Origin: a virus
IMG/VR virus record: IMGVR_UViG_3300024518_002903
Location: 1-26,252 of that record
Reading direction: 5' to 3' (one strand)
Length of the DNA stretch: 26,252 bases
The notes beneath the pieces are model-generated. The model was not told where the DNA came from, searched no databases, and saw only the letters and a list, made by a program, of their open reading frames with translations. Of this stretch, positions 1 to 26,252 are shown one piece after another; the first letter of the stretch is position 1; each line of letters begins with the position of its first letter. The position numbers and the translations under genes are program-made.

Positions 1-68
1 ATGCCCGAGAACGATGTGGCGACGTGGACTTCGACAGCCGTTCGGATTGCCTTCATGCGTGACGGCAC
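1..68 (-). CDS. Partial gene downstream of the gp10-like gene (3' end outside window)
   Basis: Only the first 18-22 codons lie in the window; the frame runs off the left edge. From the ATG at 56 it reads MKAIRTAVEVHVATSFSG. An in-frame GTG at 68 directly follows the TAA stop of the upstream gene and has a purine-rich stretch before it, so it is an alternative start. In HK97-type phages the next gene after the gp10-like one often encodes a tail terminator or tail-tube protein. That is a positional inference only, because the visible sequence is too short to assign to a family. Confidence 0.5.
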   Translation of the reverse strand, partial: MPSRMKAIRTAVEVHVATSFSG

Positions 69-497
69 TTAGACCCCCGCCTCTCTCTTCCAGTTTTTGA
101 GAAAGATGTCCTCGAACTTCGGCGCGACCTTTTCAATCGCGGGTGAGAGAAACGGGCGCTCCGGGTATCGTCCGAGCCCGAGCTCGTGGATTTTCCCGTA
201 AAACAATTCGGTGCCGACTTCGATCGCGAACGGAAGCGGCCTGAGGTCCGGGCCGATGCTGCGCCGCAAGTTTCCGATGCGTGCCGTCAAGTGCTTCGGG
301 TCGGGTGGAGTCATGCCGCTGCGCTTCCCGCCGCCACCCTTGAGAATCTGAACGTCTGCGGCATCCTCTTGGATGAGGTCCGCAGCCTTTATCAGGCTCT
401 TCCTCAGGATGTCGAAGTTCTCACCTGGGTCGAGCTTCTTGAGCGCGCGGCGCAGCTCCTTGCTGCCCGTCACTGAAACGCGCATCGCGACGACCAC
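69..497 (-). CDS. HK97 gp10-like tail-completion / head-tail connector protein
   Basis: The product is 142 aa. Its second half has the hallmark of the HK97 gp10 family: a strand region reading IEVGTELFYGKIHELG, then RPFLSPAIEK and a C-terminal helix. These proteins sit at the head-tail interface and help join tail to head. The N-terminal half (SKELRRALKKLDP) is helical, as usual in the family, and the length is normal. The GTG at 497 overlaps the stop of the connector gene (TAGTG) and has a GAAGG ribosome site 8 nt upstream; an ATG at 485 is the alternative. It follows the gp6-like connector gene, the expected morphogenesis order. Confidence 0.82.
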   Translation of the reverse strand: MVVAMRVSVTGSKELRRALKKLDPGENFDILRKSLIKAADLIQEDAADVQILKGGGGKRSGMTPPDPKHLTARIGNLRRSIGPDLRPLPFAIEVGTELFYGKIHELGLGRYPERPFLSPAIEKVAPKFEDIFLKNWKREAGV

Positions 498-1426
498 TAC
501 GTCGACCTTCGCCTAAACGGTGCCATCGCGGGAATCGTCTCGCGCGCCCAGATGTCTTTGTCGAACGTGATCGTGGACGCCGGGTCGACGCCCTTTGACA
601 GTAGGCCGCGCCATCCAGAGCCCGACTGCACCGTCTCCTTGTAACGCGCGACGGCGAGCGAGGTCGCAGCCATCACGAGCGTCTCGGGAATCGTGACGTA
701 TCCGTAGTCGTAGGTGACGACGATGTTCCGTCGGCCATTGGCCCACTGAACCGGATCGTCGCCAGAGATGCGGACGAGTTTGCCGTCCTCGAGATCCTGC
801 TCGATGCCCTCGAAGTCCGTGTCCTCGACGAGCGCGGTCCCGCCCTCAGTCAGCGAAGTAACCTCGATGATCGGGTAGTGGTCGAGGTAGATCTCGTCCG
901 AGTTGTGGCCGTCCTGTTTCTCTGCGGTGGCCGTGGCCTGCACGATGCTCCTGCCCATCCACTTCTGCATCTCGTTCGTGACGCCCGCAATCAGGGAGTT
1001 GAGCACCGTGTCGCGGTCTGCGTCGGTGCCCGCGATGTCTGCGTCGAGCTTCACCTTGGCGAGCGTCGTGAACGGGTCGGTCACTCCGGTGACGGAGTTC
1101 ATCACGTACTCGCCCGAGAGGTTCATCGCGGTAGGCGTACCGCCCACGGCTGAGACTTCGAGCCAGAGCGTACCGACCGCCATCGACAAGCCCGTCGACT
1201 GCTTGAACGTCTCGAGGTTCGAAAGCGTGACGGCCTCCGTCAGGTCGTCGCCGGCCTGGTTATTCTGAAGCCGAACGGTGATCGAGTTCCCGGTGCCAGG
1301 AGGATCAGATAGCCGAATCGTCATCTCAGAGAGAATGTTCTCGACCGAGAAGGCGTTGGTCTGCGACGCCGCGACGGGCGCGGAGATCAGCCCTGCGATA
1401 TTCTGGGTCGCGCCGCGCCACGGCAT
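497..1426 (-). CDS. gp6-like head-tail connector with an extra N-terminal beta-rich domain
   Basis: The product is 309 aa. From about residue 115 it resembles gp6-type connectors, which form a ring under the portal: helices with DRDTVLNSLIAGVTNEMQKWMGR, a YLDHYPIIEVTSL strand, a VEDTDFE segment, and RRNIVVTYDYGY before C-terminal helices. Typical gp6 proteins are roughly 100-200 aa, so the first ~115 residues are additional. That part is rich in Ser, Thr, Asn and Val (TIRLSDPPGTGNSITVRL) and looks like a beta-sandwich, broadly like the product of the next gene upstream. The ATG at 1426 lies just after the upstream stop (TGAAATG). The connector call is fairly firm; a surface-exposed role for the extra domain is inferred. 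Confidence 0.78.
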   Translation of the reverse strand: MPWRGATQNIAGLISAPVAASQTNAFSVENILSEMTIRLSDPPGTGNSITVRLQNNQAGDDLTEAVTLSNLETFKQSTGLSMAVGTLWLEVSAVGGTPTAMNLSGEYVMNSVTGVTDPFTTLAKVKLDADIAGTDADRDTVLNSLIAGVTNEMQKWMGRSIVQATATAEKQDGHNSDEIYLDHYPIIEVTSLTEGGTALVEDTDFEGIEQDLEDGKLVRISGDDPVQWANGRRNIVVTYDYGYVTIPETLVMAATSLAVARYKETVQSGSGWRGLLSKGVDPASTITFDKDIWARETIPAMAPFRRRST

Positions 1427-1427
1427 T

Positions 1428-2000
1428 TCAGAATTGCTCCATTGATATGTTCCCGTCCCACGCTGTAGCGGTTCCGAGATTCAGCACGAGGTAAAAAACC
1501 TCAGGGATTGCTATGTCGATCTCCTGGGACGCGGTAGTGATTCCGCCTTCCGCCTGGGCTGCCGGAACGAACACGAGCACATGGTTCGCCTCTGTCGCGA
1601 AGCTCGCAGACGAAACGATCGTGTAGAACGTCGCCTCGTGAGGGCGCTTCACTTTTAGGTTGATCGTCCAAGTGGCCGTGTCGGCTGTGACGTTGTCGGA
1701 GTCGAGCCAGATGCGGAGCCCGATGGCTCCTGGCTCAAGCTTGAACGGTCCGAATTGAGTATCGGCTGAGATCGGTCCCGTCAGAATCCGAGAGTCGTGG
1801 TCGCAGAAACCGTCGAGCGATCCCGTGAGTTGGATCAACGGTCGAGGGCCTCCCGCCTGAGCGGCGGGCGTGTCCTCGGTGTCGGTGCAGGCTGAGTCCA
1901 TGAGGACGTTGGGGTAGTGGTCGCCGTCGACCGCGTAGGCGTCGAGCGCAAGGAACATGAACGCGCACAGCACGCCCCAGAATATCGAGCGTAGCCTCAT
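1428..2000 (-). CDS. Signal-peptide protein in the capsid module, possible secreted or decoration protein
   Basis: The 190-aa product has a clear Sec-type signal peptide: MRLR, a hydrophobic core (IFWGVLCAFMFLALDA) and a likely cut after AYA near residue 23. The mature part has two Cys (ACTDTED, GFCDHD) and a long beta-rich region (GLRIWLDSDNV, TWTINLKVKR, VFYLVLNLG) suggesting one jelly-roll or beta-sandwich domain. I do not recognise a family. The ATG overlaps the preceding stop (ATGA). It lies between the major capsid gene and the connectors, where decoration proteins are commonly encoded, but cytoplasmic head assembly conflicts with a Sec signal. It could instead be exported to act on the host envelope. 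Confidence 0.7.
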   Translation of the reverse strand: MRLRSIFWGVLCAFMFLALDAYAVDGDHYPNVLMDSACTDTEDTPAAQAGGPRPLIQLTGSLDGFCDHDSRILTGPISADTQFGPFKLEPGAIGLRIWLDSDNVTADTATWTINLKVKRPHEATFYTIVSSASFATEANHVLVFVPAAQAEGGITTASQEIDIAIPEVFYLVLNLGTATAWDGNISMEQF

Positions 2001-2281
2001 GTCTCCCCCCGGTTGAGCCCGCCGTCGTCCTTCCGGTCGTTCGACGCCTTCGCCTTGCGCTCCTTCTTCTCGGCCTTCGGCTTCTTCTCCTCGTGGCCCG
2101 GGGGTCGCGATGCGATCCCTGCAGCGAGTCGTTCTGCCAGTGTCGACTTCGTTGGGAAGTTCCCCTTTCCTGCGGAGATGCCGCCGATCTCCTCGAGCCG
2201 CTCAGCGGAATCTCGGCTAGAGCCGGGACGCGCGAGCCGCCTGATCTTCTCCAGTCGCTGTTGAATCTCGAACTCTGTCAT
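1997..2281 (-). CDS. Small charged hypothetical protein downstream of the major capsid gene
   Basis: The product is 94 aa. It starts MTEFEIQQRLEKIRRLARPG and ends in a Lys/Glu-rich low-complexity tail (EEKKPKAEKKERKAKASN). The open frame extends further upstream, but the ATG at 2281 is chosen because it has a GGGAG ribosome site 8 nt before it and because the longer form would run into the capsid gene. The N-terminus looks helical; the tail is probably disordered and could bind nucleic acid. Small Lys/Glu-rich proteins next to capsid genes are common in siphoviruses and have varied roles, so no function is assigned. Its stop overlaps the next ATG (ATGA). Confidence 0.68.
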   Translation of the reverse strand: MTEFEIQQRLEKIRRLARPGSSRDSAERLEEIGGISAGKGNFPTKSTLAERLAAGIASRPPGHEEKKPKAEKKERKAKASNDRKDDGGLNRGET

Positions 2282-2300
2282 ACGTGAATCTCCCAAGGGA

Positions 2301-2341
2301 GAGAGAAGGCCCGCCCCCAAGTCGAGGGCGGGCGATCTCTC
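2301..2341 (-). terminator. Strong hairpin after the major capsid gene, possible terminator or mRNA stabiliser
   Basis: A perfect 8-bp stem (GCCCGCCC at 2309-2316 with GGGCGGGC at 2326-2333, 9-nt loop) is extended by a further 6-bp GAGAGA/TCTCTC stem across a 2x2 internal loop. It lies between the stop of the capsid gene (2355) and the ribosome site of the next gene. On the transcribed strand it is followed by CTTCTCTCTCCC, pyrimidine-rich but not a true U-run. It is therefore more likely an attenuating or 3'-end-protecting hairpin that keeps capsid mRNA high than a complete terminator. Confidence 0.55.
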
Positions 2342-2354
2342 AGGGTGAATCGGA

Positions 2355-3641
2355 TTACGACGTGATGGCGTCGATCTCCTTGATGCCAACCGCGTCGACC
2401 AGCTGTCCGTCCATCCTCTCGGTGAACTTGAACTGAGTCGTATCGGTTGCGAACCCAACGTCAGTGCTGACCTTCGCCTCGATGCCGCCCTTGCGGACGA
2501 CCGCGTAGCTCGTGAGATCACCGAAGATGAGGTCGCCAGCGGTTGCCGGGACGTGGTAGACCGGCCGTCCGAAGATCGTGCCGATCGCCGAGGGCAGGTT
2601 CGCGTCGGTGACAGGCATCCGAGCTCCGTTGCCGGACTGGAGCACCTGGTTACCGTTGCCGTCCACGAGATTCGTGAGCAGCGTTGCGACGAGCGTGCCT
2701 GCGAGCCACGTACCGTTAGGCTGATACGCCTTGCCCAGCGCGAAGAACAACGTCGCGAGGTCCGCTGACACGAGGTTTGTCGTGGTTGCCGAAGTCACGA
2801 TTCCGCCCGCGAGCGCACCCGTGAGGTTGGGCGAGGTCCCGTTCGTCGTGAGGATCTGTGTATCCTCGAGCAGGCCGATGCCCTGGCCCACGCGAGAACT
2901 CATGATCTGCATGACGTTGAACGCCGAGTCGGCGAGCAGCTCATCCGAGAGGATGATCCGAGCGCCGAGCTTGTGCGGGATGAGCATCACGGACGTTGTG
3001 GCCGGGTTGGCTTCGGCCGGGGCCGCGCCTTCCGCAGCTGTCACGGCCGTGACCGCTCCGACGGTGGGGACGCGGAGCGTGTTGCCCGCGGTGGTGAAGT
3101 TCTGGCAGAGCGGTGCGATCACCGCCGACTGCTGCTTTGCGATCTCGATGACGTTCGAGAACGACTGCGGGAGCAGGTTCGCGCCCGATCCCGAGGTCAG
3201 AGCCGTCGGGTCCGAGAGGTCGAGGGCGCCTTCGAGCAGGTTCGCGCGGGCATAGGCTTCGTCGGCCTTCACCCTCGCCATGCGCTGCAAGGCGACGTCG
3301 TTGGTGCGGAGCCCCGTGAGCCATTGATTGTTCCAGTGATCCTGGTCGGGATCCCTGGAGCCCTTGAAGTAGGGTTTCGCGCGGAGCAGGTTGCGGTAGA
3401 GCGCGTCCTCGGGCTGGCTCCGAGTGACAATCCGACCTTCCGATCGGTTCGTCTCGACGGGGCCGTCGGGCGTGAGGTCGCTCACGTTCGTGCGGTCGGG
3501 CGTCTCGGCGAGAACGGCGATCTGTCGACCGATGCCCTCGATGAGTTGCTCCTCCCGCTTCGCCAACACGGAGTTGACCATCGCAGCCAAGGCCGACGTT
3601 TTGTTGTCGTCCTCAGGCGGAGTATTTAGTTCTGCTGACAT
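2355..3641 (-). CDS. HK97-fold major capsid protein
   Basis: The product is 428 aa and forms the head shell. After a charged N-terminal helical region (about 1-110) it has the usual pattern of the phage_capsid family: LLPQSFSNVIEIAKQQSAV, TLRVPTVGAVTAVTAAEG, the IPHKLGARIILSDELLADS region, GIGLLEDTQILTTNG, the loop GRPVYHVP and a C-terminal strand region. The N-terminal part is coiled-coil-like and may act as a cleaved delta domain, consistent with the protease just upstream. The ATG at 3641 has GGAAGG about 10 nt upstream and overlaps the end of the protease gene by 29 nt. A hairpin follows the stop. Confidence 0.93.
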   Translation of the reverse strand: MSAELNTPPEDDNKTSALAAMVNSVLAKREEQLIEGIGRQIAVLAETPDRTNVSDLTPDGPVETNRSEGRIVTRSQPEDALYRNLLRAKPYFKGSRDPDQDHWNNQWLTGLRTNDVALQRMARVKADEAYARANLLEGALDLSDPTALTSGSGANLLPQSFSNVIEIAKQQSAVIAPLCQNFTTAGNTLRVPTVGAVTAVTAAEGAAPAEANPATTSVMLIPHKLGARIILSDELLADSAFNVMQIMSSRVGQGIGLLEDTQILTTNGTSPNLTGALAGGIVTSATTTNLVSADLATLFFALGKAYQPNGTWLAGTLVATLLTNLVDGNGNQVLQSGNGARMPVTDANLPSAIGTIFGRPVYHVPATAGDLIFGDLTSYAVVRKGGIEAKVSTDVGFATDTTQFKFTERMDGQLVDAVGIKEIDAITS

Positions 3642-4659
3642 TCGATTTCACCTTCCCGGTCGCCTGAGCCAGAAGCTCGTCGACCGTTTTTCTGATGCGG
3701 ACGTCTTGCTCATCCATCGCTGCGGATAGCAGCCGTCCGAACTCTTCTGTGTCAATGGGCGAGGTCACGCCCGAGAGATCCCAGTTGTCGACCGGAGGCA
3801 GGTCAGCCTCGGGCTCGGGATCGGGTTTAACTTCGACGTCGATCGCGTCGTCGCTTCTGTCGCTCCTCTCGTCTGCCAGCGCGGTCGCCAGCTCTGCGGG
3901 GAGCAGGATTCTTTGGCCTCCGATCTCGACCTCTACGAGCTGCGAGGCTTCGTCCTCGAGGTCTGTGCCTGATGCCACGGAGTTGATGAGATCAGCGACG
4001 GTTGCGCCTGACGCCATCGCGTCGCGCGAATCGTTGCGGAGCCACTGGAGGATCTTGGTCGTGTCGCCAGGAACTCGCTCGGGCTCTTGGGAGTCGTCGG
4101 CCATGCCGCGCCAGAAGTTTTGGACGTCGCCTTCGGAGCTGTCTGCGCGTCCGATGAGCGCGGCGGTGTCTGCGCCTAGCGCGACAACGGAACCCTCTCG
4201 CGCGATCCACTCCTCGAAGTAAATCCCCCAGCGCGCGGGACCGTTCGCGGTCTCCGCATCTACGAAGTGCGGGTGGTCGGACGGGAGGTTCACGCGCCGG
4301 ATTGACTTGCCGGGCACCTCGTCCCACCGGATCGACACCGCGTTGACGTGGCCCTCGGCGATCATGTGCGCGAGGTCGCGCCGCGCCTCGGCCATTGGGC
4401 CGTTCATCTCGATGTTCCCTCTCGCGAGCAGGCGCGGGGGGGAGTCGCCGAGGTTTTTGGTCGGGTTCGTGACCGAGCCCAGCGTCCCGTTCGGATCGTT
4501 CCAGTGTGATGCCAGAAGTGGCATACGCTCGGGAATCTGCCCGCCCTTGATCGAGAGGACGTGCCCGTCGGAGGCTTCGCCCTCGGTGGCGAGTGTCATC
4601 TCGAACACGCCGTCCGTGCCGATGCTCTCGATTCGTGCTGTTCTCTCGTACTTACTCAT
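3613..4659 (-). CDS. Prohead maturation protease with acidic scaffold-like C-terminus
   Basis: The product is 348 aa. The first ~180 residues match the HK97-type prohead serine protease layout: a conserved His in LLASHW (H52), the strand LLARGNIEM, a helix, then the catalytic Ser in HVNAVSIRW (S109). The remaining half is acidic (EVKPDPEPEADLPP) and ends in a helical segment with Lys/Arg, as expected for a fused scaffold that is degraded during maturation. Length exceeds a protease-only protein (about 200 aa), supporting fusion. The ATG overlaps the upstream stop (ATGA), and the 3' end overlaps the capsid gene. The protease call is firm; the scaffold role is inferred from composition and position. 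Confidence 0.85.
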   Translation of the reverse strand: MSKYERTARIESIGTDGVFEMTLATEGEASDGHVLSIKGGQIPERMPLLASHWNDPNGTLGSVTNPTKNLGDSPPRLLARGNIEMNGPMAEARRDLAHMIAEGHVNAVSIRWDEVPGKSIRRVNLPSDHPHFVDAETANGPARWGIYFEEWIAREGSVVALGADTAALIGRADSSEGDVQNFWRGMADDSQEPERVPGDTTKILQWLRNDSRDAMASGATVADLINSVASGTDLEDEASQLVEVEIGGQRILLPAELATALADERSDRSDDAIDVEVKPDPEPEADLPPVDNWDLSGVTSPIDTEEFGRLLSAAMDEQDVRIRKTVDELLAQATGKVKSNVSRTKYSA

Positions 4660-5297
4660 GTCAGGCCCTCGTCGTAGAGCATCGTCGAGTTAAATCCGAC
4701 GGCCCCGATATGGGTGGTTTCTTTTGTGAGGTCGTGATCGACCATCGGCGAAAACCCCGCCGCCTTCGCCTTCTCCGAGAAGTAGATGTCCTCACCCCGG
4801 TAGACGTACCCGTCGCCGTAAGCGACGTACTCGGTCATAAACCACGGGCGGGGCATCGCCTGGAACACGCGCGCCTCGATGAGCGCAACTCCAAAGCCCA
4901 TCCTGTAAACCTTCTCGAGGCCCTTCTCGTGTCGCCCTGTCGAGACCGGCTGGAGCTTCGCGTCGATCGCCGTTCCTCGTAGCGGTAGCGTCCTGGTCGT
5001 CGCGTTGATCCCGACCCACGGCCGCCCATGCTCAAGGAGTCTGTGGGCCGTGTCGTTCGGAAAGCTATGGTCCGAGTCGATCCAGAGCAGGTGCGTCGCC
5101 TCGAGCTTGTCGATCGCGCGCTCTGCTAGTTCCTGTCTAACGGCCGGGAGAATCGAACTCGAGGCTGTCACCGTGACGACCTCCTCGACGCCCTTCGACC
5201 TCACGTTCGAGAGTCTGAGCACCATCGCCGCAAGCGAGAAGGCATACTGAGCCTTGACGTTCTCGAGATGCGGTAGGCATATTGCGAGCCTGCCCAT
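4656..5297 (-). CDS. Glycosyltransferase-like protein (GT-A type) in the head operon
   Basis: The product is 213 aa. It begins with a strand (RLAICLPH) and has LLWIDSDHSFP with a D-x-D metal-binding motif (D74, D76), then an acidic GEDIYF (E169, D170) and a late His in VDHDL, a pattern seen in GT-A fold glycosyltransferases. Similar proteins occur between portal and protease genes in other phages. The protein may transfer sugar to virion proteins or to DNA. It is joined to its neighbours by ATGA overlaps on both sides, so it is co-expressed with the head genes. The fold call is good; substrate and acceptor are unknown. Confidence 0.72.
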   Translation of the reverse strand: MGRLAICLPHLENVKAQYAFSLAAMVLRLSNVRSKGVEEVVTVTASSSILPAVRQELAERAIDKLEATHLLWIDSDHSFPNDTAHRLLEHGRPWVGINATTRTLPLRGTAIDAKLQPVSTGRHEKGLEKVYRMGFGVALIEARVFQAMPRPWFMTEYVAYGDGYVYRGEDIYFSEKAKAAGFSPMVDHDLTKETTHIGAVGFNSTMLYDEGLT

Positions 5298-7429
5298 CAG
5301 TCGTTCACCGGAGTGAGGAAACAGCGGCAGTTGATCGAGTTGCCTGCGCTCAGTGCGCCGCCACCCGCCCCCACACCTGGCGCGTCTGCGGCTTCATTCC
5401 CGAGATCGAACGGCTGGCCGACGTCCCTGACCTGGCCCTCGGCGAACTGATGCGAGTCGCGAACGTCGGCGTCGAGGTTCGTATTCCAGCGCTTCTGATC
5501 GACGTCCATCACCTCGAACGCCTCGAGCTGCGCCGTCTGACTGGCCTTGAGGATCTCGGTGCGCGCGATCGTGCGCGCGTCTGTTCTGACTCGCTTCTTG
5601 AACTCCGTCTTGATCCGCTTCGCGATCTGGTCGACGCTCTCACCCTTGCCGGTAGCGTCGGCGAGCATGGCCCCCAGCCGCTTCTTCGTGGTGGCGTTCA
5701 CATTCGTGACGAGGTCTGCGCCCTGACGCCTGAGCACCTTCTGCATCTCGGGCGTGAACGCAAAGGCATCGTCGCCACCACCGAGCCCAGTCAGCGTCTC
5801 GCGTAGGATCTCGATGAAGGCCGCTTGCCTGATCGGCTCCGCTCGGATCTCGAACAGCCGCGCCCACTCGTCGGGGTCGATCAGCAGCTCGGGATCGACG
5901 GCGCGGGTGCGTTGATCCTCGAGCAGCCGCAGAACGCTCTCGAGTTGCGCGCGGAAGATCGTGCGAATCGCCCGGAGCATGATCGGGACGAACTGCTTCT
6001 CGCGCTTGATCTGGCGCTTCCACTCGTTTTCGGGCGAGAAGTGCTCAGCGCGGGATCGCGAGGTTCGCGCCTGATGCGTGTTGAAGGGGTAGTAGGTATA
6101 CGGGTCACCCCCTGAGCGGCCGTCTCCTTCGTCCTCGGGGTCGAGGTCGACCGGCTCGAGATCGCCGAGCGCGCCTGGCTGATCGCCTGGGAAGTCGTCG
6201 AATCCGTCAATGTCGTAGGGTTGCTGGCCCATGTTCGCGACGGGCAGCTCACCCCAGTCGATCGGGTCGAGCCCGCGATCCTGGCGGACTTGATTGACCG
6301 AGCGAACCATGCCGAGAAGGTCTGACGCTTCTTGCTTGAGGGTGAATTCCTTGTCGTCCGAGACGAACTCCTCGAACTGGACGAAGATGCCCGAGTCGAA
6401 GTCCGGCGCGAGTTGTAGCGTGAGCGCATCGGCGATCAGGTTCGCGACGGGCTTCACGGCGTGGCGGTCAAAGACGTACTGATTCGTCTCGGCGCTGGAG
6501 CGGTCGCCTGATACGACCTGGCCGAGAATCGAGCGCGGGACCGAGTAGCCCATGAGCTGCTCGTCTCGCCAGAACTCAAGCAGCGGGACGACGTCCGCGC
6601 CGCTCTGCATCATCATCTCGATGAGCTTGTATCCGACGGGCAAGATCGCGGGGGAGTCGGTGTTCTTTCCGAAGCGCGTGTTGTAGTTCTTGCTCCACTC
6701 TGCGGCGAACCTGTCGCGCTCTGTCTTTGAGAACGCCGTCGCGTCGACGCCCGTCTCAAGGACGGACTTAGGGGTCGCGTCCTTCTCGTAACGCCTGCGT
6801 AGGTGCTGCCCTGCGAACTTCAGACCGTCGGCGGTAACCGCCTCGGGTGCGAGGTAACCCTCGCTCGCCCACATATTCTCGGGGTCGGGGAAGAAGAAGC
6901 GAATGACCTGATCGGCAGGAAGGAACTCCTCGGAGCCCGCGCCGTTGCGTACCCTGTACCGCTCGACGACGCCGTTCGTGACGAGCGGGACGATGTTCGT
7001 CGGCGGGATCGGGTGCAGCTCGAGCGGAGTCCCGAGCATCGACCCGACCTTGAGCCAGTACGCCTCGCCTACCGTGACGATCCATTGACCAGTCAGACGG
7101 AGAAGCTGTGAGCGGGTGATGTTCGGGTGCGGGCGGTCGAGCACCATCTTGAGCGGGTGGTCGTCGAGGATCTCGTCGACCACTGTGCCGTCCCGCTCGC
7201 GTCGCTTGAGCTTCACTTCTGGGTTCAGGGTCGATACGCGGGTCGCGATGGCGCGTGTGGCGGTGTCTGCGATCCCGAGCGACTCGCGCAGTAGAACGTC
7301 GTGCGAGGGCTGGTTTGCGATGCCAGGGCCGAAGTCCCTGAAGCCCGGCGGTTGGAAGTCCATAGGGGGTCCGCTGGCCCGCTTCCCGCTAACCCAGCTC
7401 GCTATGCGCTCTCTGGCTTCTGAGATCAT
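5297..7429 (-). CDS. Portal protein fused to a MuF-like head morphogenesis domain
   Basis: The product is 710 aa. Residues about 40-400 match HK97-type portal proteins, which form the dodecameric DNA entry ring: DHPLKMVLDRPHPN, LTGQWIVTVGEAYWLK, ELHPIPPTNIVPL, FFFPDPENMWASEG, VPRSILGQV and DRSSAETNQYVF. A Pro/Asp-rich linker (about 410-450) leads to a helical region and a C-terminal MuF-type domain (about 570-710), with RTDARTIARTEILKAS and the signature KRWNTNLDADVRDSH through NSINCRCFL. Portal and MuF are usually separate neighbouring genes, so this is a fusion. ATGA overlaps tie it to the terminase and glycosyltransferase genes. Confidence 0.92.
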   Translation of the reverse strand: MISEARERIASWVSGKRASGPPMDFQPPGFRDFGPGIANQPSHDVLLRESLGIADTATRAIATRVSTLNPEVKLKRRERDGTVVDEILDDHPLKMVLDRPHPNITRSQLLRLTGQWIVTVGEAYWLKVGSMLGTPLELHPIPPTNIVPLVTNGVVERYRVRNGAGSEEFLPADQVIRFFFPDPENMWASEGYLAPEAVTADGLKFAGQHLRRRYEKDATPKSVLETGVDATAFSKTERDRFAAEWSKNYNTRFGKNTDSPAILPVGYKLIEMMMQSGADVVPLLEFWRDEQLMGYSVPRSILGQVVSGDRSSAETNQYVFDRHAVKPVANLIADALTLQLAPDFDSGIFVQFEEFVSDDKEFTLKQEASDLLGMVRSVNQVRQDRGLDPIDWGELPVANMGQQPYDIDGFDDFPGDQPGALGDLEPVDLDPEDEGDGRSGGDPYTYYPFNTHQARTSRSRAEHFSPENEWKRQIKREKQFVPIMLRAIRTIFRAQLESVLRLLEDQRTRAVDPELLIDPDEWARLFEIRAEPIRQAAFIEILRETLTGLGGGDDAFAFTPEMQKVLRRQGADLVTNVNATTKKRLGAMLADATGKGESVDQIAKRIKTEFKKRVRTDARTIARTEILKASQTAQLEAFEVMDVDQKRWNTNLDADVRDSHQFAEGQVRDVGQPFDLGNEAADAPGVGAGGGALSAGNSINCRCFLTPVND

Positions 7430-8817
7430 TGGGGCCTCAACTCCTCGTCCACCACGTCCTCGCCGTACAGGTCGCCTGGAGTCAGACCGGCCCTCACAGG
7501 GAACAGCTCTGCAATCGAGTACACGAGCGCGTCAGCCCTGTTAGGCGATCCGTCTCCCTCGTAGGTCGTGGGGGTGAACTGCGTGATTTCGTCCTCGAGT
7601 TCAGGGAAGCTGCCGACGTGCGACACCTCCCCGCGCTCGTACATCCCGGCGACCGGCTCGAAACGGCTTGGCTTCGACTTCGATGCCCAGACCTTCTTTG
7701 TTCTGATCTGAACGCCCATGCGCTCCATCGCGTGCGCGAGCACGGTGGGCACGAGATCGCCGCCGTAGTTCGCCTCCCAGACGATGCAGCTCGCCTCGAA
7801 CTCAAGCGCGAGTTCAATCACCTTGCGCGCCCATCCGTCGGGGCCGAGGGTGCAAGTGCGGTCTGCGAGGACGTAGGCCCGCCGTGGCCCCGCCCTCGCA
7901 GTCGCACTTATGCCGCAGGCGTCGCCTCCCCCGCCAAAGGGGTCGACGCCAACGACCACGCGCTCGAACGCCTCGGGTGAAACTCCCGCGCAGCGCTGCG
8001 AGTCGATCATCTCTTGAGACACGATCGCGCCCTCGACGTCGGGCAGAATCTCGCCGTCGAGTTCTTGGCGCCCGAGTCTCGTCCCGTGGTATTCGGCGTG
8101 CTGCGCCGCGACGTAGCTCGGCGCGAGGTTCGACTCGTTGTCGTACATAGACGCACGCGTAACGACGGTGTCAGCGCGGGAGATCAGCCTCTTGATTAAC
8201 GCTCTGCGCTTCGGCGTCGATGTGCATATAATCTGCGGGTTCGCCCCCGTCCTGATTCTCTGCTCGCCAAGCGCGAAGGCCTCCGGCCCCGTCATGCCCT
8301 CGGGCTTCCACGCGTCGATCTCGTCGTACCATGCCTTGTCAGCTGCGGGGCCCCGGAATCGTTCGGCCTTCTGCGCTGCGAACAGTTGGATCTTGGCGCC
8401 GTTATGCGTGATGAGGTTCGGGTCGTCCTTCGCCATGCGGAGCGTCGGCCGTTGGTGAGCAGGCCAGACGCCCAACAGCCCGGGGGCGCCCTCGGATCCG
8501 TGTACCATCGTCCTCATAGTGTCGACCCAAGTGGGACCAGCGACATTGACGGTCCGCGCTTCGCCCGAATCGCACCACTTACGAACCATCTGAGCGCCCG
8601 TGAATGTCTTACCGCTACCCGCGCCCCACTGCATGATCCAAATAAACCAGCCTGGTGGCGGCTCGACCTGATGCGGTAGGGGAACCCAAAGAGAGTCAAG
8701 TTGCAGCCGCTCCGTTGCCGTTAGGCTTTGCAGGAACCGGCTCGTCCTCTCCGGCGAGGAACTGATTGATCTTAGCCTCGAGCGCAGAGTCATCGACTGC
8801 GGGGAGATCGACCTCAT
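7426..8817 (-). CDS. terL: Terminase large subunit (packaging ATPase and nuclease)
   Basis: The product is up to 463 aa. It powers DNA packaging and cuts the genome. Visible motifs are Walker A WGAGSGKT (64-71), Walker B WYDEID (163-168), the coupling motif ICTSTPK (about 197-203), and RNase H-like nuclease acidic residues in VVGVDPFGGGGDACG (D292), CIVWEANYGGD (E348) and PNRADAL (D429). The longest frame starts at ATG 8817, overlapping the small-subunit gene by 122 nt with no clear ribosome site. ATG 8793 or a non-ATG codon nearer the end of the small-subunit gene are alternatives. The residues after FLQSLTATERLQ look like the normal family N-terminus, so the first ~28 residues may not be translated. 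Confidence 0.93.
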   Translation of the reverse strand: MRSISPQSMTLRSRLRSISSSPERTSRFLQSLTATERLQLDSLWVPLPHQVEPPPGWFIWIMQWGAGSGKTFTGAQMVRKWCDSGEARTVNVAGPTWVDTMRTMVHGSEGAPGLLGVWPAHQRPTLRMAKDDPNLITHNGAKIQLFAAQKAERFRGPAADKAWYDEIDAWKPEGMTGPEAFALGEQRIRTGANPQIICTSTPKRRALIKRLISRADTVVTRASMYDNESNLAPSYVAAQHAEYHGTRLGRQELDGEILPDVEGAIVSQEMIDSQRCAGVSPEAFERVVVGVDPFGGGGDACGISATARAGPRRAYVLADRTCTLGPDGWARKVIELALEFEASCIVWEANYGGDLVPTVLAHAMERMGVQIRTKKVWASKSKPSRFEPVAGMYERGEVSHVGSFPELEDEITQFTPTTYEGDGSPNRADALVYSIAELFPVRAGLTPGDLYGEDVVDEELRPQ

Positions 8818-9064
8818 GCTTTTGAACCGCAGGCCACGCTCGAGCCAGGTACTCTCGGATCATCTGCCCGTTCCGCTTCAGCATGGAGTCGACGAACACC
8901 CTCGCGAGCGCCTCGCGCTTCGTCGTGTCGGATCCGGGGATCTCCTCGTCGAGGACTCGTGCGACGATCGTCTCGAATGTTAGGCGAGGCGGTCGACCCT
9001 GCGGGTTCCCGCTTTCGCCTGGCTTCCATTGGGTCGCCTTCAGATGCTCGGGACAATCACCCAC
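8696..9064 (-). CDS. Terminase small subunit candidate (DUF5681-type N-terminus)
   Basis: The product is 122 aa. It opens with WKPGESGNPQGRPPR, the DUF5681-type motif often found in proteins encoded directly before large terminases. A helical region follows and a Lys/Pro/Asn/Ala-rich tail ends the protein. Small terminases bind the packaging site and load the large subunit. The GTG at 9064 overlaps the previous stop by 8 nt. The family link plus adjacency support the role, but no DNA-binding test can be made here and DUF5681 proteins also occur outside packaging modules. Confidence 0.7.
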   Translation of the reverse strand: MGDCPEHLKATQWKPGESGNPQGRPPRLTFETIVARVLDEEIPGSDTTKREALARVFVDSMLKRNGQMIREYLARAWPAVQKHEVDLPAVDDSALEAKINQFLAGEDEPVPAKPNGNGAAAT

Positions 9065-9155
9065 CCTCCGTCCCTCCGAGGATCACGGGGAATCCGAGTC
9101 GGCTGACGACGAACGCGGCGACGAGGTCGGGGGCGTTGTAGACGAGCCACCTCAT
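9057..9155 (-). CDS. Very small hypothetical protein
   Basis: A 32-aa frame starts at ATG 9155, overlapping the stop of the ParB-methyltransferase gene (ATGA), and ends inside the start region of the small terminase gene. The peptide (MRWLVYNAPDLVAAFVV, then SRLGFPVILGGTEGG) is hydrophobic with one Arg in the middle. It keeps the unbroken chain of stop/start overlaps, which is the main reason to list it. The ribosome site is poor, with AAGG too close to the ATG. I do not recognise it. It could simply be a translational bridge to the terminase genes. Confidence 0.45.
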   Translation of the reverse strand: MRWLVYNAPDLVAAFVVSRLGFPVILGGTEGG

Positions 9156-10651
9156 ACCTTCGCCGCGACCGCGTTGGTCTGCGCCTCGCATCTCGAGAGG
9201 ACGATGTCGCAATACTTCGGGGACAGTTCTATCCCGAGGCACTCGCGACCGAGCGCGGCAGATGCGACCATCGTCGAGCCGCTCCCCATGAATGGATCGA
9301 ACACAACGTCCCCCGGATCGGTCAGGACGCGAATGAAAAAGTCTGGCATCGACACGGGGAACGCTGCAGGGTGGCCGAGCGCGTCCCTATTCTTTCCGAG
9401 CGTGAGGACGTTCGACGGGTAAGCCATGCCCCCGAGTAGATTGTCGGGGATCCCGCCGTTGTAGAGTCCCTTGCCCTGATTGTCGGCGAGTCGTCCCGCG
9501 TCCTTGTTGTTACGGTATCCCCCGGTCTTACCCTTCGTGCCCTGCTGTTCGTAGGTTCGCTCATTGTGACCTGCAGCTGTCTTGCGGGAGTCGACGCCCT
9601 TCCGCCTCATCCCCTCAGTGAATCCGTGTTCCTGTACGTCCTCCATGTTCGGATGGAGGCCGCTCCAGTCTGGGACGTCGTCGGTCGGGTGCATGACCCT
9701 GTCGGGGTAGAATTTGTGTCGGCCGCGAGCGAAGTGGAATATCGGCTCCCAACCGTTCTTGAATCGCTGCGCGGGGGTCTTGGGGGTTCCGCCATGCGAC
9801 CAGATAAACTCGTCGACGAACCGCCAGCCCCACTCCCTGACGTGAGCTAGGACGAGATCCCTGACGTAGAGAACGCGCTGCCCGTCCTCGCAGTGCTCCT
9901 TGATATTGACGAGCCATGATCCATCGTCCGACAGATTCCTCGAGACATTGTCGGCGACGTCTGCGAACCATTCGACGAACCGGTCAGGGTGTATCCCCTC
10001 GAACCCGCTCTCCGTGTCGTATTCGCGCTGCTGCGCGTAGGGGGGCGATGTGATCCCGAGCGTCACCTGGCGACCCTCGAGCAGGCGATCGACGTCCTCG
10101 CTCGAGGTGGCGTCCCCGCAGATGAGCCGATGCTTGCCGATCTGCCAGACGTCGCCCGGTTCGCATCGCTGCTCGGGCTCGGGTAGTGCGGAATGACCGG
10201 CTGATCCATCGTCGACCCCGAGATCCAGGGGCTCTTGGATGAGCTTGGCGAGCTCGTGATCGTCGAATCCCGTCATGGCGAGATCTGCACCCTCGGCCTC
10301 GAGACCCTTCAGGAGCTCGCGGAGGGGCGCGTCGTCCCAATCGCCAGAGATCCGGTTGAGCGCGAGGTTGAGCTGCTTCTCGCTGGGGTCGTCGAGGTCG
10401 ACCCACGCGACGGGGAGCGAATCGAGACCCTCGGCCTGCGCCGCCTTGACTCGCTGATGCCCGCCGACGATCCGACCGGTTCGGCGATTCGCGATGATCG
10501 GCTCGACGGCGCCAAAGAACCTCAGCGAGCGCCTCAGGGCGGCGAGGTCATGATCGTCGATCTTGCGAGGATTGTACGGCGCGGCCATTGACGCCAGCTC
10601 GGAGACTGGCATCGGCTCGACTTCTAGGCAGTCGGGCGCGGCCGACGTCAA
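9152..10651 (-). CDS. ParB-like domain fused to DNA methyltransferase (TSPPY, N6-adenine or N4-cytosine type)
   Basis: The product is 499 aa. Residues about 10-150 form a ParB/Srx-type N-terminal domain with NPRK and the nucleotide-binding motif GGHQR (63-67). Residues about 165-490 form an amino-methyltransferase with TSPPY (201-205, catalytic) ahead of the SAM-binding motif DPFMGSGST (about 452-460), the beta-class order. It likely methylates phage DNA against host restriction. A TTG at 10651 overlaps the upstream stop (TTGA) and has GAGG 7 nt before it; ATG 10612 is the alternative. It sits directly ahead of the terminase genes, a common phage placement. The methylated base and target site are not readable from sequence. 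Confidence 0.9.
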   Translation of the reverse strand: MTSAAPDCLEVEPMPVSELASMAAPYNPRKIDDHDLAALRRSLRFFGAVEPIIANRRTGRIVGGHQRVKAAQAEGLDSLPVAWVDLDDPSEKQLNLALNRISGDWDDAPLRELLKGLEAEGADLAMTGFDDHELAKLIQEPLDLGVDDGSAGHSALPEPEQRCEPGDVWQIGKHRLICGDATSSEDVDRLLEGRQVTLGITSPPYAQQREYDTESGFEGIHPDRFVEWFADVADNVSRNLSDDGSWLVNIKEHCEDGQRVLYVRDLVLAHVREWGWRFVDEFIWSHGGTPKTPAQRFKNGWEPIFHFARGRHKFYPDRVMHPTDDVPDWSGLHPNMEDVQEHGFTEGMRRKGVDSRKTAAGHNERTYEQQGTKGKTGGYRNNKDAGRLADNQGKGLYNGGIPDNLLGGMAYPSNVLTLGKNRDALGHPAAFPVSMPDFFIRVLTDPGDVVFDPFMGSGSTMVASAALGRECLGIELSPKYCDIVLSRCEAQTNAVAAKV

Positions 10652-10797
10652 GCATCGACCTCGTCGATCTCGTCGAACTCATGATCGACGTCTCGGCCCG
10701 ACAGGAATCGCCGGGTATTCCGTTCCATGAATCGATCTACGGGCTCAGCAAGGTCGAGCGCCTCGTAGATGTCGGCGTCATCGTTCGGATCTGGCAT
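10648..10797 (-). CDS. Small acidic hypothetical protein
   Basis: A 49-aa product begins MPDPNDDADIYEALDLAEP and ends in an Asp/Glu-rich tail (EFDEIDEVDA). The ATG at 10797 has an AGG ribosome-site core about 9 nt upstream, and the TGA overlaps the TTG start of the methyltransferase gene. It is the first gene after the candidate leftward promoter at 10856-10861, so it would lead the late transcript. It is probably helical with an acidic C-terminus. I know no family for it; a regulatory or DNA-mimic role would be a guess. Confidence 0.6.
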   Translation of the reverse strand: MPDPNDDADIYEALDLAEPVDRFMERNTRRFLSGRDVDHEFDEIDEVDA

Positions 10798-10855
10798 CTG
10801 TGTCGACCTGATCGACGGTAGTGGTGGGGAGGTGCAGGCGGGATTATCACCATGA

Positions 10856-10882
10856 ATTATAGCAGAGGGTCGGGGCGCCCCG
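10856..10882 (-). promoter_or_regulatory. Candidate leftward promoter with extended -10 and upstream palindrome
   Basis: On the minus strand TGCTATAAT gives a perfect extended -10 (hexamer at 10861-10856). No good -35 is present. Instead the perfect 12-bp palindrome CGGGGCGCCCCG (10871-10882) covers the spacer, as an operator or activator site might. A small inverted repeat (CCGAG/CTCGG, 10900-10916) lies further upstream, just after the stop of the nuclease gene. This 130-bp gap is the only substantial break in the leftward operon and separates replication genes from packaging and head genes, so a late promoter is plausible. Confidence 0.4.
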
Positions 10883-10927
10883 CTATTCGGATCGAGAAGC
10901 CGAGCGTTTACCTCGGTCTATAGGGTA

Positions 10928-11224
10928 TCACCGGCATCTACTCGAGACGATCGCGCTCGGATTGATAAGCTCGATCACCTCGTCGATCGATCTACAGATG
11001 CACACCTGGCCGCGCCATCGCGAGTGGAATCGCTCCTGCGCCGGGGTGAGCTTGCCACCTGGCCGCTTGAGTTCGATCAGGAGGTTGCGGCCCCGCCAGC
11101 CGATCAGGAGGTCGGGAGCGCCGCGGTGGTTGAGCTTCTCGAAGGGGATCCCGAGCTGCCTGAGCGCAGCGCAGACCTCTGGCTCGATCGCATCGCGCGT
11201 ATTAGCATGGCTGAGCAGACCCAC
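10928..11224 (-). CDS. VRR-NUC / PD-(D/E)XK-type nuclease
   Basis: The product is 98 aa. It shows the small restriction-like nuclease core: an N-terminal helix (EPEVCAALRQLGIPFEKL), then GAPDLLIG with D38, and LLIELKRPGG with E51 and K53 (the E-x-K), followed by a helix with Gln (LTPAQERFH, Q63). This matches stand-alone VRR-NUC proteins of phages, thought to cut branched or damaged DNA in replication and recombination. The GTG at 11224 overlaps the upstream stop by one base (TAGTG). It belongs to the replication part of the operon. The fold call is strong; the substrate is inferred. Confidence 0.85.
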   Translation of the reverse strand: MGLLSHANTRDAIEPEVCAALRQLGIPFEKLNHRGAPDLLIGWRGRNLLIELKRPGGKLTPAQERFHSRWRGQVCICRSIDEVIELINPSAIVSSRCR

Positions 11225-11523
11225 TACTTTGATCCCAGCGCGGCGCGGGCGATCTTGCCTTTATCAAGTTGTATGGGTGACGCGGGACGCATTCCCATTT
11301 CACGTTCGTAGTTGACTGCCGCACCGTAGAATTTTAGCGCCGCCCGCAGCCGGGTGATCTCCTGCTCCAGTTCTTCAATGTGAACAGCCGCTTCTGTTTC
11401 AGGTAGAAGATTGATCTTCGTCTGCAGGATTGCCTTCTTCCAGCCCTCGCGTAGATCTTTGATTTCTTCTTGTGCTTCTTGGAATAACTTTCGGATCTCG
11501 TCCAGTGAGAGCGGGTCACTCAC
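11224..11523 (-). CDS. Coiled-coil hypothetical protein
   Basis: The product is 99 aa. The open frame extends upstream, but the GTG at 11523 has a strong AGGAGG ribosome site 5 nt before it and overlaps the upstream stop by 8 nt, so it is the likely start. The first 75 residues look like an amphipathic coiled coil (SLDEIRKLFQEAQEEIKDL, IEELEQEITRLRAAL). The end (LRAALKFYG ... LDKGKIARAAL) repeats a motif often seen at the C-terminus of small phage proteins and also present in the next gene upstream. Function unknown. Confidence 0.66.
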   Translation of the reverse strand: MSDPLSLDEIRKLFQEAQEEIKDLREGWKKAILQTKINLLPETEAAVHIEELEQEITRLRAALKFYGAAVNYEREMGMRPASPIQLDKGKIARAALGSK

Positions 11524-11800
11524 CCTCACCTCCTCTGATGGCTGCGCTGGTAGCCCCCCGTTCATCGCCGCATAAAGCGTTGTGAGCGCGAATCCCCGTA
11601 TCTGATTCAAACTCGGCGGCGGTTGCGTTTTCGTACCAACCCAATGCTTCGCGTAGTTCTGATGAACGCTCCCGCTCGGCTTCGACGGCATCATTGACAG
11701 CGCATCGTATTTGATCGGTGATGGCAAATTCAATAGTTGCGAGGTCGAACATCCCGTCCATCGCGGTTCTTGCCCGCTCTCCCGGCGTCGGGTCAGTCAC
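11516..11800 (-). CDS. Small helical hypothetical protein sharing a C-terminal motif with its neighbour
   Basis: The product is 94 aa. The GTG at 11800 overlaps the upstream stop (GTGA) and is chosen over the longer open frame. The sequence is largely helical (MFDLATIEFAITDQI, DAVEAERERSSELREAL) and contains ELREALGWYEN ... DTGIRAHNAL. This resembles the LRAALKFYG ... DKGKIARAAL motif of the following gene, suggesting the two share a short domain. No enzymatic motif is visible. It lies in the small-gene stretch between the helicase-loader-like gene and the nuclease gene. Confidence 0.6.
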   Translation of the reverse strand: MTDPTPGERARTAMDGMFDLATIEFAITDQIRCAVNDAVEAERERSSELREALGWYENATAAEFESDTGIRAHNALCGDERGATSAAIRGGEGE

Positions 11801-11937
11801 GACGCCGACCTCCCGAGATGGATCGCGAGCAAGATCACGGCCGCAGCGATGACGTAGATCCAGAAGGGATCCATCGCCTCGCGTTTCCAGATCAGATGCC
11901 ACCTGATCCCGAGCCGGGTCAATCGGATTCGCGTCAC
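11797..11937 (-). CDS. Small single-pass membrane protein
   Basis: The product is 46 aa. The GTG at 11937 overlaps the stop of the preceding gene (GTGA). A basic N-terminus (TRIRLTRLGIRWHLIWKR) is followed by one transmembrane segment (MDPFWIYVIAAAVILLAIHL), so the N-terminus probably faces the cytoplasm. An internal ATG before DPFWIYV would give a 25-residue peptide that is nearly all membrane segment. Short phage membrane peptides may be accessory holins or superinfection factors. Here it lies in the replication operon and nothing further can be said. Confidence 0.55.
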   Translation of the reverse strand: MTRIRLTRLGIRWHLIWKREAMDPFWIYVIAAAVILLAIHLGRSAS

Positions 11938-12191
11938 TGTGCCGCCCTCCCCCTGTCGCAGCTCGTCCACCTGAGCGGGAGCTCGATCGTCGAGACCATC
12001 TGCGGGTGGACGCCGATCTTCAACATAAAGTGCTTCCAGATGCAAATGTAGCACTTCCGAGCGGGCGTCACCCCCTCATGCGGTCGGGGGAGCTCGTGCT
12101 GCGGTTCGCGTCGATCAAAGAACCTTCGGATCCTCATGTGACAGTCAGAGCAGTGTGTAATGATCTCGTGTCGATACCAAACGTCAGCCAT
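11934..12191 (-). CDS. Small CxxC-containing putative zinc-binding protein
   Basis: The product is 85 aa. It contains two Cys pairs, HCSDC (near residue 13) and KCYICIW (near residue 47), plus several His residues, consistent with a small zinc knuckle. The first pair lies in VWYRHEIITHCSDCHMRIR. The ATG at 12191 overlaps the end of the helicase-loader-like gene by 8 nt, and its stop forms a GTGA junction with the next gene. It may be a DNA- or protein-binding accessory factor. No family is recognised. Confidence 0.6.
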   Translation of the reverse strand: MADVWYRHEIITHCSDCHMRIRRFFDRREPQHELPRPHEGVTPARKCYICIWKHFMLKIGVHPQMVSTIELPLRWTSCDRGRAAQ

Positions 12192-12495
12192 CGTCTTTCA
12201 CCTCGGGGGATACGATCGGATTCAATCGGCGTCGCTCTCTGCGCTGCTCCTCGAATCGTTCGACTTGCAGTCTGCGCTGTCTCGCCTCATTGCACTTGGC
12301 GAGAAGCACCGCGAAAGGGGGAAAGGTTCCGTGTTCCCGCGTAGAGATCACGAGATCGATCCCCGCCTTGACGTCCCTGATCTTGAATCGATGTCCCCGC
12401 AGGGCATCGATATATTCTGCGGATCTTTCCGAGCTCGCGCCGCTAGGAAAGGCTCGAGCGAGCTTCGCCATGAGCTGATCTCGGACGTCAGTCAT
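12184..12495 (-). CDS. Helicase-loader-like small protein
   Basis: The product is 103 aa. A much longer open frame extends upstream, but its extra part is Arg/Ser-rich antisense noise; the ATG at 12495 overlaps the initiator stop by 8 nt (ATGACTGA). The layout (MTDVRDQLMAKLARAFP, AEYIDALRGHRFKIRDVKAGID, then FPPFAVLLAKCNEARQRR) resembles short phage proteins related to G39P/DnaI-type helicase loaders, which have two helices followed by a FPP-x-x-x-L-L segment. Placement directly after the replication initiator gene supports such a role. The assignment rests on pattern and context, not a catalytic motif. Confidence 0.55.
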   Translation of the reverse strand: MTDVRDQLMAKLARAFPSGASSERSAEYIDALRGHRFKIRDVKAGIDLVISTREHGTFPPFAVLLAKCNEARQRRLQVERFEEQRRERRRLNPIVSPEVKDDG

Positions 12496-13564
12496 CCCGA
12501 TCCCTTCGGGCCTTGGCGATCGCCTCGGCCGAGTTCGATTCGCGATCGATCTCAGCGAAGCTCTTGGCGCGGGTCGCGCCTGGCCGCGGATTGAGATCGC
12601 GTCTCCAGTATCGATGAGCGAGGGCTCTGATCTTGGCGAAGTTCTGGCGATCCGTCTCGAGCCCGAGGGCGGCGACCTCGCAGACGATGAGCTCGTAATT
12701 CTCATCGATCCAGTCCTCGAGCGTCTGGCCTGATTCGGAGATCGTCCCGAGCTTGGCGAGCATCGCAAATAGCCATTGTCCATCGACAGCCGAGAGAGCG
12801 CCCGCAGATGGGATGATCCCGTCAGGGCTGCTCGAGATCGTCGATCGTGGGCGAACCTCGAGATCGCGGGGGGATTTACCCTCGGGGTCGGGGATCGGGA
12901 CGAACCCCTCGAGGTCATGATCGGTCTCGCGTATGCTGGGGGGATCGTAATCGGCGAGATCGAGGTCGACGATCTTTCGGCCGACTCGCGACTGATGGAG
13001 ATCTTGATACAGGGTCTCGTCTGGATGGGCGCGGTCCCCGAGGATCTCGCGGTCGAGCTTCTCGGCCAGGGCGGCCGCGAGTCGGCGGTCACTCTCGATC
13101 AAGGCCTCGCGTAGACGGGGATCCATCGGCTCGAGCATCTCTGTATCAGGGGATCCGGATGGGTCGATCGGGGGTGTCGCGCTCTCTCTCGTAGAGAGAG
13201 CTTCTACTCTATTCTCCTCTATTCTAATGGTCGGAGCGAATCCCTGCAATTTCGACCAGTTAGAGACCTCTACCAGGTAGACGTCTCCGAGACGTCGCAG
13301 AGACGTCAACGAGACGTCTCCTAGACGTCTCATCGTAGCCTCGGCGTGGACGACCCTCTCGCGCCTGGCAAGGGCGCAGATCGAGCGTCGAGATAGGGAG
13401 ATCGATCCATCCTTGGAGTTGGCTCTCGAGAGCGCAGCGAGCAGATTGATAAAGAGCCGAAACGCGGCGTCGTCGATCTCGGAGATCTTTGGATCATCGA
13501 GGATGTCCTCTGTCAATCGGAACCAGGGACGATGATCGCTCGGGAATCGGCGCCTCTTGGCCAT
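12488..13564 (-). CDS. Replication initiator-like protein with N-terminal winged helix, containing a candidate origin
   Basis: The product is 358 aa. Residues about 12-110 look like the winged-helix domain of phage replisome organisers: WFRLTEDILDDPKISEIDD, FRLFINLLAALSRANS, SISLSRRSICALARR, and a wing ending YLVEVSNWSKLQG. A long variable Pro/Asp-rich middle and a helical C-terminal part (DGQWLFAMLAKLG, IRALAHRYWRRD) follow, the latter possibly contacting helicase or loader. It is the first leftward gene behind the promoter at 13581-13609, with a weak GGGGG ribosome site. Five regularly spaced GACGTC palindromes lie in its coding sequence, as in lambda O. The role is inferred from domain pattern, gene order and these repeats. 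Confidence 0.65.
   Translation of the reverse strand: MAKRRRFPSDHRPWFRLTEDILDDPKISEIDDAAFRLFINLLAALSRANSKDGSISLSRRSICALARRERVVHAEATMRRLGDVSLTSLRRLGDVYLVEVSNWSKLQGFAPTIRIEENRVEALSTRESATPPIDPSGSPDTEMLEPMDPRLREALIESDRRLAAALAEKLDREILGDRAHPDETLYQDLHQSRVGRKIVDLDLADYDPPSIRETDHDLEGFVPIPDPEGKSPRDLEVRPRSTISSSPDGIIPSAGALSAVDGQWLFAMLAKLGTISESGQTLEDWIDENYELIVCEVAALGLETDRQNFAKIRALAHRYWRRDLNPRPGATRAKSFAEIDRESNSAEAIAKARRDRDD
13181..13232. other. Candidate DNA-unwinding element: hairpin plus AT-richer direct repeat
   Basis: A perfect inverted repeat (GCTCTCTCT at 13181-13189, 3-nt spacer, AGAGAGAGC at 13193-13201) is followed by a pyrimidine-rich, AT-richer stretch holding two direct copies of CTCTATTCT (13207-13215 and 13217-13225, 10-bp period). 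Surrounding coding sequence is much more GC-rich. It lies about 50 bp from the iteron array in the same gene. By analogy with lambdoid and oriC-type origins, an easily melted repeat beside initiator-binding repeats fits a duplex-opening site. This is inference from layout. Confidence 0.45.
13280..13329. repeat. Iteron-like array: five GACGTC palindromes at 11-bp period
   Basis: GACGTC begins at 13280, 13291, 13302, 13313 and 13324, so each copy is exactly 11 bp from the last, about one helical turn. The spacers (tccga, gcaga, aacga, tccta) all end in A. The array lies inside the predicted initiator gene, just after the winged-helix-coding part. The 11-bp period is not a multiple of three, so protein repetition does not explain it; the peptide only repeats RRLGDV every 33 nt. 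Helically phased repeats in an initiator gene are typical of replication origins. Autoregulatory sites are an alternative. Confidence 0.6.
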
Positions 13565-13580
13565 TCAGCCCCCAGGGTCA

Positions 13581-13622
13581 TCATTACCGAAGGGGCATCC
13601 GATAGGCAACTCTTTTTTTTTT
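13581..13622 (-). promoter_or_regulatory. Leftward promoter for the replication operon
   Basis: On the minus strand TTGCCT (13609-13604) and TAATGA (13586-13581) are separated by exactly 17 nt. A run of ten A (complement of T10 at 13613-13622) lies directly upstream of the -35, placed like an UP element or a bent A-tract. The predicted start would be near 13574, giving a very short leader to the initiator ATG at 13564. Both hexamers deviate by two bases from the sigma70 consensus, but spacing and context are good. Confidence 0.5.
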
Positions 13623-13651
13623 GATTTTGGCGATTATTTGCTCCAGATCCC

Positions 13652-13681
13652 TTGCCGGGGGGACGATGATGGATATATGAT
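13652..13681 (+). promoter_or_regulatory. Rightward promoter for the early operon
   Basis: TTGCCG (13652-13657) is followed after 18 nt by TATGAT (13676-13681); an overlapping TATATG at 16-nt spacing is an alternative -10. The first rightward gene starts at 13711 with a strong GGAGG ribosome site 8 nt before its ATG, so the leader would be about 20 nt. The site is divergent to the leftward promoter, and the two -35 elements are about 43 bp apart, close enough for joint control by one repressor. No clear operator repeat is seen between them. Confidence 0.45.
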
Positions 13682-13710
13682 GTCACTCACCCGAAACGGA
13701 GGCGCAGATC

Positions 13711-13917
13711 ATGGCCAAGAGCAGCGAATCAAGAAGGGAACTCCCCTGGACAGTCGACGTCGAGAAGGTCAGGCGAGCCGCCGTTTCCGTGGCGAGCAAC
13801 GCCGACAAGGCCGAGTTCCTGGCCGCTGCCATCCGAGAGGGCGCAGGCGCAATCGAGGCCGAGCTGATCTCGGAACTCCTATCCCTCAGGGCGCGGGACG
13901 CGCGAGGTGGCCTGTAA
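13711..13917 (+). CDS. First early rightward gene, small hypothetical protein
   Basis: The product is 68 aa with an excellent start: GGAGG 8 nt before the ATG at 13711. It opens MAKSSESRRELPWTVDVEKV and then forms what look like two helices (VRRAAVSVASNADKAEFLAAAI, then AIEAELISELLSLRARD). It has no Cys, no membrane segment and no visible catalytic motif. Its stop overlaps the next ATG (TAATG). As the first gene behind the rightward promoter it could be an early regulator, but no helix-turn-helix is evident and I do not assign a function. Confidence 0.65.
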   Translation: MAKSSESRRELPWTVDVEKVRRAAVSVASNADKAEFLAAAIREGAGAIEAELISELLSLRARDARGGL

Positions 13918-14198
13918 TGGCCGTGCGTTGCGGGCATACGGTCTGCTGGGAACGGGCGATCAGCGCCGGTGATGGGCGACCTGTCGAGTGCATCGCCACC
14001 GCACCCCGCGAGAGCGATTGCCCGAAGCACGGTGACGAGGCGATTAGCCCGGAGACGGGGCTCTGCCTGCGATGCAAGGCGCTCGCGGATTACGACGCGC
14101 CCCCACTGGTTCCCTGCAGGCGGTGCCAGTTCTCGGACGAGCTGAACGAGGACGGGTTCTGCCTGCTCTGCTCGCAGAATGACGGGGCGGCAGCATGA
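13917..14198 (+). CDS. Small Cys-rich putative zinc-ribbon protein
   Basis: The product is 93 aa. It starts at the ATG overlapping the previous stop (TAATG); the longer open frame upstream is rejected because it would cross the promoter region. It contains several CxxC-type pairs: CGHTVC near the start, CPKHG, CLRC, CRRC and CLLC near the end. This spacing suggests two small zinc ribbons. Such proteins in early phage operons may bind nucleic acid or host polymerase, but no family is recognised. Its last codons overlap the next gene (ATGA). Confidence 0.65.
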   Translation: MAVRCGHTVCWERAISAGDGRPVECIATAPRESDCPKHGDEAISPETGLCLRCKALADYDAPPLVPCRRCQFSDELNEDGFCLLCSQNDGAAA

Positions 14199-14428
14199 GC
14201 GCGCACATCGACGTAAGGCTCGCGAAGGCTCGCAGGAGCAAGCACGTCGCGCTCTGCGCGGCCGTGAGGGATCTCAAGATCGGTCTGCGAGAAGCGAACG
14301 CAGAGCTTGAGTTTCTCGGCCATCACATGAAGCCGTTTTCCAAGGCCATCATGACGACACGGGCGAAGCAAGCCCACCGCAGATCGCAGCGCGTGCTCGA
14401 CTCGATCGACGAGGCCAATCATGGGTGA
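14195..14428 (+). CDS. Small basic helical hypothetical protein
   Basis: The product is 77 aa. The ATG at 14195 overlaps the previous stop (ATGA). The protein is rich in Lys, Arg and Ala and appears wholly helical (DVRLAKARRSKHVALCAAV, KIGLREANAELEFLGHHM, AKQAHRRSQRVLDSIDEAN). Two helical hairpins or a short coiled coil would fit. Its end overlaps the next start by 8 nt. No motif gives a function; nucleic-acid binding is possible from charge only. Confidence 0.6.
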   Translation: MSAHIDVRLAKARRSKHVALCAAVRDLKIGLREANAELEFLGHHMKPFSKAIMTTRAKQAHRRSQRVLDSIDEANHG

Positions 14429-14633
14429 CTGGCCCGTCATCCTGCCGATCCTCGCCGTGGGCTACGTGCTAGGCCGAGCGCGGCCCTTCCGCACGTGGTG
14501 CACGCATAACAGTCAGCTCACTATCAGCGCGGGGCGTCTCGGTAGGCGCGACCGCGCGAGGTGCCCGTCTCCCGTGAGAGGTTCTCGCGAGAGTGTTGGT
14601 GGCGTGGAGCGCAATGAAATGGTTTTCAAGTGA
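14421..14633 (+). CDS. Small protein with N-terminal membrane segment
   Basis: The product is 70 aa. The ATG at 14421 overlaps the previous stop by 8 nt (ATGGGTGA). The start is hydrophobic (WPVILPILAVGYVLGRA) and could span the membrane once; the rest is basic and Cys/Ser-containing and looks less like a typical folded protein. The end of the frame may be non-conserved filler. Following it is a 91-bp gap containing a strong RNA hairpin. No function assigned. Confidence 0.45.
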   Translation: MGDWPVILPILAVGYVLGRARPFRTWCTHNSQLTISAGRLGRRDRARCPSPVRGSRESVGGVERNEMVFK

Positions 14634-14648
14634 TAGCCGCCAGGGCGA

Positions 14649-14697
14649 GGGGTGGCTCGTGGGATAAGGCCGGAAGCTGAGGCTCACGGGTCGCCCC
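14649..14697 (+). ncRNA. Structured RNA element (15-bp hairpin) upstream of the annealing-protein gene
   Basis: GGGGTGGCTCGTGGG (14649-14663) can pair along its full length with CTCACGGGTCGCCCC (14683-14697) around a 19-nt loop. Eleven pairs are Watson-Crick and four are G-U. The four wobble positions pair only in RNA made from the plus strand, the strand transcribed here; on the other strand they would be A-C mismatches. It ends 27 nt before the ATG at 14725 and 13 nt before its GGAGGT ribosome site. It may be a processing site, a translational control element or a weak attenuator; there is no U-run. A tRNA-like fold was tried and did not fit. Confidence 0.5.
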
Positions 14698-14724
14698 TTC
14701 AACTTCGACCGGAGGTCATAAGTC

Positions 14725-15561
14725 ATGAAAGCAACGGAGCAACCGAGCGAACTGGTCGTCGCAGAGTCGGGCGAGGTCGTCGCACCGAGCGCGCAGGGCG
14801 CGAGCGCATCCCTTGAGACGTATCTCGAGATTCAGCGCGTGTTCGATCTCAAGATGCCCGACTGCATCATGCCGATTCAGGACAAGAAGTTCCGCAAAAA
14901 GGCGTACTGGCGCGCGATTGCGACGGCGTTCAACGTGAGCTGCGAGGTCGTCAGGGTCGAGCAGGTCGAGTTCGGGAGCGTCGAGGGCGGAGACTTTGAC
15001 TGGGGGTTCACCGCCATCGCTCGCGCGACCACGACGAACGGCCGCATCTCTGAGAGCGACGGCACCTGCATGGCCAGCGAGAAGTACGGCGGCTCCTGCA
15101 CCGTCCACAACGTCCGCTCGCACGCGGTCACGCGCGCGAAGAACCGCGCGATCTCGGACCTCGTTGGGTTCGGAGAGGTGAGCGCCGATGAGCTGCCCGC
15201 CGATGCGTTCGCTCGCCAGGTCGAAGGCGTACTCGACGAGCCAACCACGATCCCGCACGCGCCGACACAGCAGGGGGCCGTAGCGCCCACGGGCGGCACG
15301 CTCACGAAGGCCCGGATCAAGCAGCTCGGGGTATGGCGCGCAGGCTTCAAGGCGTCCGAGGAGGTTCACGGCAAGAGCGACGAGGACAAGTGGAAGTCGA
15401 TCAACTGGGCGCTCGACCGCATGGGCTTCGACAAGGTCGATCAGGTCGATGACGACCGGGGCGATGAGCTGATCGAGACGATCGGTCAGTACCCCGCCAG
15501 CCAGCGGCCCCCGACACCTGGCGAGTTCACCGGCTCGGGTGACGCGGAGGTGCCCTTCTGA
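14725..15561 (+). CDS. Predicted Rad52-like single-strand DNA annealing protein
   Basis: The product is 278 aa. Residues about 45-155 resemble phage annealing-type proteins: KFRKKAYWRAIATAF, a beta region with CEVVRVEQVEFG and GFTAIARATTTNGR, then TVHNVRSHAVTRAKNRAISDLVG and GEVSADEL. These proteins pair complementary strands in recombination-dependent replication. The C-terminal part is acidic and ends GDAEVPF, similar to the protein-interaction tail of SSB proteins. The start has GGAGGT 9 nt upstream, behind the RNA hairpin. Its stop overlaps the next ATG (TGATG), a Gp157-like gene that often accompanies recombination genes. The superfamily call is by pattern memory, not alignment. Confidence 0.6.
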   Translation: MKATEQPSELVVAESGEVVAPSAQGASASLETYLEIQRVFDLKMPDCIMPIQDKKFRKKAYWRAIATAFNVSCEVVRVEQVEFGSVEGGDFDWGFTAIARATTTNGRISESDGTCMASEKYGGSCTVHNVRSHAVTRAKNRAISDLVGFGEVSADELPADAFARQVEGVLDEPTTIPHAPTQQGAVAPTGGTLTKARIKQLGVWRAGFKASEEVHGKSDEDKWKSINWALDRMGFDKVDQVDDDRGDELIETIGQYPASQRPPTPGEFTGSGDAEVPF

Positions 15562-16055
15562 TGCAGCTCTACAAGATCGCAGACGAGATCGAGCGAATCC
15601 TCGCGTCCGAGGTGGACCGCGAGACAGGTGAGATCTCGGACGAGACGCTTGAGAAGCTCGCAGAACTCGAGATGGGTCGCGACGCGAAAGCGCTCGCGGT
15701 CGCCGCGTACCTCAAGGGCGAGCTGGCCGAAGCGGAGGCCGGGAAGGTCGAAGCCGAGAAGCTCAAGAAGCGGGCGACCGTTCACGAGAACCGCGCGAAG
15801 CGGCTCGTCGAGTATCTCCAGAACTGCATTCCGCAGGGATCCGATCCTATCTCAGACGCTCGCTCTAAAATAGCTTGGCGGAAGAACCCGCCGAAGGTGT
15901 CGATCCCTGACGCCGAGGCAGTCCCGCCGAAGTTCCAGCGGGTCGTTCCCGAGACGCGGGCACCCGACAAGAAGGCGATCCTCGATGCGCTCAAGGCGGG
16001 CGCGTCGCTTCCGTTCGCGGTGCTCATGCGATCGAACCGGCTAGAGATCAAGTGA
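15561..16055 (+). CDS. Siphovirus Gp157-like protein
   Basis: The product is 164 aa. It has the Gp157 family layout: MQLYKIADEIERILA at the start, a long helical coiled coil rich in Glu/Ala/Lys (EAEAGKVEAEKLKKRATVHENRAKRL), then a short strand region KIAWRKNPPKVSIPD and an end region reading PETRAPDKKAILDAL and LMRSNRLEIK. The family occurs next to single-strand annealing or SSB genes in many siphoviruses and has been linked to phage resistance, though its biochemistry is unclear. It starts within the stop of the upstream gene (TGATG). Confidence 0.85.
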   Translation: MQLYKIADEIERILASEVDRETGEISDETLEKLAELEMGRDAKALAVAAYLKGELAEAEAGKVEAEKLKKRATVHENRAKRLVEYLQNCIPQGSDPISDARSKIAWRKNPPKVSIPDAEAVPPKFQRVVPETRAPDKKAILDALKAGASLPFAVLMRSNRLEIK

Positions 16056-16756
16056 TGGCGGTGCCCGAGCCGTACTACAAAGTTCTCGACAAGGGTGGCG
16101 AGGCGCTCTACGGCCGCGGGGCGTGGGGGTTGCCGCGCGGTAGTCGTCCAGGCTGCTGGGAGAAGGCTACGGGCGAACTCGCAGTCTGTCGAAACGGGCT
16201 CCATCTCTGCCGCCGGGGCGACTTGGTTCGTTGGCTCGGGCCGCGGATCTTCGAGGTCGAGACTCGCGGCGACGAGTTGATCGTATCGTCCGACAAGGTA
16301 GTCGTGCGCGAAGCCCGCCTAGTCCGTGAGTTGGCTTGGGACGAGAGGGTCGCGCGCCTATTCGTTGCGGACTGTGCTGAGCGGGTGCTCCCGATCTTCG
16401 AGGCACAATACCCCGACGACGATCGGCCCCGAATCGCGATCGAAATCGCGCGTCAGTTCGCGATGGGTGCTGTTGACGATGCCGCGAGGGCTGCCGCGGG
16501 GGATGCCGCGTGGGCTGCCGCGGCCGAAGCCGATGCCGATGCCGCGGCGCTCGCGACCGCGATGGCGGGGGCTGCCGCGTGGGCTGCCGCGTGGGCTGCC
16601 GCGGGGGATGCCGCGAGGGCGAGGTTTCCCGTGAGGGCTGCCGCGTGGGCTGCCGCGAGGGCGAGGTTTCCCGTGAGGGCTGCCGCGTGGGCGGCCGCGG
16701 GGAGGGCTGCGTGGGCTTGGCAAACCGAGCGTCTGTTCGAGTACCTCGGAAAGTGA
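16055..16756 (+). CDS. DUF7666-like protein with Ala/Trp-rich helical repeats
   Basis: The product is 233 aa. Residues about 1-95 match the DUF7666-like layout of phage proteins: LDKGGEALYG, ELAVCRNGLHLCRRGDLVRWLG, IFEVETRGDELIV and KVVVREARLVREL. From about residue 135 the chain becomes Ala-rich helical repeats built on AAAWAA and AARAR units, ending WQTERLFEYL. The repeat part looks like a regular helical solenoid. A 42-bp tandem duplication lies inside it. The ATG at 16055 overlaps the upstream stop (TGATG); a GTG one codon earlier is possible. Function unknown; similar proteins recur in actinobacterial and other phages. Confidence 0.65.
   Translation: MAVPEPYYKVLDKGGEALYGRGAWGLPRGSRPGCWEKATGELAVCRNGLHLCRRGDLVRWLGPRIFEVETRGDELIVSSDKVVVREARLVRELAWDERVARLFVADCAERVLPIFEAQYPDDDRPRIAIEIARQFAMGAVDDAARAAAGDAAWAAAAEADADAAALATAMAGAAAWAAAWAAAGDAARARFPVRAAAWAAARARFPVRAAAWAAAGRAAWAWQTERLFEYLGK
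16610..16693 (+). repeat. 42-bp tandem duplication in the Ala/Trp-rich gene
   Basis: Two adjacent 42-bp units (16610-16651 and 16652-16693) differ only at the last base. Each encodes AARARFPVRAAAWA, so the frame is kept. It lies in a longer stretch (about 16484-16711) built from imperfect GCTGCCGCG(T/G)GGG units. Near-identity of the 42-bp units shows a recent duplication by slippage or unequal recombination, while the shorter units are older and diverged. Length variation between related phages is expected here. Confidence 0.85.
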
Positions 16757-17187
16757 CGCTCGTGTGGGCCTGCGTGCTGATCTCGTGGTCTAGCCCTGGC
16801 GGGGAGTTCGCGGGCTACTACGTCGGGGTCGACGGCGTGGGCATAGCGGCTGTTCTCCGTACTGGCGGCAGGGTTCGCAACGAGTGGGAGTTCTGCCCGA
16901 TCGAGAAGTACCACGCTTTCGAGCTTCGCATCGCGGCATACCCGCAGAGCGGGAACCACGGCCCCTGGAGCGACCCGCTGTTCGTGCAGCGCATCCACAA
17001 CTTCGATGCGAACGGCAGCGGGGCGACAGACGGCGGCGACTTCGGCGCGTTCGTGAACGCATGGGGGAGTAGCGCCCCAGCTTTCGACGCGGACGGCGAC
17101 GGGGTCGTGGGGGGCGGCGACTGGTCCGCGTTCGTGACGGCGTTCGGTTGCGAGTATCTCGAGAGCGGGATCGCGGTGTGCCTGTGA
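16753..17187 (+). CDS. Fibronectin type III domain plus dockerin-like tandem EF-hand protein
   Basis: The product is 144 aa. The GTG at 16753 overlaps the upstream stop (GTGA); the longer open frame upstream is a shadow of the Ala-rich gene. Residues 1-80 look like a compact Fn3 domain (LISWSSPGGEFAGYYVGVDG, FELRIAAYP, GPWSDPLFV). Residues 81-135 hold two 12-residue calcium-binding loops, DANGSGATDGGD (85-96) and DADGDGVVGGGD (112-123), each followed by a (F/W)xAFVxAxG helix, as in dockerin-like tails of Planctomycetota proteins. No signal peptide or anchor is seen. It is joined by overlap to a small membrane protein gene. The domain call is good; what it binds is unknown. Confidence 0.68.
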   Translation: MTLVWACVLISWSSPGGEFAGYYVGVDGVGIAAVLRTGGRVRNEWEFCPIEKYHAFELRIAAYPQSGNHGPWSDPLFVQRIHNFDANGSGATDGGDFGAFVNAWGSSAPAFDADGDGVVGGGDWSAFVTAFGCEYLESGIAVCL

Positions 17188-17375
17188 GCGCACGTTTGCT
17201 ATTCGCGCTCGGGCTGCTCGGCCTCGTGGGCATGGTGGTCGCGACCCTAGTGGGGGCACGGATTCTGGACGACCGCTGGCAGGCGAGTAAGGCGCGATTT
17301 AAGCGACCAGACGGCCCGCCGCGGACGCTGCTGGAGGGGGAGCCGGACGGGCAGCCGGTCAAGTGGAAGTGGTAA
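17184..17375 (+). CDS. Small single-pass membrane protein
   Basis: The product is 63 aa from the GTG at 17184, which overlaps the stop of the Fn3 gene (GTGA). One hydrophobic segment (LLFALGLLGLVGMVVATLVGA) is followed by a basic tail (DDRWQASKARFKRPDG) ending PVKWKW. It is most likely an inner-membrane peptide. Its end carries the ribosome site for the overlapping methyltransferase-region frames, and its stop is followed directly by an ATG (TAAATG). A role in host takeover or exclusion is possible but not shown. Confidence 0.6.
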   Translation: MSARLLFALGLLGLVGMVVATLVGARILDDRWQASKARFKRPDGPPRTLLEGEPDGQPVKWKW

Positions 17376-18118
17376 ATGGCGTGGCTCTACGTCCCATCAC
17401 GGGGCTCGCACTTTGTGCCGGGGTTGGAGGACTCGAGCTTGGGCTCAAGCTCGCCCTGGGAGAGCGATACCGAACTGTCTGTTACGTCGAGCGGGACGCC
17501 TACGCAGCGAGCGTCCTCGTGGCGAGGATGGCAGACAAGGCCCTGGATTCGGCTCCTATCTGGGACGATCTCGAATCCTTCGACGGCAGATGGTTCCGCT
17601 CGACAGTGGATATTGTCTCTGCGGGGTTCCCGTGTCAGCCAGCAAGCACAGCAGGAAAGCGTAAGGGCGACCGAGACGAACGCTGGGTCTGGCCTCTCAT
17701 TACAGACATTCTTCGCGACACGCGACCGCGAGTTATTTTTCTGGAAAACGTGCGTGGACTCATCCAATGCGGACTCGCCCAGGTTCTCGGATCGCTGGCC
17801 GATCTCGGGTTCGATGTGGAGTGGGGAATGTTCAAAGCGTCCGAGGTTGGAGCGCCGCACTTCCGACCCAGGGTGTTCATTCTTGCCCACTCCCGCAGCG
17901 AGCCCCTACGGATCGAACCGGGGCGGGGGGGCGGGCAGGATCGGGAAGATCCGCCTGAGCCTGCGCGGGATTTTCGGTGGTCCCGAGAACCCGGAATACA
18001 TCGAGTGGATGATGGGACTCCCTACAGGGTGGACCGACTGCGATGCCTCGGGAACGCCGTGGTTCCCCAGCAAGCCGCGCTCGCCTTCCGAGAGCTCTGG
18101 GGGCGGATAGCGACATGA
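17363..18118 (+). CDS. C5-cytosine DNA methyltransferase, compact form
   Basis: The product is 251 aa. It shows C5-methyltransferase motifs in order: motif I GLALCAGVGGLE (14-25), CYVERD, motif IV GFPCQP with the catalytic Cys (C91), motif VI FLENV (126-130), motif VIII HFRPRVF (166-172) and motif IX/X RLRCLGNAVVPQ (225-236). Only about 45 residues separate motifs VIII and IX, so the target recognition region is very short for the family. It likely protects phage DNA from restriction. The frame is open from GTG 17363, but GTG 17381 is equally possible. Its DNA is also open in a second frame (17376-18110) with motifs of its own. Confidence 0.82.
   Translation: MEVVNGVALRPITGLALCAGVGGLELGLKLALGERYRTVCYVERDAYAASVLVARMADKALDSAPIWDDLESFDGRWFRSTVDIVSAGFPCQPASTAGKRKGDRDERWVWPLITDILRDTRPRVIFLENVRGLIQCGLAQVLGSLADLGFDVEWGMFKASEVGAPHFRPRVFILAHSRSEPLRIEPGRGGGQDREDPPEPARDFRWSREPGIHRVDDGTPYRVDRLRCLGNAVVPQQAALAFRELWGRIAT
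17376..18110 (+). CDS. Overlapping second-frame protein within the C5 methyltransferase gene
   Basis: A 244-aa frame runs nearly the full length of the methyltransferase gene. It has the better start of the two: an ATG right after the previous stop (TAAATG) with GGAAG 6 nt upstream. Its sequence resembles a recurrent phage hypothetical family: MAWLYVP near the start, SSWRGWQTRPWIRLLSGT, RWPISGSMWSGECSKRP, LPTPAASPYGSNRGGGAGR and NPEYIEWMMGLPTGWTDCD. The last two are segments that in other phage C5 methyltransferases, as I recall, sit in the recognition region. Either both frames are translated, or this frame preserves pieces of an ancestral methyltransferase. A pure shadow is possible because the other frame is constrained. 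Confidence 0.45.
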   Translation: MAWLYVPSRGSHFVPGLEDSSLGSSSPWESDTELSVTSSGTPTQRASSWRGWQTRPWIRLLSGTISNPSTADGSARQWILSLRGSRVSQQAQQESVRATETNAGSGLSLQTFFATRDRELFFWKTCVDSSNADSPRFSDRWPISGSMWSGECSKRPRLERRTSDPGCSFLPTPAASPYGSNRGGGAGRIGKIRLSLRGIFGGPENPEYIEWMMGLPTGWTDCDASGTPWFPSKPRSPSESSGGG

Positions 18119-18154
18119 CGCGCTAATGCGTCGCGGAAATAGGAGAAGCGAATC

Positions 18155-18367
18155 ATGAGCAACACGAAGCCGAAACTCACCCAGATCCGATCAAAGATCG
18201 TGACCATGACGGTGCGCTCGAGGATCGCCCTCGAGGAGATCGATCAGCTCATCGCGATGGGTGGCGAGGGTGATACCGGGACGATCGAAGCCGCGACCGA
18301 ATCAGTGAAGGGATCATCTACTGGCGTGCTCTCAGATCTCAAGCGCTACAACTCAGGGCAGGGCTGA
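18155..18367 (+). CDS. Last rightward gene, small hypothetical protein
   Basis: The product is 70 aa with a clear AGGAGAAG ribosome site just upstream of the ATG at 18155. It is mainly helical and charged (KLTQIRSKIVTMTVRSRIALEEIDQLIAMG) with a Gly/Ser-rich middle (GGEGDTGTIEAATESVKGSS) and the end LSDLKRYNSGQG. No motif is recognised. Its 3' end overlaps the 3' end of the convergent leftward gene by 22 bp, and no intrinsic terminator is visible at this junction, so the two transcripts may read into each other. Confidence 0.7.
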   Translation: MSNTKPKLTQIRSKIVTMTVRSRIALEEIDQLIAMGGEGDTGTIEAATESVKGSSTGVLSDLKRYNSGQG

Positions 18368-18552
18368 ATCGCCTCATCAAGCTTTTTGCGGATCGCCCCA
18401 AATGATTCCGCAAAGATCGTGAATGTCGGAGCCTCCCCCCCCTCGCTCGTGGCGGCATATTCGTGGCAGGGCGCCAGGGCATCCCGATTGTGCCAGATGG
18501 AGTGATTCCGGTAGATCGTGAAATACGTGTAGCCGCCGTGCTGGTTTCTCAT
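18346..18552 (-). CDS. Small hypothetical protein at the end of the leftward late block
   Basis: The product is 68 aa. A longer frame exists, but the ATG at 18552 overlaps the upstream stop (ATGA) and is preferred. The sequence starts MRNQHGGYTYFTIYRNHSI and contains His, Cys and aromatic residues (HNRDALAPCHEYAATSEGG), ending with a helix (FGAIRKKLDEAIQPCPEL). It looks like a small mixed alpha/beta domain. No family is recognised. It converges with the rightward operon, so it is the last gene of this block. Confidence 0.6.
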   Translation of the reverse strand: MRNQHGGYTYFTIYRNHSIWHNRDALAPCHEYAATSEGGEAPTFTIFAESFGAIRKKLDEAIQPCPEL

Positions 18553-18830
18553 GAGTCCTCGTCCATCGTTTCGGGGTGAACCAGCTGGTCGTACCATTCC
18601 TCTCGGAATACGTCGTCAATCGCGATCGAGAAATACTTGCCGAGCTGCAATAGCTCGCCAGGTGTCAACTCAGACCAAGCGATCCCGGGTGCTCCGTTCG
18701 AATCGAACCACAGGACGACGGCCTGAATCACTGGGTTATTTTTCTGCGCTGTTAGCTTCGCGAGGTGCGCGGCGAGTTGCGCCGGGCCATTGATCTCGGT
18801 CGGTAGGATGAGAACATCCTCAAGCTGCAT
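18549..18830 (-). CDS. Small hypothetical protein
   Basis: The product is 93 aa. It starts at the ATG at 18830, overlapping the end of the exonuclease gene by 11 nt, and ends in an ATGA junction with the next gene. The sequence (VLILPTEINGPAQLAAHLAKLTAQ, IQAVVLWFDSNGAPGIAWSELTPGELLQLGKYFSIAIDD, HPETMDEDS) suggests alternating helices and strands and an acidic C-terminus. No catalytic motif, membrane segment or signal peptide is seen, and I do not recognise it. Confidence 0.6.
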   Translation of the reverse strand: MQLEDVLILPTEINGPAQLAAHLAKLTAQKNNPVIQAVVLWFDSNGAPGIAWSELTPGELLQLGKYFSIAIDDVFREEWYDQLVHPETMDEDS

Positions 18831-19566
18831 CGCGCCTCGCCTTCTCGTAGCGACCCCTCGCTACGGTGTGGTACTGGCCGCAGTCCCTACAAACGAACTG
18901 AACCTTGTCGTGCCCGGCAGCCGTGCGTCGGTGCTTGTTCACGATCGTGTTCGCGCCGTTGCAGTTCGGGCATCGGCTCACGTTGCGCGCAATACTCGCC
19001 TGGGGCGCTGGGAACCACGGCCGAGCGTACTGCCAAAGCTCAGCCAGGAGGTCGACGTCGCGACGGCAGTAACGCGCCATCTCGCGCAATGAGGGCTGGT
19101 GGTTCTCCGTCACGATCTTGACCCAAAGGCTGTAACTGGTCCTGATCTTCTCGCCGAGCGAGAAATACTGCCCGAGGTCGTCGAGCTTGTTCGAGTTCAT
19201 GTAGGTGTAGCGAGAGAATAGCTTTTTCGTATCGACCGTGACGTAGTGCGGAGCCATCGGGATGCCGTACTTCATCGCGCGCGCGCGCAGCCAAGGCTGA
19301 TCGAACGAGTCCCCGAAGTGGGCGATCGAGTATCGGGCTCGATCGAGTAGGGCCACCGTCTTGCGGATCATCGTCTCTTCATCCGCGTCCTTTCCCCACG
19401 TGAGCGTCCGCGCCTTGCCTCCGTCGAGCCACTTGTAGCCGACGACGCAGATCTGCCGCTCTTTTAGAACCGCCTGTGGGAGAATGGAAACCTTGTAGCC
19501 GGTGCGCCAGAAGAGCCCAATGTTCGGTGTCGTTTCGATGTCCCAGACCAGAACGTCATCGTCCAC
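18820..19566 (-). CDS. DnaQ-like 3'-5' exonuclease with C-terminal zinc ribbon
   Basis: The product is 248 aa. It has the three Exo motifs of DEDDy nucleases: Exo I VWDIET (D9, E11), Exo II IAHFGDSFDQPW (near D89), and Exo III YCRRDVDL (Y166, D170). Residues 199-229 carry a zinc ribbon, CPNC then CRDC (C199, C202, C226, C229). The arrangement resembles predicted RNase H-fold exonucleases of the YprB-like type. It would degrade single-stranded DNA or RNA ends. It starts at a GTG immediately after the preceding stop (TGAGTG). Its place in the lysis block, far from the replication genes, is unusual. Confidence 0.82.
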   Translation of the reverse strand: MDDDVLVWDIETTPNIGLFWRTGYKVSILPQAVLKERQICVVGYKWLDGGKARTLTWGKDADEETMIRKTVALLDRARYSIAHFGDSFDQPWLRARAMKYGIPMAPHYVTVDTKKLFSRYTYMNSNKLDDLGQYFSLGEKIRTSYSLWVKIVTENHQPSLREMARYCRRDVDLLAELWQYARPWFPAPQASIARNVSRCPNCNGANTIVNKHRRTAAGHDKVQFVCRDCGQYHTVARGRYEKARRDAA

Positions 19567-19995
19567 TCATACCCCCTCGAGTCGAACCATCCAAGTCGGC
19601 AGCGCAATCATGTGGCGGCACCTCTCGCCTACGTCGGGGCCGCATGAGTCCCATGACGAGTTGCCGCCGAGCCGCACGCCGACGTACAAGACGATCGGCG
19701 CAATCTGCAAATACCAAGGGAGGAGTTCTCGGGCGTGCTGGCGTAGGGCGCGGTCGGCGAAGCCCTTGGCACGCCAGGTCATCGAACCTGCGTCTCGGTC
19801 TCGTCGAGTATTTTCTAGAGGACGGTGACAGCGCGTGCAGTAGTGCCAATCATGCACGCGGCCGGCTAGCCTGAGATTATGCCGCGCGTATACCCAGTCG
19901 GGAAAGCCACCCGAGAGCCCATCGTCTTTGAAGTCGGGCCAGAGCTGGGCGATCTGCGTCAAGTAGTAGTCGATCCGCTCGGGCTTGCGTTTCAC
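19567..19995 (-). CDS. Conserved-looking hypothetical protein with HxxxC/CxxC motif, possibly DUF1353-like
   Basis: The product is 142 aa from GTG 19995, which overlaps the upstream stop (GTGA); GTG 20007 would add four residues. The core has VHDWHYCTRCHRP, FADRALRQHARELLPWYLQ, IVLYVGVRLGG and DVGERCRHM. This pattern (HD near two Cys, then a helix, then Y-x-G-V-R-x-G) recalls the DUF1353-type layout in phages, but I am not certain. Codons between CTRCHR and AGSMTW (ten residues) coincide with a 30-bp sequence that recurs inverted in the fibre gene, so that stretch may be a later insertion. Confidence 0.55.
   Translation of the reverse strand: MKRKPERIDYYLTQIAQLWPDFKDDGLSGGFPDWVYARHNLRLAGRVHDWHYCTRCHRPLENTRRDRDAGSMTWRAKGFADRALRQHARELLPWYLQIAPIVLYVGVRLGGNSSWDSCGPDVGERCRHMIALPTWMVRLEGV
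19793..19822 (+). repeat. 30-bp exact inverted repeat, copy 1
   Basis: This 30-bp sequence (starting TCTCGGTCTCG, ending TTTCTAGAGGA) occurs again, exact and on the opposite strand, at 23510-23539 in the fibre gene. Sequence on either side is unrelated. Here it encodes, antisense, about ten residues (PLENTRRDRD) of the hypothetical protein gene. An exact 30-bp match is not expected by chance in 26 kb. The most likely source is the fibre gene, where the peptide LVEYFLEDD fits the local repeat pattern. Confidence 0.9.
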
Positions 19996-20189
19996 GGTGC
20001 TGCCCACGAGATCGGAACGCGGGTCGAGTCACCCCGGCACTCGACCAGTTCGTCGAAGCACTCGAACGCGGTCGCGCGCCACTCGAGGACGTAGTCGCGC
20101 TGCATCCACGCGCCAAAGGATGAGCCGACGACGAGCCCGAGGGTCGAGCCGATCAGGAGCCCGATGAGTATGCCGAGTGCGACCCTCAC
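19992..20189 (-). CDS. Small membrane protein in the lysis block
   Basis: The product is 65 aa. The GTG at 20189 overlaps the stop of the lipoprotein gene (GTGA). A Gly-rich transmembrane segment starts near the N-terminus (ALGILIGLLIGSTLGLVVG) and is followed by a soluble part with two Cys (FECFDELVECRGDSTRV). The Gly/Leu motif resembles glycine-zipper membrane helices. It could be an accessory lysis protein or an envelope protein. No family is recognised; position next to the lysis genes is the only hint. Confidence 0.6.
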   Translation of the reverse strand: MRVALGILIGLLIGSTLGLVVGSSFGAWMQRDYVLEWRATAFECFDELVECRGDSTRVPISWAAP

Positions 20190-20518
20190 GGGACGGGGGA
20201 AAGCCCCTTAGCCGCGCCCTCCGCGATCACGCCCAGGGCGTCCGTCCCGTTGTCAGAGAGGCCGGTGTCCTTCGTCGACTGAGCCAGAGCCGCGCAGTCC
20301 GTTGTGACCAGCTCGGTCTCGCCGGTCCCGAGGATCGCGGTCCTGAGCTGGTATCGCTCGAGGCGCCCGTTCGAGTGGTATTCGCAGCTCTGGCGAGTCG
20401 TCGCGCACCCCCAGAGGAGCAGCAGCAGACACAGGGCAGCGAAAGCCAGGACGGGCGCGGCGAGCATACCGGCGAACAGCCGATCGGCCAGCAGAGGCGA
20501 TCCTCGAGGTCGGTTCAC
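20186..20518 (-). CDS. Lipoprotein, possible spanin component
   Basis: The product is 110 aa from GTG 20518, which overlaps the endolysin stop (GTGA); the longer open frame upstream is out of context and rejected. A hydrophobic stretch (MLAAPVLAFAALCLLLLLWGC) ends in a lipobox-like LLWGC, so the Cys would be lipidated. The mature part contains ERYQLRTAILGTGETELVTTDC and STKDTGLSDNGTDALG, a pattern I recall from lipoproteins next to phage endolysins. Such proteins may act as outer-membrane spanins, though the Rz1 type is usually Pro-rich, which this is not. Confidence 0.65.
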   Translation of the reverse strand: MNRPRGSPLLADRLFAGMLAAPVLAFAALCLLLLLWGCATTRQSCEYHSNGRLERYQLRTAILGTGETELVTTDCAALAQSTKDTGLSDNGTDALGVIAEGAAKGLSPVP

Positions 20519-20880
20519 TGGACGCCTCCGTGAGTGATCGAGAAGTGTCCTCCGTCGTGACGGAGTCGGTCGCCTGGCTTGTCGGTCCGGCCCCCCCAGT
20601 ACGTCAGGGGATGGAGGTCCTCCCAGAACACGCCGAGTTCGCGGTAGGCCTCGGTCGACCAGAGGATCCGGCCGCCTGGTCGTCGGATGTAGAGGTCGAT
20701 CGCGAGGCCCTTGCAATGGAGCGAGTTCTTGATTCCGACGCCGGCGAGCTCGTTGCGCGCGGCCTGCGCGGGGGTGCGCCAGAGGTCGCGCTGTCGAACC
20801 TCGAAGCCAAGCTCGAACGCCTTCGCGAGTAGCTTCGCGTGGCACCGTGCGAAGAGTTCCTGCTTCTCGCCGACCGTCAC
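20515..20880 (-). CDS. M15-family peptidase endolysin
   Basis: The product is 121 aa. It has the M15 (L-alanyl-D-glutamate or D-Ala-D-Ala endopeptidase type) zinc site: SLHCKGLAID (S53, H55, D62) matching S-x-H-x(2)-G-x-A-x-D, and DGGHFS with the third zinc ligand H112. The usual WEDLHPLTYWGG loop precedes it. Length is normal for a single-domain phage endolysin. There is no signal peptide, so it needs a holin; a candidate holin gene lies directly upstream with a GTGA overlap. It cuts peptidoglycan stem peptides to release progeny. Confidence 0.9.
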   Translation of the reverse strand: MTVGEKQELFARCHAKLLAKAFELGFEVRQRDLWRTPAQAARNELAGVGIKNSLHCKGLAIDLYIRRPGGRILWSTEAYRELGVFWEDLHPLTYWGGRTDKPGDRLRHDGGHFSITHGGVQ

Positions 20881-21155
20881 TTGTCGGGCTTCCGAAGCCT
20901 GCGGACGTCAGGAGCCTCACCGTCGCCGCCCGTGTTCTTGTCGATCCGCTTGAGGAGGTCGCGGTTGACTTGCAGCTCGTGGTGGATCGTCCTGACGTTC
21001 TCCTCGTTCGCGTTTAGCCTGTCGTTCTGATCGTCGTCGCTCTCGCCGATCGCGTTCGTCCATGTCATCGCGAGCGCCGCGAGTATCGCGCAAACTCCCG
21101 TAGCAAGTGCCTGCCAGATTCCTTTGCCGTTTCCGTTTGCCATTACTCGCCTCAT
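20877..21155 (-). CDS. Holin candidate with one transmembrane segment and coiled-coil tail
   Basis: The product is 92 aa from ATG 21155 (ATGA overlap with the upstream stop); an ATG four codons later, MANGNG, is an alternative. One transmembrane segment (IWQALATGVCAILAALAMTW) is followed by an acidic then mixed-charge helix (DDDQNDRLNANEENVRTIHHEL, VNRDLLKRIDKN), the layout of several phage holin-like or membrane-anchored lysis proteins. Its place directly ahead of the endolysin supports a holin or antiholin role. Holins vary too widely in sequence for a firm call. Confidence 0.6.
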   Translation of the reverse strand: MRRVMANGNGKGIWQALATGVCAILAALAMTWTNAIGESDDDQNDRLNANEENVRTIHHELQVNRDLLKRIDKNTGGDGEAPDVRRLRKPDK

Positions 21156-21502
21156 GGTGTGGTGGTGGGTATCGCTGTCGGGGTCGCCGTTGGGCCAGGC
21201 GGCGCTGGTGTCTGGGTCGGCTCGTTGAGCGCACGTCGCGCGTCGCGTCGGATCGACTGTGCGAGCTTACGCTGTGTGTCGACGTGCAGCGTCCGCATGC
21301 CGAACAGCATGAGGGCACTCGCGCAGGCGTTCGCGTTCCACCTTGGGGGATGCCCCTCGATCGCCTCCATGATCGCGCAGAGTTCAGGCATAGCCGCCGC
21401 GGCCTTCGGGTGCCCCGCCAGCGTGCAGCGCCAAGGGTCGGCAGCGAACGCGGGGGCCGCAAATAGAAGCGCTGCCGCAAGTGCTAGGTGTTTCATGTTC
21501 AC
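21152..21502 (-). CDS. Secreted small protein with Pro/Thr-rich tail
   Basis: The product is 116 aa. A Sec signal peptide (MKHLALAAALLFAAPAFA, cut before ADPW) starts at GTG 21502 or ATG 21496. The mature part has three Cys (WRCTLAG, ELCAIM, ACASAL), helical segments, and a C-terminal tail rich in Thr, Pro and Ala (PTQTPAPPGPTATPTAIP). The GTG overlaps the fibre stop (GTGA). It sits between the fibre and the holin candidate. It may be a periplasmic protein acting at lysis or on adsorption. No family is recognised. Confidence 0.68.
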   Translation of the reverse strand: MNMKHLALAAALLFAAPAFAADPWRCTLAGHPKAAAAMPELCAIMEAIEGHPPRWNANACASALMLFGMRTLHVDTQRKLAQSIRRDARRALNEPTQTPAPPGPTATPTAIPTTTP

Positions 21503-24500
21503 GGTCCTCCATCCGACCAGTCGGGTGCCGAGAGCCGCGATCTCCCCTCAACCACCCAGTCGGTTGTGCTTTTAGCCTTCAGACAGACCCACTCGCCGCC
21601 GTCTGTGGTGCCGAGCAGCTTGTCGCCCGCACCGATGCCAGTCCCGTCAAGAAATATCTGGTCTCCCGATTGCACATCGACTGACAGCGCTGCCGTCGCG
21701 TCAAAGTCATGGAGGCAGATGCACGCCCCGGCTACGGCATCACCGAGGGTCGCCGTGACCGCGCCAGTGTTGGTGTAGTAGTAGGTCGAGCAGCCCAAGA
21801 GGAACACGCCGCTCGGCGAATGGGTGGTGCCGCTGATGGTCTGGGTCCAGTGCTCCATCATGCTCGCGGCGTCGCCGGTGATGATTTCGTTTTCAAAGCT
21901 GATGAAGATGGACGTGTCGGACGTGATTGCGGGCGGATCAGAACTAACGTCGATGACCAATCTCTCCCCGCCACCGCCTATAAACTTGAAGTCACTACCT
22001 CCGGCCCGGATTTCGTCATTCCCTGCCGCGCCGTTGTCGATCCAGTCCGACGGCATCGCGTTTGCGAGGTTGCTGGTAGAGGCGTCCATGTAGCTCAGCA
22101 TGTACCAGTCACCGTTCTGCTGGAACCAGAGCATGAAGTCGTCGAGCTTCGTCCGGATGTCTATCGATCCGCAGTGGATGTCGGCCGAGCCGCTACAGTC
22201 ATAGATGGTGCCCGTTCCGCTCCAGCCGCCACGCACGATGAACCAGTGCCCGTTCTGGCAGACGCCGCCCCCGCAGTCGAAGTTGGTAATCGTTGGCGTG
22301 GTGCTGGTGTTGCTGCGGAAGCAGTTGCCGCTCGCAACGTCGGGCGTTGCGTCGCTCGCGCCCCAGGTTTCGGTGGAATCGCAGGCTTGATGAATACCGG
22401 CGACGACCACATCGGCAAACGTGGCTTCGCCCGTGAACGTGGGACCGGCCAGCGGCGCGACCTCGTCGCCCTCTGGAACCTGCGACGCACCGAACCCGAT
22501 GTCTCCGTTGGCGGAGAGGTTTTCGAAAGTGACGTCCGTCGCGGCAATAGGAAGCACACTGTAGTTGCGTGCCTTGTTGAAATACGCGTTCATCTGCCAC
22601 TCGTTGTTTTGGTAGATGAAGCCAATCGTCTCGTTGACCAACAGCGTGATGTCGCCTGTGCCGCAGACCAAGATAGTGCCTGTGCAGTCTATGGTCGGGA
22701 AGAACGGCGACGCACCCGAAAGGTAGATCTGTTGGCCCTCGGTGCCGTTCGTGAACGTGGTGATCGTTGTTGCGTCGCCTACGATGAACAGGTTGCCGAG
22801 AGACGCATCACCCGAACCCCCGGTTACGGGATTCCACACGCCAAAGTCAAGGACGCTGCCGAGTGTTACAGCGGCGTTGAAAGTGTTCTGCGCGGTGAAA
22901 GTATTTGCAGTTCCGAGGGACGCCTTGCTGACGTCTGAGAATTCCTCTAGGGCGAGCAAGTGCCAACTATTCGTATCGCCGTTAAGAAAGAATGTCGCAG
23001 TTTCATCCGTGTTAAGGATCGGGTTGACGGTTCCGCACACGAGGTTGCTCGACCCGGGTACGGCCGAGCCGTCGTCGTCGCAGAGGCTATCGGGGCAGGG
23101 GGAGCCTCCCGCGCAGGAAGTTTGCGGCGGGCCTCCGGTGTCGAATACGTCGACGCACGAACAGAAAAGCTCCAACTCCTGCTCGCTCGCGATGACGTAG
23201 ATGATCTGCCCGTCATCCCCGCCGTCGAAGTCTGTTATCGTGAGTTGACTCGGCGCTGACGCAGGGAACGCGGTCACACCGTCTGCATCGCAGAGCGCGT
23301 CGGGGCTGCCCGCTCGCTGCGGCAATACAGACAGAGCAGACTGAGCGTCCGAATCGCACAGGGCATCGGGGGCCCCAGAACACTGAATGTCACCACCGCA
23401 AGGCTCGCCGTCGCGCGAATCGTAGAGGTCGACGCAGTGCACGTCGTAGAGGTCGGCGCACTCCCAGGATTTAAACAGCGTCCCGCTTGATATGTCGGGC
23501 GTCGCATCATCCTCTAGAAAATACTCGACGAGACCGAGATCCACGGTTCCGGTGAGTTCGACGTCGCTCATCTTCCACGTGCCAAACGTCTGTTCGCTGT
23601 ACGCCGTTAGGTGCCTGCTGCCGTAGTTGTCCTCTTGGCGAAACACCCAGTTCAAATACCACTGGACGTTACCCGTCCCGAACCGATCGGCGCTCGTGAA
23701 TGAGATCCAGTCGTTTTTGTCTAGGACAATCGTTTCAGTTCCGCAGATCAGCTTCCCGGTTGGGTTGCCCTGATTCGCACAGAGAAAATTCGTCTTATTC
23801 GTTTGGGCGCGAATAACAAGCGTTTGCCCCGGAGTCGTCGGGTCGGCGCTGCCTATGTTCGAGTCGCAAAGTCCATCGGAACAGGTCGGCGTCGTAGAGC
23901 AGGACGTCTGCGGCGCTGGGCTCGCTGGCGTGTCGAAGTTGTCTGCACACCAGCTGAAATTGTCGTAGGTCGTCGTAGATAGCGGCCCGTAATAGTACGA
24001 CGCATCCTTAACGTCAGGCGATCCGGGCACGGTTGGAAGCGTCGGCGGGAGTGTGCTTCGCCTTAGTGTGAGGTGGCCGCCGAGCTTCATGTCGCCCTGT
24101 TCGAGGTCGGCACCGCGCAAGGATAGCGGCGTGATCGCCGCTAGGTTCGTCGTCCCGTCGCTCACTTCTCCGAGCGTCGCGCGTTCTAAAACGCCTTTCT
24201 GCGATGCGGTTGCCCCCTCGACATTGTCACCGTCGAGGGTTCCCGTCACGTCGCTTGCAAGGTCAACGGGGTGAGTGCCGCCCGCGCCAGCGAGCGCGGC
24301 GAGCCAGGTCGTCCCGTCGCAGTTGCATTGATTCCGATTCGATTGCAGGCCCACCGTACAGTCGCTCGTGCCGTCTCCGTCGGTGACGTAGACCGTCCGC
24401 CCCGCAGCGTTGGCGTCGCAAGTGGGCAGGTTCGCAACGAGGTATTCGGGGTGCTCGTCGCGCGTCGCCTCTAGCCTGTCGTCGTCGTCGAACTTTACGG

Positions 24501-24600
24501 TACACGCAGGCCAAACGGTCGACGGGCAGGTCTGTGCGAACGCGGGCCACGCGAAGAGAATCGCCGCGAGTATCGTGAGAATGTGCATGGCCGCCCTCAT
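21499..24600 (-). CDS. Large Cys-rich tail fibre/tailspike-like protein with signal peptide
   Basis: The product is 1033 aa from ATG 24600, which overlaps the tail-tip stop (ATGA); ATG 24588 (MHILTIL) would do as well. The first 22 residues form a Sec signal (LTILAAILFAWPAFA, then QTCPST). The body holds four long beta-rich repeats with the consensus TPD(I/V)(S/A)SG, then TIT(D/N)FD, a DGQ/GQ(I/Q)IY strand and a closing WY(L/M)LS(Y/A), typical of fibre or spike repeats. Two repeats carry Cys-rich loops (CSDGLCDSN, PDALCDSD, CPDSLCDDDG). It lies directly after the tail-tip gene, where receptor-binding proteins are encoded. A 30-bp piece (23510-23539) recurs inverted near 19.8 kb. Confidence 0.75.
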   Translation of the reverse strand: MRAAMHILTILAAILFAWPAFAQTCPSTVWPACTVKFDDDDRLEATRDEHPEYLVANLPTCDANAAGRTVYVTDGDGTSDCTVGLQSNRNQCNCDGTTWLAALAGAGGTHPVDLASDVTGTLDGDNVEGATASQKGVLERATLGEVSDGTTNLAAITPLSLRGADLEQGDMKLGGHLTLRRSTLPPTLPTVPGSPDVKDASYYYGPLSTTTYDNFSWCADNFDTPASPAPQTSCSTTPTCSDGLCDSNIGSADPTTPGQTLVIRAQTNKTNFLCANQGNPTGKLICGTETIVLDKNDWISFTSADRFGTGNVQWYLNWVFRQEDNYGSRHLTAYSEQTFGTWKMSDVELTGTVDLGLVEYFLEDDATPDISSGTLFKSWECADLYDVHCVDLYDSRDGEPCGGDIQCSGAPDALCDSDAQSALSVLPQRAGSPDALCDADGVTAFPASAPSQLTITDFDGGDDGQIIYVIASEQELELFCSCVDVFDTGGPPQTSCAGGSPCPDSLCDDDGSAVPGSSNLVCGTVNPILNTDETATFFLNGDTNSWHLLALEEFSDVSKASLGTANTFTAQNTFNAAVTLGSVLDFGVWNPVTGGSGDASLGNLFIVGDATTITTFTNGTEGQQIYLSGASPFFPTIDCTGTILVCGTGDITLLVNETIGFIYQNNEWQMNAYFNKARNYSVLPIAATDVTFENLSANGDIGFGASQVPEGDEVAPLAGPTFTGEATFADVVVAGIHQACDSTETWGASDATPDVASGNCFRSNTSTTPTITNFDCGGGVCQNGHWFIVRGGWSGTGTIYDCSGSADIHCGSIDIRTKLDDFMLWFQQNGDWYMLSYMDASTSNLANAMPSDWIDNGAAGNDEIRAGGSDFKFIGGGGERLVIDVSSDPPAITSDTSIFISFENEIITGDAASMMEHWTQTISGTTHSPSGVFLLGCSTYYYTNTGAVTATLGDAVAGACICLHDFDATAALSVDVQSGDQIFLDGTGIGAGDKLLGTTDGGEWVCLKAKSTTDWVVEGRSRLSAPDWSDGGP
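23510..23539 (-). repeat. 30-bp exact inverted repeat, copy 2 (in fibre gene)
   Basis: This is the reverse complement of 19793-19822, exact over 30 bp. Here it encodes on the fibre sense strand LGLVEYFLEDD just before ATPDISSGTLFKS, the start of a fibre repeat, so it fits its surroundings and is probably the donor copy. The two copies flank about 3.7 kb holding the lysis genes and the 3' two-thirds of the fibre gene. If the segment were inverted, the fibre frame would read about 20 codons and stop. Confidence 0.9.
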
Positions 24601-26252
24601 GTGTGCTGACCGTTTTCGGAGATCTGCACGGCGATGATCTCCCATGTGTGCTCGTTGAAATCCTTCGTCATGCTGATGATCCGGCAGCCGTCCGTCACGT
24701 TCGACCACGGCGGCGCGATGTCAACGATGTCGCCAATCGCCAGCGGGAGCCCGTCGAACCACGCCACCTTCGACAAGTGAAAGACCTTGCGCCTGTCTGA
24801 CTTCTTCTCCTGCGCGATGTAGCCTGCGACATCCTCGGCTGTGGTCGGATCTTGGATACAGAGGAACGCCACCGGGCCGCTCTCGATCCGCCCCGTCCGA
24901 AGCGATGCGGTGTTGAGAATCGTCGAGGTCAGCGGTACGTCCGAGTTGTCGGGGTTCGCGCGAGCGAAGAGCTTGTACCCCTCCTCGCTACCCCCTCCCG
25001 GTAGCGATGCGTCGAACGCATAACGGAACGTGAAGTCATTCGCGATGTCGTCGAGGCTGCGCCCCTCGTTTCGCATGGTGTGCGTTTCGGATAGGGTCGA
25101 AGTCGCAGCGCCGAACCCGTAACTGCTGTCCGCTGAGAGTAGGTGCCACTCTCGCCCGCTGGATTCCTCCAATGGTACGACGTTACACCTGGCCTCGAAC
25201 GCCATGCGCTGAAGGATCTCGTCCCACTTGAACCCGAGACTGCGAACGTCAAAGGCCCACTTTGCAGCCGCGCCGAGCGCTGTGACGAGCGCGGAGTAAC
25301 TCGCGGCGTTCACGGTCTCGCCGCCCACGACCTCGACCCAGTGTTTCATAATGTCGGCGGGGTGTTCGAGCGTCACGCCCGTCGACACCTGATAGCCCGA
25401 GCCGGGCGCCTCCACCCCGTCTATGTCGGCATACAGCTGCGCGGTGATGATCTCGGGTATCGCCTTCGGGTCGTGGATCGTTCGGATGACCCGGTAGATG
25501 TCGCCGAAGTCATTAGCCGTTGTCGTCTGGAATCGGATCGTGTTTACGTTCGTAAACCCGTCGGTAAACATGAAGTGGCGCCACTCGGGAGTCGAGAGCG
25601 TGGTCGGCTCGGTGTGTTGGTCGATCATGTTCGTCGCGTCTGTTTTTCGTAGGACAAAGGCGCGCGTCGCGGTCGGCTTCATTAGGATAGAGACGGTCTG
25701 CATATCGAAGGTCGCCACGCCTGCGGGCTGATCGAACGTGACGTCTAGGTACTGGTTATTCGTGGTATCAAACGACGCGAATGTCGAATTGCTGCCGTCG
25801 ATCACGTTGTCGGGGTTCGTCACGCCAGCATCGGATACGGCCGTCGACGTGCCCTCTTGATCTATCTGCCCTTTTTCTAGCTGATTGATTTCAATCTGCG
25901 CGTGAAAAATTCTGAAGTCGCCAGAGCCGCCGACCATCTGCACGTATAGAAAGAATGTCGACCCGTCGCTCGCGTGTAAGGTTGAGTCGTACTCGAACGA
26001 GAACGCCTGGGGAGCAGAGCCCGCAGCGGGCAGCGACCCTGAGCTGATAGTCTCGACAATCGTGCCGCCCGTGGTGTCTACACGGACCTCTATATTCTCG
26101 TCTGTCGCGTCTCGCAGCGTGAGCCAGAGCGTGACGGTGGCGACCCCGCGATCGGCTCGCGTCAGGTTACTGTGCGACGGGAACTGCAAGCCGCAGAAGT
26201 TTCCGAGCGTGATCTGCGCGTAGGTCGCCGCAGAGTCATCGTAGTCGCCATT
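24597..26252 (-). CDS. Tail-tip / hub protein with galactose-binding-like module (5' end outside window)
   Basis: The frame is open through the right edge (551 codons visible), so the start lies outside. The visible N-terminal part is beta-rich, with a TLRDATDENIEVRV jelly-roll-like stretch. A region with VTNPDNVIDGSNSTFASFDTT and QYLDVTFDQPAGVATFDM resembles F5/8-type (galactose-binding) domains. The C-terminal part (DEILQRMAFEARCNVVPLEE, IGDIVDIAPPWSN, CRIISMTKDFNEHTWEIIAVQI) has the pattern of siphovirus tail-tip or hub proteins, which join the tail tube to fibres and touch the host. Its stop overlaps the fibre start (ATGA). Confidence 0.7.
   Translation of the reverse strand, partial: NGDYDDSAATYAQITLGNFCGLQFPSHSNLTRADRGVATVTLWLTLRDATDENIEVRVDTTGGTIVETISSGSLPAAGSAPQAFSFEYDSTLHASDGSTFFLYVQMVGGSGDFRIFHAQIEINQLEKGQIDQEGTSTAVSDAGVTNPDNVIDGSNSTFASFDTTNNQYLDVTFDQPAGVATFDMQTVSILMKPTATRAFVLRKTDATNMIDQHTEPTTLSTPEWRHFMFTDGFTNVNTIRFQTTTANDFGDIYRVIRTIHDPKAIPEIITAQLYADIDGVEAPGSGYQVSTGVTLEHPADIMKHWVEVVGGETVNAASYSALVTALGAAAKWAFDVRSLGFKWDEILQRMAFEARCNVVPLEESSGREWHLLSADSSYGFGAATSTLSETHTMRNEGRSLDDIANDFTFRYAFDASLPGGGSEEGYKLFARANPDNSDVPLTSTILNTASLRTGRIESGPVAFLCIQDPTTAEDVAGYIAQEKKSDRRKVFHLSKVAWFDGLPLAIGDIVDIAPPWSNVTDGCRIISMTKDFNEHTWEIIAVQISENGQHT

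Follow-up and report, generated by a model that had tools for sequence, protein, structure and literature searches.

In lambda and in Stx phages, the replication origin lies inside the initiator gene O, where iterons are followed by an AT-rich region, as described in the available parts of two reports (PMC6022878; PMC7466680). In lactococcal phages of the P335 group, the replisome organizers ORF16 (Rep2009) of Tuc2009 and ORF13 of TP901-1 bind direct repeats within their own genes, and these repeats constitute the origin, according to the portion of the source available (PMC8965321). Recognition of a short palindrome has been proposed for RptR, a bacterial bZIP-like repressor whose dimer is predicted to occupy a single major groove at a 6-bp palindrome; TodS is cited as an earlier case (PMC12255303, available in part).

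The DNA considered here (the window, meaning the whole stretch of 26,252 bases of a virus record) belongs to a tailed phage, with recognised genes for the portal, terminase and major head proteins. The features that bear on replication are the following.

12184..12493, minus strand: short ORF that overlaps the stop codon of the initiator gene; helicase-loader candidate by position only
12488..13564, minus strand: initiator gene, 358 aa; ORF with a PHROG 3926 match and an AlphaFold2 winged-helix N-terminal domain (aa ~13-106)
13181..13201, no strand: perfect 9-bp inverted repeat with a 3-nt loop (arms 13181-13189 and 13193-13201)
13202..13226, minus strand: AT-rich purine tract, AGAATAGAG twice plus AGAGTAGA; candidate DNA-unwinding element
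13279..13329, minus strand: five GACGTCT iterons at exact 11-bp spacing; codons 79-95 of the initiator gene

Elsewhere in the window, a ParB_N domain fused to an N6/N4 DNA methyltransferase is encoded at 9152-10651, another DNA methyltransferase (PHROG 363) at 17363-18118, and, at 16052-16756, a protein with repeated AAAWAAARARFPVR-like segments that matches PHROG 18326, of unknown function.

The 358-aa protein is, by profile match and structural model, a winged-helix phage initiator. Its match to the PHROG 3926 replication initiation protein is weak (E 4.8e-5) and covers aa 11-90 only; the Pfam scan gave no family match, and the PHROG scan returned only 3926 and 1882, with neither the lambda-O family nor the PHROG 9474 profile among its matches. 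The AlphaFold2 model, built on a four-sequence alignment, has a winged helix with a pLDDT of ~77-87 across aa 21-100, the rest being of low confidence; aa 109-148 form a low-confidence coil, without the basic helix of the PHROG 9474 type after HDWxxYAG. The segment N118..R126 was considered as a basic motif and rejected, as the likeness is vague, the segment is not basic and it is modelled as coil. Foldseek searches with the model gave a best E of 8.8e-3 and mostly winged-helix regulators with some ribosome entries; a PDB sequence search gave no match, and no relatives were found among annotated phages. The short ORF at 12184..12493 matched neither Pfam nor PHROG.

Five GACGTC palindromes at an exact 11-bp period within the initiator gene had been reported in an earlier note on this DNA, and the observation holds well beyond shuffles. 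The copies start at 13280, 13291, 13302, 13313 and 13324, in steps of exactly 11 bp; the conserved unit of the array, read on the coding strand, is the 7-bp GACGTCT, which holds the 6-bp palindrome. Single GACGTC sites are common, since the whole window has 29 against 20 +/- 4.6 in shuffles. The array is uncommon: at periods of 8-14, no other 6-mer in the window makes so long a chain (5 copies versus 2 or 3 in 30 first-order Markov shuffles). Within the initiator gene, 6-mer pairs at distance 11 number 13 against a mean of 1.0 in synonymous-codon shuffles, which preserve protein and codon usage, and none of 300 such shuffles reaches 13. The count of 5-mer pairs at 11 bp is 19 in the initiator gene (0/200 shuffles) and 0-2 in eight other genes of the window, none of them above shuffles. 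The five iterons start at codon positions 1, 0, 2, 1 and 0, spelling one DNA word in three reading frames; because GACGTC copies fall in all three codon positions, the DNA word is kept and not a peptide. In the AlphaFold2 model, codons 79-95 cover the last part of helix 71-83 and run into the first part of the wing hairpin (strands 87-92 and 95-100), and the repeat spells a folded part of the protein that presumably contacts DNA.

In the direction of the gene, the five GACGTCT units (13329 to 13279) are followed after ~50 bp by the purine tract and then directly by the hairpin (13201-13181). The tract reads AGAATAGAG-G-AGAATAGAG-T-AGAAG from 13225; the duplicated CTCTATTCT (13207-13215 and 13217-13225) in an AT-richer tract and the perfect 9-bp hairpin are as previously described. 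The AT-richest 40-bp segments of the initiator gene begin at 13189 and 13192 (37.5% GC; 60 of 26212 such segments in the window are as low), and the AT-rich region at 13189-13232 sits ~50 bp from the array. AGARTAGA occurs three times in the window, always within the purine tract (expected 0.47; 2 of 100 shuffles reach 3), and AGAGTAGA-type tracts also lie downstream of the iterons in the initiator genes of Lagaffe, Shimadzu and nd4; the confinement of AGARTAGA to the tract and the recurrence of AGAGTAGA-type tracts in these phages support the purine tract as part of the putative origin. Perfect 9-bp hairpins with loops of 3-8 nt number only two in the window, the second lying inside the array itself. 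The lambda-type arrangement proposed for the locus stands in part: initiator gene, iterons, AT-rich tract and hairpin follow the lambda order, in which a hairpin lies beyond the AT region, but the protein belongs outside that family by the PHROG search. The cumulative GC skew, suggested as a check, does not point to the array, as its shallow minimum (-42) falls at 12507, near the end of the initiator gene and 0.8 kb off, on a 26-kb fragment where the measure is confounded by gene strand changes.

Two scans of IMG/VR gave only four loci related to the window gene. One of them (L004, on the same contig as L011) is the window's sibling, with an identical initiator gene, and is the sole close relative known. 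Among the others, L005 (44% identity) carries ACTCCG/AGTCCG four times at 11, 11 and 11 bp and L259 (31% identity) carries ACTCCG six times at 11, 11, 12, 12 and 11 bp. In both, the iterons come right behind the winged helix and precede CCTACC- or CCTAAACC-type repeats; their 5-mer pairs at 11 bp are reached by 0/200 and 1/200 shuffles, respectively. L006 (40% identity) has short tandem repeats and lacks a clear 11-bp array (11 bp reached by 22/200 shuffles, 10 bp by 0/200). Phasing at ~11 bp persists in two of the three diverged relatives where iteron word, peptide and place change. The earlier note had taken conservation of the peptide with loss of the 11-bp phasing in related initiator genes as a sign against an origin; the opposite was found, since both in these two relatives and in a sister family the ~11-bp spacing is kept where word and peptide change.

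The sister family is PHROG 9474, for which a first set of 80 loci was reduced to 59 nonredundant genes with a CDS of at least 400 nt; a PHROG 9474 search in 391 genomes of one class gave 14 matches, which did not enter the counts. In the 59 genes, 5-mer pairs at 11 bp number 445 against 94.6 +/- 13.1 in synonymous shuffles, and 11 bp has the highest excess among periods of 4-45, followed by 22, 10 and 5 bp. By eye, iterons followed by short repeats such as CCTAACC occupy the linker after HDWxxYAG. The tandem CCTAACC/CAACC repeats that follow the iterons in L179-L258 appear by eye more uniform than the iterons themselves, and in L206, L210, L216 and L344 an apparent HNH nuclease segment (CRYCG...WKDR...TYDH), also noted by eye, occupies the place after HDWxxYAG where others have iterons. 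Shuffle tests on named phages found both 10- and 11-bp phasing, and a member with neither. Paenibacillus phage Harrison, with GTCAC words and CCTAACC repeats, has significant pairs at 10 bp (0/200) and not at 11 bp (52/200), Faecalibacterium phage Lagaffe is phased at 10 bp (0/200), and phage nd4 at both 10 and 11 bp (0/200). Phasing at 11 bp was obtained for Microcystis phage Mae-JY24 (1/200), Synechococcus phage Sc-Yong805-2 (0/200) and Roseburia phage Shimadzu (5/200), and neither period for Faecalibacterium phage Brigit. Short phased iterons, called unusually short and dense in the earlier note, are thus recurrent in many phage initiators.

In PHROG 9474 a basic helix grows out of the winged-helix domain: the model of L179 (mean pLDDT 80) has one unbroken helix, 94-126, that leaves the winged helix just after the wing, includes a basic segment and leads into a low-confidence linker, the site of the iterons. 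Foldseek with this model gave the DnaD-like C-domain 2zc2 (E 0.2, probability 1.00). The residues at positions 0, +4 and +7 of the basic segment define a motif class, which was compared with the iteron class counted within 180 bp past the codons of the motif itself. A second set of 134 new loci contributed 30 nonredundant and new genes, for a total of 89, from which 14 without an anchored motif, 10 outside the four classes and 10 without an iteron call were removed to leave 55. The four iteron words and the motif classes were fixed on the first 59 genes, ahead of the retrieval of the other 30; the counting rule was written with those 30 already seen. A looser motif finder (52/55) misplaced some motifs, such as that of L180, and the anchored finder, which requires R/K at +3 and R at +8, was used instead.

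Motif class predicts iteron class in 53 of the 55 called genes, with L219 and L349 as exceptions (35/36 in the first set and 18/19 in the later-fetched set), as against a mean agreement of 14.9 and a maximum of 29 in 20,000 permutations. The pairings are N..RK..S with GTCAC, an aromatic residue at +7 with GTAAC, N..RM with CGTGC, and D..RK with CGTCC. Among genes matched for identity in the N-terminal domain, those with a common motif had a common iteron much more frequently than those whose motifs differed; at 40-50% identity, with the looser motif finder, the iteron was shared in 94 of 103 same-motif pairs versus 12 of 329 different-motif pairs. Mutual information with iteron class, over 60 protein columns and 53 genes (L193 and L214, with N, were excluded from alignment A7), is highest at L179 residues 108 (z 20), 112 (z 17) and 115 (z 9.5), the next column reaching z 6. 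Invariance at +3 and +8 in this test is by construction, because the anchored rule demands these residues; in a 57-row alignment built without that rule, conservation of R111 (+3) is at least 90%. Iteron word and the protein segment that would read it apparently change in step.

On a tree of the N-terminal domain with 55 rows, motif class and iteron class each change at least 20 times, and support is good for only 7 of 51 inner branches, leaving only 1-2 independent pairs per contrast on supported branches; with so few well-supported branches, phylogenetic independence of the switches is suggested rather than proven. Cassette exchange could add to the association, since motif and iterons are near neighbours in one gene. 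The NAERKRRSRARH segment of L181 presumably resembles Gcn4, and a spacing of 0, +4 and +7 belongs to the full bZIP contact register. The covariation peaks at 0, +4 and +7 of one basic helix match this spacing of contact residues. Base contacts by bZIP proteins have been described for Ala238/Ala239 of Gcn4 and for an Asn of Pap1 in the part of the source available (PMC3865217).

Searching viral contigs for the exact pattern of three GACGTC copies phased at 11 bp returned 20 stretches. Seven of them lie in genes with an initiator-PHROG match (L007, L011, L018, L020, L023, L025 and L026); L011 is counted through its identity to the window gene, and the match of L026 is weak (E 1e-4). L021 repeats the L018 sequence, was not scanned and is extra to the seven, and L013 is initiator-like in appearance without a PHROG match. 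Several AT-rich contigs (L009, L010, L012, L014-L017, L022 and L024) have GACGTC arrays of 3-4 copies at 11 bp that are mostly non-coding, those of L009, L010, L015, L016 and L024 lying near a GTTATCCACAG-like (DnaA-box-like) sequence. With GTCGAC as control word, again in three copies at 11 bp, six of 20 stretches fall in genes matching initiator, loader or primosomal PHROGs (L029, L033, L034, L038, L042 and L045; L039 repeats L033 and is extra). Three GACGTC copies at 10 bp gave no PHROG-supported initiator ORF in 12 stretches, three of which are initiator-like by eye (L047, L052 and L056). A genome scan found at least 118 stretches with GACGTC arrays, mostly repeats of GC-rich chromosomes, and among the 80 loci listed none of 76 scanned ORFs matched an initiator PHROG. 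A special role of GACGTC as a word is ruled out by the presence of GTCGAC arrays in initiator genes; together the scans and their controls indicate that short phased words, rather than a specific hexamer, are the general trait of initiator genes.

The best reading of the locus is an in-gene origin recognised by its own product, and it is quite likely that the array comprises the initiator-binding iterons of a phage replication origin placed inside the initiator's own gene. Initiator molecules would occupy the array on the same DNA face, one per helical turn, forming a compact filament. Melting would take place in the neighbouring AT-rich purine tract, behind which the hairpin lies, and the C-terminal part of the initiator or the product of the next gene would load the host helicase. 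The winged helix, named as the binder in the earlier note, is only a candidate for that role: the element that covaries with the iteron in the sister family is the basic helix beyond the wing, absent from the window's protein. For the window, anatomy and comparison suggest such a filament, and from these we infer binding by the window's protein, melting, helicase loading and origin activity. The layout of phased iterons followed by short tandem repeats recurs in related and sister initiator genes; the difference in iteron word and place between the window and its relatives counts against an origin, as do the missing clear array in L006, the 10-bp control scan and the genome scan with no PHROG-supported initiator ORF, and the distance of the GC-skew minimum.

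A regulatory site, serving as an operator or for silencing, for the initiator or another phage regulator, is an unlikely alternative: dimer-bound short palindromes are typical of operators, and RptR represses via 6-bp palindromes (PMC12255303, available in part), yet the array lies 235-290 bp within the initiator gene, phased copies are found neither near the start of that gene nor elsewhere in the window, and this arrangement, melting-type tract included, is found again in initiator genes. It is highly improbable that the array is a packaging (pac) or partition site that happens to fall in the initiator gene, given that the large-terminase gene is 4-5 kb away and that the arrays of other phages fall in initiator genes. 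In-gene phased repeats are possible for such sites, as in SPP1 pac and plasmid parS arrays, and the ParB_N-methyltransferase fusion is encoded nearby. Equally improbable is a by-product of internal peptide duplication (RRLGDVSLTSL / RRLGDVYLVEV, a repeat of 33 bp, or 3 x 11), which is rejected as the source by the loss of the 11-bp signal in synonymous shuffles that preserve the peptide (0/300), by the occurrence of the word in three frames and by relatives with other peptides that are still in phase.

The in-gene origin may be part of a wider pattern, to which we would give slightly less than an even chance. Tailed-phage initiators would carry a self-specific in-gene origin code of helical-turn-phased iterons, in which iterons and the bZIP-like helix of the sister family switch jointly and the melting tract is retained; the window would be a derived case, its iterons moved into the codons of the DNA-binding wing. 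One DNA stretch would be under double selection, for a folded wing and for binding sites, and the sister family would supply a natural series pairing changes in protein residues with changes in the DNA word that these read. Such arrays could offer a sequence-only route to the replication origins of uncultured phages and, if confirmed, would mean that phage replication initiators use a bZIP-like recognition helix and that origin specificity can be predicted from sequence.

Compared with known systems, the window resembles lambda O and ori-lambda in having repeated sites within the gene and an AT-rich region beside them. Unlike the four 18-bp hyphenated inverted repeats of lambda, its iterons are five 7-bp direct words at 11 bp, and its initiator, again unlike that of lambda, is outside the lambda-O family. 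The P335 replisome organizers, as far as the available source describes them, share with the proposed origin the placement of repeats within the initiator's own gene. PHROG 9474 initiators, such as gp65 of Paenibacillus phage Harrison, likewise combine a winged helix, phased iterons and short tandem repeats in one gene; there a basic helix precedes the linker that contains the iterons, whereas the window's iterons lie in wing codons of a protein without such a helix. RptR, a transcription repressor rather than an initiator, is similar by description only, in the 6-bp palindrome, in the part of its source available. A literature search that covered few subscription journals, with sources available in part, returned nothing on phased hexamer iterons or on a bZIP-like helix in phage initiators. 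Origins within the initiator gene are already known from lambda, Tuc2009 and TP901-1; the phased hexamer code looks new.

Follow-up and report, generated by a model that had tools for sequence, protein, structure and literature searches.

M.EcoHK31I (YGGCCR), part of a restriction-modification system, is a C5 methyltransferase made up of two polypeptides, the smaller of which has only motif IX (PMC3404938). The coding sequence of the small chain reportedly lies within that of the large chain, in a different frame (Lee et al. 1995, NAR 23:103). M.EaeI is likewise a two-polypeptide C5 methyltransferase. M.AquI (CYCGRG) also consists of two chains, which are divided between motif VIII and motif IX (PMC3404938). 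Among mycobacteriophages, the overlap of Corndog gp6 and gp7 was described in 2015 by authors who left undecided whether it yields two products or is read by a frameshift (PMC4351075). Hidden HNH endonucleases of the ShiLan type lie within phage methylases (PMC11855218). We found no description of a widespread, fully overprinted C5-methylase family in the open-access literature searched; subscription journals were outside the search.

Herein, we analyzed a DNA stretch of 26,252 nucleotides, referred to as the window (IMG/VR virus record IMGVR_UViG_3300024518_002903, positions 1 to 26,252). The ORF list of the window revealed a 750-base stretch of phage DNA occupied by two ORFs in overlapping frames, both open. 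We consider it very likely (probability about 0.87) that this locus encodes, in fully overprinted genes, the two subunits of a C5-cytosine DNA methyltransferase resembling EcoHK31I, with the reservation that translation, assembly and activity are inferred.

Results

Organization of the locus and its start signals

The window was assigned to a tailed phage on the basis of the neighboring genes, which encode a portal, a terminase large subunit, a major head protein, a Gam-like protein and a DNA polymerase exonuclease subunit. No endonuclease was recognized among the scanned ORFs of this phage genome. A viral contig (L001) carries the same locus with 100% identity in both frames.

All features of the locus described below are on the plus strand. 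The alpha ORF (17363-18118, frame 0, 251 codons, GTG start) encodes the C5-cytosine methyltransferase core, and the beta ORF (17376-18110, +1 frame, 244 codons, 244 aa, ATG start) encodes the putative recognition region and motif IX. The alpha start is ambiguous, as GTG occurs at 17363, 17369 and 17381. A Shine-Dalgarno-like GGAAG (17365-17369) precedes the beta ATG by 6 nt and, by inference, probably serves the alpha and beta starts alike. An earlier note on the sequence had claimed overlapping ORFs with a +1 frame open for 244 codons, starting at an ATG with GGAAG 6 nt upstream; the ORF coordinates and the sequence confirmed this. The TAA (17373-17375) of a small upstream ORF (17148-17375) abuts the beta ATG at 17376, and this abutment may represent translational coupling of the two ORFs.

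The start region was also inspected in homologues. A start codon was found no more than 5 codons away in 129/129 loci having a WLYVP-type beta N-terminus, and the alpha start lies 4 nt upstream of the beta start (ATGnATG) in most WLYVP-type homologues. Two almost coincident starts on one mRNA are the likely mechanism of expression, although this is an inference and so is the translation of beta.

Three other ORFs of the window were recorded. A second methyltransferase of the phage, with a ParB-like N-terminal domain and a DNA methyltransferase domain, lies at 9152-10651 on the minus strand (phrog_498, E 2e-88). The ORF at 16052-16756 (+) encodes an Ala/Trp-rich repetitive protein matching Imm5_like (PF21805, E 1.2e-9), Imm5 and DUF7666; its other frames and strand are likewise open because of the repeats. 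The ORF at 16510-17187 (+) has no Pfam match, and its tail, NFDANGSGATDGGDFGAFVNAWGS...DADGDGVVGGGDWSAFVTAFG, looks dockerin-like. Dockerin-like repeats are common in Planctomycetota, and the tail is possibly a hint to the host.

The alpha frame encodes a methyltransferase core without motif IX

Alpha matched phrog_363 (E 6.8e-59) and PF00145 (E 2.6e-32), the latter covering only profile positions 4-168 of 324. It contains motif I (LALCAGVGG, 17405-17431, alignment A2), motif IV with the catalytic GFPCQ (17624-17638, invariant in A2), motif VI (ENV, 17744-17752, with E and N invariant in A2) and motif VIII (RPRVFILA, 17864-17887, A2). Membership in the C5-cytosine DNA methyltransferases (PF00145), as defined by motifs I, IV (PCQ), VI (ENV) and VIII, is thus met. 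Motif X (GNAVVPQQAALAFRELWGRI, 18050-18112) was identified in A2 and is predicted by AlphaFold2 to form the C-terminal helix. Alpha failed the criterion of having motif IX and a target-recognition domain in one chain with motifs I-VIII, as both were absent from it in alignment A2 and in the AlphaFold2 model.

The AlphaFold2 model of alpha (63 homologues) had a mean pLDDT of 84.8. The pLDDT exceeded 90 in most of residues 10-180 and fell below 50 in most of residues 188-226 (window about 17930-18046), and the motif X helix (residues 225-248) was near 96. The best PDB match was M.HhaI (Z 21.4, rmsd 3.3, 201/327 residues aligned). The model thus predicts that alpha is a methyltransferase core and a motif X helix linked by a disordered stretch that replaces the recognition domain, and that the small domain is the part absent from alpha. 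A complete enzyme would require both alpha and beta, which is inferred without assay data on activity or assembly.

The beta frame carries motif IX and a putative recognition region

Beta matched phrog_1008 'DNA methyltransferase' (E 2e-18). It had no Pfam match, and neither single-sequence nor profile searches found a match among PDB sequences. Modeled alone by AlphaFold with 78 homologues, beta gave a pLDDT of 57.9 and a pTM of 0.22, too low for a fold search; the poor model may be a consequence of beta folding on alpha, but this is only an inference. No relatives are known for the N-terminal half of beta.

Three segments were distinguished in the remainder of beta. The segment FSDRWPISGSMWSG (17784-17825), of the form TWPxSGxMRxG, is conserved in homologues, as evidenced by alignments A1 and A3 and by profile matches to Smooch gp6 and Anthony gp79. 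LPTPAAS and the putative target-recognition region occupy 17883-17987, an assignment based on the dN/dS of the variable region; the alpha frame is predicted to be largely disordered here. Motif IX, NPEYIEWMMGLPTGWTD, lies at 17988-18038. The equivalent position of M.HhaI reads RECARVMGYPDSYK, and in split and single-chain phage relatives this segment is in frame with motif X.

The motif IX pattern NPxxxEWMMGLPxGW was found in three gene layouts. In the single-chain genes (Graduation gp47, PFR1 Orf45 and Starcevich gp69), the pattern sits between the core and motif X (GNGVVPQQ), in one frame with both. In the split pairs (Smooch gp7/gp6, Anthony gp80/gp79 and L201), motif IX and motif X are both in the second gene, which is in the +1 frame. 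In the class to which the window belongs, motif IX is in beta and motif X in alpha. The beta profile matched the true frame of the split genes (Smooch gp6, E 1.5e-28; Anthony gp79, 2e-19) and of the single-chain genes (Starcevich, 1.5e-13; PFR1, 5e-8; Graduation, 6e-5). For its C-terminal part, beta shares homology with the stretch of single-chain and split phage methylases that contains the recognition region and motif IX. Given these homologous segments, together with the selection pattern for the recognition region, we concluded that beta carries motif IX and the recognition region.

Two claims of the earlier note are thereby corrected in part. It had assigned motifs I to X to one frame, which holds for I-VIII and X of alpha but not for motif IX or a recognition domain, neither of which is recognizable there. 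It had also read LGNAVVPQ as motif IX/X; this corresponds to motif X, and the beta segment described above represents motif IX. Its idea that the recognition region, which the plain methyltransferase frame lacks, is to be found in the +1 frame was supported.

The +1 frame is open beyond chance

By synonymous shuffling inside alpha, the open +1 frame of the window alone had P = 0.007, which is unlikely but not impossible. Loci found via beta had alpha in the overlapping frame in 175/175 cases. Since these loci were selected by beta, we did not take this as proof and used an alpha-selected sample instead. Selection by alpha only gave 80 loci, 68 of which were scorable, having both landmarks (motif IV and motif X). 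A +1 stop was absent from motif IV to X in 64/68, against 6.4 expected, and in the remaining 4 the stop sits after the motif IX of beta. In the alpha frame, 0/68 of the scored loci showed a pattern resembling motif IX. AT-rich members were open like GC-rich ones: in an Acinetobacter plasmid (GC 0.43), 236/241 codons were open (P<0.001), and the openness in phage Lily (GC 0.43) also had P<0.001.

A beta profile built without the window was then compared with 500 alpha-preserving synonymous codon shuffles. Beta of the window scored 231.7 bits vs. 116 +/- 12 for the shuffles (maximum 160), giving z = 9.6. The shuffled mean is itself high, indicating that alpha alone accounts for some of the similarity in the +1 frame, though not for the excess. 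Across the family, the dual openness is beyond chance.

Selection passes from alpha to beta and back

We determined dN/dS in 90 disjoint homologous pairs by OLGenie-like counting, with sites sorted by their effect in both frames. The window itself has no close non-identical relative among the sequences analyzed, so all figures refer to homologues only. From the start to motif VIII, alpha had a dN/dS of 0.12-0.30 and beta of 0.53-1.05. Within this part, beta was modestly constrained before motif IV (0.53-0.72) and unconstrained in the first half of the stretch from motif IV to VIII (1.02-1.05), so part of beta may be passive. Beyond motif VIII, the main selective constraint moves to the beta frame. 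In the variable region, alpha was neutral at 1.02 (interval 0.91-1.15) and beta strongly constrained at 0.20 (0.16-0.26). The values around motif IX were 0.62 for alpha and 0.45 for beta, and past motif IX, at the site of the alpha motif X, 0.22 and 0.78, respectively. The control +2 frame was unconstrained throughout (1.2-2.8).

A model-free comparison was made as well. The fastest-changing codon position was the third of alpha in motifs I-VIII, the first of alpha (the third of beta) from the variable region through motif IX, and the third of alpha again at motif X. In the homologues, purifying selection is thus handed from alpha to beta and back to alpha along the gene, and both frames are separately selected. 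The codon-position analysis of homologues that the earlier note had proposed found excess constraint in the second frame, and the result it had named as refuting, stops or no constraint in that frame, was not obtained. The first of its two options, two overprinted proteins, is supported by homologues open in both frames, conserved tandem starts, separate selection and the separate annotation of beta in relatives.

Comparison with described systems

The locus meets both features of the EcoHK31I type, namely a large chain with motifs I-VIII and X beside a small chain with motif IX, and a small-chain ORF lying in another frame inside the gene of the large chain. This likeness is drawn by analogy, without a sequence comparison; a Salmonella phage homologue used as query against E. 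coli genomes and plasmids matched other loci, not EcoHK31I. Unlike in M.EcoHK31I, the locus is in a phage genome with no recognized endonuclease, the overlap with beta takes in virtually all of alpha, and the selection pattern locates the recognition region in beta; in M.EcoHK31I this region is predicted in the large chain. M.AquI is likewise a C5 methyltransferase in two chains, but its small chain has IX and X; in the window, X is in alpha and beta lies inside the alpha gene. L201 and the pairs Smooch gp7/gp6 and Anthony gp80/gp79 show an AquI-like division of motifs, yet have long overlaps.

The Cluster O mycobacteriophage pair was examined through Smooch gp7/gp6, of the same virus species as Corndog. 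As in the window, the second gene is in the +1 frame, begins inside the first and has TWPxSGSMRxG, LPTP and motif IX; however, only the end of alpha is overlapped and motif X is in the second gene. Graduation gp47, PFR1 Orf45 and Starcevich gp69 have the same core and a motif IX segment homologous to that of beta, but all their motifs are in one frame and their +1 frame has stops. A search for relatives with Graduation gp47 returned only itself. ShiLan-type genes also have an alternate-frame protein inside a phage methylase gene; there, in contrast to the window, it is an inserted homing element of patchy distribution and not part of the enzyme.

Distribution, annotation and unusual relatives

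Relatives were found in viral contigs, in contigs labeled Alphaproteobacteria (mainly Rhodobacteraceae), Chromobacterium, Chloroflexi, Planctomycetota, Opitutaceae, Eisenbacteria and Parcubacteria, and in phages or plasmids of Mycobacterium, Paenibacillus, Salmonella, Vibrio, Acinetobacter, Leptospira, Stenotrophomonas and Synechococcus. The double gene is thus spread over phages and bacteria from many phyla; the relatives recovered are a lower bound, and the true number is larger.

Which of the two proteins the databases list, alpha or beta, differs between genomes, and often only one is listed. In phage Lily, the depositors annotated the +1 ORF as 'g62 internal gene'. The label 'DNA methyltransferase' is given to the beta frame in Mycobacterium phage Bipolar and Stenotrophomonas phage SOVA965 (L012 1920-2471, L013 1986-2486), where the catalytic alpha frame carries no annotation.

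Some relatives deviate from the common arrangement. In the +1 frame, the single-chain genes of Starcevich (L269 801-1904), PFR1 (L266 855-1901) and Graduation (L177 1432-2259) retain beta-like sequence interrupted by stops, matching the beta profile at E 1e-31, 7e-18 and 1e-22, respectively. These relics suggest that the three genes descended from an overprinted form by a change of frame. In a Leptospira plasmid copy (L181 1447-2124), the tail of the alpha frame, PINWSAVEPLETHKFQQWL, resembles beta, and a stop closely follows EWLMG in the +1 frame, as though an indel had exchanged the tails of the two frames. An E. coli prophage homologue (L271 1501-2262) is a PGAP pseudogene with an internal stop. 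In the viral contig L006 (2897-3323), a large internal deletion fuses the region just before motif IV straight to motif X, and both frames are still open (142 and 105 codons).

Discussion

The locus is best explained as an overprinted two-subunit enzyme. In this view, alpha would be the AdoMet-binding catalytic core with motifs I-VIII and the motif X helix, and the stretch from VIII to X would be a flexible linker. Beta, starting beside the alpha start in the +1 frame, would supply the small domain that alpha is missing, comprising the target-recognition region and motif IX. Ribosomes would initiate at the two overlapping starts on a single mRNA, and alpha and beta would come together as a single active enzyme, probably an orphan phage methylase shielding the phage DNA from host restriction. 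That both frames are open, conserved and separately selected is shown, as are the division of motifs and the homology of the C-terminal part of beta; the missing part of alpha is likewise established, with its fold predicted by a model. The translation of beta, its binding to alpha, the activity, the site specificity and the biological role are inferred only, there being no expression, mass-spectrometric or activity data.

We considered whether the open +1 frame is merely a by-product of conserved alpha codons and high G+C. The locus is GC-rich, shuffled alpha still averages 116 bits against the beta profile, and a non-coding +1 stretch upstream of beta in phage Anthony gives a weak match to that profile. 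However, the shuffle tests, the AT-rich members and the neutrality of alpha where beta is constrained all argue against it, and the alpha-selected loci together with the overlapping dN/dS on 90 pairs rule it out; this explanation is already refuted for the family and all but excluded here. Alternatively, beta could be a real overprinted protein with another job, such as anti-restriction, regulation or chaperoning. Its N-terminal half without known relatives and with modest constraint (dN/dS 0.53-0.72) would fit, as would the lack of a Pfam or PDB match, but the C-terminal part is homologous to exactly the part of methylases that alpha lacks, and alpha co-occurred with beta in every beta-found locus. 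We regard this alternative as very unlikely.

A further possibility is a single polypeptide made by programmed ribosomal frameshifting, with alpha read to motif VIII, the +1 frame for the recognition region and motif IX, and perhaps a return for motif X. The earlier note had offered such a frameshift, joining core and recognition region, as the alternative to two proteins. The order of selection fits it exactly, a G7 run is present in the window at 17925-17931, and the mycobacteriophage authors considered it for the related Corndog gp6/gp7 pair (PMC4351075). Nevertheless, motif X could be reached only by two shifts of opposite senses, and slippery-like runs occur in just 7/112 homologues near motif VIII and 9/97 around motifs IX-X, so the criterion of a conserved slippery site was not met. 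In addition, the beta frame is already open and under constraint before the handover, the beta start codon is conserved, beta is annotated with an internal start in Lily, Smooch and Anthony, and alpha stays open across the variable region up to its own motif X. Because two shifts would be required, slippery sites are not conserved and beta can be initiated at a start codon of its own, a frameshift is not needed, and we consider it very improbable.

The overprinted two-subunit reading also permits a bolder claim: that the family is among the larger and older classes of fully overprinted prokaryotic genes, with selection alternating between frames and with repeated fusion and splitting of the chains. 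We would put this joint claim a little below an even chance. If it is true, DNA recognition evolves in beta with the alpha frame drifting neutrally, and the +1 relics of Starcevich, PFR1 and Graduation mean repeated chain fusions and splits via frame changes.

Long same-strand overlaps are taken for annotation errors, and here the databases are split between alpha and beta. Many phage 'DNA methyltransferase' annotations may thus denote half an enzyme, and alpha alone, made from a recoded gene, is expected to be inactive. The choice between two products and a frameshift in the mycobacteriophage methylase pairs (PMC4351075) becomes testable. The family provides a clean natural case in which selection is handed over from frame to frame within one gene.
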